Origin: a bacterium
GTDB lineage: Bacteria; Acidobacteriota; Thermoanaerobaculia; Multivoradales; JAHEKO01
Length of the DNA stretch: 64,000 nucleotides
Direction: 5' to 3'
Assembly (NCBI GenBank): GCA_024224155.1
Contig: JAAENP010000095.1
Span: 1 to 64,000, forward strand
Part shown: positions 1 through 64,000 of the stretch, one piece after another
Layout: every line of letters begins with the position of its first letter
Position numbering within the stretch: position 1 is the stretch's first letter
Made by a program: the position numbers and the translations under genes
Notes under the pieces: generated by a model
What the model saw: only the letters and a program-made list of their open reading frames with translations
Told to the model about the DNA's origin: nothing
Database searches by the model: none

Positions 1-703
1 CATCGGCCAACTCGAAGGCACCCTTGCGGGTGCCCTTGGCATCGGTGAAGGCGCCGCGCTCGTGCCCCAACAGCTCGCTCTCGAGCAGAGTGTCGGGAAT
101 CGCGGCGCAGCTCACCTCGAGCAGCGGCTTCGCGCGTCGCGCCGAGATCGCGTGGATGTGGCGGGCGAGAACATTCTTGCCGGTTCCGCTCTCGCCCTGT
201 AGAAGGATGGTGTCGATGTCGGAGCGCGCCACCTCCTCGATAATCTGCAGGATCTGCTGAAAGGCGTCCGATTCGACCACCAGCTCGACCTTGAGATTCC
301 GCTCGCGGGTCTGCCGTGCGGCCTCCACCTCGAGCCGATCGCTACGCACCGAGACCGAGCGTTCGATCAGTGCGAGCAGGTCGCCCTGATCCACCGGTTT
401 GCTCAAGAAATCCAGCACGCCCAGCTTCATCGCGCGCACCGCGTCTTCCACCTCACCCACCGCCGTCATGACGATCGTCGGGGTGTCCTTCAGGCGAGAG
501 CGGTGGGACTCATAGAAGTCGAGGCCGTGGCCGTCGGGCAGCGACAGATCGAGCAGCATGACGTCCGGCTGATGTTGCTCGAGATGGCTAGCGGCCTCGA
601 CCAGGTTGGCGGCGTCATGGACACCGTGGCCGGCGCGCTTGAGCTGTTCGGAAAGCGCCCAGCGCAGGAGCTTCTCGTCTTCAACCAGGAGAATCAGCGC
701 CAT
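1..703 (-). CDS. Sigma-54-dependent response regulator, NtrC family (3' end beyond window)
   Basis: I translated this region by hand; the frame is open from the ATG at 703 to the window edge (234 codons), so the protein is cut off. Residues 1-120 form a receiver domain with a likely phosphoacceptor Asp52 in LLDLSLPDGHG and a conserved SKP near 105. A central AAA+ domain follows with Walker A GESGTGKN and the sigma-54 contact loop as GAFTDA (bases 38-55), a variant of GAFTGA. The DNA-binding domain lies outside the window. The start is 3 nt after the stop of the histidine kinase gene, so the two are a co-transcribed two-component pair. By family it should activate sigma-54 promoters once phosphorylated; its targets cannot be inferred here. 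Confidence 0.93.
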   Translation of the reverse strand, partial: MALILLVEDEKLLRWALSEQLKRAGHGVHDAANLVEAASHLEQHQPDVMLLDLSLPDGHGLDFYESHRSRLKDTPTIVMTAVGEVEDAVRAMKLGVLDFLSKPVDQGDLLALIERSVSVRSDRLEVEAARQTRERNLKVELVVESDAFQQILQIIEEVARSDIDTILLQGESGTGKNVLARHIHAISARRAKPLLEVSCAAIPDTLLESELLGHERGAFTDAKGTRKGAFELAD

Positions 704-706
704 CGG

Positions 707-2254
707 TTACTCCCCACTCGAAGGCTCGCTCGCGTCCGCCGGTGGTGGCACAGGGACCGCAGCCGGCAGTAGAACATAGAAGGTCGAGCCCCGGCCGGGC
801 TCCGAGTCCAGCTCCAGCGAGCCGCCGTGCTGCTCGACCAGCCGGTGCGCTATCGCCAGGCCCAGGCCGGTGCCGGAGAACTTGGTGGTAAAGAAGGGCT
901 CGAAGATTTTCTCCTGCTGCTCTTCCGAGATCCCGGGGCCGTCATCCTCGACCGCCAGAATCAGACCGCCCTCGGCCTCCGGGAATTTGCCGGCGCGCAG
1001 GACGATGCTGCCACCTTCATCCATTGCTTCGGCGGCATTCTGGATCAGATTGATCAACACCTGGCGGATCTTGGCAGAGTCGACCCGCACCTGTCCGGTG
1101 TCGGGAGCGATCTCGTAGCGCAGCGCTACGCCGCGCCTGCTGAGCCCGGGTCGCAAGAGATAGACGGTCTCCTTGATCAGGACCTCCGGATCCGTCATTG
1201 CCAGTTGCGGCGGCGACGGCCGCGCCGACTCGAGCAGGAGCTGGAGAGTGGTATTGACCCGCTTCAGCTCCCCCAACATGTCGTCGTACAACATCCCGGT
1301 ACGCTGCTCGTGGTTGTCCTCGCGCAGGATCTCGATCGCCCCCTGGATTCCGGCCAGCGGGTTCTTGATCTCGTGGGCGAGTCCGGCCGCCAATTGGCCG
1401 AGAGAGGCGAGCTGATCGCTGTGCTCGAGACGCTCCGCCACCTCGGCCTGGCGGCGGCGCTGGCGATCGAGAAAGTGGTTCAGAGCCCGATGCAACCTGT
1501 CGGTGGCGTGATCGAGAACCAGTTGGCTGCTGTCGGCACTCTCCGGCTCGCCCGCCTCGGCCGCTGCCAAGCTTGCCTCCAACCGTGCAGCCGAACGCTC
1601 GACGGACTTCTTGACCAGAATGTTGATCGCTCCGAGAAGCGTGCCCCAGGCGATGATCAGGATGCCTAGATTGCGACGAGAGTGCGAACGCAGCCGGCCA
1701 ACGATCCGGGTCAGATCCATACTCATGGTGGCGACGGCGAGAGTTTCTCCGCGTTCGTGGCAAGGGATGCATGACGGACCTGCCTCGATGCGCCGCAGGC
1801 CGCGCAGGCGCTGTTCGCCGCCGCGATCACTCAACCACACGAGGCGGGTCTCGTCGCCACGGAAGAAGTCAATGATCTCGCGATGATTCTGCTCGGAAAG
1901 CTTCACCTGGGAACCGACGAACGAGCCGCCGGGCAGAAACAGTTGCAAATTGATATCGCGCTGCGACAGCAGGAGGGCATGAAATACGTGCCCACCCTCG
2001 GCGGTTCCCACATGGGCGACCGCGATCTCGTTCAGCTCTCGCTCGACTCGCTCCAGACGATCGCTGGCGGCATCGCCGGCGAGCGAACGGATCTCCGTTT
2101 CCATGATCCGCGCCGTGGCGAAATACAGAATCACGAAAGCCAGGAGGTGCAGCGGTACCGTCAGAACCCAGGTTCGAGTTCGGGGAGAAAGAAGCTGGAG
2201 GATCCGGCGCCTCCAGAGTCGTCGGGCCTCGTCGGCGGAGGGGCGTGAACCCAT
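707..2254 (-). CDS. Membrane sensor histidine kinase with periplasmic CxxCH (heme-type) motif
   Basis: A 515-residue kinase. TM1 is about residues 29-49 and TM2 about 196-214, enclosing an extracytoplasmic sensor of about 145 residues. Just before TM2 is SCIPCHERGE, a CxxCH motif (Cys162, Cys165, His166) of the kind used for covalent c-type heme. The cytoplasmic part has a dimerisation/phosphoacceptor helix with LAHEIKNPL (His294), an N box LINLIQNAAEAM, a G1 box VEDDGPGIS and a G2 box GTGLGLAIAHRL. It lies 3 nt upstream of the response regulator and should phosphorylate it. The heme motif suggests a redox, gas or electron-acceptor signal; that part is inference. It starts 46 bp after the polyamine-synthase-like gene on the same strand. 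Confidence 0.95.
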   Translation of the reverse strand: MGSRPSADEARRLWRRRILQLLSPRTRTWVLTVPLHLLAFVILYFATARIMETEIRSLAGDAASDRLERVERELNEIAVAHVGTAEGGHVFHALLLSQRDINLQLFLPGGSFVGSQVKLSEQNHREIIDFFRGDETRLVWLSDRGGEQRLRGLRRIEAGPSCIPCHERGETLAVATMSMDLTRIVGRLRSHSRRNLGILIIAWGTLLGAINILVKKSVERSAARLEASLAAAEAGEPESADSSQLVLDHATDRLHRALNHFLDRQRRRQAEVAERLEHSDQLASLGQLAAGLAHEIKNPLAGIQGAIEILREDNHEQRTGMLYDDMLGELKRVNTTLQLLLESARPSPPQLAMTDPEVLIKETVYLLRPGLSRRGVALRYEIAPDTGQVRVDSAKIRQVLINLIQNAAEAMDEGGSIVLRAGKFPEAEGGLILAVEDDGPGISEEQQEKIFEPFFTTKFSGTGLGLAIAHRLVEQHGGSLELDSEPGRGSTFYVLLPAAVPVPPPADASEPSSGE

Positions 2255-2300
2255 GGCGCGAATACTACAGGCTCAGATACCTGAGTCTCTGGCCGACCGA

Positions 2301-4834
2301 CTAGTCGGAACCTGATTCGGCGCTACGGTGGATCAATTGCCGATACTCGATGATCGCCCGCTGGGACTCTCTCTCCAGGCCCAGGCGGCGATAGGTCTCG
2401 TAACGGTAGAAAGCCAGTCCCGCCGGGACCTGAGCCAACTCACCTCTGCCGACGGTGGCCAGGAACGGATCGCTCCGGGGCGGTTGCAGAGCCAGAAGGC
2501 GAGCGCAGAAGTCGGCCAGCTCGCGCCAGGCCAGGACACTCGAGCCTTGCGACCCTCGGCTGTCGCGGTGAGTCCTCGGTGAGAGGTACTCGATCAGAGG
2601 TCGATCGTCGGTCGACAGCGGGTAGTCCGCGAAGGCGTCGCGGATCGGGCCGAGGTTGCCGGCGTAGGCAGCCAAAGGGATGTTCCGGATCCACACCTCG
2701 GAGGGCAGAAGGTCTGGGCGCTCCAGCCTGCTGAGGTTGCGCTTGAAAACGGAGAGATCCAGGGCATCGGTGCTTTCGCTGCCGATCAGCGCATAGACCG
2801 GAAACTGGGGCGAGAATCCGCGTCTCCAGAGCGTCACTTGTGGAAATACCTCGAGCATGGCGCGAGCGATAACCCCGAACTCACGCTGCGAGAGCTCGAA
2901 GGCCGGTAGCCACTGGGCGAACAAGCCTCCGGGAGCAAGTCGCGAGCGCACGGCCTCAAAGTGCTCCCGGGTGTAGAGACTGCCGACGCCGGCACGATAG
3001 GTCAGAAAGATGTCGGCGATGACTACGTCGAACTGCTCGCGGCTGCCTGCAAGCAGGGTTCTCCCGTCCTCCTCCACGACCTCCGCTCGCGGATCTTCGA
3101 ACAGCCCCCCAGAAAGGCTGCGAAGTGACGGCGCGACAGCTCCACCACATCCGGGTTGAGCTCCGAGACGACCACTCTCTCGACCGGCAGGAAGAGCGCT
3201 CCGCCCGCGGTGATTCCGGTACCCATACCGAGATAGAAAACGTTTCTCGGTCGCGGGTGAAGCGCCAGCGGGATCCACGACTGCAATCTCAGATTCGGGG
3301 TCGAGAGGCTGGTGCCCAGCAGATACGAGTTGTCGACTTTGATCCTCAAGTCGTCGCCTCGCCTGACCACCGAGACGACCCCGTGGGCCCCCTCCTGCAC
3401 CTCGACGATCTCCTCGTTGCGAGCCGCGTCCAAACTGACGAGGGTGAGCTCGTCGACGTCGACCAGGGCCGCCACCAGAAGGGCTGACAGAAGCGGCACG
3501 GCGAGGCGCGCCACCACGACTCGGCGCCCCCGGCCGTCCCCCTGACCGATGGCGACGACAACCGCCAGAGCGCAATAGGCGAGCGCTACCCACTCGAGAC
3601 TCCTCCACAGGCCAAGACTGTCGAGCAGGAAGAAACCCGCCACCAGTGAGCCGCAGATCGCCGCCAGAGTGTTGATGGCGGCCAGCTGACCCAGGGTCCG
3701 TCCGGCGCTCACCATCCGCGCCTCCGCCAGCTTCATGACGTAGGGAAAGACACTGCCGATGGCGATCCCCGGCAGCAGCAGAACCGAGACCGTGGTGATG
3801 AACACCGCCACCAGATAGCGTCCCCAGCCGAGGCCGGCACCCACCAGCTCGAGGCCCGAGGTCAGTTGGTGAAAGCGCAGCAGGGTCAGTGCGACCAGAA
3901 GCCCGGAGATCGTCAACAGAGAGGCGAGGACCGCCGTCGGGGACCAGTCTCGCCGGCAGAGCCAGTGGGCCAGCGCCGATCCCAGCGCCAGCGCCAGAAG
4001 GAAGACGCTCAGAATGGCGGCGAACGTGTAGACCGAGTTTTGCAGCACCTGGGCGAACATCCGCGTCCACAGCACCTCGAGCGCCAATGTCAAAAAGCCG
4101 GAGGCAGCCGCCAGCGTCCAGACCTGCCAGGACTGAGTGGTGGCAGTCACGGCGTCGCCGGCGACGGTTTCTTGCCGGGCTCGCGGTGCTGCCGCATACG
4201 AGTCCTCAGTGCTCCGCCACCAGGCCACCGCGGCGACAAACAGATTGGCGCCGATCGCCAGCAGGTACGAGTTTCTGAACCCCAGCGCCGGTGGCAGAAA
4301 GAAGCCGGCCGCCAGGGCCCCCACCGCGGCGCCCAGAGTGTTGACGGCGTAAAGAATCGTGGCCCGGCGACCCAACTGGTCGGCACGCCGGATCAGATGC
4401 TGTCCCATCACCGGCAACGTGCCGCCCATGAAAAAGGCCGGCAGAAAGAGAACACCCACCGCGAGCAAGAACTTCGCCGCCAGAAAGAGCCGCGGTTGCT
4501 CGCCCAGTAGAGCGAACAGCCCGGGATAAAGCCAGTGGTAAAGATCGGCGATCCAGAAGTAGAGAACCGCCGCCGCCGCGATGCCGACCTCGAGCAGGGC
4601 GTAGGTGCGCAACGGCCGGCGCAGGCTCGCGACGCGGCGGCCCCAGACGAATCCGCCAGCCGCCAGCCCGAGAAAGAACACCGCCAGAGTGGTGGCGGCG
4701 GCGTAAGCGGTCACGCCGAACAGCCGCCCTAGCTCCTTGAGCCAGAGAACCTCGTAGACCAGTGCGGCAACACCGGAGAGGAAGAAGATCGACAGCAGAA
4801 CCGCAGTGGCTCCTCGGGAGTCATCGGACTTCAT
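2301..4834 (-). CDS. Membrane-fused spermidine-synthase-like protein, frameshifted
   Basis: The gene is split over two frames. From the ATG at 4834 one frame encodes many hydrophobic helices and then a methyltransferase/polyamine-synthase fold with YLGMGTGITAGGAL and VVVSELNPDVVELSRRHF. That frame loses homology at about 3105-3110, where a run of six C on the plus strand lies; the other frame resumes with LFEDPRAEVVEEDGRTLL and FDVVIADIF and ends at 2301. Restoring a seventh G on the coding strand joins them as FLGG-LFEDPR, giving about 844 residues. Family members are membrane proteins fused to a polyamine aminopropyltransferase-like domain; few have a proven reaction. The C-terminus (YETYRRLGLERESQRAIIEY) is TPR-like. 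A sequencing indel is the simplest explanation, but a true pseudogene is possible. Confidence 0.85.
3105..3110 (-). other. Homopolymer (C6 on plus) at the frameshift of the polyamine-synthase-like gene
   Basis: A run of six C on the plus strand marks where the two reading frames of the gene must join. Seven would give an uninterrupted protein across the SAM-binding-type fold. It is the likely indel site. Confidence 0.75.
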
Positions 4835-4933
4835 ACTCGATCCGGAGCCTACTGCGAAAGTACCTTTTTGACGTTAAACTCTGCCCGCTCGGGTGATGTC
4901 AACTCGAGTTAGTTCCGACAGAGAGGGCATCAG

Positions 4934-5611
4934 ATGAACAAGAGATCGACCTACATACTCGGCGCACTTCTCAGTGCGCTGCTGGTATCAGGATGCGCCG
5001 ACAAGGGCGAGAAGACCGCGAACACCGCCGACGTGACAACTGCGGGTCCGATCGCCCCCGACGCAGAGCTTCCCGAGGGGCATCCGCCGTTGGCTCAACG
5101 ACAGGACCAGATGATCGCGCCGGTGGACCCCGGCGCAGGCACCGGCGCCAGCGGGCTTACCTGGGATGCTCCCGAGTCCTGGGCCGCCGAGACCCCCGCC
5201 AACACCATGCGGCGGGCCCAGTTTCGGGTACCCGGCCCGGGTGGCGACGGCGAGTGCGTGGTGTTCTATTTCGGGCCTGGCCAGGGTGGCGACGCGATGG
5301 GTAACGCGGTTCGCTGGGCCAATCAGTTCACCCAACCGGACGGATCGGCCTCGACGGAGCGGATGAAAACCGAACAAGTGACCGTCGGTGCCATTGAAGT
5401 TCTCCGGGTCGAGGTCTCCGGGACCTACCAGAGCGGCGGTCCGATGATGGGTCAGGCCGGGCAGAGCCTGCCCGGCTACATGCTGCTGGGTGCCGTGGCC
5501 GAGGGAGCCGACGCCAACTGGTTCTTCAAGTTCACCGGCCCGCGCGACACCGTAGAAGCCAACCGCTCTTCCTTCGACGAGATGCTGGGCTCACTGCGCG
5601 CGGGCGCGTAG
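4934..5611 (+). CDS. Putative lipoprotein of unknown function
   Basis: A 225-residue protein with a classic lipoprotein signal: MNKRS, a hydrophobic stretch, then the lipobox LVSG-C with Cys21. The mature part starts with a flexible acidic/Pro/Gly region and continues as a beta-rich domain with WDAPESW near residue 77 and FKFTGPRDTVEANRSSF near the end. The latter resembles small exported proteins that measure the effect of a peptide-sized domain on membranes, but I do not recognise a named family. It is divergent from the polyamine-synthase-like gene (99 bp apart) and convergent with asnS. It is probably anchored to a cell-envelope membrane; the function is unknown. Confidence 0.85.
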   Translation: MNKRSTYILGALLSALLVSGCADKGEKTANTADVTTAGPIAPDAELPEGHPPLAQRQDQMIAPVDPGAGTGASGLTWDAPESWAAETPANTMRRAQFRVPGPGGDGECVVFYFGPGQGGDAMGNAVRWANQFTQPDGSASTERMKTEQVTVGAIEVLRVEVSGTYQSGGPMMGQAGQSLPGYMLLGAVAEGADANWFFKFTGPRDTVEANRSSFDEMLGSLRAGA

Positions 5612-5621
5612 TCGGCCGACG

Positions 5622-5665
5622 CCGTTCGCTTCGCTCGTAGGGTAAGCGGGGATTGGCCGCTACAA
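5622..5665. repeat. Possible short intergenic repeat, related to 14666-14703
   Basis: The stretch TTCGCTTCGCTCG followed by a GGG..AGCGG segment and GCTAC recurs in the rlmN-mutL gap at 14666-14703 with the same order of blocks. Two related copies in different intergenic spaces suggest a small dispersed element, but the match is degenerate and CG-rich. Confidence 0.35.
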
Positions 5666-5808
5666 CGACTCCGGCGATCCGCTGCTGAAGGCCAGCCGTG
5701 TGCGCCTCGGAGCGAGCCTCTCTTCGCTCGCGGAGGGGCGACACCGGCGGCCTCAATCGGTAGTCTGGATCGAGGTGTCCTCGGCGACGCCGAGCCGCTC
5801 AGACTTCT

Positions 5809-7095
5809 CTACGGGTAGATCTTGTTGAGCATGCGCGGGTACGGGATCGTCTCGCGGAGGTGCTTGACGCCCGACATCCAGGCCACGAATCTCTCGATCC
5901 CCATACCGAAGCCGCTGTGCGGGCAGGTGCCGTATTTGCGGACGTCGAGGTACCACTCGAAGGCCTCGCGGGGCAGCTCGTGCTCGGCGAGCCGGCGCTC
6001 GAGCAGTTCGAGGTCGTGGATCCTCTGGCTGCCACCGATGATCTCGCCGTAGCCCTCCGGCGCGATGATATCCAGCCCCAGAACGACCTCGGCGTTGTTC
6101 GGATCCGGTTCCATGTAGAACGCCTTGATCTTGGTCGGGAACCGGCTGATCATCAGAGGCCGATCGAAATCGGCCGTGATCTGGGTCTCGTCGTCGCCAC
6201 CGAAGTCATCTCCCCAGGCGATCTCGTTGCCCTTCTTCTGCAGACGCTCGATCGCCTCGTCGTAACTGATATGCGGGAAGGGCTTCTGAACCGCCTCCAG
6301 GCTGGCCGTGTCCCGCTCCAGCACCTCGAGGTCCTCGGCGCAACGGTCGAGCACGCGGGCGACCAGGCTGCAGAGGAAATCCTCCGCCAACAGGCAAACA
6401 CCATCGAATTCCATAAACGCGACTTCCGGCTCGACCATCCAGAACTCCATCAGGTGGCGTCGCGTCTTCGACTTCTCCGCCCGGAAAGTCGGGCCGAAAC
6501 AATAGACCTTGCCCAAGGCGGCGATCGCCGGCTCGAGGTAGAGCTGTCCGGACTGACTGAGATAGGCCTTATCTCCGAAATAGTCGGTCTCGAACAGCGT
6601 CGAAGTCCCCTCGCAGGCCGCCGGCGTCAGGATCGGTGAGTCGATGAGGGTATAGCCGCCGTCGTAAAAGTAGTCCCGAATCGCCTGGCTGACCTCGCTG
6701 CGGATCCTCAATGCCGCTCGCTGCTTGCTCGATCGGAGCCAGAGGTGGCGATGCTCCATCAAGAACGCGACCCCGTGCTCCTTCGGCGAGATCGGGAACT
6801 CTTCGGAAAGGGCCAGGAGCTCGAACTCGGTTGCATGGATCTCGTACCCGCCGGGCGCACGGGCGTCCTCGTTCACCTTCCCCACCAGACGCACGGTGGA
6901 CTCCTGCACGGCCTCCTGGATCGCTTCCCAGCTTCTCTCGTCGACATCCGAGCGACTCGCCACCACTTGTACGACGCCGCTGCCGTCGCGGACTTGGGCA
7001 AAAGCGATCTTGCCGCTTGAGCGCTTGTTGGCCAGCCAGCCGCGAATGGTGACTTCCTGGTCCACGTGCCGGCTGAGGTTTCTGATCTCGGTCAT
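5809..7095 (-). CDS. asnS: Asparagine--tRNA ligase
   Basis: A class IIb aminoacyl-tRNA synthetase of 428 residues, close to the usual bacterial length, charging tRNA-Asn in the cytoplasm. The N-terminal OB fold (residues 1-100) has VTIRGWLANKRSSGKIAF and binds the anticodon. The catalytic core shows class II motif 2 (FRAEKSKTRRHLMEF) and motif 3 (GFGMGIERFVAW). The product ends in YPRMLNKIYP, typical for AsnRS rather than AspRS, and there is no GAD insertion. The ATG at 7095 begins exactly at the OB-fold N-terminus. Its 5' side is the repeat-rich intergenic region at 7134-7456, so that region must contain or displace its promoter. Confidence 0.97.
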   Translation of the reverse strand: MTEIRNLSRHVDQEVTIRGWLANKRSSGKIAFAQVRDGSGVVQVVASRSDVDERSWEAIQEAVQESTVRLVGKVNEDARAPGGYEIHATEFELLALSEEFPISPKEHGVAFLMEHRHLWLRSSKQRAALRIRSEVSQAIRDYFYDGGYTLIDSPILTPAACEGTSTLFETDYFGDKAYLSQSGQLYLEPAIAALGKVYCFGPTFRAEKSKTRRHLMEFWMVEPEVAFMEFDGVCLLAEDFLCSLVARVLDRCAEDLEVLERDTASLEAVQKPFPHISYDEAIERLQKKGNEIAWGDDFGGDDETQITADFDRPLMISRFPTKIKAFYMEPDPNNAEVVLGLDIIAPEGYGEIIGGSQRIHDLELLERRLAEHELPREAFEWYLDVRKYGTCPHSGFGMGIERFVAWMSGVKHLRETIPYPRMLNKIYP

Positions 7096-7133
7096 GGTTC
7101 TCCCTGAGGTCGAAGGCGGATTCTACGGGAATC

Positions 7134-7158
7134 GGGGACACGATTCCTTCGTGTCCCC
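7134..7158. repeat. 25-bp perfect palindromic hairpin, GGGGACACGA-TTCCT-TCGTGTCCCC
   Basis: Two perfect 10-base arms enclose a 5-base loop. The same design, with the arm changed to GGGGACACCA, is found at 31104-31128. The arm changes are compensatory, so pairing is kept while sequence varies. It lies in the leader side of asnS. It may be a REP-type element or a structured RNA signal; there is no T tract for a simple terminator. Confidence 0.75.
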
Positions 7159-7197
7159 TCCGACCGGTTTTCGGAGCTTCTTGCCCTCCGGCCCTTG

Positions 7198-7306
7198 GTC
7201 ATTCCGAGCAGAGCGAGGAATCCCGACCTGAAGCGCGAGTGACCCCGTCGGCCCAACTCGCGGGATTCTTCGCTCTCGCTCAGAATGACGTGGCGGATCA
7301 GTGAAG
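7198..7306. repeat. BIME-like repeat unit, copy 1 (inverted pair of GTCATTCNGAG... elements)
   Basis: One arm, GTCATTCCGAGCAGAGCGAG ending GAATCCCG, spans 7198-7225, and its inverted mate, CGGGATTCTTCGCT with CAGAATGAC, spans 7261-7290. The unit ends with a conserved tail GACRTGGCRGAYCAGTGA shared with copy 2. The consensus is the widespread bacterial intergenic repeat that yields spurious ORFs translating as HVILSESEESRE. Confidence 0.75.
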
Positions 7307-7346
7307 GCGACGCAGAGCCGCCCAGCACCCGCAACCACCCGCTTGG

Positions 7347-7456
7347 CATCCTGAGCGAAGCGAAGGATTTCGGCGAGGCAGTACGGACATCTCGGTCCGC
7401 TCCTACCTACCGGGATTCTTCGCTGACGCTCAGAATGACATGGCAGACCAGTGACG
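7347..7456. repeat. BIME-like repeat unit, copy 2
   Basis: Left arm CATCCTGAGCGAAGCGAAGG starts at 7347; right arm CGGGATTCTTCGCTGACGCT with CAGAATGAC is at 7411-7440, followed by the shared tail GACATGGCAGACCAGTGA. Unit length and arm spacing match copy 1, so this is a direct duplication of an inverted-repeat pair. It forms the last 13 or so codons of the truncated gene at 7407-7709. Confidence 0.75.
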
Positions 7457-7709
7457 CACCCAGTCGGGGTCGAGCCCGGCGCGGCGGTGAGAGCTTGTAG
7501 GAGAGCTCCAAGAAGAGCGTCTTGCCTCGATACCAGGTGCGGCTGAACCAGCCCCTTGGTTCCTCTTCTTCGGCGTGATCCCTGGTGAGAATCGCATAGG
7601 CGCGGTGCCAGTCTCGTCGCCACAGGCCGGGCAGGTCGCGCGATCTCACACCCGCCGAATAGTCCCGCTCCGGCTTGGCTTCGCTCTTGCCGATTCGCTT
7701 CACAGCCAT
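7407..7709 (-). pseudogene. Truncated gene fragment ending in an intergenic repeat
   Basis: A 100-codon reading frame from the ATG at 7709. The first 85 or so residues look like genuine protein: RDLPGLWRRDWHRAYAILTRD, an acidic linker, and WFSRTWYRGKTLFLELSYKLSPPRR, an amphipathic/juxtamembrane-like segment. The remainder (SLVCHVILSVSEESR) is the translation of repeat copy 2, so the original C-terminus is lost. I have a weak impression that this N-terminal block precedes membrane and SpoIIE-type phosphatase domains in related bacteria, but nothing here proves that. It is best treated as a 5' gene remnant truncated by repeat insertion or rearrangement. Confidence 0.5.
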
Positions 7710-7821
7710 ACCCCACGGGCTGGCGCCCCCCGTTGCCCAATACTCATTACGCTATACCCTGCCCCGGGTTCGCGCGAGAACCGAGGAGAGCCTGCAAAGA
7801 GGACTTGCTGAGGAGATCGGG

Positions 7822-9141
7822 CTAGGTCGCTTCCGCCTCGCCCTCGTTGCGCCGACTGTCGAAAGAGAGCGACCGACGGAACTGCTCGACCGCCTTGTTG
7901 ACCACCTCGGCGCTACTCGAACGGAGCTGCTCCATATAGCTCAACTGGGTCCGGCGCAGATCTTCGTCGTCGAGGCGTGCCAAGACCTCTTGCTGGCGCT
8001 GCCATTCGCTCAGGAATTCCTCCTGATGACGCGCGAGCTCGTCCAGAAAGCTACGGTAGCGTTCGGCATAGTCGCGCACGCCCTTGTAGTTCTGGTTGGA
8101 CATGAACCGGTTCTCGCGCGAGATCACCATGTGGGGATAGAGCACCCGCTCCAGGCTGTCGCGCTCGGCTTGGGCCGAGCGCTCGGATTTGAACTCCGCC
8201 AGTTGAAGCCGGTCGTCATAGGGGCCTCGAGGTGTGAAGCCCTTGAACAAGATCGGCAAGGTATCGACAAAGACGAAAAACAAAATCAAGAACCATCGCA
8301 CGGTGTTGACGTGGGGTGACCCCGAGGCCAGCGCCTCGAGAGCACCGGCGCGGGCCAGATAGTCCGTGGGTTGGACGAAGCCGGCGCGATCGGTGGCGCG
8401 TTCGGCGCGGATCTCCCAGATCCTCGTCTCCAGAGCCGAGATCTCGCCCAGGTTGCGGTCCCGAGCGGCGTCCAGCTCGGTCTGAGCCACCTGAAGCTGT
8501 AGCTTCTTCTCCTCAGCCGACGCGCCCCGCCCGGGAATGCCGGTGGTCCGACCGCTGATCACGCCATCGATCTCGTCGACGAGCCTGGCCTGATACTCGT
8601 TCCGCTCGCGCTCCCGCTCCCGTATCTCCGCCTTGAGGAGGGCCACCCGGCTTTCCAACTCCTTCTGCTGGACCGCGTAACCGGACTCGATCTGGGCCAC
8701 CTTGCTCCGTCCGTCGGCCGCCAGCAGCTCTTCGATCGAGTCACTGAAGTACAGCATCACCAGCGGATGGGCGACCAGCACGCCAACGAACGCCGCGAAC
8801 ACCAGCCGGCTCAGGAAGACCGTCGAGGTGATGTCGCTGACTATCGACCGCGACTTCCGAAACGTCGAGACAATGAAGCGGTCGAAGCAGAAGACAATCA
8901 CCGACCACACGAAGCCGCCCCCGAGATAGACCGCCCAGTTGTCGGTAAGCGTCGACAGGGCATACGACATCGCGAACAGAGCCAGCACCGCGGGTACAAC
9001 CACGAGCGTGCCGTAGCCGACCTGCTTGACGGTCTCGGACCTCGGAACTTCCTCGAGGAGGCGCATGTCGGAGCCGGAGCACCACAGAAAGAACCGGGTA
9101 ATCCGATTTTGGGGCGTGTTGCGGGGGCGAGGTCGGGGCAT
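7822..9141 (-). CDS. DUF4407 family integral membrane protein with coiled coil
   Basis: About 439 residues with the start at 9141, chosen because a perfect AAGGAGG (9148-9154) stands 6 nt upstream; an ATG at 9147 is too close to it and a frame extends to 9228. TM segments lie near residues 42-62, 71-91, 110-131 and 281-301. Between TM3 and TM4 is a long charged coiled coil (about 141-251, AEIRERERERNEYQARL). The C-terminus is another charged helical region. The layout (CSGSD near the start, three TM helices, coiled coil, TM, charged tail) matches DUF4407, a family without an established role. It is monocistronic as far as can be seen, with the truncated gene 112 bp downstream. Confidence 0.85.
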   Translation of the reverse strand: MPRPRPRNTPQNRITRFFLWCSGSDMRLLEEVPRSETVKQVGYGTLVVVPAVLALFAMSYALSTLTDNWAVYLGGGFVWSVIVFCFDRFIVSTFRKSRSIVSDITSTVFLSRLVFAAFVGVLVAHPLVMLYFSDSIEELLAADGRSKVAQIESGYAVQQKELESRVALLKAEIRERERERNEYQARLVDEIDGVISGRTTGIPGRGASAEEKKLQLQVAQTELDAARDRNLGEISALETRIWEIRAERATDRAGFVQPTDYLARAGALEALASGSPHVNTVRWFLILFFVFVDTLPILFKGFTPRGPYDDRLQLAEFKSERSAQAERDSLERVLYPHMVISRENRFMSNQNYKGVRDYAERYRSFLDELARHQEEFLSEWQRQQEVLARLDDEDLRRTQLSYMEQLRSSSAEVVNKAVEQFRRSLSFDSRRNEGEAEAT

Positions 9142-9562
9142 CTTCATCCTCCTTGAGCTGGTGTGAGGCACAACTGCCTCGGTTGGGGCGGCGATCGACG
9201 CAAAGCACGATGAATGCAGGGATTTCAAGCACTCCTCGCAAGTAGGACGTGGTCTCTAGGCAAATTGTTCCGGAGATTCTCGTCGTAGTTCCGGAAATGA
9301 GGGGGGTGCCTGCGCCGGTTTCGCCGCGTTGGCCGCAGAATCCGCGCCAGACTGGCCGTTTTTTCGAACGGCACAATGTATGCAAACCTCTGCATTTGCA
9401 TCGGCGGATCTGCTTCAATAGATTGCGCCGACTCTCTTTCGTTTACGGACGTTGACAGTCAGAGGCTTTCGTCCGACCGAGGCTTGAGCGGGGGGACGCT
9501 CAGACCTGGCGGACCTAACAAAAACGCGCGCTGAAGCCGCGCACTAATGAGGAGGAAGAAGC
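9142..9562. other. Intergenic region between divergent DUF4407 and metzincin genes
   Basis: No credible coding frame is seen. It contains the ribosome binding site of the DUF4407 gene (9148-9154), an inverted repeat at 9380-9401, an isolated TTGACA at 9452-9457 without a matching -10 box, and a GAGGAGGAAGAAG ribosome binding site just ahead of 9563. Both promoters of the divergent pair should lie here. Confidence 0.6.
9380..9401. promoter_or_regulatory. Operator-like inverted repeat ATGCAAA-N8-TTTGCAT
   Basis: Two perfect 7-base arms separated by 8 bases, AT-rich within a GC-rich surround, in the spacer upstream of two divergent genes. The geometry suits a dimeric regulator. No known consensus is recognised. 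Confidence 0.35.
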
Positions 9563-10459
9563 ATGAATCTCAGAAACCTGACGGGCCTGGCCCTGGCCGC
9601 CGTCCTCGCCCTGCTGACCGTCCCGGCCGTTGCCCAGGACTACAGCGATCACACCGCGGTTCTCGGGATGGCCGAGACGATCACCGATCCGCTCAGCGGC
9701 GAGCCAGGCCGCGTCGAATGGTTCCGACAGGACCTCGGCAACGGCCAGCTCTCGCACGATTTCGTCTATGGAGATCCGCGTAGAGCCGATTTCAATGGCG
9801 GAGCGTCCGATGTGACGTTCGGAGTCAAGGGCGCCGTTGGCGACAACCTCTCGGCCGACGTCAATCTCACGGATCAGAACTTCTGGATGTACGAATCGAT
9901 AGCCACCTGGGACGACGAGCAATGCGCCGATCCGATGCTCAGCCAGAACGCGACGACACCGGAGCTTCCGGGCGTGGTCGAGCTCTTCTTCCAGACCGGT
10001 AACATCTTCGAGATCTGGGAGGCAGACCTGACTCAGGTGGGTTTCTACGACGGCGCTGCCTTTCCGTACTTCGCAGCCAATCCAAACGTGTTGGGCGTTA
10101 CCTTCACGCTCTTCTGGGCCGACGCCGACGGCAACCTGACCGACATCGACGGCAACGGCAAGTTCGACGTCGCGTTTCGCGAGATCTACTACAACGATGA
10201 CTTCGAGTGGGCCGACAACGGGCTCGAGGGGCCCCAGCCCAGTGGGCCTCGGATTTTCGATCTGCCAACGGTGGCCATTCACGAGGTTGGCCATGGTTTC
10301 AGTGCTGCCCATTTCGGCAGCATTGGAATCAAGGACGGCTTTCTTTTCGCCAAGCCTCGTGCGGTCATGAACGCCATCTACGGCGGCACGTTGCGTGACC
10401 TTCTGGGTCGCGACGTGGCGAGTCACTGCTCCAACTGGGCGCAGTGGCCCAACAACTAG
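9563..10459 (+). CDS. Secreted metzincin-type zinc protease (short form)
   Basis: A 298-residue exported protein with a signal peptide (1-24, cleavage after AVA). The zinc site is HEVGHGFSAAH (His240, Glu241, His244, His250), the metzincin spacing of three His, with Ser instead of the usual Gly at position 8. A likely Met-turn is at AVMNAIYGG (Met269). Upstream, DADGNLTDIDGNGKFD (about 187-202) looks like an EF-hand-type calcium loop. A strong GAGGAGG lies 8 nt or so before the ATG. It differs from the proteases at 10694 and 27133 in lacking the LTYV-type N-terminal domain and the Cys-rich tail. It probably degrades or processes extracellular protein; the substrate is unknown. Confidence 0.85.
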   Translation: MNLRNLTGLALAAVLALLTVPAVAQDYSDHTAVLGMAETITDPLSGEPGRVEWFRQDLGNGQLSHDFVYGDPRRADFNGGASDVTFGVKGAVGDNLSADVNLTDQNFWMYESIATWDDEQCADPMLSQNATTPELPGVVELFFQTGNIFEIWEADLTQVGFYDGAAFPYFAANPNVLGVTFTLFWADADGNLTDIDGNGKFDVAFREIYYNDDFEWADNGLEGPQPSGPRIFDLPTVAIHEVGHGFSAAHFGSIGIKDGFLFAKPRAVMNAIYGGTLRDLLGRDVASHCSNWAQWPNN

Positions 10460-10693
10460 TTCCGTCGATCCGAATCGACCGATCTCCACCGGTGGGGCCT
10501 TCGGCCTCGCCGGTTTTCCTTTCTCGCGGAATCCGGTTTGGGCGCTCAAAGCCGTTCCAGGCCGCAGCCACCGGGCGTGGCTCATGCATGGGCAAGAACT
10601 CCAAGACCGCACCTCGCGAAAAGGTCGTGACGCGGTAGCATCAGCCTATCGGTTGAGAGTTCGAGATCGAACCACCCGCCCGGGAGGCGACCA

Positions 10694-12139
10694 ATGACAG
10701 CTCGTACCTGCCTTCTTCTGACACTCGCGGCAACCGCCACCGTGGGTAACCTGCAGGCGCTCACCTACGTGCACGTGAGCGACTTCGGCTTGACGAAGCA
10801 GGCCGAGGTGATCGCTCGCGTCGAAGTGGTGGGGTCCGGCGTCGTGACCCGCGGCAAGCTGATCTCCACCGAGTACACGATGCTGATTCGGGACCTTGCC
10901 AAGGGCACCATCGACGGCTCCTACCTCACGGTAAAGGTGCCGGGCGGCTACTCCGAAGAGCTTGGAGTCGAGCTCGAGTTCTTCGGAGCCCCCGAGTTCG
11001 TGCCCGGAAGCCGGGCTCTTCTGTTCCTGAGACCGAATGACGATGGGTCGTTTCACGTGCTTCACTTCGCGCTCGGCGTGTTTCGAGAGTCAAAGAGCGA
11101 AGGGGCGCCGGTTTTCGTCCGCAGTCTCCCCGAGCCCTTGGACTCGGTGACTCCCTCGTTTCGCGTCGGACGCGACGCCGACCGTTTCATGGGCTGGATT
11201 CGATCCACAGTAGCGGGAGATAGGGCGGAAGCCGACTACTTCGTCGCGCTGGCCGATGAGTCCAGAGCCCATACAGGCGCACCCTTCACGGTCAGGGAGC
11301 CCGCGTACATTCTGTGGGACGAGTTCCACAGGAATGAAAGGGTGACTTGGAGCCGTCACAGAAGCGGCCAGGCGGGAGTACCCGGCAAGGGCAAGAAAGA
11401 GCTCAAGAAGGTGTTCAAGGTGCTCAACAACACCCCGAACAGCACGAACTCCCGCAACGGCCTGGTCAACCTGAAGCTCAAGGGCACGTTTTCCACCAGC
11501 AAGGTCCCGGACCGCGCCAATCAGTGCGTCGAGGACAACATCTTCGTTTTCAACGACGCTCTGGCCATCAGGGATGACTTCGTCTGCTCCGGGGGCCCCG
11601 GCGATGAGATCGGCGGCGTCCTGGCAACCGGCGGCTCCTGCCGATTCGTCAACCCGACCAGCCAATGGAAGGGCAGCGACGTCTTCGGCGCGGTTTCCGG
11701 TTTCGTCAACTTCAACGCGAACACGGCCTGTTTTTACCGTGGCGGTTCTCCGTTCGACCGGGACACAGCCCGCAACAAGTTCGCGGAGGTGGCGATCCAC
11801 GAGGTCTTGCATGCCCTGGGACTCCGGCACGCCTGTGGCGACGACAACAGTCCAAAGTGCTCCTCGAGCGAAGTGCTCGACGACGCCACGATGAGAGCCA
11901 TTACCCACGCCGACGGACGTGGTGCCCAGCTGCGCGAGGACGATCTTTCAGGCTTCTGGCAACTCTACGATCCCGACTACTTCGCCGCCGGCTGCCACCT
12001 CCCTCCCGGCCACAAGAGATTCTGCAAGAAATGCGGACCGTGCGGGGAGGGACAGGGCAAGTGCACCAAGAACAGCCAGTGTTTCGGTGACCTGAAATGC
12101 CGCAACGACTCGGCGCTGGGCTACAAGACCTGCCAGTAG
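10694..12139 (+). CDS. Secreted metzincin protease with N-terminal LTYV domain and Cys-rich tail
   Basis: A 481-residue exported protease. A signal peptide (about 1-22) ends before LTYVHVSDFGLTKQAEVIARV, the start of a beta-rich N-terminal domain shared with the paralogue at 27133. The catalytic site is HEVLHALGLRH (His369, Glu370, His373, His379), a canonical HExxHxxGxxH, followed by ACGDDNSPKC. The C-terminus has Cys at the spacing CxxCxxCx6Cx5Cx5C around CGPCGEGQG, probably disulfide-bonded outside the cell. It lies 234 bp after the short metzincin on the same strand and may have its own promoter. By fold it is a zinc endopeptidase; its target and whether the N-terminal domain is a propeptide or an adhesion module are not determined. 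Confidence 0.88.
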   Translation: MTARTCLLLTLAATATVGNLQALTYVHVSDFGLTKQAEVIARVEVVGSGVVTRGKLISTEYTMLIRDLAKGTIDGSYLTVKVPGGYSEELGVELEFFGAPEFVPGSRALLFLRPNDDGSFHVLHFALGVFRESKSEGAPVFVRSLPEPLDSVTPSFRVGRDADRFMGWIRSTVAGDRAEADYFVALADESRAHTGAPFTVREPAYILWDEFHRNERVTWSRHRSGQAGVPGKGKKELKKVFKVLNNTPNSTNSRNGLVNLKLKGTFSTSKVPDRANQCVEDNIFVFNDALAIRDDFVCSGGPGDEIGGVLATGGSCRFVNPTSQWKGSDVFGAVSGFVNFNANTACFYRGGSPFDRDTARNKFAEVAIHEVLHALGLRHACGDDNSPKCSSSEVLDDATMRAITHADGRGAQLREDDLSGFWQLYDPDYFAAGCHLPPGHKRFCKKCGPCGEGQGKCTKNSQCFGDLKCRNDSALGYKTCQ

Positions 12140-12149
12140 AAGCCCGGGG

Positions 12150-12848
12150 TCACTTCCGGTGAAGCTGTTCCAGGGCCGCGGCCGCCGCGAGCTGCTCGGC
12201 GCGCTTCTTGGAGCGCCCTTTCGCGGATCCGAGAACCTCGCCGCCCACCAGACAGTCGATCACGAAAACCTTGGCGTGGTCCGGGCCGTGCTCGTGCACC
12301 AGCCTGTAGTTGGGCAGTCCCTGTCCCCGAGCTTGAAGGAATTCCTGAAGCCTTCCCTTGGGGTCCTTGAGCTCGGTCTCATTCGACTCTCCGGCCGAGC
12401 CATCGAGCATCTGCCGCACCAGTCGTCGAGCCGGCTTCCAACCGCCATCCAGGAACACGGCGCCGATCACGGATTCGACCACGTCGGAGAGGATCGAGTT
12501 CTTGTTGCGCCCCCCCGAGCGCTCCTCTCCGACGCCGAGCCGAACGAATTCACCCAGGCCCAGCTCGCGGGCGAACTCCGCCAAGATCGGCTCCGACACC
12601 AACCGGCTCTTGTAGGCCGACAGCTTCCCTTCTGACACCTCCGGATGCTCGGAGAACAGCCATTCCGCCGTTGCCAGCGCCAAGACGGTGTCCCCCAGAA
12701 ACTCGAGCCTTTCGTAGTTGGACTCCAGCTCCTTCTCGTTAGCGTAGGAGCGGTGCGTGAGTGCCCGGTCCAGGAGCTGCCGCCGACGGAAACGGCGGCC
12801 GATGCGCCGCTCGAGCTCGCGCAACGGGTTCTTTGACCTCGAAAACAT
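12150..12848 (-). CDS. rnc: Ribonuclease III
   Basis: A 232-residue double-strand-specific endoribonuclease for rRNA and mRNA processing. The start at 12848 (MFSRSKNPLRELERRIG) is preferred to the longer frame to 13025, which would overlap mutL. The catalytic domain (about 1-155) has ALTHRSYANE and the signature NYERLEFLGDTVLAL with the metal-binding Glu and Asp, plus a second acidic cluster in SDVVESVIGAVFLDGG. A double-stranded RNA binding domain follows (about 160-232, DPKGRLQEFLQARGQGLPNY, with GRSKKRAEQLAAAAAL). It is the last gene of the nine-gene array, 11 bp after mutL. Confidence 0.97.
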   Translation of the reverse strand: MFSRSKNPLRELERRIGRRFRRRQLLDRALTHRSYANEKELESNYERLEFLGDTVLALATAEWLFSEHPEVSEGKLSAYKSRLVSEPILAEFARELGLGEFVRLGVGEERSGGRNKNSILSDVVESVIGAVFLDGGWKPARRLVRQMLDGSAGESNETELKDPKGRLQEFLQARGQGLPNYRLVHEHGPDHAKVFVIDCLVGGEVLGSAKGRSKKRAEQLAAAAALEQLHRK

Positions 12849-12859
12849 CTGACAGTCCC

Positions 12860-14635
12860 CTACCGTCTTCCGAACCGACTCTCCAGATCGGCGTCGCTCA
12901 TCTTGAGAATGGTCGGCCGACCGTGTGGACAAGCATAGGGATTCGCGGTCGCGAAGAGCTCGGCCACCATGGCCTCCATCTCGTCCGGCGACAGCGGCTC
13001 GTGCATCTTGACCGCCCGTCTGCACGCCATGGAGGCCGCCAAGGAGTCGAGCAAGCGCTCACGAACGCTGGTTCCCGCTCCATCGGCGGCCGCCAGCGCG
13101 TGCAGTAGCCTCTCCGCCTGTTTTCCCGAGAGCACCACCGGCACGGCCGAGATCGCCGCCGTACCGCCCGATAGGAACGACATGGCGAAGCCTGCTTCCT
13201 CGAGCTCCGGTGCCAGCTCCTCGATCCGAGCGGCTTCGGCGGGCGAGCCATCGAGCAGCACAGGCTCGAGAAGAGGCTGGCTCTTGGGGGCCTCGCGCGC
13301 CAACTCGGCTCGCAGCCGCTCATAGAGAATCCTCTCGTGGGCCACATGCTGGTCGATCAGGTAGAGCCCATCCGGGCCCTCGAGCAGCAAGAGCGTGGCC
13401 TTGTACTGTCCGAGAATACGAAACGGCCGCCGTTCTCCGCTGCGGCCACTCAAAGGCACGGTTGCTGGCTCGATCGGCGTGTAGACCGCGTGTGCCAGGC
13501 CCGCCGAAGAGTCCCGTGGCTCGCGCACCTCGTCGCCATCGAGCGGCCCGCCGGGCCTTGCCAGCGAGCGCCCGCCGAGTCCCTGCCAGGCAAGCTGTCC
13601 CGAGGCCGGCGCGCCCAGAGCCTGTGCCGGTGCTCCGAGCTCGCCGAGCCCCCCTTCAAGGGCGCGCCGCACCGCGCGATACACATCTCCGACAACTTCA
13701 CCGTCTCGGAACCGGACTTCGGCTTTCTGCGGATGAACGTTCACATCCACCGCCCGTGCGGGCAGATCCAGAAACAGGAACAGGGCCGGAAACTGATCCG
13801 CCTTCCAGACATCCCTGACGGCTCGATAGAAGGAAGACAGGATCGATTTGTCCCGCAGTAGGCGCCCGTTGACGTAGGAGAAGTAGCGCCGGCCGCGCGT
13901 GGTCTCCGAACCGCCCACGAACCCCGAAATCGCGCAGCGGGAGCTTTGGAAGTCGATCGGCGAGAGGTCACCTCCGACCTGCTTGCCGAAGACCTGACCG
14001 ATCCGGCGCTCCAGCCCCGCCGGACCCTCACCTGCCGGTAGAGCCTCGAGCAGCTTCCGCCGGGCCGTCTCGAGCTGGAAGCGCACCTCGGGTCGAGCCA
14101 GAGCGTAGCCCTGAACGACCTCGACGACCCGCCGGGTCTCGGTCGAGGCCGCCTTCAGGAACTTCCTGCGCGCCGGCACATTGTAGAAGAGCGACGAGAC
14201 CTCGACCGTCGTTCCCCTGGAGCGTGCCGAGGGCTCGGCGAGGACCTCTTCGCTCGCCTCCACCCTGACCTTGAAGCCCTCTCCCTGGTCTGCGGCCGTC
14301 ACGAGCTCGACCCGTGCCACCGAGGCTATCGACGCCAACGCCTCACCGCGAAAGCCGAGCGTGCCGACCTCGAGCAGGTCTTCGAACTCGGCGATCTTGC
14401 TGGTCGCGTGGCGATCGAAAGCCAGACGCGCGTCCTCGGCACTCATCCCGGAGCCGTCGTCCTCGACCCGGATCCTGGCCTTACCGCCGTCGTCCAACCG
14501 AATCGCGACCGAGGCGGCTCCGGCGTCGATGGAGTTTTCGATCAGCTCTTTGACGATCGATGCCGGCCTCTCGACCACCTCACCCGCAGCGATCTGGTCG
14601 ATCAGCTTGTCGGGCAGGCGCCGGATCGTGAGCAT
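12860..14635 (-). CDS. mutL: DNA mismatch repair protein MutL (endonuclease type)
   Basis: About 591 residues from the ATG at 14635 (MLTIRRLPDKLIDQIAAGEVVERP), the position seen in homologues; a GTG at 14665 and an ATG at 14653 are in-frame alternatives. The GHKL ATPase N-terminus shows VVERPASIVKELIENSIDAGA, DDGSGM and GFRGEALASI. It is followed by the transducer domain with DVNVHPQKAEVRF and a Pro/Gly linker. The C-terminal dimerisation domain has DQHVAHERILYE, the latent-endonuclease motif (DQHAx2Ex4E) with Ala changed to Val, and a CPHGRPT element near the end, consistent with the nicking MutL of bacteria lacking MutH. No mutS is in the window. It is 66 bp downstream of rlmN. Confidence 0.96.
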   Translation of the reverse strand: MLTIRRLPDKLIDQIAAGEVVERPASIVKELIENSIDAGAASVAIRLDDGGKARIRVEDDGSGMSAEDARLAFDRHATSKIAEFEDLLEVGTLGFRGEALASIASVARVELVTAADQGEGFKVRVEASEEVLAEPSARSRGTTVEVSSLFYNVPARRKFLKAASTETRRVVEVVQGYALARPEVRFQLETARRKLLEALPAGEGPAGLERRIGQVFGKQVGGDLSPIDFQSSRCAISGFVGGSETTRGRRYFSYVNGRLLRDKSILSSFYRAVRDVWKADQFPALFLFLDLPARAVDVNVHPQKAEVRFRDGEVVGDVYRAVRRALEGGLGELGAPAQALGAPASGQLAWQGLGGRSLARPGGPLDGDEVREPRDSSAGLAHAVYTPIEPATVPLSGRSGERRPFRILGQYKATLLLLEGPDGLYLIDQHVAHERILYERLRAELAREAPKSQPLLEPVLLDGSPAEAARIEELAPELEEAGFAMSFLSGGTAAISAVPVVLSGKQAERLLHALAAADGAGTSVRERLLDSLAASMACRRAVKMHEPLSPDEMEAMVAELFATANPYACPHGRPTILKMSDADLESRFGRR

Positions 14636-14665
14636 TGCGTGATTGTAGGGCATCGGGGTCGACAC

Positions 14666-14703
14666 CCTTCGCTTCGCTCGAGGGCAGGCGGAGGTCGACT
14701 GCT
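14666..14703. repeat. Possible short intergenic repeat, related to 5622-5665
   Basis: It lies in the rlmN-mutL spacer: TTCGCTTCGCTCG, then a GGGCAGGCGG segment and GCTAC in the same order as at 5622-5665. It overlaps the rlmN stop codon region. Support is weak. Confidence 0.3.
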
Positions 14704-15745
14704 ACGCCTTCTCCCCCCGTCTCCGCAGCTGGCCACAGGCGGCGTCTGCCTCGAGTCCGCGGCTCTCGCGCAAGTGGACGTTGACTCCCCGGCTCCGCAG
14801 ATCCCTGAGAAAGTCCTCCGCGTGAGCGCGCGACGGCCGCGCAAAGGGCAGCTTCGCGACCGGGTTGTACATCATCAGGTTGACGTGGGCGCGCAGATCC
14901 CGAGCGATCCGCGCCAGGTCGGCGGCATCGCGCTTGCGATCGTTGACCCCCGAGAGCAGGCAATACTCGAGAGTGATTTCGCGCCCGGTCTTCTCGAGAT
15001 AGAACCGGCAGGCCCCGAGCAGCTCGCCCATTGGCAGACGTCTCGCCCATGGGATCAGGTCCGCACGCAGCTCCTCGCTGGCGGCATGAAGGCTCAAAGC
15101 CAGAGTGGCCTGCAACCCTTCGCGTGCCAGACGCCGGATCTGCTTGGGCAGGCCTACTGTCGAGATCGTGATTTTCCGCCGCCCGATCCCGAAGCCCCAT
15201 TCGGCGTTGAGCCGCCGCGTCGCCTCGACCGTGACGGCGTAGTTGGCGAGCGGTTCCCCCATGCCCATGAAGACCACATTCGAAACCCTTTCGCCGCTTG
15301 GGGCGAGCAGGTTCTTGACGGCCAGGACCTGCGCCAGAACCTCGCCCACGGTCAGATTTCGCAGAGCCCCCTCGAGACCGCTCGCGCAGAAACGGCAGCC
15401 GACGTCACAACCGACCTGAGTGCTGACACAGGCGGTTCTGCGGCGGCCGGCCGGAATCATTACGCACTCCGTGGTGACACCGTCCGCCCACGCCAGCAGC
15501 AGTTTGAGCGTGCCGCCGGCCGACCCCGAGCGGGAGATCTCGCGGCCGCTGTCGATCGAGTACTCCGCGGCCAGCCGCGCGCGGAGCTCTTTCGAGAGAT
15601 TGGTCATCTCCGCGAAATCCAAGACTCCTTCCTTGTAGACCCAATGGAGAATCTGGTCGGCACGGTAGGCCGGCTCGCCCAGCTCACCGAGCTGCAAGGC
15701 AAGCTCCTCGGGGGTCAGTTCCAGAACCGAGCGAGCGTTTCCCAT
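14702..15745 (-). CDS. rlmN: 23S rRNA (adenine-C2)-methyltransferase / tRNA m2A37 methyltransferase RlmN
   Basis: A 347-residue radical SAM enzyme that methylates C2 of A2503 in 23S rRNA and of A37 in some tRNAs by a ping-pong mechanism. The cluster-binding motif is GCDVGCRFCASG (CxxxCxxC). The second conserved Cys of the family, needed to resolve the covalent RNA intermediate, is present in AACGQLRRRG near the C-terminus. VFMGMGEPLANY and ISTVGLPKQIRRLAREG are further RlmN hallmarks. The ATG at 15745 gives the full N-terminal RNA-binding region. It sits 19 bp after pdxH in the array. Confidence 0.97.
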   Translation of the reverse strand: MGNARSVLELTPEELALQLGELGEPAYRADQILHWVYKEGVLDFAEMTNLSKELRARLAAEYSIDSGREISRSGSAGGTLKLLLAWADGVTTECVMIPAGRRRTACVSTQVGCDVGCRFCASGLEGALRNLTVGEVLAQVLAVKNLLAPSGERVSNVVFMGMGEPLANYAVTVEATRRLNAEWGFGIGRRKITISTVGLPKQIRRLAREGLQATLALSLHAASEELRADLIPWARRLPMGELLGACRFYLEKTGREITLEYCLLSGVNDRKRDAADLARIARDLRAHVNLMMYNPVAKLPFARPSRAHAEDFLRDLRSRGVNVHLRESRGLEADAACGQLRRRGEKA

Positions 15746-15764
15746 GGTCTATTCTGAACTGATC

Positions 15765-16385
15765 CTAGGGCGCCAGTCGTTCGATCACCCAGCCGCCGCC
15801 GTCGCGGCGGTAGCGGATTCGATCGTGGAGGCGGTCCGGTTGTCCCTGCCAGAACTCGATCACCTGGGGCTCGATTAGGAACCCACCCCAGTTCGGCGGC
15901 CTGGTCACTCTTTCACCGGCAAAGCGACGCTCGACCTCGCCGAGGCTCTCCTCGAGAGCCTCACGGCCAGGAAGCGTCCGGCTCTGCTCGGAGGCCCAGG
16001 CCCCCAACTGGCTGCCGCGCGGCCGGCCGGCGAAATACACGTCCGACTCACTCTGCTCGATCTTTGTCACCGAGCCCTCGATCTGCACCTGCTGCTGGAG
16101 ACGGTCCCACCACAGATTGAGCGACGCCCACGGATTGGCCTCGAGCTCGGCTCCCTTGCGACTCCGGAAGTTGGTGTAGAACACGAAACCGCGCCGGTCG
16201 ACTCCCTTCAAAAGCACCATTCGCCCGGAGGGCCGGCCCTCGGCATCCGCCGTCGACAACGCTACCGCCGTGGGCTCGATCAAGCCGGAAGACCGCGCCC
16301 GCTCGAACCAGCGACCGAACTCGACGATCGGATCGGGATCGACGTCGGCCTTGCGCAGCGCCCGCGTCGTTCCGCTTTCGCTCAT
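15765..16385 (-). CDS. pdxH: Pyridoxamine 5'-phosphate oxidase
   Basis: A 206-residue FMN flavoprotein that oxidises pyridoxine/pyridoxamine 5'-phosphate to pyridoxal 5'-phosphate, in B6 salvage or synthesis. The start is set at 16385 (MSESGTTRALRKADVDPDPI); the frame extends to 16538 but would overlap ppdK. Diagnostic segments are MVLLKGVDRRGFVFYTNFRSRKG, shown here as FMN-binding region near residue 65-85, GSVTKIEQSESDVYFAGRPRGSQ-type active-site region, and the C-terminal signature beginning FWQGQPDRLHDRIRYRR. The end WVIERLAP matches the family C-terminus. It starts 10 bp after ppdK. Confidence 0.96.
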   Translation of the reverse strand: MSESGTTRALRKADVDPDPIVEFGRWFERARSSGLIEPTAVALSTADAEGRPSGRMVLLKGVDRRGFVFYTNFRSRKGAELEANPWASLNLWWDRLQQQVQIEGSVTKIEQSESDVYFAGRPRGSQLGAWASEQSRTLPGREALEESLGEVERRFAGERVTRPPNWGGFLIEPQVIEFWQGQPDRLHDRIRYRRDGGGWVIERLAP

Positions 16386-16395
16386 GAACGACGCC

Positions 16396-19113
16396 TCAGT
16401 CGACCGGCGCCCCGCCCTCGATGCCGGCTCGAGCCGAGGACAGACGGGCGACCGGCACCCGGTAGGGCGAGCAGGAGACGTAGTCCAATCCGCACTTGTC
16501 GAAGAACTCGATAGAGCTCGGTTCGCCGCCGTGCTCACCGCACACGCCGATCTTCATCCCCGGCTTCTCGCCTCGTCCTTTCTTACACGCCAACGCCACC
16601 AGCTGACCGACGCCCTCCTGGTCGAGCTTCTCGAACGGATCGAATGGCAGAACCCCCTGCTCCACGTAGTGCGGCAGGAATCTGGACGAATCGTCGCGGG
16701 AGTAGCCGTAGGTCATCTGGGTGAGGTCGTTGGTGCCGAAACTGAAGAAGTCGGCGTGCCGGGCGATGTCATCGGCGATCAGTGCGGCCCTGGGGATCTC
16801 GATCATGGTCCCGATCGGAATCTCGAGCGCCGTTCCCGCTTGCGCGAGCACGCGCGCGACCACCGCCACCGCGCGCTCTTGAAGCCGTTCCATCTCACCG
16901 CGACTCCCGACCAGGGGCACCATGATCTCGGGCCGCGGGTCCCTGCCGGCCTTCACCAACTTGGCCGCGGCCAGGGTGATCGCCTCGACCTGCATGTCGT
17001 AGATGGCCGGGCTGGTCAGCCCGAGCCTGCAACCTCGATTGCCGAGCATGGGGTTGAACTCGGCCAGCGACTCGGCCGTTCGTTCCACGTCTTCGGCGGT
17101 GACACCCATCTGGTCGGCCAGTCGTTTGCGGCTCTTGTCGTCGTTGGGCAGGAACTCGTGGAGCGGTGGATCCAGAAGCCGGACCGTCACGGGCAAACCG
17201 TCCATGGCCTCGAAGATGCCTTCGAAGTCCCCCTGTTGCATGGGCAACAACGCAGCCAGAGCCTCGGTCTCGTCGTCCTTGCTGCCGGACAGAATCAGGC
17301 GGCGCACCCAGGAGATGCGATCTTCTTCGAAAAACATGTGCTCGGTACGACAGAGTCCTATGCCCTCGGCTCCGAGGGCCCGAGCAACTCTCGCGTCCTC
17401 GGGCGTGTCCGCGTTGGCACGGACTCTCATCCGGCGCTCGCCGTCCGCCCAACTCAGAAGCTCGACGAATGCTCCGACCGCCACCGAAGACTGCCCGCTA
17501 GGCGCCTCGCCGGCGCCGTCGATCAACGCCTGGATCACTTCCGACTCTCGGGGGTGAAGCTGCCCCGCGATGACCTCGCCGAAGGTGCCGTCCATGGAAA
17601 TGTAGTCGCCTTCCCTGAAGACCCGGCCGTCGACTCGAAGCTCGCCGTCGTGGACATCCAGTTCACCCGCTCCGACAATGCAGGGCTTACCCAGGCCGCG
17701 GGCGACGACCGCGGCGTGCGAGGTCATACCGCCGCGAGAGGTCAGAATGCCGGAGGACGCATGCATGCCCACGATGTCCTCCGGTGAGGTCTCTTCCCTA
17801 ACCAGAATCACGGGGCCGGCCGAGGCCATCTCCGCGGCAACGTCGGCGGTCAGTGCGATTCTGCCGGACGCCGCGCCGGGGCCGGCCGCGAGGCCCTTCG
17901 CGAGCAGGCCACCTCCGTCGATGACCGCCTGTTTCTCCTTGGGGTCGAACGAGGGCGCCATCATCTGGACCAGCTGCTCGCCCTCGACCCGTCGCAGAGC
18001 CTCGCGCTCGTCGATCCGCCCCTCCTTGACCATCTCGTGAGCAATCCGGACCGCCGACACGCCGGTACGCTTGCCGTGCCGCGTCTGCAGCATGTAGAGC
18101 TTTCTGCCCTCGATCGTGAACTCGACGTCTTGCATCTCCTTCCGATGGTCCTCGAGAACGTCGCAGATCCGCTCCAACTCGGCGAAGGCCTCGGGAAAAT
18201 CGCGACCCAGGTTCGACTCACCGTCTGGAGCGAGAATCGAAATCGGGGTGCGGATCCCCGCGACCACGTCTTCGCCCTGCGCATTCACCAGGTATTCGCC
18301 GTACAGCCTGCGCTCACCGGTGGCGGGGTCGCGGCTGAAGGCAACGCCCGTGGCGCAGTCCAGGCCCCGGTTGCCGAACACCATGGTCTGAACGTTGACG
18401 CCGGTCCCCGAGTCTTCGGGGAGGCCGTGAATACGCCGGTACTCGATCGCGCGGCGGTTGTTCCAACTCTCGACCACGGCGAGCACCGATCCGGCAAGCT
18501 GGGCCCGCGAGTCCTGTGGAAACTCCTTGCCCTCCTGCCGGATGTAGTCCAGGTAGCGCTCCGCCAGGTCGGCCAACCCGGCCGCGGAAATCTCGGAATC
18601 GACCTTGACGCCTTCGCGCGCGCGCTCCTCGGCCAGCAAGCGCTCGAAGCCGGCATGGGGAACTCCAAGGACGACATCGCCATACATCGACACCAGTCGC
18701 CGGTAGCAGTCCCGAACGAAGCGCTCGTCGAAGCCGTGCGCGATCATGCTCTCGACGTTGTCGTGGTTGAGGCCCAGGTTGAGCACCGTATCCATCATTC
18801 CCGGCATCGAAACCGGCCCGCCGGAACGAACCGAAAGCAGCAGGGGATCGGACGGCTCGCCGAACTTGCGACCCTGCAACTGCTCGAGACGCTCGAGAGC
18901 GGCATCGATCTGCTCTTCGACGCCGTCCGGATAGCGGCCGCCGCCCCTGTGATACTCCATGCACACTTCGGTGGTGATCGTGAAACCGGGCGGCACGGGC
19001 AGCCCCAGACCGCTCATTTCGGCTAGGCCGGCACCCTTGCCTCCCAAGAGCTCTTTCTGATCGCCACGACCCTCGGCGGTTCCCCCGCCAAACGAATACA
19101 CATACTTAGCCAT
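16396..19113 (-). CDS. ppdK: Pyruvate, phosphate dikinase
   Basis: A 905-residue enzyme interconverting pyruvate + ATP + Pi and phosphoenolpyruvate + AMP + PPi; the size is normal. The N-terminal ATP-grasp domain begins YSFGGGTAEGRGDQKELLGGKGAGLAEM. The central swivelling domain carries the phospho-His in GGMTSHAAVVARGLGKPCI. The C-terminal TIM barrel has GIGLCRTEHMFFEEDR and ends with SFGTNDLTQMTYGYSRDD and KIGVCGEHGGEPSS. It overlaps the 3' end of glyS by 8 bp, so translation is probably coupled. With isocitrate lyase in the same window it supports gluconeogenesis from C2 units; the direction in vivo is inferred. Confidence 0.97.
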   Translation of the reverse strand: MAKYVYSFGGGTAEGRGDQKELLGGKGAGLAEMSGLGLPVPPGFTITTEVCMEYHRGGGRYPDGVEEQIDAALERLEQLQGRKFGEPSDPLLLSVRSGGPVSMPGMMDTVLNLGLNHDNVESMIAHGFDERFVRDCYRRLVSMYGDVVLGVPHAGFERLLAEERAREGVKVDSEISAAGLADLAERYLDYIRQEGKEFPQDSRAQLAGSVLAVVESWNNRRAIEYRRIHGLPEDSGTGVNVQTMVFGNRGLDCATGVAFSRDPATGERRLYGEYLVNAQGEDVVAGIRTPISILAPDGESNLGRDFPEAFAELERICDVLEDHRKEMQDVEFTIEGRKLYMLQTRHGKRTGVSAVRIAHEMVKEGRIDEREALRRVEGEQLVQMMAPSFDPKEKQAVIDGGGLLAKGLAAGPGAASGRIALTADVAAEMASAGPVILVREETSPEDIVGMHASSGILTSRGGMTSHAAVVARGLGKPCIVGAGELDVHDGELRVDGRVFREGDYISMDGTFGEVIAGQLHPRESEVIQALIDGAGEAPSGQSSVAVGAFVELLSWADGERRMRVRANADTPEDARVARALGAEGIGLCRTEHMFFEEDRISWVRRLILSGSKDDETEALAALLPMQQGDFEGIFEAMDGLPVTVRLLDPPLHEFLPNDDKSRKRLADQMGVTAEDVERTAESLAEFNPMLGNRGCRLGLTSPAIYDMQVEAITLAAAKLVKAGRDPRPEIMVPLVGSRGEMERLQERAVAVVARVLAQAGTALEIPIGTMIEIPRAALIADDIARHADFFSFGTNDLTQMTYGYSRDDSSRFLPHYVEQGVLPFDPFEKLDQEGVGQLVALACKKGRGEKPGMKIGVCGEHGGEPSSIEFFDKCGLDYVSCSPYRVPVARLSSARAGIEGGAPVD

Positions 19114-21214
19114 TGCCTTGTTTTCCTTCCATTTCCTCAGCCCTCTCCACTACCACGGCGGTGAGGCCGGCAGTGCGGGACAGTGATCTTTGAATAGCCT
19201 GCAGAAGCGCTACACGGTTGTTGCGCACATCGGGATTCTCATCCATCACCAGTACTTCGACGAAGAAGTGGTCCAGGACATCCGCGAACGAGGTCATGGT
19301 GCGCAAGCACTCCTCATAGCGCTTCTCCTGCTCGGCCTTCTTGATTTCGTCTTTGAGGTTCTGATACGCCTGATAGAGCAGTTTCTCGGCGGTCTCGGAC
19401 AGCAAGTCGGCGTCCAGCTCCTGCTCGGGCACGCCGCGGAGAATGTTGGCGATCCGCTTCGCCGCGAGCACCACCGAGCGAAAGCCCGGCTCGTCGCGAA
19501 CCGTGTGGATCGCGGCCACCCGGGCGCGCAGATCGGGCAGGTTCGTAGCTCCCACCTCGAGCGCCGCTTCAATCTCGTCGTAGGAGAAGTCGTCGAGACC
19601 CAAGATATGTCGAATCCGGTCGAACAGGAAAGGCCGCCAGATGCCCAGCACTTCCTCGGCGCTTTCTTCCAAGCGGTCGCCGTACTCTTTGTAGGCTCGA
19701 GCGGCCACCAGATCCAGATCCAGCTCCATCTCGCCTTCGAGCGCGATTCGGACCACGCCCTGCGCCGCACGGCGCAGGCCGAAGGGGTCCTTGCTCCCCG
19801 AGGGAGTCAGGCCGATTCCCAGAATGCCCACGATCGAGTCGATTCGATCGGCCAGCCCGACCACGCGTCCAACCCTCGTCGAGGTGATCGGATCGCTCGA
19901 CCCCTGGGGTATGTACTGTTCGTAGATCGGTCGCCAGACTTCCTCGTCGAGGCCCTCCGCGCGAGCGTAGACGCCGCCCATGATTCCCTGCAGCGAGCTG
20001 AACTCCCCCACCATCTCGCTTACCAGATCGGCTTTCATCAGGCGGGCGACCTCGACCGCCGCACGCGCCTCGTCTTCCCAGTCGAGCAGCCGGCCGATGA
20101 ACTTGCACAGCTCGGCGATTCGCTCGCTCTTGTCCGCATAGCTGCCCAGCTTCTCGTGGAAGCTCAGCCGATCGAGACCGGCCGCGTGCTCGGCCAGGGG
20201 CTTCTTGCGGTCTTCCTCATAGAAGAACGCCGCGTCCTCGAGCCGCGCTTCGACGACCCATTCGTTCCCACGCCGGACGAAACCCTCGGGATCGTCCGCT
20301 CGATCCATCAGCGTCAGAAAGGCGGGCAACAACCGACCTCCCGTCTCGACGGTGAACGCGCTCTGATGATCCCGAAGACTCGCGATCAGCACTTCACGCG
20401 GCAGCTCCAGGTGCTTGTCGTCGATTCTTCCGGCGACCACCCCGGGCGTGCCGCACATCGCCGTCAGGCGCTCGAGGAGAGCTCGGTCTTCGACTACCCC
20501 ACCACCTAGCTCCGCGGCTGCTTCCGCCAGGCCGGTTTCGAGCTTCGCCAGACGCTCTTTGAAGTTCACCTCGATGCCCAGCTTGGAGAGCTTCTTCCGG
20601 TAGCTGGCAAAGCCCACGACCGAAAACTGCTTCGGTGACAACACCGGGTGACCACACGTTGTCTTGCCGGACTCGACCCCGAAGAGATCGAATGGCACGA
20701 CCTCTCCTTCGAACAGAGCCAGAATCCCGTGGACGGGTCGAGCCCAGGGTCCGACCCGGTTGCCCCAGAGCATGATCTTCGCCCAATTGAGCTCGGCGAT
20801 GGCCTTGGGCGCGATCTCGCTGAGGACCTCGGCAGTCGGCCGGCCTTCGGTCGTCACCACGGCGGCCGCGTACTCGCCCTTGGGCGTCTCGACGCGCGTC
20901 AGATCTCCGGGCTCGATGCCGCATCGGCGAGCGAAGCCCTCGGCGGCCTGGGTCGGTTGGCCGCTCTCGTCAAAAGCAACGCTTGCCGGCGGACCCGTGA
21001 CCTTCTCCGTTCGGTCCTGTTCCCGAGCCGGAACACCCATGAGCGCCACCGTGAGGCGGCGCGGCGTGAAGCCGGTCTCGATCGCGCGCGGCGTGAGCTT
21101 GCGATTCAGCAGCTCCTGGAAGATCCGGCTGCCCAGATTCTGGGTCGCCCTGCGCACCATCCGCGCGGGAATCTCCTCGCACCGCACCTCGAGCAGAAAC
21201 TCGCCCTTGGGCAC
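19106..21214 (-). CDS. glyS: Glycine--tRNA ligase beta subunit
   Basis: A 702-residue beta subunit of the alpha2beta2-type glycyl-tRNA synthetase, which carries tRNA recognition. It begins PKGEFLLEVRCEEIPARM and contains RRLTVAL, GLADRIDSIVGIL (HD-like region) and the C-terminal anticodon-binding region with LRGVPEQELDADLLSETAEKLLY. The start codon is GTG at 21214, directly abutting the glyQ stop codon (TAA then GTG), so translational coupling is likely. The last 8 bp overlap ppdK. Confidence 0.97.
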   Translation of the reverse strand: MPKGEFLLEVRCEEIPARMVRRATQNLGSRIFQELLNRKLTPRAIETGFTPRRLTVALMGVPAREQDRTEKVTGPPASVAFDESGQPTQAAEGFARRCGIEPGDLTRVETPKGEYAAAVVTTEGRPTAEVLSEIAPKAIAELNWAKIMLWGNRVGPWARPVHGILALFEGEVVPFDLFGVESGKTTCGHPVLSPKQFSVVGFASYRKKLSKLGIEVNFKERLAKLETGLAEAAAELGGGVVEDRALLERLTAMCGTPGVVAGRIDDKHLELPREVLIASLRDHQSAFTVETGGRLLPAFLTLMDRADDPEGFVRRGNEWVVEARLEDAAFFYEEDRKKPLAEHAAGLDRLSFHEKLGSYADKSERIAELCKFIGRLLDWEDEARAAVEVARLMKADLVSEMVGEFSSLQGIMGGVYARAEGLDEEVWRPIYEQYIPQGSSDPITSTRVGRVVGLADRIDSIVGILGIGLTPSGSKDPFGLRRAAQGVVRIALEGEMELDLDLVAARAYKEYGDRLEESAEEVLGIWRPFLFDRIRHILGLDDFSYDEIEAALEVGATNLPDLRARVAAIHTVRDEPGFRSVVLAAKRIANILRGVPEQELDADLLSETAEKLLYQAYQNLKDEIKKAEQEKRYEECLRTMTSFADVLDHFFVEVLVMDENPDVRNNRVALLQAIQRSLSRTAGLTAVVVERAEEMEGKQGNG

Positions 21215-22156
21215 TTACGCGTCCTCCTCGGAAGGCTCGCCTGGCTCGCCTGGCTCGCCTGGCTCGGAGAGCTCGGCGGGCCGAGGTGTGAGCAGCGGAT
21301 AGCCAAGCTCCTCTCGGCGCACAGCATAGGCCTTGGCACAGGCCACCGCCAGCCGGCGCACTCGCTTGATCAGGCCGACCCGCTCGGTGACCGATACCGC
21401 GCCGCGCGCGTCGAGCACGTTGAACAAGTGCGAGCACTTGAGCGCGCATTCGTAGGCCGGCAGCACCAGCTCAGCCTCCAGGCAACGGCTCGCCTCGCGC
21501 TCGTTGCCGTCGAACTGGCCGCGCAGAAAATCGACGTCCGCAAGCTCGAAGTAATAGCGAGAGAACTCGACCTCGTCCTGATGGCGCACCTGACCATAGG
21601 TGACTCCTCCCGGCACCCAATCGATGTCATAGAGACTTCGCTTGCGGCCGAGAAACATCGTGATTCTCTCTAGGCCGTAGGTGATCTCGGCGCTGACCGG
21701 ATCGAGCTCCAGACCGCCGGCCTGCTGGAAATAGGTGAACTGGGTAATCTCCATGCCGTCGAGCATGACCTGCCATCCGACCCCCCAGGCTCCCAGAGTG
21801 GGCGCCTCCCAGTTGTCTTCCTCGAAGCGCAGATCATGCAGAGACAGGTCGATCCCCATTGCTCCCAGACTCTTGACGTAGAGCGCCTGGACATCGGCCG
21901 GCGACGGTTTGAGAATGACCTGCAACTGGTAGTGCTTGCCGAGCCGGAATGGGTTCTCGCCGTAGCGAGCATCCGCCGGCCGCCGTGAGGGCTGAACGTA
22001 GACGACGTTCCACGGCTCCGGCCCCAACACACGTAGAAAAGTCTCGGGGTGCATGGTCCCGGCGCCGACCTCGAGGTCGTACGGTTGCTGGAGCACACAG
22101 CCCTGCGCCGCCCAGTATCGAGACAGCTTCAGAATCAGGTCTTGGAAACTATTCAT
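21215..22156 (-). CDS. glyQ: Glycine--tRNA ligase alpha subunit
   Basis: A 313-residue class II catalytic subunit for glycine activation. The core is highly conserved: [21 protein letters not shown] near the start, [38 protein letters not shown], and [13 protein letters not shown]. The C-terminus is unusual: after [12 protein letters not shown] it has repeated GEP triplets and ends PSEEDA, encoded by the tandem repeat at 21237-21268. It forms a pair with glyS, with no gap between the stop and the GTG of glyS, and begins 11 bp after recO. Confidence 0.97.
21237..21268. repeat. Tandem 9-bp repeat (GGCTCGCCT) in the 3' end of glyQ
   Basis: About three and a half direct copies of GGCTCGCCT encode GEP repeats at the GlyQ C-terminus. 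In-frame slippage here would change tail length without breaking the gene. Confidence 0.7.
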
Positions 22157-22167
22157 GGGATCGGTGG

Positions 22168-22962
22168 CTAGGCGGGAGGCCGGTCGCGGGAAAGGCCGGA
22201 CAGAGTTTCCCGCATAATGCGATAGCTGTTCAACTCGTGCTGGAGAAAGGTCCGGCGAATCCTAGCGCTGATCTCCTCCATCTCACGCAGGGTCTCGGGC
22301 GGCGGCAGACGGCGGCCCATTTTTTCGAGGCTGCTACCACTGATGTCGCGCAGGAATGCCAGCGCTTGCGACGACACCGCGCGGCCGCCCGGCCCCGCGC
22401 ATTCCCCGCATAGGAGCGTCTCGTCGGTCGGGGGCAAGGCGGCGCCCAGGGCCTTACCGCTCTCCGATCGCTCGCTAAACACGCGGCCACAAGCGGGACA
22501 TTCCTCCGACACGCCCAGAACTCCGCTCAGCCTCAGGAGCCAGGCTTCGTAGTAGCGAGCCGCGAGATCTTGGTCGCCACCTCCGACCAGCGACTCCACC
22601 GTCGAGTCCAGAAGCCGGTACATGAGGTCGCTGTCGTCGTTGTCTTGAGCAAATGCGTTCATCTGATCGGCCAGGTAGGCTCCGAGGAGAATCCCCTCCA
22701 GCGTGCCATGCAGCTTCTCCGGGGAGCGGATGAGCTCGAGGCTCGAGACCCTCACCAGATCCCGCCCCTCCTTTTCGAACCATGTGGCCTCCACTTTGGC
22801 CAGGGGCTGGAGCTGCCCGGCGAAGCGACTGTACTTGCGCCGTGCGCCGTTGGCAACGCCCCGCTTCTTGCCTCTGTCCCGGGTCAGGAAGACCACGATC
22901 CGGTCGTACTCCTGGAGGTCCAGGACGTCGAGCACGATGGCCTCTCCGGATTGAAGTCCCAT
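22168..22962 (-). CDS. recO: DNA repair protein RecO
   Basis: A 264-residue RecFOR-pathway protein that anneals ssDNA and helps load RecA. The start at 22962 ([23 protein letters not shown]) fits the N-terminal OB fold; the frame continues upstream only as antisense of mgtE. YGLE-type helix-rich C-terminal half includes a four-Cys zinc-finger with CPACG and CGEC spaced about 30 residues apart, as in zinc-containing RecO proteins. It follows mgtE by 26 bp and precedes glyQ by 11 bp; recO-glyQ-glyS is a common linkage. Confidence 0.93.
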
Positions 22963-22988
22963 GGGCAGCTCGTTTGCCGACCGCCTTG

Positions 22989-24407
22989 CTACGGGACCAG
23001 GTAACTGATCAAGAGCGAGGCCAGGCCGAAGTAGATGATGATCCCGGTGATGTCGTTCGAAGTGGTCACCAGGGGGCCCGCCGCGACCGCCGGGTCGATG
23101 CCCAGCCTCTCGAATACCAAGGGAATGAAAGCACCGTTGACCGATGCCACCACTATCGCGAGAAACAGGGAGACACCTACCACGGCCGCATAGGGCAGCA
23201 ACGCGACATCGCCTTCCAGATCGAGCAGGGGGAGATTGGGCATGACGTAAGCTCCGACCGCTGCCAGCGCCGCACACGCAAGGCCGATGAGCGCTCCGAC
23301 CTTGAACTGCTGCCAGAGGAACTGGCGCGAGGTCCCCCGCTGGAGAGTGATCCTTCCGGTCGCGAGACCGCGAACCGCGATCGTCGACGTCTGGCTGCCG
23401 ATGTTGCCGCCCATGCCCATCACCACGGGCACGAACGGCAACAGAAACAGGGCCTGACTCAGTTGGATCTCGAACCAATGAATCAGGAGACCGGCCACGG
23501 CCAGGCCGACCAGATTCACCACCAGCCAGGGAAAACGGATCCTGAAGACCTTGAACGAATGATCCTGATAGACGATCTCGTCGTCCGAGGTACCCACCAT
23601 CTTGAAGAAGTCCTCGGTGGCCTCCTCTCGAACCACATCGATGATGTCGTCTACCGTGACGATCCCAACGAGTTTGTTGTCGAGGTCGGTAACCGGAATC
23701 GCCAGCAGGTCGTACCGGCTCGCCAGGCTCGCCACCTCCTCCTGGTCCGTGTCGATGTTGGCCCGGATGATCGAGCGCGACATCAGGCTCGCCAGGGGCG
23801 TGCCCGGCGGATTGAGCAACAGCTGCCTCAGCGAGGTAACTCCAACCAGGTGCCCCTCCGCGTCGACGACGTAGAGGTAGAAGATGTTGTCTACATCCTC
23901 GCCTTCCTGAATGGCACCGATTGCTTCGCCGACCGTGGTCTTCTCGGGCAGGGCGAGAAAGTGCGAGTCCATGATCCGACCGGCGGAATCGTCCTCGTAG
24001 GTCAGGTGCTCCTGGACCTCTTCCAGATCGGGCTGCTCGGTCAGCTCCATCACCGAGGCCCTCAGATCGTCCGGAAGGTCTTCGACCACCGCAACCGCGT
24101 CGTCGACCGGCATCTCCCCCAGCAGGTCCGCGATCTCTTCCGGCTCGAGCTCCTCGAATACCCGGGTGCGCAGCGAGGGTTCGAGCTCGGTCAGGACATC
24201 GCCGGCGCTGTCGCGGTAGTCCGCGAGCAGAATGCGAAAGACGCCGGCTTGCTCTGAAGGCATCAAGCCCCGCAGTTGCAGGGCGACATCCTCGGGCCGA
24301 GTCTTGGCCAGCAACTTCGAGACATGAGCTCGCGCCCCGCGCCGCACGAGGCGGCGAAAGGTAGAGCCCAGCAGCTCCGCTTTTCGGGGCGAAACGATCG
24401 GTTCCAT
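22989..24407 (-). CDS. mgtE: Magnesium transporter MgtE
   Basis: A 472-residue Mg2+ channel/transporter in the cytoplasmic membrane. The start at 24407 (MEPIVSPRKAELLGS) is preferred; the frame extends upstream to 24638 over the divergent gene. It has a cytoplasmic N domain of helical repeats (LRGLMPSEQAGVFRILL, LEPEEIADLLGEMPVDDA), two CBS domains acting as the Mg2+ sensor (AGRIMDSHFLALPEKTTV, DTDQEEVASLASRYDLLAIPV), then five TM helices with the pore motif GGNIGSQTSTIAVRGLA and PLVTTSNDITGI. It heads the nine-gene array and is divergent from the VWA-FHA operon, 50 bp apart. Confidence 0.96.
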   Translation of the reverse strand: MEPIVSPRKAELLGSTFRRLVRRGARAHVSKLLAKTRPEDVALQLRGLMPSEQAGVFRILLADYRDSAGDVLTELEPSLRTRVFEELEPEEIADLLGEMPVDDAVAVVEDLPDDLRASVMELTEQPDLEEVQEHLTYEDDSAGRIMDSHFLALPEKTTVGEAIGAIQEGEDVDNIFYLYVVDAEGHLVGVTSLRQLLLNPPGTPLASLMSRSIIRANIDTDQEEVASLASRYDLLAIPVTDLDNKLVGIVTVDDIIDVVREEATEDFFKMVGTSDDEIVYQDHSFKVFRIRFPWLVVNLVGLAVAGLLIHWFEIQLSQALFLLPFVPVVMGMGGNIGSQTSTIAVRGLATGRITLQRGTSRQFLWQQFKVGALIGLACAALAAVGAYVMPNLPLLDLEGDVALLPYAAVVGVSLFLAIVVASVNGAFIPLVFERLGIDPAVAAGPLVTTSNDITGIIIYFGLASLLISYLVP

Positions 24408-24456
24408 AAGGCCGGGAATGGTAGCATAGGCGGCTCTCGTTGAGACGCTTCTAGAG

Positions 24457-26157
24457 GTGGGAAAACCCTTGAACCATCGCCACTTATCGCAGAGCTGCCG
24501 GTCGGTGTTCGCGGCCGGCCGGACGAGCGCTTCGAGAGCGGCGCGGGCATCGGCGGTGGCTGCGCGGACGCGGACCCTGAGCTTGATGCTCGTCTCACTC
24601 CTGTCGGGACCGCTCGGCGCCATTCCCGGCTTGGGCAACGCACCCGCCGGGGCGGCCGTACGCTCCTTCGAGCTCAGCCAAACGGCGCTCCTCGAGGCGA
24701 GCCCTACCGCGATTCGCTCCTACGCCAGGGTCCTGGACGAACGCAACGAGCCCATCTTCCATCTCGAAGGCACCACGATCACCGCCTCTCTCGGTGACCG
24801 AGAGCTGGACCTGCGCGGCGTCGAGTCCTTTCACCAGAGTGGCGAGGGTGTTGCTTACATCTTCCTGGTGGACATTTCCCGGTCACTCAGCGATCGCGAG
24901 TTCGCTCTGATTCAGAGATCGCTCGAGAACTGGATGATCGGCCTGCGGCCGCAAGACCGGGCCGCCATCTTGGCGTTCGGCGACGAGAGTCGGCTGGTCG
25001 TGGATTTCACCAATGAAGCCGCTCGGCTAAGAGAGAGCGTCAACGCGTTGGGCCCGACCGACGGCTCCACGGTTCTGTTCGAGGCCCTCCACGACGGTTT
25101 CGAGTTGGCTCGCCGACGCGATACCGATCTGCCTGGCCGGCGCGTCCTCATCGTGCTGACCGACGGTCGCGACGAGGGCAGCGGTTGGTCCCTCGACGAC
25201 ACGCTCTCGATTCTTCGCCAGGATCCAGCGCCGATCTACGCGATCGGTCTCAGCCGAATCCGAGACCAGGCCGAGAGGAGCAGTTACCTGCAGCTCTTGA
25301 GACGACTGGCAACCAACTCGGGCGGCGCCTTCTTCGAAGGGAGCACCGAGACCTTGAACGACTCCTACGGCGCGATCCGGGAAGCCATTCACAACGTCTG
25401 GGTGCTTGATTTTTCCTGTGCCGGCTGCAAGCGTGATGGCGAGAGCTACAGGCTGCAGGCCAACCTCTCGGACGGCGAACGCGTCCTGTCCGATGGCCAG
25501 GCGATTCGGCTCCTGCCGCCCGCCAGCCCGGTGGAGGCGGAGGGCGCCGAGGCCCAGCCCCTCGAGCCGAAAGCCGAGCCGGAAGCGGAGAGCGAGTCGC
25601 TCGCCAGGGCACCGAGCCCGAGCGGGGCATCCGGATGGAGCTGGCTCTGGCTGGCACTGCCGGTTCTCGCGGCTCTGGCAGCCGGCTGGTTGGTTTGGAA
25701 TCGCCGAACTCCTGGCGCGATCACGCCCGAGGCCGATCTCGACAGCCTGCCCCCGGTGGCGCCTGTGGAAACCCCGAGCTACACCACGGACAACGGCCTC
25801 GTGACCAGCAGACCGCCTCGTCCGATCAAGCTTCGAGTCGTTCGGCTGATCGTCGTCCGTGGGAAGAACCCGGGCAAGCAGTACAGCGTGACTCTCCTGG
25901 AGAAGGCCGTCGTGGGAGCCCGGTCGACCTGTGACTGCGTATTGTTCGACGAGCCCGGTGTCTCGCCCGAGCAGTTCGAGCTCTATCAAATGGACGGACA
26001 CGTCTTCCTGCGAAACCTCTCGAAGGACAACCCCACGCTAGTCGATGGCTTGCCGACCGAAAGCCAGCACAGGATTCAAAGCGAAGCGCTCGTGGGCACG
26101 CGCGATTTCATCGTGCGAGTGATTTTCGGTGAAGGGCGTGCGACGGCCCGAGTCTGA
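24457..26157 (+). CDS. VWA domain protein with single TM and cytoplasmic FHA domain
   Basis: 566 residues from a GTG at 24457; an ATG at 24586 is an alternative start that leaves a compact signal sequence (LSLMLVSLLSG). A beta domain (about 70-125) precedes a VWA domain (about 131-300) with an intact MIDAS, DISRS (Asp139, Ser141, Ser143), and LTDGRDEGSG. A Cys pair, CAGCKRDG, and an acidic Pro linker lead to a TM helix (about 394-414) and then an FHA-type beta sandwich (about 470-560, VVGARSTCDCVLFDEPGVS, DNPTLVDG). FHA domains bind phosphothreonine, so an outside-to-inside link is suggested. It overlaps the DUF1566 gene by 29 bp and leads a three-gene operon. Function unknown; a related layout is seen in Acidobacteria-type envelope proteins. 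Confidence 0.85.
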   Translation: MGKPLNHRHLSQSCRSVFAAGRTSASRAARASAVAARTRTLSLMLVSLLSGPLGAIPGLGNAPAGAAVRSFELSQTALLEASPTAIRSYARVLDERNEPIFHLEGTTITASLGDRELDLRGVESFHQSGEGVAYIFLVDISRSLSDREFALIQRSLENWMIGLRPQDRAAILAFGDESRLVVDFTNEAARLRESVNALGPTDGSTVLFEALHDGFELARRRDTDLPGRRVLIVLTDGRDEGSGWSLDDTLSILRQDPAPIYAIGLSRIRDQAERSSYLQLLRRLATNSGGAFFEGSTETLNDSYGAIREAIHNVWVLDFSCAGCKRDGESYRLQANLSDGERVLSDGQAIRLLPPASPVEAEGAEAQPLEPKAEPEAESESLARAPSPSGASGWSWLWLALPVLAALAAGWLVWNRRTPGAITPEADLDSLPPVAPVETPSYTTDNGLVTSRPPRPIKLRVVRLIVVRGKNPGKQYSVTLLEKAVVGARSTCDCVLFDEPGVSPEQFELYQMDGHVFLRNLSKDNPTLVDGLPTESQHRIQSEALVGTRDFIVRVIFGEGRATARV

Positions 26158-27136
26158 CAGGCACCCGCGCCTGATCGCGGCGCGAATCGCCGCGTGGTTG
26201 CTGGGCGTACTCCTGGCTTCGGCACTACCCGCGCCGCCGATCTATGCTACTTCGCAAGAGCCGTGGAAGCCGGCCGCCCCGGTCCAGAAGCCCGATGGGC
26301 CCATCGAAGCCGAGGCCGGTGAGGAATCTCCCGGCGATTCTACAGACACCGAAACGACCGTCGGCGAAGAGCCGGTCAAGGTGGCTACGCTGGTGTTCAC
26401 GACCGATGCGCCATGCAGCCTGATCGTCGGCGGCGTTTCGAAGGGATCGGTCGAACCGGATGAACCGTTGGAAGTCGAAGTCGAGTTCCTGGAGCTCCGG
26501 GTCTCGGCGCTCTCCTCCGAGGTCGCCTTCGCGCGCTGGGACGAGGACCTCGAGCTCGAGCTGGACGAAACCCGAGAGGTCGCGATTCCGATGCTGGAGG
26601 CGATCGAAGAGCAGAGGAAGAAGGAGCGCCGCGAATTGGTGTTCCGCAACATCGATAGTGGCCTGATGTGGACGCGGCGCGACAACGCCAGGGATGTCGC
26701 CTGGACCGGCGCCGCAGCGTACTGTGAAGCTCTCGAGCTGGGCGGTTTCGAGAACTGGCGCCTGCCTTCGATCGAAGAGCTCGAAACCCTCGAGGCGATG
26801 TGGTCGATCAGGCCTCTCAAGGTGGCCGACCAGATTCTGCTGTCGGCCTGTTGCCTCTGGAGCTCGACCGAAGGTACCGACAATTCGGTCTGGAGCCTGG
26901 ACTTTCGGTTCCGTCGAGAGTTCGAGCTCAACCGCAGTCTGTCTTTCGGGCTCAGGGCGCTCTGCCGGAGAGACATGACCGCCGAAGAGCTCGCGGAGGC
27001 CCGACTGGCTGCGGATCCAAAGGAACAGAAACGCCGCCTGAAGGAAAAGCGCCGCCGCCAGGACGAAAAAAAACGCCGCGAAGAGGCGAAAGCCCAACGA
27101 CAAGCCCCGACCGAAGAACCGGAGAAAGAGCCATGA
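26129..27136 (+). CDS. Exported DUF1566 (Lcl-like) domain protein with basic C-terminal tail
   Basis: 335 residues starting with GTG at 26129 inside the 3' end of the VWA-FHA gene. An N-terminal hydrophobic segment (AAWLLGVLLASALPAPP) is a signal peptide or anchor. A low-complexity acidic region is followed by a PEGA-like beta segment (TDAPCSLIVGGVSKGSVEPDEPLEVEVEF) shown here in part, and a DUF1566-type domain from about 178 (GLMWTRRDNARDVAWTGAAAY, NWRLPSIEELETL, CCLWSST). The last 35 residues are strongly basic helix (RRRQDEKKRREEAK). Its stop overlaps the next ATG (ATGA, 27133-27136), so it is translationally coupled to the metzincin. Function unknown. Confidence 0.83.
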   Translation: MKGVRRPESDRHPRLIAARIAAWLLGVLLASALPAPPIYATSQEPWKPAAPVQKPDGPIEAEAGEESPGDSTDTETTVGEEPVKVATLVFTTDAPCSLIVGGVSKGSVEPDEPLEVEVEFLELRVSALSSEVAFARWDEDLELELDETREVAIPMLEAIEEQRKKERRELVFRNIDSGLMWTRRDNARDVAWTGAAAYCEALELGGFENWRLPSIEELETLEAMWSIRPLKVADQILLSACCLWSSTEGTDNSVWSLDFRFRREFELNRSLSFGLRALCRRDMTAEELAEARLAADPKEQKRRLKEKRRRQDEKKRREEAKAQRQAPTEEPEKEP

Positions 27137-28608
27137 GTCATCGAAGCCTAGCCTTCATCTGTTTCACGTGCTTGCTCGTAGCAGCGGTCGAAGCGCGGGC
27201 GCTGACTTATGTACCGGTCTCCGATGGCGACCTCGTGGACCGCTCGGACGTGATCGTTCGGGCCGAGGTCGCCTCCGTTCGGGTCACCGACGAGACCGGC
27301 GGAGTGACGACGGCCTACCGCTTCGCGGTTCTCGAGTCCTTCAAGGGGCCGGATCCGGGCGCGGAGCTGACCGTTCATGTGCCCGGCGGAATCGACCTCG
27401 ACGACGGCCTCGCGGTGAAGGTCTTCGGGACACCGGAGTTCTCGACCGGACAGACGGCTCTGCTCTTTCTCGCGGCTCGTCCGGATCACGGCTACCGGGT
27501 TCTGCACGTGTTTCAGGGTGCTTTTCTCGAGCGCATCGCCGCCGGGCGACGCGTCTTCGAGCGACCCGGCGTCGAAGCCTTCGCGGTCGAGCGAGTCGCC
27601 CCGCTGACTCGAAGTCGCACCGAGAGAGCGCCGCTTCGAATCCGACCGGCGGAACGAGTGCCGCGCGATGGCGCTCTCTTCGAGCGCTGGATCGCGGATC
27701 GCCTTGCCGGTGCCCATCGCGCGGGCGACTATCTGATGCCCGAGTTGCCCGCTTCGGAGTCACGATTGCAGCCGCTAGTGTCGGAGTTCACCTACCTGAT
27801 CGGCGATGATCTGTTGATTCGCTGGTTCGATTTCGACGACGGCGACAAGGTCGGCTGGCATCGTCACCAGGATGGACAGGAGGGGTTCTCGAAAGGCGGA
27901 TCCAAGGAGTTCAAGAAAGCCCGCAACGCCTGGAAGAAAAGGCACTCCGGTGTGCCGATCAAGCTCTCGAACCGCGGCGCGACCTCCTCGACAACCGGCT
28001 TCACGGTCTCGGACGCCCGCAACACTCTGCTCCACAGAGACTTCAACGACTCGATCGGCGAAGACTTCGATTGCGAGGAGGGAGGAGTGCTCGCCATCGG
28101 CGGGCTTTCCGCCACCGACCTGATACCGGTGATCTGGAAAGGCCTGGCGACGGTGGCCGCGAGAGAAGCCGAGATCGTCATGAACGACGCAATCGACTGC
28201 TTCCTGGAGGGAGACAAGAAGGCCGTAGCCCAGATCTACGCGCACGAGCTCGGACACACGCTCGGGCTGGGCCATTCTTGCGGCGATTCGTCCAGCCCCA
28301 AGTGCTCCAAGAGCGAATTCCTTGCCGACGCGCTCATGGTCGCCAGCCTCGACTGGATTTTCGGTGCCGAGCTCCACGACGATGACGTTCTGGCCGCACG
28401 CCAGCTCTACGACGAGGATTTCTGGGCGGCGGCCTGCGAAAAAAGGGTCCCCGGGGCCAAGAGCTTCTGCAGCAAGTGCGGTCCCTGCGGCGAAGGCCAG
28501 GGGAACTGCCGTAACGACAGCGACTGCTTCGGCAGCCTGGTCTGCGCCAAGGACGTAGGCGCGGGCTTCGGGTTCGACGCCAATACCGACGTCTGCACGG
28601 CGCCTTAG
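27133..28608 (+). CDS. Secreted metzincin protease with LTYV domain and Cys-rich tail (paralogue of 10694)
   Basis: 491 residues from the ATG at 27133; the longer frame to 26800 only overlaps the previous gene. It has a signal peptide (about 1-21), then LTYVPVSDGDLVDRSDVIVRAEV, matching LTYVHVSDFGLTKQAEVIARV in the protein at 10694. The zinc motif is HELGHTLGLGH (His371, Glu372, His375, His381), followed by SCGDSSSPKCSKSEF. The Cys-rich tail CSKCGPCGEGQGNC has the same Cys spacing as its paralogue. A Met-turn is likely at ALMVAS. It ends the VWA-FHA/DUF1566 operon. By fold it is a zinc endopeptidase acting outside the cytoplasm; targets are unknown. Confidence 0.88.
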   Translation: MSHRSLAFICFTCLLVAAVEARALTYVPVSDGDLVDRSDVIVRAEVASVRVTDETGGVTTAYRFAVLESFKGPDPGAELTVHVPGGIDLDDGLAVKVFGTPEFSTGQTALLFLAARPDHGYRVLHVFQGAFLERIAAGRRVFERPGVEAFAVERVAPLTRSRTERAPLRIRPAERVPRDGALFERWIADRLAGAHRAGDYLMPELPASESRLQPLVSEFTYLIGDDLLIRWFDFDDGDKVGWHRHQDGQEGFSKGGSKEFKKARNAWKKRHSGVPIKLSNRGATSSTTGFTVSDARNTLLHRDFNDSIGEDFDCEEGGVLAIGGLSATDLIPVIWKGLATVAAREAEIVMNDAIDCFLEGDKKAVAQIYAHELGHTLGLGHSCGDSSSPKCSKSEFLADALMVASLDWIFGAELHDDDVLAARQLYDEDFWAAACEKRVPGAKSFCSKCGPCGEGQGNCRNDSDCFGSLVCAKDVGAGFGFDANTDVCTAP

Positions 28609-28621
28609 GCTCGCCGATCTA

Positions 28622-29206
28622 CTATCGGACTCTCCGAGCGTCGATAAAGAACACCCCTTCCACCCAGGTCTCGCCGCCGTCGAACGAGCGGTCCTTGCGC
28701 CATTTCCAGGAGTTTTCGGTGATGTCGTGAAAGGTATTGCGATCGATGAACGGTCGGTCCTGTCGGTCTCGACCCTCACCACCGGTCATCACCATCGTCG
28801 TCCCGACTTGTTCGGATTCGAAGTATTTCCATTGCAGGCTGCCCGCGGACAGCCAGCGGTTGTCCCACGTCCGGGTCTGGGGATTGAACGAGCGGATATT
28901 CGTACCGTAGAACCGCGCACCGTCGGGCTGCTTTGAAACCCAATCGTCCTGGATGGCCCACCCGTCGAGAATGTAGTAAAAGGTCCAGGTGGCCGGCGCA
29001 GTCGGCTGGATCGAGCCATCCGCCTGCATTCCGCGTGTTTTGCATTCCCACTCGCCGATCGCGAACGAGAACTGGGCGGTCTCGGGCGGCGCCGCGGAGT
29101 TCAGGCTTCCGAAGTCACTCCTGGCCGGGACGGCCTCGCCATAGGCTGCGGCGGACACCAGGGGCACGACGGCCAGGAGTGCGGTAAGGGATCGAGCTAT
29201 CGGCAT
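28622..29206 (-). CDS. Exported DUF1579-like protein
   Basis: 194 residues from the ATG at 29206 (MPIARSLTALLAVVPLVSAAAYGEA). The frame continues to 30133 as antisense of aceK, which is not coding. A signal peptide is followed by a compact beta-barrel-like domain: FSFAIGEWECKTRG, WTFYYILDGWAIQDDWV, RWLSAGSLQWKYFESEQVG, and WKWRKDRSFDGGETWVEG. This repeated aromatic pattern fits DUF1579-type proteins. It is convergent with the metzincin (13 bp gap) and divergent from aceK (150 bp). No enzymatic role can be stated. Confidence 0.78.
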   Translation of the reverse strand: MPIARSLTALLAVVPLVSAAAYGEAVPARSDFGSLNSAAPPETAQFSFAIGEWECKTRGMQADGSIQPTAPATWTFYYILDGWAIQDDWVSKQPDGARFYGTNIRSFNPQTRTWDNRWLSAGSLQWKYFESEQVGTTMVMTGGEGRDRQDRPFIDRNTFHDITENSWKWRKDRSFDGGETWVEGVFFIDARRVR

Positions 29207-29288
29207 GTTCGTCTCCAGAGTCAGTCCACGGTTGCCGGCGGGGATACCCCCCTTACATACGGCACCGGCGCGGTCGAGGTTTAGAACC

Positions 29289-29319
29289 TTGACAGACCGA
29301 GGCCGAAGCCCCGTATAGT
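29289..29319 (+). promoter_or_regulatory. Candidate sigma-70 promoter for aceK
   Basis: TTGACA at 29289-29294, then a 19-base spacer and TATAGT at 29314-29319 (or GTATAG with 18). The -35 is perfect and the spacer slightly long. The position fits a leader of about 30 nt before the aceK ATG at 29357. Confidence 0.45.
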
Positions 29320-29356
29320 CGTCAACGGACCCGAGCCGGCTCACGGTAGCGATGCC

Positions 29357-31099
29357 ATGACCTTTATTGTCCCACCAGAGCGCGCCGCCGACACGATCCT
29401 CCGAGGGTTCGACGACCACCACGATCGCTTCCGCGCCATGACTCGCCGTGCCAGAAAGCGCTTCGAGCGGCGCGACTGGGACGGCATCCGGTGGGACACG
29501 GTCAAACGGCTCGAGCTCTACGATCAGTGCATCGAGGAGACGATCGAGGCTCTCCGAGAACAGCTGCAAGAGAGCTTCGAGAACCGCGACGCGTGGGCTC
29601 CGATCAAACAAGCGTATACGCACGCCATCTTGGGCAGGAACGATTTCGAGCTTGCCGAGACCTACTTCAACTCGTTGACCCGCAAGGTCTTTCCGCATGT
29701 CGGTGTAGACCCACGGATCGACTATGTTTCGCGTGACTTTCCGCTGCCCTTTAGGGGATGGGAGATGGCGAGTGCCCGCATGTACGGCGTCCGGCGCATC
29801 GACGAGATGCTGATAAGGAAGATACTCGAGGACGCCGACTTCCGAGTCCCGTTCAAGGATCTCACGGGCGACGCCCGGCTGGTCGCGAATCGGGTCGAGC
29901 AGACCGTCACCGAGACCTTCGGGCATCACGAGATCGAGGCGGTTGACGTGCTCGAGCCGATCTTCATTCGCAACAAGGCGGCCTACGTGGTTGGCAGAAT
30001 GCGCCGAGGCGATACCGTGTTGCCGCTGGTGCTCGCCATCCTCAACCATGACCAGGGGCTCGAAGTCGACGCCGTGCTGCTGTCCGAGGAGGACACCAGC
30101 ATTCTGTTCAGTTTCGCCCGCTGGTACCTCCACGCGGATCTAGCCAGCCCGCGCGAGGTCATCGGCTTTCTCCACTCGATCCTGCCTCGCAAACGAGTCT
30201 CTGAGCTATACATCTCGCTGGGCTACAACAAGCATGGCAAGAGCGAGTTCTTCGCCGACCTCGTCTCGAACATCGAGAGCCTGGACGAGCAGTTCGTGGT
30301 GGCACCGGGTCAGCCCGGCCTGGTGATGTCGGTCTTTACCCTGCCATCGTTCGAGTTCGTCTTCAAGGTGATCAAGGATGTCTTCCCGTCCTCGAAGTCG
30401 ACGACCCGAGACGAGATCCGCGGCAAGTACCGCCAGGTCCTGCTCCATGACCGCGTTGGACGACTCGTCGATTACCAGGTCTTCGAGCATGTCAAGTTCT
30501 CGAAGAGGCGCTTCAGCAAGGAGCTTCTAGACGAACTGCTGGAGGTAGCCGGCAGAACCGTGGTGCTCGACGGCGACGAGGTCGTGATCCAGCACATGTA
30601 CGTCGGCCGCCGCGTGACGCCGCTCGATGTGTTCCTCCTGTCCGCCAGCCCGGAGGAGGCCGAGGCCGCGGTTCTCGATTGGGGACAGACCCTCAAGGAC
30701 CTCGCAGCGGCCGACATTTTCACGGGCGACATACTGCTCAAGAACTTCGGCCTGACGCGGCACGGACGAGTCGTCTTCTACGACTACGACGAGGTCAGCC
30801 ACGTGAGCACACGGAACTTTCGCCGCCTCCCGAAACCTCGCAACGAGTTCGAGGAGATGGCCTCCGAGCCCTGGTTCTCGGTCGCCGAGGAGGACGTTTT
30901 CCCCGAGGAGCTCAACTCCTTCCTGGGTTTCTCGGGCGCGCTACGGCAAGCCTTCGAGCGAAGCCATGGCGACCTCGCCGGAGTCGGGTTCTGGAAGGCC
31001 GTGCAAGAGCGGATCCGAGCCGGCGAGGTGATCGAGTTCCACCCCTACCGGGAGTGCCACCGCCTGGTGCGCACCGAGCCGGCCGAAGTGCCGGCCTAG
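29357..31099 (+). CDS. aceK: Isocitrate dehydrogenase kinase/phosphatase
   Basis: 580 residues, the normal AceK length. It phosphorylates isocitrate dehydrogenase to divert isocitrate into the glyoxylate bypass and reverses this as a phosphatase. The regulatory half opens FDDHHDRFRAMTRRARKRFERRDW. The kinase-like half has the ATP loop APGQPGLVMSVFTLP, then FVFKVIKDVFP, the catalytic segment AADIFTGDILLKNFGLTRHG and the metal-binding YDYDEVSHV. It faces aceB-aceA, with 32 bp between the aceK and aceA stop codons. That clustering supports one glyoxylate-bypass module. No icd gene is in the window. Confidence 0.97.
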   Translation: MTFIVPPERAADTILRGFDDHHDRFRAMTRRARKRFERRDWDGIRWDTVKRLELYDQCIEETIEALREQLQESFENRDAWAPIKQAYTHAILGRNDFELAETYFNSLTRKVFPHVGVDPRIDYVSRDFPLPFRGWEMASARMYGVRRIDEMLIRKILEDADFRVPFKDLTGDARLVANRVEQTVTETFGHHEIEAVDVLEPIFIRNKAAYVVGRMRRGDTVLPLVLAILNHDQGLEVDAVLLSEEDTSILFSFARWYLHADLASPREVIGFLHSILPRKRVSELYISLGYNKHGKSEFFADLVSNIESLDEQFVVAPGQPGLVMSVFTLPSFEFVFKVIKDVFPSSKSTTRDEIRGKYRQVLLHDRVGRLVDYQVFEHVKFSKRRFSKELLDELLEVAGRTVVLDGDEVVIQHMYVGRRVTPLDVFLLSASPEEAEAAVLDWGQTLKDLAAADIFTGDILLKNFGLTRHGRVVFYDYDEVSHVSTRNFRRLPKPRNEFEEMASEPWFSVAEEDVFPEELNSFLGFSGALRQAFERSHGDLAGVGFWKAVQERIRAGEVIEFHPYRECHRLVRTEPAEVPA

Positions 31100-31103
31100 T
31101 ACC

Positions 31104-31128
31104 GGGGACACCATTCTTTGGTGTCCCC
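31104..31128. terminator. 25-bp palindrome between convergent aceK and aceA, possible bidirectional terminator
   Basis: GGGGACACCA-TTCTT-TGGTGTCCCC has 10-base arms and a 5-base loop. It fills nearly the whole gap between the stop codons of aceK and aceA. It is a variant of the element at 7134-7158, so it may be a REP-type repeat that also serves as a transcription barrier. There is no U tract. Confidence 0.5.
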
Positions 31129-31131
31129 GAT

Positions 31132-33411
31132 CTACACCGACACCGGCACCGGCGCCCGTGTCTTGTCGATCAGCCGGGTCAGCTCGACGCGATCGGGATT
31201 GAGCAGCTCCTCCACACCTTGGAAATCCACATCGGCCACGATGATGTGTCCGACCTCGCTGTGAACATCCGCGAACAGACCGTGGGTCTTCATCTTCTCG
31301 GTCTGGTACTTGTTGTCCTCGGTCGGACTCACGTAGTGCACCGAGTCGATCCTGTAGCGATGGATCAAGAACAGGTGAACCAGGGTCATCAGGCGCTTCT
31401 TGCGCAATGCCGTGTCGAAGGTGTTCTGGTCTCGCACCGAGAGGATGTTCCGGCCCCGCCGGTCCTTGATCACCGCAAACACGACGTTGGCCACCTTCTC
31501 TCCCGGCTCGTCCAACACGCTGAGCTCCAGAAGCTCGGACCCCGCGGTGTGAGGTCGCATCTCCACCCGCAGCCGCCCCAGCTCGTAGTACGCGGTCCAC
31601 ATGTCGATCCACTCCTCGAGCAGAGCTCGCGGCACCTCGGTCTGAACCAGATGCTGGAATTGGGTCGAGCCCTTACCCATGGCTTTCGTGGTCGCGCTCC
31701 GCCCCGAGGAGGCCATGAGTGCGCCGTCGAGCCTCGGGCCGCCGACCAGGCTCTGGGGTGTCTTGTAGGGCGACTGCACCAATCTGAACTTGCGCTGGAG
31801 ACGGGCCAGAGCGAGCATGCCATCCTCCCGCAGCGCGGTCGCGAACTCTTCACCTGCCAACCCGTCGATCTGGTGCCCGCCGTAGGTGATGAAATTGAAC
31901 ACGAAGCCGAGCTTGCCCAGCTCCTCGGGGAAGCTCCTCATCTCGTCTTCGCTCATACCGGTCGTATCCCAGTTGAAGGAAGGCGATAGGTTGTAGGCGA
32001 GCATTTTCTCGGGAAACCTCGCGTGGATGGCGGTCGCGAACTTCTCGGCGTCGTCCAGATCGGCGGTCTTGGTCTCCATCCACAGGAGATCCGCGAACGG
32101 CGCCACTGCCAGTGACTTGGCGATCGCGTAGTCGATGCCTCCCAGAATCTGGTAGTAGCCCTCAGGAGTCTTGGAGAGCTCGCAGTCCCAGATGATGTTG
32201 ATGCCGAGCGCGCTCGCCCGCTCCCGGGCCGCGTAAAAAGAGGCGGTATCGGCAAACTCCAGCCACTGCTCGACACTCATGTCGAGCTGCTCTCCCTCGC
32301 CGGTGCGAAACTCGACCACGTCGGCAACCGCCTGGCGGTAGGTCTTCAACCCCGCTTCGGCCTGCCAGCGCTCGAGGTAACTGGTGACGATGCCGTCGAG
32401 CAGCGCGTTCACGCTCCCTTCCCGGGTGCTCAGGAACGACTCCGCGCTCTCCGTGATCATTGCCGACAAGCCGGTTCGATCCAGCCAGGCATCCGCGGCC
32501 GCGCACTCGGCCTCGGACATGGCAAACAGAAGATGACCTCTTATCTCCTCGACTCCATGGTCGAAGAACTTCTTCGAGATCGCGATGAAGCCGGCCTTGT
32601 AGCTGGGCAGCTCGACGTTGGTCGCCCCCAGGATGAAGGGATGATCGCGCTCGTCGGAGCGACTCTCCAGGAAGGTGGCCGATTCCGCGTCGGTGCGTGC
32701 AACGATCAGGCCCGGAACTCCCATGATGTCGAGCTGAAGACGAGCCGCGTTGAGCCTCTTGATCTGCTCGTCGACGGCAACCAGAACCTTGCCGCCCTGA
32801 TGGCCGCATTTCTTGACGCCGGGCTTCTGGTCTTCGATGTGGTACCCCGGCACCCCGACCTCCACGAACCTCCGGACCAGGTTCCGGACGTGGGCGTCGC
32901 CGCCGTGGCCGGTGTCGGCGTCGGCGATGATGAACGGCCGATAGTCGACCCTGGGCGCTGCTTTCCGCTCCTCTTCACTCATCCGAGCGCGGGCGAAGTG
33001 GTCGTTCTTGTCCGCCGTCAAAAGGGCCCGAACGATCGGCGCCGCCTCCTCTGGAACTCCACTCAGCGGATAGCTCGCCAGATCGGCACCCGGGTCTTCC
33101 CAAACCGACCCCTTGGCCGAAGTGGCCCAACCCCCCAGGTAGATGCCCTCGATACCCTGCCGCTTCATGGTCACGGCCTGCCCCGGAGAATAGGGTCCGA
33201 ACGTGGTGATCTGCTTGCGCTCTCCGAACAGCTCCCGCAAACGCTCGAAGAAGGCTTCCGCGGCCTGGCGCGCGATCGGGTAATCGTTGCCGATGGTGCC
33301 CTGCTGCTCGGCCACTTCGCGCGGAGAGTACAAGCGCAAGACCCCATCAAAGCGGGGGCTCGAGAACCACTTCTCGATTCGGTCGATCCTGTTCGTCAAT
33401 GAGCTCATCAC
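31132..33411 (-). CDS. aceA: Isocitrate lyase, long form
   Basis: 759 residues, far longer than the E. coli enzyme (about 434) and closer to the long mycobacterial AceA2 type. It cleaves isocitrate to succinate and glyoxylate. The catalytic signature KKCGHQGGK with the active-site Cys is near residues 198-206, preceded by [16 protein letters not shown] and [27 protein letters not shown] and NLSPSFNWD are further conserved barrel segments. The extra C-terminal part includes [25 protein letters not shown] and ends PVPVSV. Its ATG overlaps the aceB stop (ATGA), so it is co-translated with malate synthase. Confidence 0.95.
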
Positions 33412-35339
33412 GTCTCCTGGTTGTTGGCGTCCGCCTGATTGCGGACAAAGTCCAGGTTCTCGGTCGTCCGGGTGCCGTCGCGGCGAAAGGCGTCCATGTA
33501 GCTCTCGATCCGCTGCGCCGCGGTGGCGAGGTCGTCAATGCCCAGGTTGAGGTTGAGAAGGTCGATGTACCAGGGCGCCTTGACCTCGTCGGTGACGTAG
33601 GTCCGGACGATCTCGCGGGCGATCGGCAGCGTCGTCTTCTTGGAATTGTCGTGCACGTCCCGGTTGTCCGCCGCAAGAAGCTTCTCGTACTCCTCGACGA
33701 GAAGCCTCGCCAGGAGATCGGCGGTGAAGCGCTCGCCGGCCGCGACACCGGCTTCCGGATCGGCCTCGGTCATGGCCGCTGCCTTGTGAAGCCACTCCCA
33801 GAGAATGCTCAGCCGGATCTCGCCGGTGGCCATGTCTTCCATCAGGTAGAGCACGTCGTCGTTACCAAAGAAATCGGCTGGCTTGAGAGCAGCCGCCTGA
33901 AAACCCTGGCAAAAGGCGTTGCCGTACTGCAAGGCGACGCTCAACAGATCCCGGGCCCCGCGAACCGACCTCGGAGCCGGCTCGAGCCGCACCAGGGCAT
34001 CCGCGTCCTCATCGGTGTAGGTCAGCGCCGGGAAGTCCCTGCCGAGTTGGTTTGCCTGCCCCACCTCTTCCCAGATCGGGCGCACGATGTGGACCATCTT
34101 CCAATGCGCCACCCACTTGCCGCTCGCGCCGGCCTCCTCTTCCCGACGGCCGCCGGCGACCGCGCGCTTCATGCCTGCCGCGACACCCCCGCTCGACCCC
34201 ACGGGGATGTTCGGCTCCATCCCCCCCTGCCAGAGGGCGCATCGACCGTTCAGATCGGGAGTGTTCACGGCTCTGCGAACGCGGTCTTCGTAGGTGCGCA
34301 TGTAGCCGTAGGTCATGGTGATGGCATCGATGTTCGGGTTGACGAAGTCCGGATCCCACGCCATGGCGTCCGAAACGCTGTTGATGTAGTCCCAGCGACC
34401 GGTGTTGTAACCGACGAAGCGGCTCCCGAGCACGGCTCGTATCTCCATGAGTTGGAAGCTGGCTTCGAGCTGTTCCACCAGAACGTAGGTCTTGACCATG
34501 CCCTCTTCGAGGCCGAGATGCATCTCGAGAGCCGAGAGCATGTGATTCCAGAGCGCGGCCTCTTCGGCGGTCTGGATTTTGGGCAGATAGAGGACGATCG
34601 ACGAGCCGGCCTCTTGCAGCAGCCGGTAGTTGTTGACGACGTAAAGCGTCATGTCGACGATCGAAGCCGAGAAGCCGGTGCCGTCGGCGCTGCGAACGTG
34701 GCGATCGTCCAGGTGAAGTCCCCGAGCCCTGAAGATCTTGGTTGTGAAGTCGAGTTGCTCGAGCCAGTCGTCGATGATCGGCCGGCCGAAGAAACCTTCG
34801 GCCCATTGGTTCATTTCGGCCGCCACCTGTTCCGCGGCACGCAGGAACACGGCGTCCCTCGCGATCGCCAACATCAGGTTGCGCTGGTTGTCGAGTGACA
34901 TCGACTCGACCTGGCCGAGGGCGTCCTCACCATCGAACATCCAACCATCGGCCCCCGAGAGCAGAGCGTAGGCGACATTCCGAATGCTGCTCTCCACCGG
35001 GGAACGAGGCTTGGCCGCCGGCCCCGTGCCCTGAATCCACTGACGCTCGAGGTCGGTGGGAATCTCGCTGCCGACGAACCGACCGGCCCTGGCGTCCTCG
35101 ACCCGGATCTGGGTCCTCGGGATGACCGCGTTGGGATCCAGGAAACCAATGCGCCTGCGGTCTCGAAAGCGCTCGGCCCGCCGTTCAATCCTGGCCGCCA
35201 TCACCGTGCGCCGGTCCTCGTTGAACGGCGCCAGAAAGGCCATGGCCTTCAGGGCTTGCGGCGTGAAGATGTCGTCGTAGGAGCTGGCGAGGTTGTCGCG
35301 AATCTCCAGGGTGCTCTTCTTCACAGCAAAGGCATCCAT
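33408..35339 (-). CDS. aceB: Malate synthase (A-like)
   Basis: 643 residues, longer than typical MSA (about 530) and shorter than MSG (about 720). It condenses glyoxylate with acetyl-CoA to malate. MSA-like signatures are [48 protein letters not shown] and, late in the protein, [13 protein letters not shown], which corresponds to the AHxxMA/THPALV region of the family. It is the first gene of the aceB-aceA pair, with a 4-bp stop/start overlap with aceA. About 100 bp separates it from the CBS gene. Substrate assignment is firm from context as well as sequence. Confidence 0.93.
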
Positions 35340-35441
35340 GTCCTGCCTCCTTCGTGGCTAGCTAACCAAACCGAGCCTGCTGCCGGTACACCCTTTCGGG
35401 TAGTGATCGGCCGAGAGCCGTCGAGCATGAGCCGCGACGGG

Positions 35442-35867
35442 TTAGCTGGTGATGTAGTTCTCGAGCTGCTGGATCACGAACTCCTGGTCCGCGATCTTGG
35501 CCTTGACCACATCTCCGATGGTCACGATTCCGAGCAACTCGGCGCCCTCGACCACCGGCAGGTGCCGGATTCGTTTGGCCGTCATCAGCGCCATGGCGTC
35601 GTCGATGGTCTGATCCGGCCGAACGCAGCACGGATCCGGGCTCATGATCTCGCGTACCGGGGTCTTGCGCGAGCCGCGGCCAAGCAGTACGACCTTACGA
35701 GCGTAGTCACGCTCGCTCAGGATCCCGATCAGCCGTCCCTCCTCCACGACCACGACCGCACCGATCTTCTTCTCGGCCAGAAGCTCCAAGGCCTCGAAAA
35801 CCGTCGCCTCGGGCCCAATCGACCAGATGTCGCTGCCCTTATCCGCAAGAATCTGCTGAATCTTCAT
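35442..35867 (-). CDS. Tandem CBS domain protein
   Basis: 141 residues made of two CBS motifs only: MKIQQILADKGSDIWSIGPEATVFEAL and then REIMSPDPCCVRPDQTIDDAM, each ending in the VVEEGRLIGILSERDYARKV or VVEGAELLGIVTIGDVVKAK pattern. Such stand-alone CBS pairs bind adenine nucleotides and may modulate partner proteins. It precedes aceB on the same strand (about 100 bp), so it may be co-transcribed with the glyoxylate genes; whether it senses energy state for them is inference. Confidence 0.92.
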   Translation of the reverse strand: MKIQQILADKGSDIWSIGPEATVFEALELLAEKKIGAVVVVEEGRLIGILSERDYARKVVLLGRGSRKTPVREIMSPDPCCVRPDQTIDDAMALMTAKRIRHLPVVEGAELLGIVTIGDVVKAKIADQEFVIQQLENYITS

Positions 35868-35924
35868 TGGCCTCGCCCCTTCCGGAGTTCGGGCGATTGT
35901 AACTCTATTCGACAGGCGCTCGGG

Positions 35925-35953
35925 TTAACTCTCACGCCCGGTCTCCGTACAAT
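35925..35953 (+). promoter_or_regulatory. Candidate sigma-70 promoter for the PQQ-propeller gene
   Basis: TTAACT (35925-35930), a 17-base spacer and TACAAT (35948-35953), about 45 nt upstream of the 36002 start codon. The -10 differs from consensus at one base. A plausible promoter by spacing. Confidence 0.45.
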
Positions 35954-36001
35954 AGCTAGAACGCCGCCATTACCTGACCCATTACCTTAAAGGATACGCT
36001 C

Positions 36002-37294
36002 GTGAGCCCACCCCACGTCCCAGCCCTGCTGATAGCACTAACGATCGCCCAAGGGGCGGCCTTGGGCGCCGCCGATTGGCCCCAGTGGCGGGGCCTCGCC
36101 CGAGATGGACGTTCGCCCGAGATGGGCCTTCTTCAGGAATGGCCCGAAGGCGGTCCACCCCTGGCATGGCAGGCCACGGGCCTGGGCTCCGGCTTTTCCA
36201 GCCTCTCCGTTTCCAACGGCCGCATCTACACCCTCGGCGACCACGAAGACGGACAGTACGCGCAAGCCCTCAAGGAAGCAGACGGCAGCCCGCTGTGGAG
36301 CAGCAAGATCGGTCCGACCTGGAACGATCGATATCTGGGTCCGCGCTCGACACCGACCGTAGACGGAGCGCATATCTACGTCACCAACACCGAGGGCGAT
36401 GTGATCTGCCTCGAGTCCGCGACCGGTGACGAGGTCTGGCGCCGAAGCCTGCCCGAGGATTTCGGCAGCCATTTGATGCAGGCAATGGGCACTACCGACT
36501 GGAAATACGCCGAATCACCGTTGGTCGATGGCGATCGTGTCATCGTGACCCCTGGGGTCACCGGCGCCGCGCTGGTCGCCCTCGACAAGACCACCGGGGA
36601 GGAGATCTGGCGGGCGCGAATCGGCCGCCTGGGCTCGCAAGGAGCCTACGGCGCGGGCTACTCCTCGGCCGTGATCTCGCACGGCGCCGGCATCAAGCAC
36701 TACGTCCAGTTCATCGGCCGCGGCCTGATCGGAATCGAGGCCGAAACCGGCAAGTTCCTCTGGGGCTACAACAGAGTCGCCAACGATATCGCCAATATCG
36801 CCACTCCGCTCGTGGACGGTGATCACGTCTTCGCCTCCAGCGGCTATGGCACCGGCGCGGCCCTGCTTCGGCTGAAACCCGACGGTGAGGGCGGCATCGA
36901 AGCCGAGGAGATCTACTTCCTCGAGGCGAACACCTTCCAGAATCACCACGGCGGCATGATTCTCGACGACGGCTACATCTTTACGGGAACCGGCCACAAC
37001 AACGGCTTCCCGCTCGCCGTCAAGCTCGCAAACGGCGAAGTTGCCTGGGGTCCTGAGCGCAATCAGGGCAACCGCTCGGCGGCCGTCACCTACGCCAACG
37101 GGCGCATCTACTTTCGCTATGAGAACGGCCGGATGATTCTCGTCGATGCGAGTCCGGAGGGCTACAGAGAGCGAGGCAGCTTCGAGATCCCGGGTGTGAG
37201 CCATCCGAGCTGGTCTCATCCAGTGATCTCAGGCGGGAGGCTCTACCTGCGGGAGCAGGACAGTCTGTTCGCCTACGATGTCAAGTCGCCCTAG
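36002..37294 (+). CDS. Exported PQQ-like beta-propeller protein
   Basis: 430 residues, starting with GTG at 36002 and a signal peptide ending in ALGA. The mature start, ADWPQWRGLARDGRSPEMGLL, is the WPQWRG pattern of exported PQQ-type propellers. Repeated blade motifs such as ATGDEVWRRSL, TTGEEIWRARIG and AETGKFLWGYN show the G-E-x-W-x pattern. No Cys-Cys pair or dehydrogenase active-site Asp is obvious, so it is likely a binding or scaffold propeller rather than an alcohol dehydrogenase. A longer relative with an extra domain is at 58768. Its 3' end overlaps the convergent CNB-PilZ gene by 66 bp. Confidence 0.88.
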   Translation: MSPPHVPALLIALTIAQGAALGAADWPQWRGLARDGRSPEMGLLQEWPEGGPPLAWQATGLGSGFSSLSVSNGRIYTLGDHEDGQYAQALKEADGSPLWSSKIGPTWNDRYLGPRSTPTVDGAHIYVTNTEGDVICLESATGDEVWRRSLPEDFGSHLMQAMGTTDWKYAESPLVDGDRVIVTPGVTGAALVALDKTTGEEIWRARIGRLGSQGAYGAGYSSAVISHGAGIKHYVQFIGRGLIGIEAETGKFLWGYNRVANDIANIATPLVDGDHVFASSGYGTGAALLRLKPDGEGGIEAEEIYFLEANTFQNHHGGMILDDGYIFTGTGHNNGFPLAVKLANGEVAWGPERNQGNRSAAVTYANGRIYFRYENGRMILVDASPEGYRERGSFEIPGVSHPSWSHPVISGGRLYLREQDSLFAYDVKSP

Positions 37295-38023
37295 AAGCCG
37301 GTGCAGGGCCCCGGCGATTCTCAGCTCGTGATCGGGGGGAGTTTCCGTGAACGCGATCCCGAGCCGGTCGTTCTTGCGCCAGGCGACTCGGCCATGCGCG
37401 CTAAAGAGCGCGGTTGCGGGATCGATCCCAATCGACAGAGCAGCGCCCTTCTCGATATCCCAACCTTCGGGCAACCCACTCAAGCAGACGCCTCCCATCG
37501 AGAGGTTCTCGACCTGTATCGGTAGTGGCTCATGACTCTCCATCCGGAGCTCGGCAGGGCAGCCGATTCGAACCCGCGCTTCTCTGCGCCGAGCCAGCTC
37601 GGCTTGGGAGGACCGGTTCTCGAAGGAATAGGTGAGCGCTGTTTTCGACAGTTTGAGAGCGAGGGAATCGTACCCATGAGCCAGCTCCAGCAGACTCGCT
37701 CCACTCAGTCTCAAGAGCGTCGTTGAGCCCGAGGACCTGGCCGATAGAGTCCGACCGGAGCCCTGCAGAACACCTACTTCCCCGAACACGCCCCCCGGCT
37801 CGACCCGTGCCTTGAGTCCGACCACCTCCCCCTTCCGGTCGGAAAACAGCACCACGGCACCGGTCTTCACGACGAAGATGTGCCTGGACGGATCCCCCAC
37901 CCGGAACACGACTTCGTCGTCCTCGAAGTCGATCGTCTCGAAGAACTCGGCGACCAGCCGGCACAGGTCCAGTGGCAGTTCTTGGAACAGATCGATCTCA
38001 GCAAGAAAGTCGGCGTTGTTCAT
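37229..38023 (-). CDS. Cyclic nucleotide-binding domain fused to PilZ domain
   Basis: 264 residues from the ATG at 38023. The N-terminal CNB fold (about 1-125) has LFQELPLDLCRLVAEFFETI, IFVVKTGAVVLFSDR and a phosphate-binding-cassette-like FGEVGVLQGSGRTLSARS. The second half is a PilZ domain with both c-di-GMP motifs: RREARVRIGC (RxxxR) near residue 146 and NLSMGGVCLSG (N/DxSxxG). There is no helix-turn-helix, so it is not a CRP-type repressor/activator. It may connect a cyclic nucleotide with c-di-GMP in motility, adhesion or export. Convergent 66-bp overlap with the PQQ gene. Confidence 0.87.
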   Translation of the reverse strand: MNNADFLAEIDLFQELPLDLCRLVAEFFETIDFEDDEVVFRVGDPSRHIFVVKTGAVVLFSDRKGEVVGLKARVEPGGVFGEVGVLQGSGRTLSARSSGSTTLLRLSGASLLELAHGYDSLALKLSKTALTYSFENRSSQAELARRREARVRIGCPAELRMESHEPLPIQVENLSMGGVCLSGLPEGWDIEKGAALSIGIDPATALFSAHGRVAWRKNDRLGIAFTETPPDHELRIAGALHRLLGRLDIVGEQTVLLPQVEPPA

Positions 38024-38289
38024 CAGGTGGGTCTCCAAAGTGCGACTCGGACATCGGCGAGAACTCGCCGGAGTCAGACTAGGAGATCGCTGGACGTTCT
38101 GTCTATGGAGGGCTCGACAATGCCGAAGCGAACGGCCTCCTGCACCAACCGGCTCCGAGCCTCTTTTCGCCTCGACGCTCCAATTCCCAGAAACAATCCG
38201 GGCTAGAATGCCGACGCCACGACCGAGACGCACCTCGAGCTGCGACACATCGCCGACAGTCGCGCAGGCTGTCCGCCAAGGAGAACCCC

Positions 38290-39699
38290 ATGACCAAGAA
38301 AAAGCGCTGGGTTATCGACTCTCTCGTCCTGATCTTCTCGATCGTCATCATCGCTCAGCTGCTGACCTATGCCGTGCCCCAGGGCAAGTTCGAGCGTGAG
38401 CCGTATCCGAAGAACCCCTCGCGCGAGATGGTGGTCCCCGGCAGCTACGCTGCGGTCGGCGCCCAAGACGAGGTAGCTCTCAAGCCGTGGCATTTTCTGA
38501 CCGCGGTTCCCAAGGGCCTCGAAGCGGCCCAGGAGATCGTCTTCCTGGTCTTTCTGGTCGGTGGAGTCATCGCCGTCCTGCGCGCCACCGGAGCCATCGA
38601 CGCCTTCCTGCACACGGCGGTGGCCAAGCTCGGCAGAAGCCCCTGGGTATTGATCGGCGGTTGTCTGGTGCTGTTCGGCATGGGCTCGTGGACCATCGGA
38701 ATGGGCGAGGAGTATGTACCGCTGATCCCAATTCTCATCACCATGAGCCTGGCGATGAAGATGGACGCCATCGTCGCCATGGGGATGATCTGGGTGCCCT
38801 ACGGCATTGGCTGGGCCTGCGCCGGCACCAACCCTTTTGGCGTGTTGATTGCTCAGGACATCGCCGGGCTCGCGCCCACCTCGGGCTGGCCGTTTCGCCT
38901 CGGGCTCCTGGTGATCTTCCTCGCGGTCGGGTTTCAGCATGTCTACACCTACGCACTCAAGGTCCGCCGCGACCCCTCGACCAGCCTGGTCGCGGATGTC
39001 GACTACAGCGACGGCTTCGAGGCCCCTGACGACATACGGCTCACCGGCACGAGACTGGCGATCCTACTCGTGTTCGTGCTCGGCATCGTTGGTTTCGTCA
39101 TCGGGGCTTCGACCGCGGGCTGGTACATCCGCGAGCTCCTGACGATCTTCCTCGCGATCGGTGTTCTGGCCGCTGCCATCGGTAGGCTCTCTCCCGTCAA
39201 GACCAGTCAGACCTTCATCCACGGCGCCGGCGAGATGACCGCCGCCGCGCTGATTATCGGCTTCGCCCGCGCCATCGAGGTGGTATTGAATGACGGCCAG
39301 ATCATCGACACCGTCATCCACTCGATCGCGTCGCTTCTCGAGGGGACCGGCCCGGCCGTCTCGGCCGTGGGGATGCTCGCCGTTCAAAGCGTCTGCAACT
39401 TCTTCATCCCATCCGGCAGCGGCCAGGCGTTCGTTACCATGCCGATCATGTCGCCTCTGGCGACTCTCACCGGAGTTCCCCAGCAAGTCGCCGTGCTCGC
39501 CTACCAGTTCGGCGACGGCTTCAGCAACATGCTGGTGCCGACAAGCGCTCTGGTGATGGGGACGCTCGCCCTCGGCCGGATTCCATACGGGCGCTGGCTT
39601 CGTTTCGCCGCCCCGCTGCTGGGAAAGCTTCTGCTGGTCGCCATCGCGATCCTGATTTTCGCCGTCTACCTCGGCGAAGCGGCTGGCCTCGGCGCGTAG
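38290..39699 (+). CDS. YfcC/ArcD-type basic amino acid or dicarboxylate transporter
   Basis: 469 residues with about 11-12 TM helices. The start MTKKKRWVIDSLVLIFSIVII and the loop with QGKFEREPYPKNPSREMVVPGSY, the AQEIVFLVFLVGGVIAVL segment, and FIPSGSGQAFVTMPIMSPLATLTG near the end are typical of the YfcC family, related to the short-chain and arginine/ornithine carriers. Substrate cannot be read from sequence. It stands alone on the plus strand, 266 bp from the CNB-PilZ start; a TAGAAT box at 38204 may be its -10. Confidence 0.9.
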   Translation: MTKKKRWVIDSLVLIFSIVIIAQLLTYAVPQGKFEREPYPKNPSREMVVPGSYAAVGAQDEVALKPWHFLTAVPKGLEAAQEIVFLVFLVGGVIAVLRATGAIDAFLHTAVAKLGRSPWVLIGGCLVLFGMGSWTIGMGEEYVPLIPILITMSLAMKMDAIVAMGMIWVPYGIGWACAGTNPFGVLIAQDIAGLAPTSGWPFRLGLLVIFLAVGFQHVYTYALKVRRDPSTSLVADVDYSDGFEAPDDIRLTGTRLAILLVFVLGIVGFVIGASTAGWYIRELLTIFLAIGVLAAAIGRLSPVKTSQTFIHGAGEMTAAALIIGFARAIEVVLNDGQIIDTVIHSIASLLEGTGPAVSAVGMLAVQSVCNFFIPSGSGQAFVTMPIMSPLATLTGVPQQVAVLAYQFGDGFSNMLVPTSALVMGTLALGRIPYGRWLRFAAPLLGKLLLVAIAILIFAVYLGEAAGLGA

Positions 39700-39751
39700 A
39701 CGGGCAACCGACCGGACCGGGCGCGCCTGGACCGTCGGTATCCGGTCGGGG

Positions 39752-41299
39752 CTAGGCGCCTCGTGTCGCTTCGGTGACCAGATTCTGCTTCAGCTCCCAG
39801 AGCTCTCGGGTCAACGAGACATGGTAGACGTGAGGATTGACCAACCGGCGCACGCCCGGGTCGAGCCGCGACAGGTCCCGCTGCCGGCGCGCTCGCATCT
39901 CCTCGATCGAGGGAGGCGGTCCAACCGGCTCGCCGTCACGCACGGCGTCGGCAAGAAGCGGCTCGACCGACGAGATCTCACAGGCCATTAGAGTCCGCGT
40001 CAGATCCTCGCGAATCGGATGGTGAAGCTCGAGCCTCCCCGCCTCGACCACGTTCTCCGAAGCCAGGGCGAGCACGTCGACTGTCGCGGTGTCGCGCCGA
40101 TCGTACACTCGCCACAGGCGCTTGTCTCCTGGGTTGACCGTCTTCGCCGGGCTCTCCGACACTTTCAACAGCGGCTGCCAGGAGCCATCGAGCTCGACGG
40201 CTGCCGCCTTGTAGACACCGTCGATATTGTCCGAGCCGGAGGTGACCAGCCGGGTTCCGACGCCGTAGACCAGGCGGTTGATCAACGCGTCGGCGTCGAC
40301 GCCGTAGCGAGGCGCCTCCTCTTCGATCTGGGTCAAGATCTGCCAGATAGCGAGCTCGTCCAGCCCGCTCGAGAGCGTGATTACGGCGTCCTCGAAGCCG
40401 GCGGTGTCGAGCATCACCGCGGAGCGAATGGCGAGGTAGGCCAAGTCACCCGAGTCGAGCCGGATCCCGACCGGTCGGTGCCCCTTGCGCCGCAGTTCTT
40501 CGAAGACCCGAATCGCGTTCGGCACGCCGCTCTCCAGCGTATCGACCGTGTCCACCAGCAGCAGGCAATCGTCCGGGTAGCTCTCGGCGAAGGCGCGAAA
40601 CGCACCGAGCTCGCCCTCACCGAGAGCCATGAACAGCTGCACCAGACCATGGGCGTGCGTACCCTTGGGTTGGAAACCGAGCAGGTGCGAGACGCCCACG
40701 TTCGAGGAGAAGTCGGCCCCTCCGATGAGGGCCGCGCGGGTGCCGGCACTCGCCCCGCGCTCGGGGGCGCGCCTCAGACCGAACTCCAGAAGCGGGCGTC
40801 CCCGGCCGGCGGCCCGGACGCGAGCCGCCTTGGTGGCGATGAGCGTCTGGTAGTTCAGATGGTTCAGAAGCGGCGTTTCGAGAACCTGGGCCATCGCCAT
40901 CGGCCCACGCACCACGACCAACGGCACGTTGGCGTGGACCACCCGGCCCTCGGGCACGGCCTCGATGGATATCGAGGAAAAGTCACCCTCGTTGCGCAGC
41001 CAATCCAGGAAACCGTCTTCGAAAAGCCTCTCGCCGGCGCTCGTTTTTTGGCCGCGCAAGAACTCCAGCTCGCGCTCGCCCGCTCGGGCCTCCTCCATCC
41101 AGTCAAGTAGCCATTCGAAGCCGGCAAAGACGCAGAATCCAGCTTGGTGGTCACCGTAGTTCGGATATCTCCGGAAGAAATAGTCGAACTGCACCCGCTG
41201 CTCGGTGAGCCCCAGTCGATAGTAGATCTGGGCCGAGGTCAGGTGATACTGATCGGTGAGAAGAAGTCCCTCGGCGACCCTGCGATCCGCTCGCTTCAC
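39752..41299 (-). CDS. pncB: Nicotinate phosphoribosyltransferase
   Basis: About 515 residues from a GTG at 41299 ([26 protein letters not shown]); the frame runs on to 41737 as antisense of pncA and is not used. It makes nicotinate mononucleotide from nicotinate and PRPP in NAD salvage. Key segments are [46 protein letters not shown], and [17 protein letters not shown], the last containing the phosphate-binding region; [22 protein letters not shown] is the C-terminal PRPP-type motif region. It is divergent from pncA, 42 bp apart, so both steps of nicotinamide salvage share one regulatory region. Confidence 0.95.
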
Positions 41300-41341
41300 G
41301 AGTTGACGATATCCTAGACTCGAACCGAAGGGACCCCGGAA

Positions 41342-41944
41342 GTGCCTCACTACGACCAGCGGACCGCGCTCATCGTCGTCGACGTTCAAAACGACTTCGC
41401 CGATCCCGAGGGAAGCCTCTACGTCTCCGGCGGCGAGCAGGTCATCCAACCCATCAACCAGGAGATCGCCCGTGCCAGAAGAGCGGGTGCCCTGGTCGTC
41501 TACACCCAGGATTGGCATCCCCGATCGACGCCCCATTTCGAGAAGGACGGCGGTATCTGGCCGGTCCACTGCGTCGGTGGCGAATGGGGCGCGGAGATTC
41601 ACCCGGAGCTTGACGTCGACGGACCGTCGATCCGAAAGGGCACCGGCGGCGAAGATGGGTACTCCGGTTTCTCCACCCGCGATCCCCAGACCGGCAAAAG
41701 ATCGGAAACCGGACTGGCGGGACTGCTCGAGAGCCACTCGATCGAACGCGCGGTCGTGCTCGGTCTGGCTCTCGACTACTGCGTCAAAGCCACGGCTCTG
41801 GACGCCGCTGACGCGGGTCTGTCGACGACCGTGATACTCGAGGCCACGCGCTCGGTCGATCTCAATCCGGGTGACGGCAAGCGGGCGGTGGAAGAGCTGC
41901 TGGCCGCGGGAATCCGGGTTTCAGGTTCCCCGGCTCGGAGTTGA
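41342..41944 (+). CDS. pncA: Nicotinamidase
   Basis: 200 residues from a GTG at 41342. It hydrolyses nicotinamide to nicotinate, feeding PncB encoded on the other strand. The catalytic triad is visible as Asp in [15 protein letters not shown], Lys in the [18 protein letters not shown] to [10 protein letters not shown] region, and the nucleophile Cys in [15 protein letters not shown]. The metal site lies in [12 protein letters not shown]. Length is normal for bacterial PncA. It is followed by a convergent cytochrome gene after 7 bp. Confidence 0.96.
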
Positions 41945-41951
41945 AGCCGAC

Positions 41952-42425
41952 CTAGTTCGGGTCGCCTCCCATCATCGGAGACAGGCCGGAAATCGGAGGC
42001 TGAATCGACTTCAGGTAATAGACCAGCTCGATGACCTTCTCCTTTACCACCTTCTTGCTCGCGGTCTCGTCCATGCCCATGAAGGCTGGCCCCCAAACCG
42101 GCATGACACGGGTGCCGTGTCCCGGCACGTCCCGACCGTCGACAATGTCGTAGATGGCATCAAAGGGAAACTCTCCCTGATTGTGCTCGTTGATCTGGGT
42201 GAGGTCCGATGGCATCGATTTCATGTAGGGCGCGATGACGCCGTCCCCCTTCGCTTCCATGCCATGGCAGGAGCCGCAATGCGTCAGGTAGCTCTTCCGA
42301 CCTCGCTCGATCAGTTTCGCTACATCTTCCTCTTGAGCGGAGGCCTGCGTGGCGGTTGCGCAAAACAGCCCGACGACGGCGAGGATCAAGAGCCAGATCT
42401 GGTATCCGGATACCGCATGTTTCAT
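41952..42425 (-). CDS. Exported monoheme cytochrome c
   Basis: 157 residues with a signal peptide (YQIWLLILAVVGLFCATATQA, mature from about SAQEED). The heme attachment site is SYLTHCGSCHGMEAKG (CxxCH). A likely distal Met ligand is in HGTRVMPVWGPAF, and helix 3 is the VKEKVIELVYYLKSIQPP segment. This is a class I periplasmic cytochrome shuttling electrons to a terminal oxidase or dehydrogenase. No oxidase genes are adjacent, so its partner is not identified here. Confidence 0.92.
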   Translation of the reverse strand: MKHAVSGYQIWLLILAVVGLFCATATQASAQEEDVAKLIERGRKSYLTHCGSCHGMEAKGDGVIAPYMKSMPSDLTQINEHNQGEFPFDAIYDIVDGRDVPGHGTRVMPVWGPAFMGMDETASKKVVKEKVIELVYYLKSIQPPISGLSPMMGGDPN

Positions 42426-42552
42426 TTCGTCCTCCTCAGTCCTGGGCGCCGTCCGATCGGCGCGAATCCAGGCTACGGCTCACCGAAACCAGGCGCCACA
42501 CCCAACTGGGTGGTATCGGCCCGCCAGGCAACCTCAGGGCACGGCCCCGTCC

Positions 42553-43659
42553 CTACCGGCAGCCTGCGCGGGTTTCCGCGACCAGCTGGTCGACGACTGC
42601 CTTGAAGTCACCGGTCTCGGCATACACCTTGCGCTGGCGGTCGGCGCTCGTACCCTCGGCGAGAATGGTCTCGACGTAGGCAATCTCCTCCGAGATCCCG
42701 AGCTCGTCCGCGACATCTTCGACCAGGTCCACGACCTCACGGGCGAGAACTTCGAACGGCACTTCTTCGCCCTTTCCGAAGTCCAGAAGCTTGCCGTCGG
42801 TGCCCCAGCGTACCGCCCGCCATTTGTTCTCCGCGATGAGGTGGTGCCGATAGCGACGCCAGGATTGGTTCTTCTGGCGCAGTTGGTAGAGCTTGGCCAC
42901 GATCGCCACGGTCAAGGCGGCGATACAGATCGCTTCGTCGACCTTGGTGCAGATGTCGGTGACACGAAACTCGAGCGTCGGGAAGCTGGGATGCGGCCGG
43001 ATGTCCCACCAGATGCGAGTCGCGTCCTCGATGCAATTGGTCTTGATGAGGGTGTCGATGAAGCGCTGGTACTCGGACCAGGATTGGAAGGCCGGTGGCG
43101 GCCCCGTCCGCGGTAGGTTCTCGAAGACTATCGATCGGTAGGACTTCAGGCCCGTATCGCGCCCGAGCCAGAAGGGCGAGCTGGCCGAGAGAGCCAGCAG
43201 GTGCGGTAAGAAATAGCGAGCTTGATCCATCAGGTCGATGCGCAGGTCGGGATCCTCGATTCCGATGTGGATGTGCATGCCGAAGATGAGAAGACGCTGC
43301 GCGATGTAAGCCAAGTGCTCACGATGCTTGTAGTAGCGCTCCTTGGGCGTGATCTCCTGGTCCGCCCAGCTAGAAAAAGGATGCGTGCTCGCCGCGAGCA
43401 CCTGGAGGTTGTTCCTCTCCGCGACCCCCACCACCGCCGAGCGCAGCCGCACCAACTCCTCTCGCGCCTCGGCTATCGTGCGGCAGATCTTGCTTCCTAC
43501 TTCGACCTGCGATTGCAGGAACTCGGGTTTGATCTGGTCCTTGAGGACATGCTTGCCTTGCTCCAAGAACTCCTGAACGAACGAGGTCAGCTCGCGCGTC
43601 TCCGGATCAACGATCTGGTACTCCTCCTCGATACCGATCGTGAATTCAGGCAAGCTCAT
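42553..43659 (-). CDS. ybdK: YbdK-type glutamate--cysteine ligase-like carboxylate-amine ligase
   Basis: 368 residues in the GCS2 family: TIGIEEEYQIVDPETRELTSF at the start, IKPEFLQSQVEVGSKIC, LAASTHPFSSWADQEITP, GMHIHIGIEDPDLRIDLMDQ and PSFPTLEFRVTDICTK. These cover the ATP/Mg and substrate pocket of the fold. YbdK proteins have weak or uncertain glutathione-precursor activity, so a carboxylate-amine ligase of unknown substrate is the safest call. It is flanked by an intergenic gap of 127 bp to the cytochrome and is divergent from the CPBP gene. Confidence 0.93.
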   Translation of the reverse strand: MSLPEFTIGIEEEYQIVDPETRELTSFVQEFLEQGKHVLKDQIKPEFLQSQVEVGSKICRTIAEAREELVRLRSAVVGVAERNNLQVLAASTHPFSSWADQEITPKERYYKHREHLAYIAQRLLIFGMHIHIGIEDPDLRIDLMDQARYFLPHLLALSASSPFWLGRDTGLKSYRSIVFENLPRTGPPPAFQSWSEYQRFIDTLIKTNCIEDATRIWWDIRPHPSFPTLEFRVTDICTKVDEAICIAALTVAIVAKLYQLRQKNQSWRRYRHHLIAENKWRAVRWGTDGKLLDFGKGEEVPFEVLAREVVDLVEDVADELGISEEIAYVETILAEGTSADRQRKVYAETGDFKAVVDQLVAETRAGCR

Positions 43660-43712
43660 CCGAACCCTCTCTTGATTGAACCAGAACTCGCGCGAGTCTA
43701 GCAGGAGGTCGT

Positions 43713-44456
43713 GTGTCAGACTTACCCGGAACCCAAGGGAGGCTTCGCTGCGTGCTCCGCTGGTTTGATATCGCCGTCTTGTCCTACCTCGCCATCCTGC
43801 TGCCTTTGATTGCGGTTGTCGGCTATCGGAGAATGGTTCGCAGGCTGGCGGCGGGAGACGAAGCCGTCCGACTGCGCACCTACAGCCAGACCATCGTGCT
43901 CGAGTGGGTCACGGTGGTGATTTTGTTGGCAGTATGGCTTGGGGCCGGACGCGGGCTCCCGGAGCTGGGCTTCGGCTTCGACAATGGCTGGCGCTTCTGG
44001 CTAGGAACGGGCCTGGCTCTGGTGGCCACGATCTTACTGTTCATCCAGGCTGCAACCGTCACCAGCAACCCCGAATCGCTCGAATCCGTGCGGCGAAGAA
44101 TGGGGCACCTCGAGCAGCTGGTCCCCCATACCGAACGGGAGCTGAAGACCTTCCGGGTGCTGTCCGTCACCGCGGGGATCTGCGAGGAGATCGTCTATCG
44201 AGGCTACGCGATCTGGGCGGTCGCGGCTTTCGGCGGCATCTGGTGGGCCCTGATCGGCTCCACGGTTCTCTTCTCCCTCGGGCACCTCTACCAGGGACCG
44301 AGGTCGCTCGCGAGCGTCTCTCTCGTGGGGCTGGTGATGGCCGGTCTGTTCGTGCTCACCGGGGCGCTCTGGGCTCCGATGATCCTGCACGCCGCCATCG
44401 ACCTCAACAGTGGCCGAACCACCTACGAGGCCACCAAGACGGGGGACAGGGTCTAG
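43713..44456 (+). CDS. CPBP family intramembrane metalloprotease
   Basis: 247 residues with about 7-8 TM segments. The signature EEIVYRGYAIWAV (EExxxR) and the later FSLGHLYQG and MILHAAIDLNSG motifs supply the Glu and His residues of CPBP/Abi proteases. By family it cleaves within membranes, with substrates such as signal sequences or lantibiotic-type peptides. A second, unrelated-position CPBP gene is at 61462. The exact start is uncertain; a GTG near 43752 (LRWFDIAV) would trim 13 residues. Confidence 0.88.
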   Translation: MSDLPGTQGRLRCVLRWFDIAVLSYLAILLPLIAVVGYRRMVRRLAAGDEAVRLRTYSQTIVLEWVTVVILLAVWLGAGRGLPELGFGFDNGWRFWLGTGLALVATILLFIQAATVTSNPESLESVRRRMGHLEQLVPHTERELKTFRVLSVTAGICEEIVYRGYAIWAVAAFGGIWWALIGSTVLFSLGHLYQGPRSLASVSLVGLVMAGLFVLTGALWAPMILHAAIDLNSGRTTYEATKTGDRV

Positions 44457-44466
44457 GAAGGGAGCT

Positions 44467-44780
44467 TCAGGATGGCTCCGGCGCCTCGACCCGGGGCGTC
44501 GTCAGCAGAAACTGCAATGCCTTGCGCAGCTCGGCCGTGGAGCGTCTCGGGAACGCGTGGCCCAGGCCCGGCACGACTCGCAGCTCCACCTCTAGACCGC
44601 CTTCCCGAAAGCTCGACTCGGCCTGGCGGAAGCTGGCGGCCGAGGGATCCCCCCCCCGATCAACAGATAGATCCTCGGCGCCTTGCCTTCAGGCACGGGC
44701 ATCAGATGGGGCTCGCAGTGCCCGGCAACCGGCAGCAGGCCGACGACACCGGCGGCCAGAACGAATCCTCTCATGCTCAT
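44467..44780 (-). pseudogene. Alpha/beta hydrolase remnant with signal peptide, frameshifted
   Basis: From the ATG at 44780 (MSMRGFVLAAGVVGLLPVAGH) a frame runs to APRIYLLIGGG and then into an out-of-frame end. At the C9 tract on the plus strand (44649-44657), one additional G on the coding strand restores DPSAASFRQAESSFREGG, then LEVELRVVPGLGHAFP and ALQFLLTTPRVEAPEPS to the stop at 44467. VPGLGHAFP is the catalytic-His end of an alpha/beta hydrolase (phospholipase/carboxylesterase type). The catalytic Ser and Asp regions are missing between the signal peptide and this segment, so it is a deletion remnant, perhaps also a homopolymer error. Confidence 0.6.
44649..44657 (-). other. C9 homopolymer at the frameshift of the hydrolase remnant
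   Basis: Nine C on the plus strand. Ten would bring the two hydrolase frames together. Same direction of error as the C6 tract at 3105-3110. Confidence 0.65.
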
Positions 44781-44839
44781 CCTCCAAGACTACCGGCAAC
44801 TGCTCGACACCCCGGCTGAACGTGATAGAAGATGACCCG

Positions 44840-45253
44840 ATGCCGTCTTCGAGAACAACGGCCGGCTTCGCATCGGACGCCGTAACCCGGGGGATCAGCG
44901 TCCACGTGGAGCCCAGATTCGACCCACATCGCTCCCAGCCCGAGCTGTCGCAGTGGTTTTTCCTCTACACGGTCACGATCCAGAATCGGGGCTCGGAGAC
45001 CGTTCAACTGCTGACCCGCCATTGGATCATCACGGATGGCGAGGGACGCGTCGAGGAAGTGCGCGGACCGGGCGTCGTCGGCGAGCAGCCGGTACTCGCG
45101 CCCGGTGAGTCATTCGAGTACACCTCGGGGTGTCCGCTCACCACCGACGTAGGCAAGATGGAGGGCAGCTACCAGATGGTGACTGCCGGGGGCGAGGTCT
45201 TCGATGCGGCTATCGCGGCGTTCACGCTCTGCGAGGCCGGCACGGTTCACTGA
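44840..45253 (+). CDS. apaG: ApaG domain protein
   Basis: 137 residues from the ATG at 44840; the frame extends upstream to 43904 only as an antiphase reading of the CPBP gene. ApaG signature features are ISVHVEPRFDPHRSQPELSQW (beta start), FFLYTVTIQNRGSETVQLL, RHWIITDGEGRVEEVRGPGVVGEQP and YTSGCPLTTDVGKMEGSY. The fold is fibronectin III-like. E. coli ApaG has been linked to Co2+/Mg2+ efflux phenotypes, but no biochemical activity is settled. Its stop overlaps the convergent oxoacid oxidoreductase gene by 7 bp. Confidence 0.95.
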   Translation: MPSSRTTAGFASDAVTRGISVHVEPRFDPHRSQPELSQWFFLYTVTIQNRGSETVQLLTRHWIITDGEGRVEEVRGPGVVGEQPVLAPGESFEYTSGCPLTTDVGKMEGSYQMVTAGGEVFDAAIAAFTLCEAGTVH

Positions 45254-46587
45254 TCGATCGCGCCCAGCGCCCGCCCCGCCAGGATCGCTTCGAGGCAGGC
45301 GGCCCGGTAGGCGGGCGCAAGGAGACCGGCGGCCGCTTCCAAGGCCGCGAACTGAAACAGATCGAGCTCGGACAGCATCGCGGCAAGAGCGACCAACGAT
45401 CGATTGTGGCGCGTGACGCGGACTGCCGCCTGCCGAGGATCCACGATCGTCAGCGAGGCCCGAGTCTGGGGCCTCAGTCCCGGTATGGCAAACACACGAT
45501 CCTCCGCTCCCATCGCGTCGAGATACCCCTGAGCCTTCTTGAGGCCATCCTCGGACAGCACCAGCAGAGCGTCGGGCTTGCGCATCCCGCTGTAGGCAAA
45601 GGGCACGGGCGACAGAATGAGCTCGGACAGACTGTGTCCGCTCTGAACGGTGATTGGATAGTCGTCGCGCTGGGTCGCCCGGAGGCCGGAGAGAATCCCA
45701 GCCCGGGCGGCCAGCCGCACCGCCGAGCGCACCTTCTCGCCGGCCGATCCGGCCACCGCGAGCTCGAAGCGCTTGTCGAGTGACGCCTCGAACCCCGGTT
45801 CCAGGGGCTCGAGACCCGGAACGGCCCTCTTCCCAACGACCGGATGTGCCCGCCGAAACGCGTCACCGTAGTCTTCGACGTCGTTGCGTCCCACCACGCC
45901 GACGGGCAGCCCGAGTTCCTCGAGCATTCCGAAGAGTGCCTTGCCGGTGAGCTGATTGCTGGGCGCGTAGTACGCCGTGCAGAGCTCCCAGATGTCCAGA
46001 ATCGCAAAGCCGGGGCTCCGAATCCCCTCGGCTATCCGTTCGGAGAGGTGCTTGTCGAAACTGGTCCCACGGTAGGCGAAGCCGGCGCCGTTCACCGCCA
46101 GGGTGCCGCAGATGTCGAGCGGGCGCTCGAGGTTGCCGGCCAAGGTCGTCGAGGTCACCGCGGCCAGCGGAGTCGTCGTCGAGTGCTGTCCGCCGGTCAT
46201 GCCGAAGTTGAAGTTATTGAACACGAGCACGGTCACCCCGATGTTGCGACGGGCCGCGTTGAGGAGATGGGTGCCGCCGATACCGGTGCCTCCGTCCCCC
46301 ATGATCACGACCACGGTCAGCTCCGGACGGGCCAGCTTGATGCCGCAGGCGTAGGTCACGCTGCGCCCGTGGAGGCCGTGGAACGCGTTGGTCGCAAAAT
46401 ACTGGTCCGAAAGCCCCGAGCAGCCGATGTCACTGACCAGCACGACCTCGTGAGGATCCAGGTCCAGTTGGACAAGCGCCTCGTTCAGGCGGTTGAGGAT
46501 CACCCCGTGTCCGCAGCCCGGACAAAACGGATAGGGACTGTCGTTGCGGAAAGTCGCAAGCGGAGTGATGGTGGCGCTACCGCTCAC
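45247..46587 (-). CDS. 2-oxoacid:acceptor oxidoreductase, fused beta-gamma subunit
   Basis: 446 residues from a GTG at 46587 that overlaps the alpha-subunit stop by 4 bp; a longer frame to 46665 is not needed. The beta half (about 1-260) has CPGCGHGVI (Cys22, Cys25), SDIGCSG, and the thiamine-pyrophosphate/Mg region MGDGGTGIGG and NNFNFGMTGGQH. The second half (about 270-446) is a gamma-type domain (ELAVAGSAGEKVRSAVRLAAR, VQSGHSLSELILSPVPF). In most enzymes beta and gamma are separate proteins; here they are one chain. With the alpha subunit it oxidises a 2-oxoacid to acyl-CoA, reducing ferredoxin. The substrate (2-oxoglutarate, pyruvate, branched-chain) is not determinable. Confidence 0.92.
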   Translation of the reverse strand: MSGSATITPLATFRNDSPYPFCPGCGHGVILNRLNEALVQLDLDPHEVVLVSDIGCSGLSDQYFATNAFHGLHGRSVTYACGIKLARPELTVVVIMGDGGTGIGGTHLLNAARRNIGVTVLVFNNFNFGMTGGQHSTTTPLAAVTSTTLAGNLERPLDICGTLAVNGAGFAYRGTSFDKHLSERIAEGIRSPGFAILDIWELCTAYYAPSNQLTGKALFGMLEELGLPVGVVGRNDVEDYGDAFRRAHPVVGKRAVPGLEPLEPGFEASLDKRFELAVAGSAGEKVRSAVRLAARAGILSGLRATQRDDYPITVQSGHSLSELILSPVPFAYSGMRKPDALLVLSEDGLKKAQGYLDAMGAEDRVFAIPGLRPQTRASLTIVDPRQAAVRVTRHNRSLVALAAMLSELDLFQFAALEAAAGLLAPAYRAACLEAILAGRALGAIDQ

Positions 46588-47726
46588 GACAGTCGCTCCA
46601 GAAACTGCTCGGGCGCAATCAGCTCGCCATCCACCCGGTGCAAGCCTTCCACTGTGCATCCCCATTCACGGCTCGCCACCAGGCGCTCGATCTCGCGCCG
46701 GTACTGGCCGTGGTTGAGCTCGGCGACCACGATTCGGCTCACCGTTTCCAGCGCCGCCCGGATCGAGTTCTCGGGCACCGGCCACAGACTCTGCACCGTT
46801 AGCGCCGAGACCTTCCGACCCTTGGCGCGAGCCTCCCCCACCGCCTCGCGCATCGCACCGGCGGTCGACCCGAAGCTCAACCAGAGCGTCTCGGCCCCGG
46901 GCTCCAGATCGGCCGTAACGCTCTCGATCTCTTCCAGGTTGTCGTCGATCTTGGCCCTCAGATGACGGTTGAGGCGACCCACGGTTTCCGGATCCTTGGT
47001 GATGAACGCCCTCTGGTCGTGAGTCGAGCCGGTGAAACGAACGATGTGCTCGTCGCCGTAGGGAACCAGAGGCGGGACGGCTTCGGGCGGATCATACCGG
47101 TAGGGCTCAAAGGGCTCTTCGGCGCTCCGCTCGGGCTCTTTTTCCCGGCCGACGCCGGCTCCGAGGCGGGCCCTCTCGTAGTCTTCGAGATCGACCGTGG
47201 TCGCGGTCATGTTGAGCTCTTTATCGGTCATCAGAAAAACGGGGCATCGGAATCGCTCGGCCAGTCGGAACGCCTCCAGGGTCAGCTGGTAGCACTCCGG
47301 GACGGACGACGGCGCCAGCGCGATGATCGGGTAGCCACCTCCCGTCGCCCAGCGCACGAACTGGACATCTCCCTGGCCGACTGTGGTAGCGCCACCGGTC
47401 GCGGGACCCAGCCGCTGCACGTCGACGATCACCAGCGGCACCTCGCCCATGATCGCCAGCCCGATGTTCTCGCTGTAGAGGCTGATCCCCGGGCCACTGG
47501 TCGCGGTCATGGCGCGAGCGCCCCCCATCACGGCGCCGATGCACATCCCGATCGAGGCGATCTCGTCTTCGCCCTGGATCGCGATGCCTCCCCTCGGAGG
47601 CAGCTCGCGCATCATCATCATGAGGATCGGTGATGCCGGAGTGATCGGATAACCGGCGAAGAAATCACAACCGGCGTCCAGCGCGCCGCGCACGATCGCG
47701 GTCGAGCCGTCGGTGAACTCGCGCAC
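46584..47726 (-). CDS. 2-oxoacid:acceptor oxidoreductase alpha subunit
   Basis: 380 residues. It begins REFTDGSTAIVRGALDAGCDFFAGYPITPASPIL, the alpha N-terminus with the catalytic region, then IQGEDEIASIGMCIGAVMGGARAMTATSGPG and LVIVDVQRLGPATGGATTVGQGDV. These match the alpha subunit of KorA/VorB-like enzymes. Alpha binds substrate next to the thiamine cofactor of beta, encoded directly downstream with a 4-bp overlap (GTGA). No ferredoxin subunit (delta) is adjacent, as in the two-protein 2-oxoglutarate type. Supports ferredoxin-based metabolism, likely at low oxygen. Confidence 0.93.
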   Translation of the reverse strand: MREFTDGSTAIVRGALDAGCDFFAGYPITPASPILMMMMRELPPRGGIAIQGEDEIASIGMCIGAVMGGARAMTATSGPGISLYSENIGLAIMGEVPLVIVDVQRLGPATGGATTVGQGDVQFVRWATGGGYPIIALAPSSVPECYQLTLEAFRLAERFRCPVFLMTDKELNMTATTVDLEDYERARLGAGVGREKEPERSAEEPFEPYRYDPPEAVPPLVPYGDEHIVRFTGSTHDQRAFITKDPETVGRLNRHLRAKIDDNLEEIESVTADLEPGAETLWLSFGSTAGAMREAVGEARAKGRKVSALTVQSLWPVPENSIRAALETVSRIVVAELNHGQYRREIERLVASREWGCTVEGLHRVDGELIAPEQFLERLS

Positions 47727-47822
47727 TACCGGTCAATTTTGGCAGGCCGGACGACGCTCTCAAACACCCTCCCAGAGGGCCGGCCCCCACCTCCAAGGGC
47801 GGCTCGGCGTTAGAGTGCAGCC

Positions 47823-48248
47823 GTGAGGCCGTGGATCACCTTGCTGTCGGCAATCGCCTTGACGTCAGCGGCCTGTTCCGGCCCTGACTCCCGGGCCCTG
47901 GCCGGCGACTACAGCCGGCGGCATCGCGTATTTGTCTTCCACGGCAACGAGCCCATCGAAACCGAGGCCGAGGATCGCCTGACCCTGCGCGCGCTCGAAG
48001 AAGGTGACCTTGGCTTCATGTTTGAGATTACCGCCGACGCTCGACAGCGGTGTGCCATGTCGGGCATCGCGCGGGCCAGAGGGGACGCCTTTGAGTATCG
48101 AGATCGGGCCCAGGGCGGCGGCTGCACGCTCCAGATCAGCAAGCTGGGCGAGGAGGTCCACATCGAGGACATCGACGACTCCTGTCGAGGGCGGTACTGT
48201 GGGGAGGGGGCCTCGATCGGTCGCCTGGCGTTCACTCCGACAGAATAG
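47823..48248 (+). CDS. Putative lipoprotein
   Basis: 141 residues starting with GTG at 47823. Signal and lipobox: ITLLSAIALTSA-AC with Cys18, so lipidation is likely. The mature domain is a small beta-structured unit with four more Cys (CAMSG, CTLQIS, CRGRYC). I recognise no family. It lies just upstream of the secreted glycosidase-like gene (gap 6 to 36 bp depending on start) and may be co-transcribed. Confidence 0.8.
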   Translation: MRPWITLLSAIALTSAACSGPDSRALAGDYSRRHRVFVFHGNEPIETEAEDRLTLRALEEGDLGFMFEITADARQRCAMSGIARARGDAFEYRDRAQGGGCTLQISKLGEEVHIEDIDDSCRGRYCGEGASIGRLAFTPTE

Positions 48249-48284
48249 GTTCACATGGTCAAGCTCTTGCACCTAGGAATCGCA

Positions 48285-49754
48285 ATGCGACCCCCATCGA
48301 GCACATTGACCAGCTGTGGGCTCTTACTTCTGCTTGTATTCCTGCCCTCCGCTGTCTCTGCCAGCGTCGATGGGCTGTTGAAGGTCCATCCGGTCAACCC
48401 TCGCTATCTGACCAATGACTCGGGCGAGGCGATTCTCCTGGTCGGTCCGCACACCTGGCACGCTTTTCAAGACTACGACGACGGTCAGCGGCACACGGAT
48501 TTCGACTATGCGGCCTGGCTTGATGAGCTCGAAGCTGCCGGTTTCAACTTCTTCCGAGGCTGGAGCTGGTCGGACGGCTATTACTCTCCCCTGCCATTCG
48601 AGAAGGTCATCGTTCAGGGTCGAAGGGTCTACGACCTGACCAGGTGGAACGAACGCTACTTCGAGCGGCTCCGTTCGCGCCTCGAGGCCGCCCGGAAACA
48701 CGGCCTCTACACCAGCGTCATGCTGTTTCAAAGCTGGAGCGTGGACGATCGGGACGGCACCCGCCGCCCGGACCCATGGCTCAACCACCCACTGAGAAGA
48801 GGCAACAACGTTCAACGAACCCAGGTCAGAAACCACTCGGGCTCCAGGCTGGCGCCCATTCACGACGAGTACCTGCGTCGGATGGTCGAGGCTCTCTACG
48901 ACCTCGACAACTTCGTCTGGGAGGTCGGCAACGAGCTCGGAGGCGGCTCGGGCCCCTGGACGCGCCTGGTCATCGACCGTCTGCGAGAGCTCGAGACGCA
49001 AAAGGTGGCATTGGATCCCGAGGACCGGAACCGGCGGCACTTGATCTGGGCCAGCTGCATCGGCGGTCGCTCGATGCCGAGGCCCGCCTTCGGCGCCGAT
49101 CTGGTTTCGCCCTGCAATACCGACCGCTACGGAGTCGAGACAGCCGGGCACTGCTTCAACCCGGTGCGCAACGCCCAACCTCCGGCGGCCGAAGGTTCTC
49201 GAGTCGTCATCGCCGACTCCGACCACTTGGCGCCGCTTGCCGCCAACCCCGACTGGGCCTGGAAGAGCTTCTTCAGAGGCCTGCACCCAATCGCTCTGAC
49301 CGCCCCCCGAGGCGAGGATAGCCTGCCCTGGTGGCGAGGCCGTTGCGATCTCGATCGCGGCCGTGAGCGGGCGGAGAAACTCGTGCGGACTCTCAAGATC
49401 ATCGCTCGCGTCGCTCGAAGGGTGGACCTCGCAGGCAGCATTCCGCAGGCAAACACCCAGCCGGGGCATCCGGGCTCCGTTTCATCGGCGGGTTACTCCC
49501 TCTTCACGACCGCGGATCCCGGCACCTCCAGCCTCCCCGACGGCCGCCGGTTCCTGGTCTATCAACCCGCCGCCATGGGTGGCCGCAAACCGGTCAACGT
49601 CTGCGGACTTCGCAACGGCCGGACCTATGGTGTCACCTGGCGCCGTCTCGACGACGGCAGGGTGTTCTGGACCGACCGCCGTACCTCCTCACGCCACTGC
49701 GAGTCCTTTGCCGGTTCCCCGGCAGGCGGCATTCTCGAGCTCAAGCTCAAGTAG
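48285..49754 (+). CDS. Secreted glycoside-hydrolase-like protein (TIM-barrel, DUF4038-like)
   Basis: About 489 residues from the ATG at 48285 (MRPPSSTLTSCGLLLLLVFLPSAVSAS); an in-frame ATG at 48255 adds 10 residues. After signal cleavage the start LKVHPVNPRYLTNDSGEAILLVGPHTW is an N-terminal beta motif seen in apiosidase-like/DUF4038 proteins. Barrel landmarks are LDELEAAGFNFFRGWSWS, TSVMLFQSWS and FVWEVGNELGG, where the Glu after Asn is a probable acid/base residue. ADSDHLAPLAANPDWAWKSFFRG marks the second half. It probably cleaves polysaccharide outside the cell; substrate not known. It precedes the erythromycin-esterase-like gene by 22 bp. Confidence 0.82.
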   Translation: MRPPSSTLTSCGLLLLLVFLPSAVSASVDGLLKVHPVNPRYLTNDSGEAILLVGPHTWHAFQDYDDGQRHTDFDYAAWLDELEAAGFNFFRGWSWSDGYYSPLPFEKVIVQGRRVYDLTRWNERYFERLRSRLEAARKHGLYTSVMLFQSWSVDDRDGTRRPDPWLNHPLRRGNNVQRTQVRNHSGSRLAPIHDEYLRRMVEALYDLDNFVWEVGNELGGGSGPWTRLVIDRLRELETQKVALDPEDRNRRHLIWASCIGGRSMPRPAFGADLVSPCNTDRYGVETAGHCFNPVRNAQPPAAEGSRVVIADSDHLAPLAANPDWAWKSFFRGLHPIALTAPRGEDSLPWWRGRCDLDRGRERAEKLVRTLKIIARVARRVDLAGSIPQANTQPGHPGSVSSAGYSLFTTADPGTSSLPDGRRFLVYQPAAMGGRKPVNVCGLRNGRTYGVTWRRLDDGRVFWTDRRTSSRHCESFAGSPAGGILELKLK

Positions 49755-49776
49755 ACGAGCGGACAGCCAACGCCTG

Positions 49777-51081
49777 ATGCCCTCGACAAGATTCCTCTGC
49801 TCGGCGCCGCTCTGGCTCGGCTTGATCAGTCTGGTCGCCCGGGCCTCGATGCCGGCCCCGGCGGCCGGCCAAGAGATTCAGCCCGGTATTCACCGGCTCA
49901 ATGGCATCGAGGAGACCCTTCCCATCGGCGACCTCAAGCCGCTCAAGAAGATAGTCCGCGACATCGACGTGCTCGGACTCGGTGAGGACGTGCACACGAC
50001 GCGCGGATTCTCCCGGGCCAAGTTCCGGCTGTTCAAGTACCTGGTCGAGAAACGCGGCTTCCGCGCGTTCGGATTCGAGAGCCCGTGGGTGGAGGCGGAG
50101 CTAGTGGCGCGGTACGTGGAGGACTGTCAGGGCTCCCCGGAGTCGGCCCTGCAGGGTCTCTTCGGGGTCTGGCAGAACGAGAGCGTGCGCGATCTCGTCC
50201 AGTGGATGTGCGAATACAACCGCAAGCACGCCGGCGACCCGGTCTACTTCTACGGCTTCGACCATCAGCAAGGTTGGGACGACGCCCCGCGTCTCAGGAG
50301 CCTTCTCAGACAGTTCGGCGTCGACGCGAACAGCCGGAAGATCAGATGGCTGGACAACTGCGAAGGCGGTAGCTCCACCTCGGCGGGCGACTACTTCGCC
50401 AACCGACAGACTCCAATCCCGGAGCTGCGGCACGAGCGCTGCCTCGACGCTCTGGACCGCGATTGGGAATTCCTCGACCGCCGCGCCCGCAGACTGATCA
50501 GGAAGGGACGAGCGACCGCCGAAGACATCGAGTGGGCCAGGATTCACATCGTCGGCCTCCGGTCGTGGCAGGAGCAGACCTTCCATCGCGACACCAGCTT
50601 CAGCCGGTCCTACGAGGCGCGCGATCTGGGCATGGCCTACATTGCCCGAATGATCCGCGAGCTCCGGTTCCCGGCAGCCAAGACCGCCCTTTGGGCCCAC
50701 AACGGCCACATAGCTGCGGGCGGGAAATTCCTGACCGGCCCCGACACGATGGGCGTCTTCCTCAAGGAGAGCCTGGGCGACAAGTACGAAGCGCTCGGAC
50801 TCGTTGCCTACGAGAGCAAGATCGATTGGCCCGGAGTCGGCTGCGGCTCGACCGGCGTCTCACGGTTCCCATCGGTCGAAGCGAGCCTGCGGCAATTCGA
50901 CGAGCTCTTTCTCTTCATCGACCTCGACTTTCCGGATGCCGAAGATCCATTTCTCGTGCCCAACCAGTTCTACAGCTTGAACGGAAACTTCATGGTGCCG
51001 CGCGAGGAATTCCGAGCGCTCATCTACCTGGAGACCGCCGAGAAGATGATCCCGCTGGCCTGGGAGCCCTGCTCCGAGTAG
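49777..51081 (+). CDS. Erythromycin-esterase family hydrolase, exported
   Basis: 434 residues from the ATG at 49777 (MPSTRFLCSAPLWLGLISLVA), with a signal peptide; the long frame to 49363 is antiphase reading of the glycosidase gene. Family hallmarks: VLGLGEDVHTTRGFSRAKFRLF (the GE-H motif), GFRAFGFESPWVEAELV (acidic residue), and TALWAHNGHIAAGG (WAHN-H motif). The standard Ere active-site pattern is therefore retained in modified form. Most chromosomal members are not macrolide-resistance enzymes, so a role in degrading other esters or lactones is as likely. It may form a unit with the upstream glycosidase-like gene. Confidence 0.87.
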   Translation: MPSTRFLCSAPLWLGLISLVARASMPAPAAGQEIQPGIHRLNGIEETLPIGDLKPLKKIVRDIDVLGLGEDVHTTRGFSRAKFRLFKYLVEKRGFRAFGFESPWVEAELVARYVEDCQGSPESALQGLFGVWQNESVRDLVQWMCEYNRKHAGDPVYFYGFDHQQGWDDAPRLRSLLRQFGVDANSRKIRWLDNCEGGSSTSAGDYFANRQTPIPELRHERCLDALDRDWEFLDRRARRLIRKGRATAEDIEWARIHIVGLRSWQEQTFHRDTSFSRSYEARDLGMAYIARMIRELRFPAAKTALWAHNGHIAAGGKFLTGPDTMGVFLKESLGDKYEALGLVAYESKIDWPGVGCGSTGVSRFPSVEASLRQFDELFLFIDLDFPDAEDPFLVPNQFYSLNGNFMVPREEFRALIYLETAEKMIPLAWEPCSE

Positions 51082-51154
51082 CGGCGGCAGGAAACCTGCC
51101 GTTCGGCCATACCGGACGCGGCGCGTTCAGAGTGACTCCGCTCGCAGGCTCCGC

Positions 51155-51850
51155 CTAATCCTCGGACTCGGCGGAGAGCGCCTCGAGCGCTCGCTCCATC
51201 TCCGCGGCCTCGGTGTCGTTGCCGAGTCCCCGATGAATCTTCATCAGAAGCTCGAGCGCCTGGCGATTCTCGGGCTCGAGCTCGACCGCCTTCTTCGCCG
51301 AGGCCAGGGCCTGGTCGTTGTCGCCCTGAAACACGCAGGTTTGCGCGAGCACATGGTGGGCCGCGGCCAGCCTCGGCCGGATCTTCAGTACCCTCTCGAA
51401 CTTGGCGCGAGCGGTATCCCAGTCGCGCTCGTTGTAGGCGGTGATCCCCTTGTTGTAAATGCCGCGAACGTCTTCTGGAATCTGAACCCCACCACCGCCC
51501 GAGCCCTTTTCGAGCGTGAAGTCTCGCTCGATCCGCAAGTGTTCTTTGGTCCACGTGCTCCCAGCATCGAACAGCTCGGCGAATACCTTGTACCCGTCCT
51601 TGGTCACCGTGATCCGGTACCGACGGGCCGGATGCATCACGAACAATCCATAGCGCCCATCCTTCTTGCTCGTGCCGGAGCCGGATATCGAGGTATTCAG
51701 CGCGATCGCCTCCGCCTTGACCAACGCTCCCACTACGGGATTGCCGTCCTCGTCGGTGACGACTCCCTTGAAGCGGACCCCCTGAGCCAGAGCCCTGTCC
51801 GGCGCCATCATGGCCAAGAGGAGGAACAAGAACGTCAATCTCTCTTTCAT
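51155..51850 (-). CDS. Exported TPR protein with carboxypeptidase-regulatory-like domain
   Basis: 231 residues from the ATG at 51850 (MKERLTFLFLLLAMMAPDRALAQG, signal peptide); the 51922 start adds a poorly conserved leader. A beta-sandwich near residues 25-110 (FKGVVTDEDGNPVVGALVKAE, GRYGLFVMHPARRYRITVTKDGYKV) resembles carboxypeptidase-regulatory domains. Three or so TPR helices follow: YNKGITAYNERDWDTARAKFERVL, AHHVLAQTCVFQGDNDQALASAKKAVEL and the last helix pair. It is convergent with the erythromycin-esterase-like gene. It is probably a periplasmic assembly or scaffold protein. Confidence 0.85.
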   Translation of the reverse strand: MKERLTFLFLLLAMMAPDRALAQGVRFKGVVTDEDGNPVVGALVKAEAIALNTSISGSGTSKKDGRYGLFVMHPARRYRITVTKDGYKVFAELFDAGSTWTKEHLRIERDFTLEKGSGGGGVQIPEDVRGIYNKGITAYNERDWDTARAKFERVLKIRPRLAAAHHVLAQTCVFQGDNDQALASAKKAVELEPENRQALELLMKIHRGLGNDTEAAEMERALEALSAESED

Positions 51851-52082
51851 GCCGGTCCCCCTCGTCTCGCCCATAGATAATCTCTGGAGAGAACCTATCA
51901 GGCCTCTTCGCCGTTGCCGCAACCGCGATTTTTCAGACCCCTTATTCGTGGGCTTGTGTCCCTGGGCTGATTCCGTCTTTCCGGACCGGCCGGGCTAGTA
52001 TTCCCCCCACCGCCGGCCGAAGCTGATCGGCGAACCCTCGAAACGACCGTTCTCCAGCACCGATGAAAAAAGGTACACAACC

Positions 52083-55004
52083 ATGAAGCACCCAGCCCTG
52101 GCGGTCCCGGCCGCGTTAGCTCTCCTTGCACTCGGCGTCCTCCTCGGCTGCAGCGCGGCGCTGCCGGATCCCCAGGCTCCAGCCCCCGATTCGCCGACAC
52201 TTCCGCCACCCTCTGCCACCGCCGGAGGCGAGGCCGCGGCTGCCACCGATGTCGACCGGTTCGCTTCAGACGCGGTGATCCCCGTCGACCCGGACGTCAC
52301 CATCGGCAAACTCGACAACGGCCTCACCTACTACGTCCGCGCCAACGGCAAGCCCGAAAACCGAGCCTCCCTCCGCTTGGTGGTCAACGCCGGATCCATC
52401 GTCGAAGACGAGGACCAGCGCGGTCTGGCTCATTTCGTCGAGCACATGGCCTTTAACGGCACGCACAACTTTGCCAAGCAGGAACTGGTGGACTACCTGG
52501 AGAAGATCGGGATGCGCTTCGGCGCCGACGTCAATGCCTTCACCAGCTTCGACGAGACCGTGTACATGCTCGAGGTGCCCACGGACGATGACGAGATCTT
52601 CGCGACCGCGTTTCAAATCCTGGAGGATTGGGCGCATCGGGTCAGCTTCGACGGCGAGGAGATCGACAAGGAGCGGGGCGTGGTGGTCGAGGAGTGGCGC
52701 CTCGGACGGGGCGCCAACAGCCGGATTCGCGACCGGCAGTTTCCGGTGATCTTCCACGGCTCTCTCTACGCCGAGCGCCTGCCGATTGGTGAGCGAGAGA
52801 TCCTCGAGAAAGCTCCCCATGACTCCTTCCGGAGCTTCTACCGCGACTGGTACCGCCCAGATCTCATGGCCGTCGTAGCCGTGGGTGACTTCGATGAGAC
52901 CGACACCATCGGGCGCATCGAAGAGCACTTCGGTCGCATTCCGATGCCGGAGGAACCCCGTCCACGCACCGAGTCCCCGGTCCCCGGCCACGACGAAACG
53001 CTGACCTCGATCGTCACCGATGAGGAGGCCACCGCCGTGAGAGTCACTGTGGGCTACAAGCGACCCTTGCAGAAGACCCGATCCGTCGGCGATGCGCGCA
53101 GAGACCTCATCGACAATCTCTACGACGCCATGATGAACGCACGCCTGAGCGAGCTCGCCAAGGAAGCCGACCCCCCCTACCAGTATGGCTTCGCCGGCTC
53201 GGGGCCCCTGGGCAGAACCAAGGCGATGTACAGCATCTCGGCGGGTGTTCGTGACGGAGGCGTCGACCGAGGCCTGACGACGCTTCTCACCGAGGCCAAG
53301 CGCGTCGCGGAGCACGGCTTTTCGGCAAGCGAGCTGGAGCGAGCAAAGACCAACATGCTGCGCGGCATCGAGCGCCTTTGGGAAGAGCGCGACAAGCAGG
53401 AGTCCGCCCGTTACGTCGGCGGCTACTCTCGCCATTTCCTGGATCAGGCACCGATCCCGAGCATCGACTTCGTTCGCGACCTCTACACTCGGCTGATGCC
53501 GGGTATCGAGCTGGCCGAGGTCAACGCGCGGGCCGGTCAGTGGATCACCGACACCAACCGGATCATCCTCCTGAGCGGCCCCGACACCGACGAAGCCGGA
53601 ATCCCTCGAGAGGCCGAGCTGCTGGGCTTGTTCGCCGCCGCCGAGAAGCTGGACGTCACCCCCTGGGTGGATAGGACCCGCGACGAGCCGCTGGTCGAAA
53701 GGCAGCCCGAGCCCGGCAGCATCGTGTCGGAAGAGGCCATCGCCGAGATCGGAGCCACTCTATGGCAGCTCTCGAACGGTGCGCAGCTCTTGCTCAAACC
53801 GACCGACTTCAAGAACGACGAGGTTCTGATTCGAGGGTACAGCCCCGGCGGCCATTCTCTGGTCCCCGAACAGGATTACATTTCGGCCATCCAGGCCACC
53901 GCCGTGGCGGCAGAGATGGGGCTCGGCAACTTCGACTCCATTGAGCTCGGCAAGGCTCTGACCGGCAAGGTCGCCGGCGTCAACGCGTTCGTCGGTGAGA
54001 TCAGCGAGGGAATCAGCGGCCGCGCTTCGCCACGCGATCTCGAGACGCTGTTTCAACTCATCTACCTGAAGTTCACCGGAGCTCGGCGAGACGAGCGGGC
54101 CTTCAAGTCCTACCTCAGCACCGCCCGCGGCAATCTCGAGAACCAGGAGGCGTCGCCGAGCTTCTGGTTCAACAAGAAGTGGAACGAGGTGACCTTCAAG
54201 GGGCATCCCCGGCGCCGGCTGTTCACGATCGAAACCTACGACGAGGTCAATCTCGATCGCGCCCTCGAGATCTACAACGATCGCTTTGCCGACGCCTCCG
54301 ATTTCGTCTTTACGATGGTCGGGAGCTTCGAGCTGGACGTGGTCCGCCCGCTGGTCGAGACCTGGCTGGCTTCCCTGCCCGCAATCCACCGCAATGAGAC
54401 ATTTCGCGACGTCGAGGCCTACGCCGAGCCTGGCGTCAGCGAGTTCGAGGTGCGCAAAGGCATCGAGCCCAAAAGCAACGTGCGAATTGTCTTCCACGGC
54501 TTCGCCGACTGGAGCCCGCTCCAGGCTCACATCGCGTCTTCCATGGCCGATGCGCTTCGCATCCGGCTGCGTGAAGTCATGCGGGAAGATCTGGGCGGCG
54601 TCTACGGAGTGCGCGTCTACTCCAGCCTCCGCCGCTATCCAAAAGGTCGATACAACTCGGGCATCAGCTTTACCTGCGATCCCGATCGAACCGAAGAGCT
54701 CCTGTCGGCGGCGTTTGCCGAGCTCGACAGCCTGAGGACCGAGGGACCGACGCAGGCGACCGTCGATAAGGTGCGAGAGATCCAGCGGCGGTCGCGCGAG
54801 ACTGCGCTCGAGCGCAACGGCTTCTGGCTCGGGGCTCTCCACCTCCAGCAGATCAACGACCTGCCGCTTACCGAGATCCTCGAATACGACCGGAAGATCG
54901 AGGCCGTAACCCGCGACTCGGTTCGTGAAGCAGCTCGGCGCTACTTCGACAGCACGAGCTATATCCTGGGCGTACTCAATTCGGAAGAGGCCGCTACGGA
55001 CTAG
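52083..55004 (+). CDS. M16 family metallopeptidase, lipoprotein
   Basis: 973 residues. A lipoprotein signal ends at the lipobox VLLG-C (Cys23). The inverse zinc motif HFVEHMAFNG (HxxEH; His117, Glu120, His121) and the third ligand in the VVEEWRLGRG region (about 201-203) mark an active M16A half. The second half is a paired, catalytically silent M16 fold ending with the substrate-binding REVMREDLGGVYGVRVYSS. This is the pitrilysin/insulinase single-chain form, with N-terminal anchor suggesting a periplasmic or outer-membrane peptide-degrading role. No adjacent operon partner. Confidence 0.95.
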   Translation: MKHPALAVPAALALLALGVLLGCSAALPDPQAPAPDSPTLPPPSATAGGEAAAATDVDRFASDAVIPVDPDVTIGKLDNGLTYYVRANGKPENRASLRLVVNAGSIVEDEDQRGLAHFVEHMAFNGTHNFAKQELVDYLEKIGMRFGADVNAFTSFDETVYMLEVPTDDDEIFATAFQILEDWAHRVSFDGEEIDKERGVVVEEWRLGRGANSRIRDRQFPVIFHGSLYAERLPIGEREILEKAPHDSFRSFYRDWYRPDLMAVVAVGDFDETDTIGRIEEHFGRIPMPEEPRPRTESPVPGHDETLTSIVTDEEATAVRVTVGYKRPLQKTRSVGDARRDLIDNLYDAMMNARLSELAKEADPPYQYGFAGSGPLGRTKAMYSISAGVRDGGVDRGLTTLLTEAKRVAEHGFSASELERAKTNMLRGIERLWEERDKQESARYVGGYSRHFLDQAPIPSIDFVRDLYTRLMPGIELAEVNARAGQWITDTNRIILLSGPDTDEAGIPREAELLGLFAAAEKLDVTPWVDRTRDEPLVERQPEPGSIVSEEAIAEIGATLWQLSNGAQLLLKPTDFKNDEVLIRGYSPGGHSLVPEQDYISAIQATAVAAEMGLGNFDSIELGKALTGKVAGVNAFVGEISEGISGRASPRDLETLFQLIYLKFTGARRDERAFKSYLSTARGNLENQEASPSFWFNKKWNEVTFKGHPRRRLFTIETYDEVNLDRALEIYNDRFADASDFVFTMVGSFELDVVRPLVETWLASLPAIHRNETFRDVEAYAEPGVSEFEVRKGIEPKSNVRIVFHGFADWSPLQAHIASSMADALRIRLREVMREDLGGVYGVRVYSSLRRYPKGRYNSGISFTCDPDRTEELLSAAFAELDSLRTEGPTQATVDKVREIQRRSRETALERNGFWLGALHLQQINDLPLTEILEYDRKIEAVTRDSVREAARRYFDSTSYILGVLNSEEAATD

Positions 55005-55040
55005 CCTGCCCTTCTCACCAGCGTTCGTAACGAGGGGCCG

Positions 55041-56714
55041 CTAGATCCCCAGCTTGGTCGAGGTCGCCAGAATCGTGTCGCCCAGCGGATCGTGCAGGGC
55101 GAACACCAGGTCCTGAGGCTCACGCTTGACCTTGATCTCGAGCTCGTAGGTGGCATAGGCCCCGGCCGGGGGCGGCTCGTCGCCACTCAAGACCACCGGC
55201 ACCACCGAGATCTCGTTGCGCTCCCCGGCATCGTTGAGCGCGCCGATTCTCAGCTCGAGCTCGGCGACGAAACGACCCTCATAGGGCAGCATAGTGACCT
55301 CGTCCATCGGAATTCGGATCTCGACCGGCACCTCGACCCTGCGCCCCTTCTTGGGCACCGGCCCTAGCCGCACCTCGAGCGGATTGGCTCCTGGTAAGTC
55401 GCCGAAATAGAGCGCGCTCTCGACCATGAAGCCGAGCTCCTTCGACCGTGACAGATCCTGGAACCCCTCGCGGTAGCGGACCTTGAGCCCGGGGCGCGTC
55501 ACCTCGAGCCTGATCTTGTGATTCTTGTCGTCGCCCTGCCAATCGGGCGTGAAACCGAGCCAGTAGTAGGAACGGGTGTCTTCGATCACGGTATCGAAGG
55601 CCTTCAGGCGCGACTCACCAAGCATCGCCTGCCCACCGGTCTCGACCGCAAGGACCGCGAGTGTGGCCTGTACTTCGGACTCCCGAAAAGGAGCCCTGAA
55701 GATGGTCACACCGACACTGTCATCCAGCCCCGTATTGCCCGGAACGTCTACCGGATAGAGCGTATAGCCGAGCAGGTTGGCCACTTCGTACATGGGGCGG
55801 AGGAGCTTCGGCCCCTGGTGGCCGCACTCACCGGTGCGGTGAATCGCCGGAGTGGCGCCCATAACGTATTCGTATGCGGAGCTTGGCCAGCCGCCGGAGA
55901 GAAGCAACATCACCTTGCGTCCCGGCGGCGACCCGAAACTGCGCAGGGTCGCGGTGACCCCGGAGGTCACTCGCTTCAGCTGCCGCTCCAGGAAGTTGAT
56001 CGTCGCGCAGGCGTCGGCCTCACGACTCGCTGCACGAATGCCCTCAAAGGTGGGAGCTGGCGGATCGTCCCTGGTGTCCTGGACCGAGCCCGCTTCCGTC
56101 ACCTCGAAGCTCCCTGTCGCGTCGGTCGCATTCACAAGGGACGCTGAGGTAAAGCCGCGCGCCCTACGCCGTATCGCCTGCTCGAGGGTCGACCTCAAGC
56201 GCAGCTCGGACTGGGTCCAGGAGGTCAGCATCTCGATCCGCTTGCCGTCGAAGGCGACGATAGCCATTCGATCCTCCGGACCCAGTCGATCGAGACTTTC
56301 GACGATGCCCTGGATCACCTGGTTGCGGTCTCGCGCGATCTTGGTGAAATAGTCGTCGATGAATACCAAGTAGCTGGTGCCGACGCGCTGCCCGGCCTCG
56401 ACACCTACATTCGGGGCGGCTGGCATCTTCTCCTTGGATGCCAGCACTTTCTTCTCGAGCAGCCGACCCTCCGAGATCTCGGAGAAGAAGCCGATAGGCA
56501 CCTCCTTGCCGTCCACCCGAAGCCGGAAGTCATCCTCGGCGAGGTCCGAGACCCGGTTGCCCTGCTTATCTTCCACAACCACCTCGACGTTGACCACACG
56601 CACCTCGAGGCGCTCTCCGAAAACGCCCGCCGGCCGTTCCTGAGCGATCGCTCCGGAGGCGAGGAGACAAGGCGCCCACATTCCGAAACACGCCATGGCT
56701 ATCTTGCGATTCAT
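55041..56714 (-). CDS. Exported VWFA-related protein, Acidobacteria type (copy 1)
   Basis: 557 residues with a signal peptide (1-24). The start of the mature part, FGERLEVRVVNVEVVVEDKQGN, followed by an SDLAEDDFRLRVDGKEVPI block, is the N-terminal beta unit of VWFA-related proteins described from Acidobacteria. The VWA fold follows with SYLVFIDDYF at the metal site (Asp120-Asp121-Tyr122), where a normal MIDAS would be DxSxS. A C-terminal beta domain (RVEVPVEIRIPMDEVTML) ends at TSTKLGI. The second copy at 56801 is 87 bp upstream in transcription, so they are tandem duplicates. Function unknown; adhesion or scaffold role is inference. Confidence 0.88.
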   Translation of the reverse strand: MNRKIAMACFGMWAPCLLASGAIAQERPAGVFGERLEVRVVNVEVVVEDKQGNRVSDLAEDDFRLRVDGKEVPIGFFSEISEGRLLEKKVLASKEKMPAAPNVGVEAGQRVGTSYLVFIDDYFTKIARDRNQVIQGIVESLDRLGPEDRMAIVAFDGKRIEMLTSWTQSELRLRSTLEQAIRRRARGFTSASLVNATDATGSFEVTEAGSVQDTRDDPPAPTFEGIRAASREADACATINFLERQLKRVTSGVTATLRSFGSPPGRKVMLLLSGGWPSSAYEYVMGATPAIHRTGECGHQGPKLLRPMYEVANLLGYTLYPVDVPGNTGLDDSVGVTIFRAPFRESEVQATLAVLAVETGGQAMLGESRLKAFDTVIEDTRSYYWLGFTPDWQGDDKNHKIRLEVTRPGLKVRYREGFQDLSRSKELGFMVESALYFGDLPGANPLEVRLGPVPKKGRRVEVPVEIRIPMDEVTMLPYEGRFVAELELRIGALNDAGERNEISVVPVVLSGDEPPPAGAYATYELEIKVKREPQDLVFALHDPLGDTILATSTKLGI

Positions 56715-56800
56715 CGGCTCCCTCCTTCCCCGAGGCTAACCTAGATTTACGAGTTTCGCGCTTGACTTGCCCACGAACGGCCGAAGTCGGCGCTCCGCCC

Positions 56801-58561
56801 CTAGAGCGCGAGCTTGGTCGCCGCGGCTAGAATCGTATCGCCGAGCGGATCGTGAAGAACGAAGACGAGATCCTGCGCCTGGCGCTTGACCTTGATCTCG
56901 AGCTCGTAGGCGGCGTATGCCCCGGGCGGCGGCGGCTCGTCGTCACTCAACGCCACCGGCACCACCGAGATCTCGTTTCGCTCGCCATTCTCGTTCAGTG
57001 AGCCAATGCGTAGCTCGAGCCTCGCCACGTAGCGGCCTCGATCAAGCAACATAGTGAGCTCGTCCATCGGAATCCTGAGCTCGAGCGGCACCTCAACCCT
57101 GCGGCCTTTCCTGGGCACGGCACCAAGCCGAACCTGCAGAGGCTTCGAGCCCGGCAGTTCTCCGAAGAACAGGGCGCTCTCGACCATGAACCCGAGCTCC
57201 TTGGATCGGGACAGATCCTGAAAGCCCTCCCGATAGCGTACCCGCAATCCGGGCTCTCGGACGTCCAGCTTGATGTCGTGATCGCGGTCGTCGCCGCGCC
57301 AAGCGGGAACGAAGCCCAACCAGTAGTACGAGCGGGTGTTGTCAACGACGGTCTCGAACGCGCTCAAGCGGGCGCCATCCAACATCGCACGTCCGCCGGT
57401 CTCGACGGCCAGCTCCGCCAGCGTTGCGTGGATCTCGGATTCCCGAAAGGCCGCAGTCGGAATTCGGGAGAGTGAGCTGCCGGTAATCCCCGGCCCTGTC
57501 GCCGCCAGAGCCAAGTCGTCGGCTTCGTCGGCATGTACGCTCAGTCGAGACTCGTCTGGGAGATCGATCGGATAGAGCGTGTAGCCCAGCAGGTTGGCGA
57601 TGTCGTACATGGGCTTTACGATCCGCTCGGACGCAGCCCCACACTCTCCGGTCTCGAGCAACGGCTGTGTCGGACCGAGAAGGTAGTCGTAGGCGGAACT
57701 CGGCCAGCCCCCGGACAGGACCAGCATGACCTTACGCCCTGGAGGAGATGAGAAACTCCGCAATGTCGCCGTGACTCCCGATGTCACCCGTCGGAGCTGT
57801 CTCTCCAGGAAGTTGATCGCGGCACAGGAATCGGCCTCCGGGCTGGCGACATCGAGTGGCGGCAGGTCCGTGACTGGGATCGCTTCGCCGGCATTCTCGA
57901 ATGCAGCTTGCGCCTCGGCCGGTATGCGTGCCGCCGCCGGCTGGACCGCACCGAGCCGAGTATTGCTGTCAGCTCGCTGCGTCTCCGTGTTCGTCCGGAT
58001 ACCTCGAGCCTGGCGCAGCTTTGCCCGCTCGAGGGTCGAACTCAACCGGGACCGGGACTGGGACCACGAGCTCAGCATCTCGATCTTGCGGCCGTCGAAC
58101 GCGACAATCGCCATGCGGTCCTCGGATCCGAGGCGGTAAAGACCGTCGATGATGCCTTGAATCACCTGGTTGCGATCTCGAGCAACGGTGGTGAAGTAGT
58201 CGTCGATGAACACCAGGTAGCTGGTGCCCACCTCCTGGCCGGCATCGAGCCCCTTGACGCCGGAGACTGGAGTGTCGACGTCCGTCTCAAGAAGCCTCCG
58301 GTCGAGTACACGACCGTCGGCAATCTCGGAGAAGAAGCCGATCGGAACCGCTTTCCCGTCGATCCTAAGAACGAAATCATCAAGGGCTAGATTATGGACA
58401 CGGTTCCCTTCACGGTCTTCGACCACTACCTCGACGTTGACCACTCGAACCTCGACCCTCTCCCCGAAAATAGCTGCCGGATCTTCATCGGCGACCGCAA
58501 AAGAGGTCACCAAGAACAGAGCCAAGAGGACAGAGGACGCTTGCGCCGCCTTGTGGGTCAT
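56801..58561 (-). CDS. Exported VWFA-related protein, Acidobacteria type (copy 2)
   Basis: 586 residues from the ATG at 58561 (MTHKAAQASSVLLALFLVTSF), with GGAGG 7 nt upstream; the frame extends to 58777 but without a signal sequence. Architecture follows copy 1: FGERVEVRVVNVEVVVEDREGN at the N-terminus, VFIDDYFTTVARDRNQ as the altered metal-site region, and RVEVPLELRIPMDELTML near the end. It differs from copy 1 by an insertion of about 40 residues rich in Ala/Pro (ARIPAEAQAAFENAGEAIPVTDLPPLD region) and by another near SVHADEADDLALAA. It is divergent from the PQQ-LolA-like gene (206 bp). Confidence 0.88.
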   Translation of the reverse strand: MTHKAAQASSVLLALFLVTSFAVADEDPAAIFGERVEVRVVNVEVVVEDREGNRVHNLALDDFVLRIDGKAVPIGFFSEIADGRVLDRRLLETDVDTPVSGVKGLDAGQEVGTSYLVFIDDYFTTVARDRNQVIQGIIDGLYRLGSEDRMAIVAFDGRKIEMLSSWSQSRSRLSSTLERAKLRQARGIRTNTETQRADSNTRLGAVQPAAARIPAEAQAAFENAGEAIPVTDLPPLDVASPEADSCAAINFLERQLRRVTSGVTATLRSFSSPPGRKVMLVLSGGWPSSAYDYLLGPTQPLLETGECGAASERIVKPMYDIANLLGYTLYPIDLPDESRLSVHADEADDLALAATGPGITGSSLSRIPTAAFRESEIHATLAELAVETGGRAMLDGARLSAFETVVDNTRSYYWLGFVPAWRGDDRDHDIKLDVREPGLRVRYREGFQDLSRSKELGFMVESALFFGELPGSKPLQVRLGAVPRKGRRVEVPLELRIPMDELTMLLDRGRYVARLELRIGSLNENGERNEISVVPVALSDDEPPPPGAYAAYELEIKVKRQAQDLVFVLHDPLGDTILAAATKLAL

Positions 58562-58767
58562 GGAACCACCTCCGTGAGTTGTCGTCGCAAGCCCAGAACA
58601 GCAAGATCCGCGCCACCGCGAAGGCAACTTCATGGCGACCGAGTCGTATCTGGCTGCATGGTCGTGAGACACTACCCGCTCCGAGTAGCCAACTGAACCG
58701 ACGACTCCCGGCGCGCCGATCGCGCGGTGGCTGCTCGAAACGTCCGTATCGCAAGAAAGGTGTACAC

Positions 58768-60846
58768 ATGAGGTCATCCAGTCTCACCAGTTCGCTGCTC
58801 GTATCTCTCCTGCTTGCCTCCTTTGTCTTGGCTCTCCCAGCCCCGACACCCGCCGGCGACACCGAAGACTGGACGCGCTGGGGCGGTCCCAGCCAAGATT
58901 TCAAAGCACCGGCTGCCGACATAGCCCAGCGCTGGCCCGCTACCGGTCCCAAGAGGCTCTGGTCTCGCGAGCTCGGCGACGGCTATTCCACGGTTCTGGT
59001 CGAGGGCGGCCGTCTCTACACCATGTACCGGGCCGGCGAGGAGGAGGCGGTGATCTGCCTCGACGCCGAAAGCGGCAAGACGCTCTGGGAGCGACGCTAC
59101 GACCACGACCCGCATGAGAACCACGTCACGCAGTTCGGAATCGGCCCGCGAGCCACCCCTCTCGTCTCGGGCGAGCGGATCTACACCATCGGAGTTGCCG
59201 GCCGCTTGCACGTCCTCGACAAGTCCACCGGCGAGGTCATCTGGTCACAGGACCTTTGGGGAGAGGAGTTCGGCGGCAATCTGCTTCCTCATGGGTACGC
59301 CTCGAGCCCGGTCGAGTACGCAGACACCGTCATCGCGCTCGTCGGCGGCGAGAACAAGAGCATCGTTGCCTTCAACAAGAAGGACGGTTCCGTGGCCTGG
59401 CAGAGTCTGAGCTTCGCCAACAGCTACGCGACGCCCAAGATCTTCGATATCCAAGGCCAGGACCAGCTGGTCACGTTCATGGCCCAGGAGCTCGTCGGGG
59501 TCGACCCGACCAACGGCGAGCTGCTCTGGAGCCACCCGGTGGAGAACCAGTTCCAGCAGAACATCAACCCGCCGACTCTGGTCGACGGCAGGTATCTCTT
59601 TCTGTCCTCGCTACAAGCCGGTTCGCACGGCCTCGAGCTCATCCGTAGCGACGACGGAAAGACCCAAGTCAAGGAGCTCTGGTCGACGCGCAAGATCCAG
59701 TTCTACCACGTGACTAGCGTCGGCGATGGCGACTATGTCTACGGCACCAGCGGCGGCGGCTCACCCGCCTTTATGTCGGCCATCAATGTCAAGACGGGCG
59801 AGATTCCGTGGCGGCGGCGCGGTTTCGCCAAGGCCAACACCGTTTTCGCCGACGGCCGGGTGATCGTGCTCGACGAAGACGGCAAGCTCTACCTCACCAC
59901 CGCGACGCCCGAAGACATGACGATCCACTCCGAGGTCGAGCTCCTGAACCGGGTGGCCTGGACGGCACCGACCATCGTGGGCAAGACCATGTACGTGCGC
60001 GACAAGGTCAACATCATGGCTCTGGATCTGAGTACCGAGACGTCGAGTCCGGATGGCGAAGACGTCGCGACCGGGGTCGCGGAGGCCGTCGAGGTTGCTC
60101 TCGAGGCGGAGGCAACAGATGTCGCCGAGGCGGCGTTCGATTCTGTCGAGAGCAGCCTGGGCGCCCTGGAGGAAGATCCCAACGAGCCCGAAGCACTCAG
60201 GATTCTGAGGAAGGTCGACGCCGCGACCAAAGCGGTCTCCGGCGTTCGCTACAAGGCAACCAGCAAGCCGAGTGGCGCCGCTACCAACTTCGCCGCCCCC
60301 ACCGCGGGCGATGCCCTGATGTTCGGCTGGACCGGTACCGGACCGGAGAACTTCCACACCAACGTCAAGAGCACACGGGTTGGCTCCGACGAACCGATCG
60401 AGCTGACCGCCGGGGGAGACGGAGACCTCTACTTCTTGATCGATCATAAGACCCAGAAGGCCTACGTCGATATGGATCCCAACGTCACAGGGTCGGGCGG
60501 CCGGACTCTCGGCAACATCCGAATGATCGAGTTCATCCACCCGACGCCGTTCGACGACGAGATCAACGGCGACAAGGCCGAGCTCATGGGGACCGAGAAC
60601 GTCGCCGGCGTGGAATGCTACAAGATCCACGTGACCTACGCCGGTGGCCAAGGTGAGTCGACCTGGTTCTTCTCCACCCAGGACTACCTCCCCCGCAGAC
60701 GGATACGGATCTTCAACACTCCTCAGGGCGAGGGCGCGATCGACATCACCGTGAGCGAGCTCAGTGTGGACCCGGACGTGGTGCCCGCGGCCTTCAAACT
60801 CGAGCTACCGGAAGGCTACGAGCGAGTCGACGACTTCGCGCCCTAG
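58768..60846 (+). CDS. Exported PQQ-propeller protein with C-terminal LolA-like domain
   Basis: 692 residues from the ATG at 58768 (MRSSSLTSSLLVSLLLASFVLALP), signal peptide ending at PAGD; the frame to 58579 has no signal. An eight-bladed-type propeller spans about 30-430 (DWTRWGGPSQDFKAPAADI, AESGKTLWERRY, STGEVIWSQDLW). An Ala/Glu-rich linker (VAEAVEVALEAEATDV) leads to a beta-rich domain (about 490-690) with LYFLIDHKTQKAYVDMD, MGTENVAGVECYKIHVTYAGG and STWFFSTQDYLPRRRI, the pattern of outer-membrane-lipoprotein-sorting/LolA-like folds. The fused order is unusual. A shorter propeller without this domain is at 36002. Confidence 0.85.
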   Translation: MRSSSLTSSLLVSLLLASFVLALPAPTPAGDTEDWTRWGGPSQDFKAPAADIAQRWPATGPKRLWSRELGDGYSTVLVEGGRLYTMYRAGEEEAVICLDAESGKTLWERRYDHDPHENHVTQFGIGPRATPLVSGERIYTIGVAGRLHVLDKSTGEVIWSQDLWGEEFGGNLLPHGYASSPVEYADTVIALVGGENKSIVAFNKKDGSVAWQSLSFANSYATPKIFDIQGQDQLVTFMAQELVGVDPTNGELLWSHPVENQFQQNINPPTLVDGRYLFLSSLQAGSHGLELIRSDDGKTQVKELWSTRKIQFYHVTSVGDGDYVYGTSGGGSPAFMSAINVKTGEIPWRRRGFAKANTVFADGRVIVLDEDGKLYLTTATPEDMTIHSEVELLNRVAWTAPTIVGKTMYVRDKVNIMALDLSTETSSPDGEDVATGVAEAVEVALEAEATDVAEAAFDSVESSLGALEEDPNEPEALRILRKVDAATKAVSGVRYKATSKPSGAATNFAAPTAGDALMFGWTGTGPENFHTNVKSTRVGSDEPIELTAGGDGDLYFLIDHKTQKAYVDMDPNVTGSGGRTLGNIRMIEFIHPTPFDDEINGDKAELMGTENVAGVECYKIHVTYAGGQGESTWFFSTQDYLPRRRIRIFNTPQGEGAIDITVSELSVDPDVVPAAFKLELPEGYERVDDFAP

Positions 60847-60877
60847 GGCTTGGCCCCGAAGGCCTGGAAAGCAGCGC

Positions 60878-61405
60878 CTACTGGACGCAGGCGGCTCTGA
60901 TCTGCTCGTCCGAAAGGCCGGCCCTGGCCATGGCGGCGATCTGTTCTATGGCGCACGAGCTGCCTTCCGGTTTGACGCTGCCCGAGCTTGCACCTTCGGC
61001 GGCTTTCGCGCCCACGGCACCCGGCTCCGGAGGCCGATAGCCCTGTTTCGCCAGCTTCGCCCGCGCCTGCTGGATGTACTCGGGGTCGGCGTTTCGCTCG
61101 CAACCGACCCGGTCTTCGCCGTCGGCAAAGTAGAACTGGGCCCGGATGCTCGCGTTCGCCGAATCGTCGGCCTGGCCGGTTTCGGACTCCTGTTCGAGAA
61201 TCCTCAGGTGGGAGTAGCCGGCGGCCACACAGAGAGAGGCCGTCTTCGTGTAGACCAGCTTCATGGCCTTGCCGCGCAGTCCGATGACCTTGACCCGGTG
61301 ACTGACGACGAAGACGTCGTCGTCGAGCTGTGTGAAGGTGATCACGGCCCGCGCCGCCTGGGGAACGAGCAGCGCCGCCGCCAATAGAAAGATTGTCACT
61401 CTCAC
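60878..61405 (-). CDS. Small exported protein of unknown function
   Basis: 175 residues with a signal peptide (RVTIFLLAAALLVPQAARA). The mature N-terminal half is a compact beta unit with FTQLDDDVFVVSHRVKVIG and VYTKTASLCVAAGYSHLRIL, which reminds me of small exported proteins with a YT..SxxxALxxAxxLT-type motif but is not certain. The C-terminal half is low-complexity and ends in an SCAIEQIAAMARAGLSDEQI-type helix. Convergent with the PQQ-LolA-like gene, 31 bp apart. No function is suggested. Confidence 0.75.
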   Translation of the reverse strand: MRVTIFLLAAALLVPQAARAVITFTQLDDDVFVVSHRVKVIGLRGKAMKLVYTKTASLCVAAGYSHLRILEQESETGQADDSANASIRAQFYFADGEDRVGCERNADPEYIQQARAKLAKQGYRPPEPGAVGAKAAEGASSGSVKPEGSSCAIEQIAAMARAGLSDEQIRAACVQ

Positions 61406-61461
61406 TTCATTGCTCCTTTCTTGCCGGGTCTTTGCCCCGGCTAGATAGCTGCGCTCGACGG

Positions 61462-62286
61462 CTACACGAATCCCATGTACATCGCGGTGAAGCTGATCAG
61501 GTGGGTAGCCGCGTGCGCCACGATCGGCACCCAGAGGTTGCGGCCAAAGATCAGAAACGCTCCGCCGTACAGCAAGCCCACGATACCGGTGACCGCCATA
61601 CCGGATACACCCTGATAGAAGTGAATCAACCCGAAGTGCAGCGAGGTGAGGACCAGAGCCAGCGCCCAGGCGCTGCTCGAACCCCCGACCAGTTTGGCGA
61701 TGCGTGTCATCAAGAATCCGCGCCAGATCACCTCCTCGGGAAAAGCGCTGGTCAGCCAGACGGTCGGCACCGTCATCAGCAGCCTGCTCAGGTTTCCCCG
61801 AACGGCGTCGAAGCGGGTCACGTCGGGCGGAGCAGCGCTGATCAAAGGACTGATCACGTAGGCCATCAGGCCCTGCGCCAGCGTTCCGCTCACTAGGGCC
61901 ACCAGAACCCCCAAGGCGATGACCCGAGGCCAGCTTGCGGGTCGCCTCAGGCCAAATTCACCGACCTCGAGCCCCAGCGCGCGCTGAAAGACGAACACCA
62001 GCACCAGGCTCGATAGCGTGCCTCCGAGCGCAGCCGCATTGCCGGCACCGGTGCTGGCGCCCAAGTTCCCGCTCAAGAGCGCAAAGGCAAGGTGCACGCC
62101 AACGACGACCAGAACAGCGATCCAAGCGAGTCTGCGCCGCGGATCATGCAACCGCCCTTCGGCCACCACGGAGCTCTCGCCGATTTGCCGGCTGTCTTTC
62201 GGGTCGGTCACTTGCTCGGATCTTGACACACACCGGGACCGCTCCAGGCGTCGGCGGCGGCCGCGCGGCACAACCGGAGGAGTCAC
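61462..62286 (-). CDS. CPBP family intramembrane metalloprotease
   Basis: About 274 residues from a GTG at 62286; later GTG (62211) is possible, and the first 50 residues are a basic, poorly conserved leader. The fold has about 7 TM segments, and the catalytic segment is PEEVIWRGFLMTRIA (EExxxR), with SLHFGLIHFYQG and PIVAHAATHLIS providing His residues. It resembles but is not a near copy of the CPBP gene at 43713. It lies 12 bp downstream of era in the same direction. Substrate unknown. Confidence 0.87.
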   Translation of the reverse strand: MTPPVVPRGRRRRLERSRCVSRSEQVTDPKDSRQIGESSVVAEGRLHDPRRRLAWIAVLVVVGVHLAFALLSGNLGASTGAGNAAALGGTLSSLVLVFVFQRALGLEVGEFGLRRPASWPRVIALGVLVALVSGTLAQGLMAYVISPLISAAPPDVTRFDAVRGNLSRLLMTVPTVWLTSAFPEEVIWRGFLMTRIAKLVGGSSSAWALALVLTSLHFGLIHFYQGVSGMAVTGIVGLLYGGAFLIFGRNLWVPIVAHAATHLISFTAMYMGFV

Positions 62287-62298
62287 GGCGCAAGCGCG

Positions 62299-63207
62299 CT
62301 AGAGCGAATGCGGCAGGAGGTCGCGGTCGAGGTCGTTGAGAAGCCGCCTGCTCTCACGCCAGCGAGGCTCGCAACGAACGTTGAGATCGAGAAAGACGCG
62401 GCGGCCCAGGAGCCGTTCGAGATCGAGGCGGGCAGCGGTGCCGAGCTTCTTGATGGTCGCGCCCTGACGGCCGATCAGGATCGCCTTTTGGCCGGGCTTC
62501 TCGACCAGCAGGGACGCGTGAATCCTGGTCAGGTTTCTGGGCTCGTTGTCCTCCCACAGCTCGATCACCACCGCGGTCGTGTACGGCAGCTCGTCCCGCG
62601 TCTCGAGCAGAACCTTCTCGCGAATGAGCTCCGCGGACAGGAACTTCTCCGGATGCAGGGTCAGGAGCTCGGGATCGTACAGCGGCTCGCCCTCGGGCAG
62701 TGCCTCGAAGAGGAAGTCCAGAAGCGTGTCACAACCATCTCCGTCGAGCGCCGAGATCGGGATGATCTCCTCGAACAGCGCAGACTCGGCGTAGCGTCCG
62801 ATCAGGGGCAACAGTTTGGGCTTCGCGACGATGTCGACCTTGTTCAGAGCTACAAAGCGACGCACATTCGTGCGCTCGAGCAGCGCCAGCATATGCGCGT
62901 CGCCGCCGGCGAACTTCTGGGTGGCGTCGGCCAGGAGGCAGACGACGTCGGCGTCGTTGAGCGCATCTACCGCATACTGGACCATGCGCCGATTGAGCTG
63001 GTGAAGAGGTTTGTGGACCCCCGGAGTGTCGTAGAAGACCATCTGCCCGCGTTCGGTGGTCAGAATGCCGACCAACCGGTGTCTCGTCGTCTGCGGCTTG
63101 TCGGACACGATGGCCAGCTTCTCGCCCAGGTAGCGGTTCATCAGGGTCGATTTGCCAGCGTTGGGCCGCCCGACCAGAGCCACCGTGCCGGAACGAAAAC
63201 GGGTCAT
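62299..63207 (-). CDS. era: GTPase Era
   Basis: 302 residues. This GTPase binds 16S rRNA in 30S ribosomal subunit maturation. The P-loop is GRPNAGKSTLMNRY, the switch segment KPQTTRHRLVGIL, G3 DTPGVHKPLHQLN and G4 NKVD in ALNKVDIVAKP. The KH-type RNA-binding C-terminus has IREKVLLETRDELPYTTAV and ILIGRQGATIKKLGTAAR. The ATG at 63207 overlaps the corC-like gene by 4 bp (ATGA), so the two are coupled. In many bacteria era adjoins recO-glyQ-glyS; here that block is about 40 kb away. Confidence 0.97.
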   Translation of the reverse strand: MTRFRSGTVALVGRPNAGKSTLMNRYLGEKLAIVSDKPQTTRHRLVGILTTERGQMVFYDTPGVHKPLHQLNRRMVQYAVDALNDADVVCLLADATQKFAGGDAHMLALLERTNVRRFVALNKVDIVAKPKLLPLIGRYAESALFEEIIPISALDGDGCDTLLDFLFEALPEGEPLYDPELLTLHPEKFLSAELIREKVLLETRDELPYTTAVVIELWEDNEPRNLTRIHASLLVEKPGQKAILIGRQGATIKKLGTAARLDLERLLGRRVFLDLNVRCEPRWRESRRLLNDLDRDLLPHSL

Positions 63208-64000
63208 GGTGTTTCCGTAGATTCGGCGTTCCCGTCGGAGTTGGACGCGCGTTCGACCCTGAGCCGCTCTACCCGTCTCTCGCCGACTCGCTCGACCACG
63301 AATCGCAGTCCATGGGCCTCGACAATCGCACCGGGCTCGGGCAAATCGCCCAGATGACCGAATATCAGGCCGCCAACGGTTTCGTAGGGCTCGTCATCCA
63401 ACTCGACATCGAACAGATCCTCGAGATCGTCGAGAGGCGTCATGCCCTCCAGGCGCCAGCCGCCGGCTTCCAACTGCCTGGCTCCGAATTCGTCTTCCTC
63501 GTGCTCGTCGACGATCTCACCCACGATCTCCTCGAGCAGATCCTCGACCGTGACCAGGCCCGCGATGCCTCCATACTCCTCGACCACGATCGCCATCTGG
63601 TGGTGACCGGCCTGCATCTCGCGCAGCAGCTCGGCGAGTGGCTTGGTCTCGGGCACGATGAAGGCCTCGCGAGCCAGGCTGCGCGGAGGCGGCGGCGCCT
63701 CCGACTGCGACGCCGCCAAGACGTCACGAATGTGAAGCACCCCGCGTATATCGTCCACCGAATCGACGTAGAGGGGAATCCGCGAGTGCTGCGACTCCAG
63801 AAACAGTGCGACCAGGTCGTCTAGATCGGTTGTCGCGGGCGCGCACACCATGTCGATTCTGGGCGTCATCACGCTCCTGACGATGGAGTCACCGAAATCA
63901 ATGACCCGCATGATGAGGTCGCCCTCGTCGGGCTCGATGATTCCCTCCTTGGCACCGACATCCAGAAACGCCTCGATCTCCCCGTCCGAAGCCTCGTCTT
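63204..64000 (-). CDS. CNNM/CorC-type protein with CBS pair and CorC_HlyC domain (5' end beyond window)
   Basis: The frame is open from the window edge ([11 protein letters not shown]) to the stop at 63204, so the N-terminal part is missing. A CBS pair begins [20 protein letters not shown] and includes [24 protein letters not shown]; the C-terminal CorC_HlyC domain has [19 protein letters not shown] and [17 protein letters not shown]. Such proteins carry out or regulate Mg2+/Co2+ transport. Some relatives are missing the membrane domain; whether a DUF21 membrane domain precedes this one cannot be seen. Overlaps era by 4 bp. Confidence 0.92.

What the first reader, a model, noticed from the sequence alone, without database searches (positions are those of the whole stretch)
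24457..28608. Overlapping three-gene operon: VWA-TM-FHA, DUF1566, metzincin
Seen: three plus-strand genes overlap by 29 bp and by 4 bp (ATGA), so they are translationally coupled. The first has an external VWA domain with intact MIDAS (DISRS), one TM helix and an internal FHA domain. The second is exported with a DUF1566 domain and a strongly basic tail. The third is a secreted zinc protease with a Cys-rich tail. Known: FHA domains read phosphothreonine; VWA domains bind ligands through metal. Inferred: a surface sensing and proteolysis unit in which VWA binding outside is coupled to Ser/Thr phosphorylation inside, with the protease as effector. I know of no described system with this gene order.
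Basis: partly seen in the sequence, partly recalled or inferred. Interest (0 to 1): 0.72.

Follow-up and report, generated by a model that had tools for sequence, protein, structure and literature searches.

The report
Envelope VWA-FHA receptor, lectin-like protein, protease
An uncultured Acidobacteriota bacterium has a small operon for a membrane-spanning sensor-like protein, an exported lectin-like protein and a predicted exported protease; the order is kept in two related genera, but the sensor's inner domain has lost the residues used to read phosphorylated proteins, so the proposed phospho-signalling is doubtful here.

Summary
The three genes, their order and their domains are real. Gene 1 encodes periplasmic VWA (intact MIDAS), CxxC, one TM helix and an FHA-fold domain (AlphaFold pLDDT about 90; matches GarA and OdhI). 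Gene 2 is an exported DUF1566/Lcl_C protein. Gene 3 is an exported HExxHxxGxxH protein with a Cys-rich tail, by motif only. The order recurs in two congeners and one sister genus (Thermoanaerobaculia). Elsewhere in the order the VWA-FHA gene stands alone, and in two other genera the DUF1566 gene sits beside mgtE alone, so the unit looks assembled once. The phospho-reading step is weakened: all seven Acidobacteriota members have lost the phosphothreonine Arg, His and NG residues, while eight gammaproteobacterial relatives keep the motif (one has HG for NG), and six of those sit with a Ser/Thr kinase and PP2C. Two of these clusters also carry a trypsin-TM-FHA protease, one with a kinase-DUF1566 fusion. 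Best reading: a kinase-less offshoot of a VWA-FHA phospho-signalling family, whose FHA is now probably a phospho-independent docking domain and whose VWA may hold or sense the other two exported proteins. Contacts between the three are untested.

The parts
24457..26157 (+). Gene 1: VWA-TM-FHA inner-membrane protein, 566 aa (GTG start; TTG 24469 possible)
   Evidence: full-length relatives
24577..24633 (+). N-terminal hydrophobic segment (signal peptide or anchor), residues 41-59
   Evidence: hydropathy; helix 29-49 in model
24859..25353 (+). VWA domain, residues 135-299
   Evidence: Pfam VWA 8.6e-14; Foldseek ArnB, BatB, TEM8
24871..24885 (+). MIDAS DISRS (139-143); T205 and D239 also invariant
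25417..25428 (+). CxxC (321-324) in the sandwich after VWA, invariant in all 15 relatives
25639..25698 (+). Transmembrane helix 395-414
25834..26133 (+). FHA-fold domain (460-559)
   Evidence: Pfam; pLDDT about 90; GarA/OdhI TMt 0.81-0.82
25915..25941 (+). GARSTCDCV (487-495): phosphothreonine Arg position is Ala; GxRST kept in all 7 Acidobacteriota members
26129..27136 (+). Gene 2: exported DUF1566 (Lcl_C) protein, 335 aa (GTG start; GTG 26138 possible)
26654..26941 (+). Lcl_C / DUF1566 domain, residues 176-271
   Evidence: Pfam 1.6e-14
27020..27103 (+). Basic core of the C-terminal tail, residues 298-325
27133..28608 (+). Gene 3: exported metzincin-like protein, 491 aa
28243..28275 (+). HELGHTLGLGH zinc-binding motif (371-381)
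28435..28596 (+). Cys-rich tail (435-488); the module recurs in tandem in other proteins of the family
22989..24407 (-). mgtE, divergent neighbour; syntenic anchor that also neighbours a lone DUF1566 gene in genera g3 and g9

Best explanation
The operon encodes a cell-envelope unit built on a kinase-less offshoot of a VWA-TM-FHA receptor family. Shown: gene order; domains; conserved MIDAS and CxxC outside the membrane; an FHA fold inside; loss of the phosphothreonine contacts in the whole Acidobacteriota branch; retention of them in the gammaproteobacterial branch, where most members have kinase and PP2C neighbours. Inferred: in the periplasm the VWA-sandwich binds a protein partner through its MIDAS, most likely the DUF1566 protein and/or the protease made from the same mRNA. 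Binding state is passed through one TM helix to the FHA-fold domain, which now acts as a phospho-independent docking platform through its conserved GxRST and PEQF surface. The DUF1566 protein supplies lectin-like binding to envelope or extracellular polymer, and the metzincin cuts protein at that place.
For: Order VWA-FHA, DUF1566, metzincin in 4 genomes of two sister genera down to 39-51% identity (mgtE tree). FHA fold by structure without contacts. The seven Acidobacteriota members share a new invariant motif (GxRST, PEQF, PT) instead of drifting freely, which argues for a changed function rather than decay. Association recurs: g5 genomes have another VWA gene directly before DUF1566, facing an FHA-trypsin gene and Lon; Methylovulum and G504 clusters have VWA-TM-FHA with trypsin-TM-FHA, and in G504 a kinase-Sel1-Lcl_C fusion. 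The PpkA paper hypothesises that its extracellular VWA sensor domain transmits environmental signals into the cell (PMC3224232); Lcl-CTD (DUF1566) is a C-type-lectin-like, glycosaminoglycan-binding trimer (PMC11162425).
Against: No contact between the three products has been shown or modelled. In 3 of 7 Acidobacteriota genomes the VWA-FHA gene has no DUF1566 or protease neighbour, and in g3 and g9 the DUF1566 gene stands without VWA. The gene-3 homologue occurs in 14 of 18 family genomes, mostly elsewhere and often in several copies. In G012 the genes are 72-197 bp apart, so the overlap is not conserved. The metzincin fold is not confirmed structurally. Arg489, next to the lost Arg, could still take part in phosphate binding.
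Confidence: 0.45

Rival explanations
1. Three co-transcribed but functionally unrelated envelope genes: the DUF1566 gene is the old neighbour of mgtE, and the VWA-FHA and protease genes landed on either side of it once, in the ancestor of two genera, and have stayed by slow rearrangement.
For: The whole neighbourhood (ppdK-glyS-glyQ-recO-mgtE) is kept in the same genomes, so lack of rearrangement explains much; the DUF1566 gene alone sits beside mgtE in g3 and g9; VWA-FHA alone in G035, G040, G041; g1 and g7 are sisters by mgtE, so adjacency counts as one event.
Against: Overlaps in two genomes; VWA+DUF1566 and VWA/FHA/protease associations recur in g5 and in gammaproteobacteria with different genes.
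Confidence: 0.3
2. One reading: the FHA domain still reads phosphothreonine made by an unlinked kinase, the VWA senses outside, and the protease is the effector.
For: 26 kinase-domain matches in the genome; gammaproteobacterial homologues linked to kinase and PP2C with canonical FHA; Arg489 lies one residue from the canonical position in all 7 members.
Against: Arg, His and NG positions changed in all 7 Acidobacteriota members and Ser in 4 of 7, against intact Arg in 8 of 8 gammaproteobacterial homologues and 7 of 7 other FHA domains of the same genome; no kinase or phosphatase gene beside any of the seven.
Confidence: 0.15
3. The FHA-fold domain is a structural assembly module, like the cytoplasmic domain of YscD-type secretion ring proteins, and the unit is part of a larger envelope machine coded elsewhere.
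For: Best cytoplasmic-domain Pfam match is Yop-YscD_cpl (2e-8) rather than FHA (4.6e-7).
Against: The two Pfam models overlap for most FHA domains scanned here, canonical ones included; no secretion genes adjacent.
Confidence: 0.1

Closest known systems
Kinase-PP2C-FHA-VWA clusters of Methylomonas, Methylovulum and Candidatus Thiosymbion (found here; no paper found)
   Same: Homologous full-length VWA-CxxC-TM-FHA protein (24-34% identity), MIDAS and CxxC kept; two clusters also hold a trypsin-TM-FHA protease, one a kinase with a C-terminal Lcl_C domain
   Different: FHA canonical; kinase and PP2C adjacent; no metzincin; no separate exported DUF1566 gene seen
PpkA/PppA/Fha1 of the P. aeruginosa H1-T6SS (PMC3224232)
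   Same: Single-TM protein with a VWA sensor domain outside; FHA protein in the circuit
   Different: There VWA is fused to the kinase, FHA is a separate phosphorylated protein, and it belongs to a secretion system; none is linked here
ArnA-ArnB of Sulfolobus (PMC6509490; PDB 8s05, 5a8i, 5a8j)
   Same: FHA and vWA working together; ArnB is the best Foldseek match to gene 1, with VWA inserted in a beta-sandwich
   Different: Two separate proteins whose interaction depends on phosphorylation; phosphate-binding residues present
TIGR03436 VWFA-related Acidobacterial domain
   Same: Gene 1 matches at 5.8e-20 over 135-332
   Different: 72.0 bits, below the 81.25 cut-off; gene 1 adds TM and FHA
Lcl C-terminal domain (DUF1566) of Legionella (PMC11162425)
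   Same: Same Pfam domain, exported
   Different: No collagen-like region; an extra N-terminal region and a basic tail

Membership tests
FHA domain (canonical phosphothreonine reader) | FHA beta-sandwich fold | tested here: met
   pLDDT about 90; GarA/OdhI TMt 0.81-0.82
FHA domain (canonical phosphothreonine reader) | Conserved GR, SxxH and NG phosphothreonine contacts | tested here: not met
   A488, Q506 and P526 in the window; same positions changed in all 7 Acidobacteriota members; GR retained in the other FHA domains of this genome
VWA domain with MIDAS | DxSxS, T and D metal-binding residues | tested here: met
   D139, S141, S143, T205, D239 invariant in 15 proteins
PpkA-like kinase/PP2C/FHA signalling module | Ser/Thr kinase and PP2C gene in the cluster | tested here: not met
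   None in the window by blastp with kinase/PP2C/FHA queries or among own-genome kinase matches; none beside G002, G003, G012, G035, G040, G041
DUF1566 / Lcl_C | Match above Pfam gathering score | tested here: met
   54.6 bits against 34.9
DUF1566 / Lcl_C | Polymer/glycan binding and trimer | not testable with these tools
   Known for Legionella Lcl
Metzincin metallopeptidase | HExxHxxGxxH and Met-turn | tested here: met
   371-381 and M402, invariant in orthologues
Metzincin metallopeptidase | Metzincin fold / curated family score | tested here: inconclusive
   All Pfam matches below gathering score; AlphaFold pLDDT 42
Conserved three-gene system | Same gene order in other genomes | tested here: met
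   G002, G003 (same genus), G012 (sister genus); nowhere else seen in 18 family genomes

The most novel reading that the evidence does not exclude
A previously undescribed envelope signalling family (VWA-CxxC-TM-FHA) in which one branch lost its kinase and phosphatase, turned its FHA domain into a phospho-independent adaptor with a new conserved GxRST/PEQF surface, and now couples outside binding by a lectin-like partner to a secreted metalloprotease.
Probability: 0.25. Interest if true: 0.65.

Novelty: new variant of a known kind. Interest (0 to 1): 0.45.

Why it matters
It shows a natural pair of branches of one receptor family, one with an intact phospho-reading FHA beside kinase and phosphatase and one with the reading residues replaced and no kinase. 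That makes the question of how FHA domains work without phosphothreonine directly testable. It also links VWA, DUF1566 and proteases repeatedly, which gives a lead on the general role of DUF1566, described as unclear in the Lcl structure paper (PMC11162425).

Tried and rejected
AlphaFold of the protease gave pLDDT 42 and was not used for fold search. Sequence search of the PDB with the DUF1566 profile found nothing usable, and a PEGA-like N-terminal domain that I suspected in gene 2 got no Pfam support even at E 5. A promoter scan found no sigma-70-like site, and its terminator-like matches are inside genes. Literature searches for a VWA+FHA+DUF1566 system and for phospho-independent FHA returned nothing; the single hit for FHA/VWA/PP2C/trypsin clusters (PMC7159879) was not read, and from its abstract it concerns other systems. 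The NCBI label 'Deltaproteobacteria' for L086 was rejected: its contig length (448,658) equals that of the G035 contig, which genome search places in the window's own order. A TerY-P triad was considered from memory for the gammaproteobacterial cluster; a search found no paper and it was not tested further.

Full report
What is there. Three plus-strand ORFs, 24457-26157, 26129-27136 and 27133-28608, overlap by 29 and 4 bp. The start codons of the first two are GTG and uncertain. They lie between a divergent mgtE (start about 24407) and a convergent ORF ending at 28622, so they form a closed set. Pfam gives VWA (8.6e-14), Yop-YscD_cpl (2e-8) and FHA (4.6e-7) in gene 1, and Lcl_C, formerly DUF1566 (1.6e-14), in gene 2. 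Gene 3 has only sub-threshold metzincin matches around HELGHTLGLGH. Gene 1 is below the cut-off of TIGR03436.

Gene 1 structure. AlphaFold on an 11-sequence alignment gives confident models of the VWA-sandwich region and of the FHA-fold domain (blocks near 90), a helix at 395-414 and a disordered linker. Foldseek puts the archaeal ArnB first for the VWA part and GarA/OdhI for the FHA part (TMt 0.81-0.82). With a hydrophobic N-terminal segment and Arg residues after the TM helix, the VWA part is predicted outside the inner membrane and the FHA part inside. Acidobacteriota are diderm (established knowledge), so outside means periplasm.

Phospho-reading. I compared the canonical contact positions (GR, SxxH, NG) in 15 full-length relatives. 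All eight gammaproteobacterial proteins have R, S and H; seven of eight have NG and one (Thiosymbion) HG. All seven Acidobacteriota proteins have A, S or T in place of R, Q in place of H, and P in place of the G of NG; the Ser is kept in only three. The seven other FHA domains found in the window's own genome all keep GR. The changed branch is not random decay: GxRST, PEQF and PT are kept in all seven. The MIDAS and CxxC residues are kept in all 15, apart from Asn for Asp at window position 236 in one.

Distribution. In the 18 genomes of the family the trio in this order occurs in the window genome, two congeners (G002, G003) and one genome of another genus (G012). An mgtE tree places G012 next to the window genus, so this is best counted as one assembly event, kept down to 39-51% identity. 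In genera g3 and g9 the DUF1566 gene stands next to mgtE without the others. In three same-order genomes (G035, G040, G041) the VWA-FHA gene stands without the others. The protease family is widespread and multi-copy (14 of 18 family genomes), and the window itself holds a second copy at 10694-12139.

Relatives outside the phylum. One genome-contig scan and a family search found eight gammaproteobacterial homologues. Six of them (L088, L089, L091, L092, L174, L175) lie with a zinc-ribbon-like Ser/Thr kinase and a PP2C phosphatase, and most with a further FHA protein. L088 and L175 also have a trypsin-TM-FHA protease, and the L175 kinase ends in an Lcl_C domain just above its cut-off. In genus g5 of the window's own family the DUF1566 gene follows a different VWA gene and faces an FHA-trypsin gene and Lon. 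Thus VWA, FHA, DUF1566 and a protease come together more than once with non-homologous parts. These associations were noticed after the fact and no formal test was made.

Interpretation. I favour a kinase-less offshoot of a phospho-signalling receptor family: VWA as MIDAS-dependent binder in the periplasm, FHA fold as phospho-independent docking platform, DUF1566 as lectin-like partner (by analogy with Legionella Lcl, PMC11162425), and protease as effector. The binding steps are inference. The main rival is that the adjacency is inherited synteny beside mgtE.

Comparison. PpkA (PMC3224232) and ArnA/ArnB (PMC6509490) are the closest described systems that combine VWA and FHA. Neither has this architecture or gene order. 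Literature searches found no description of this trio, within an open-access library that lacks most subscription papers.

Noticed in passing
window 10694-12139 (+): Second metzincin-like gene, about 37-41% identical to gene 3, with the same N-terminal region, HExxHxxGxxH and Cys-rich tail.
   Followed up: partly
G010:C21:39874-40599, G009:C244:22562-23080, G008:C36:2221-2907: The Cys-rich tail module of gene 3 occurs as several tandem copies in 738-843 aa open frames of genus g5.
   Followed up: no
L175:12501-15320 (-): Ser/Thr kinase with Sel1 repeats and a C-terminal Lcl_C/DUF1566 domain (36.0 bits, cut-off 34.9) beside VWA-TM-FHA, two PP2C, FHA and trypsin-TM-FHA genes.
   Followed up: partly
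L062:11126-12721 (-), L063:5152-6708 (+): FHA-trypsin proteins next to Lon and DUF1566 in genus g5; their FHA also lacks the GR arginine (GT).
   Followed up: partly
L058:13510-16719 (-): TIR-NB-ARC-TPR gene downstream of aceK in congener G003, absent at this place in the window; possible defence gene.
   Followed up: no
L086 / L161: MAG contig JAHZIX010000017.1 is titled Deltaproteobacteria but matches the G035 contig in length and content, and G035 is placed in the window's order of Acidobacteriota.
   Followed up: yes
L065:5001-6284 (-): Gene-3 relative in which the third zinc-binding His is lost (HELGHTLGLGP).
   Followed up: no
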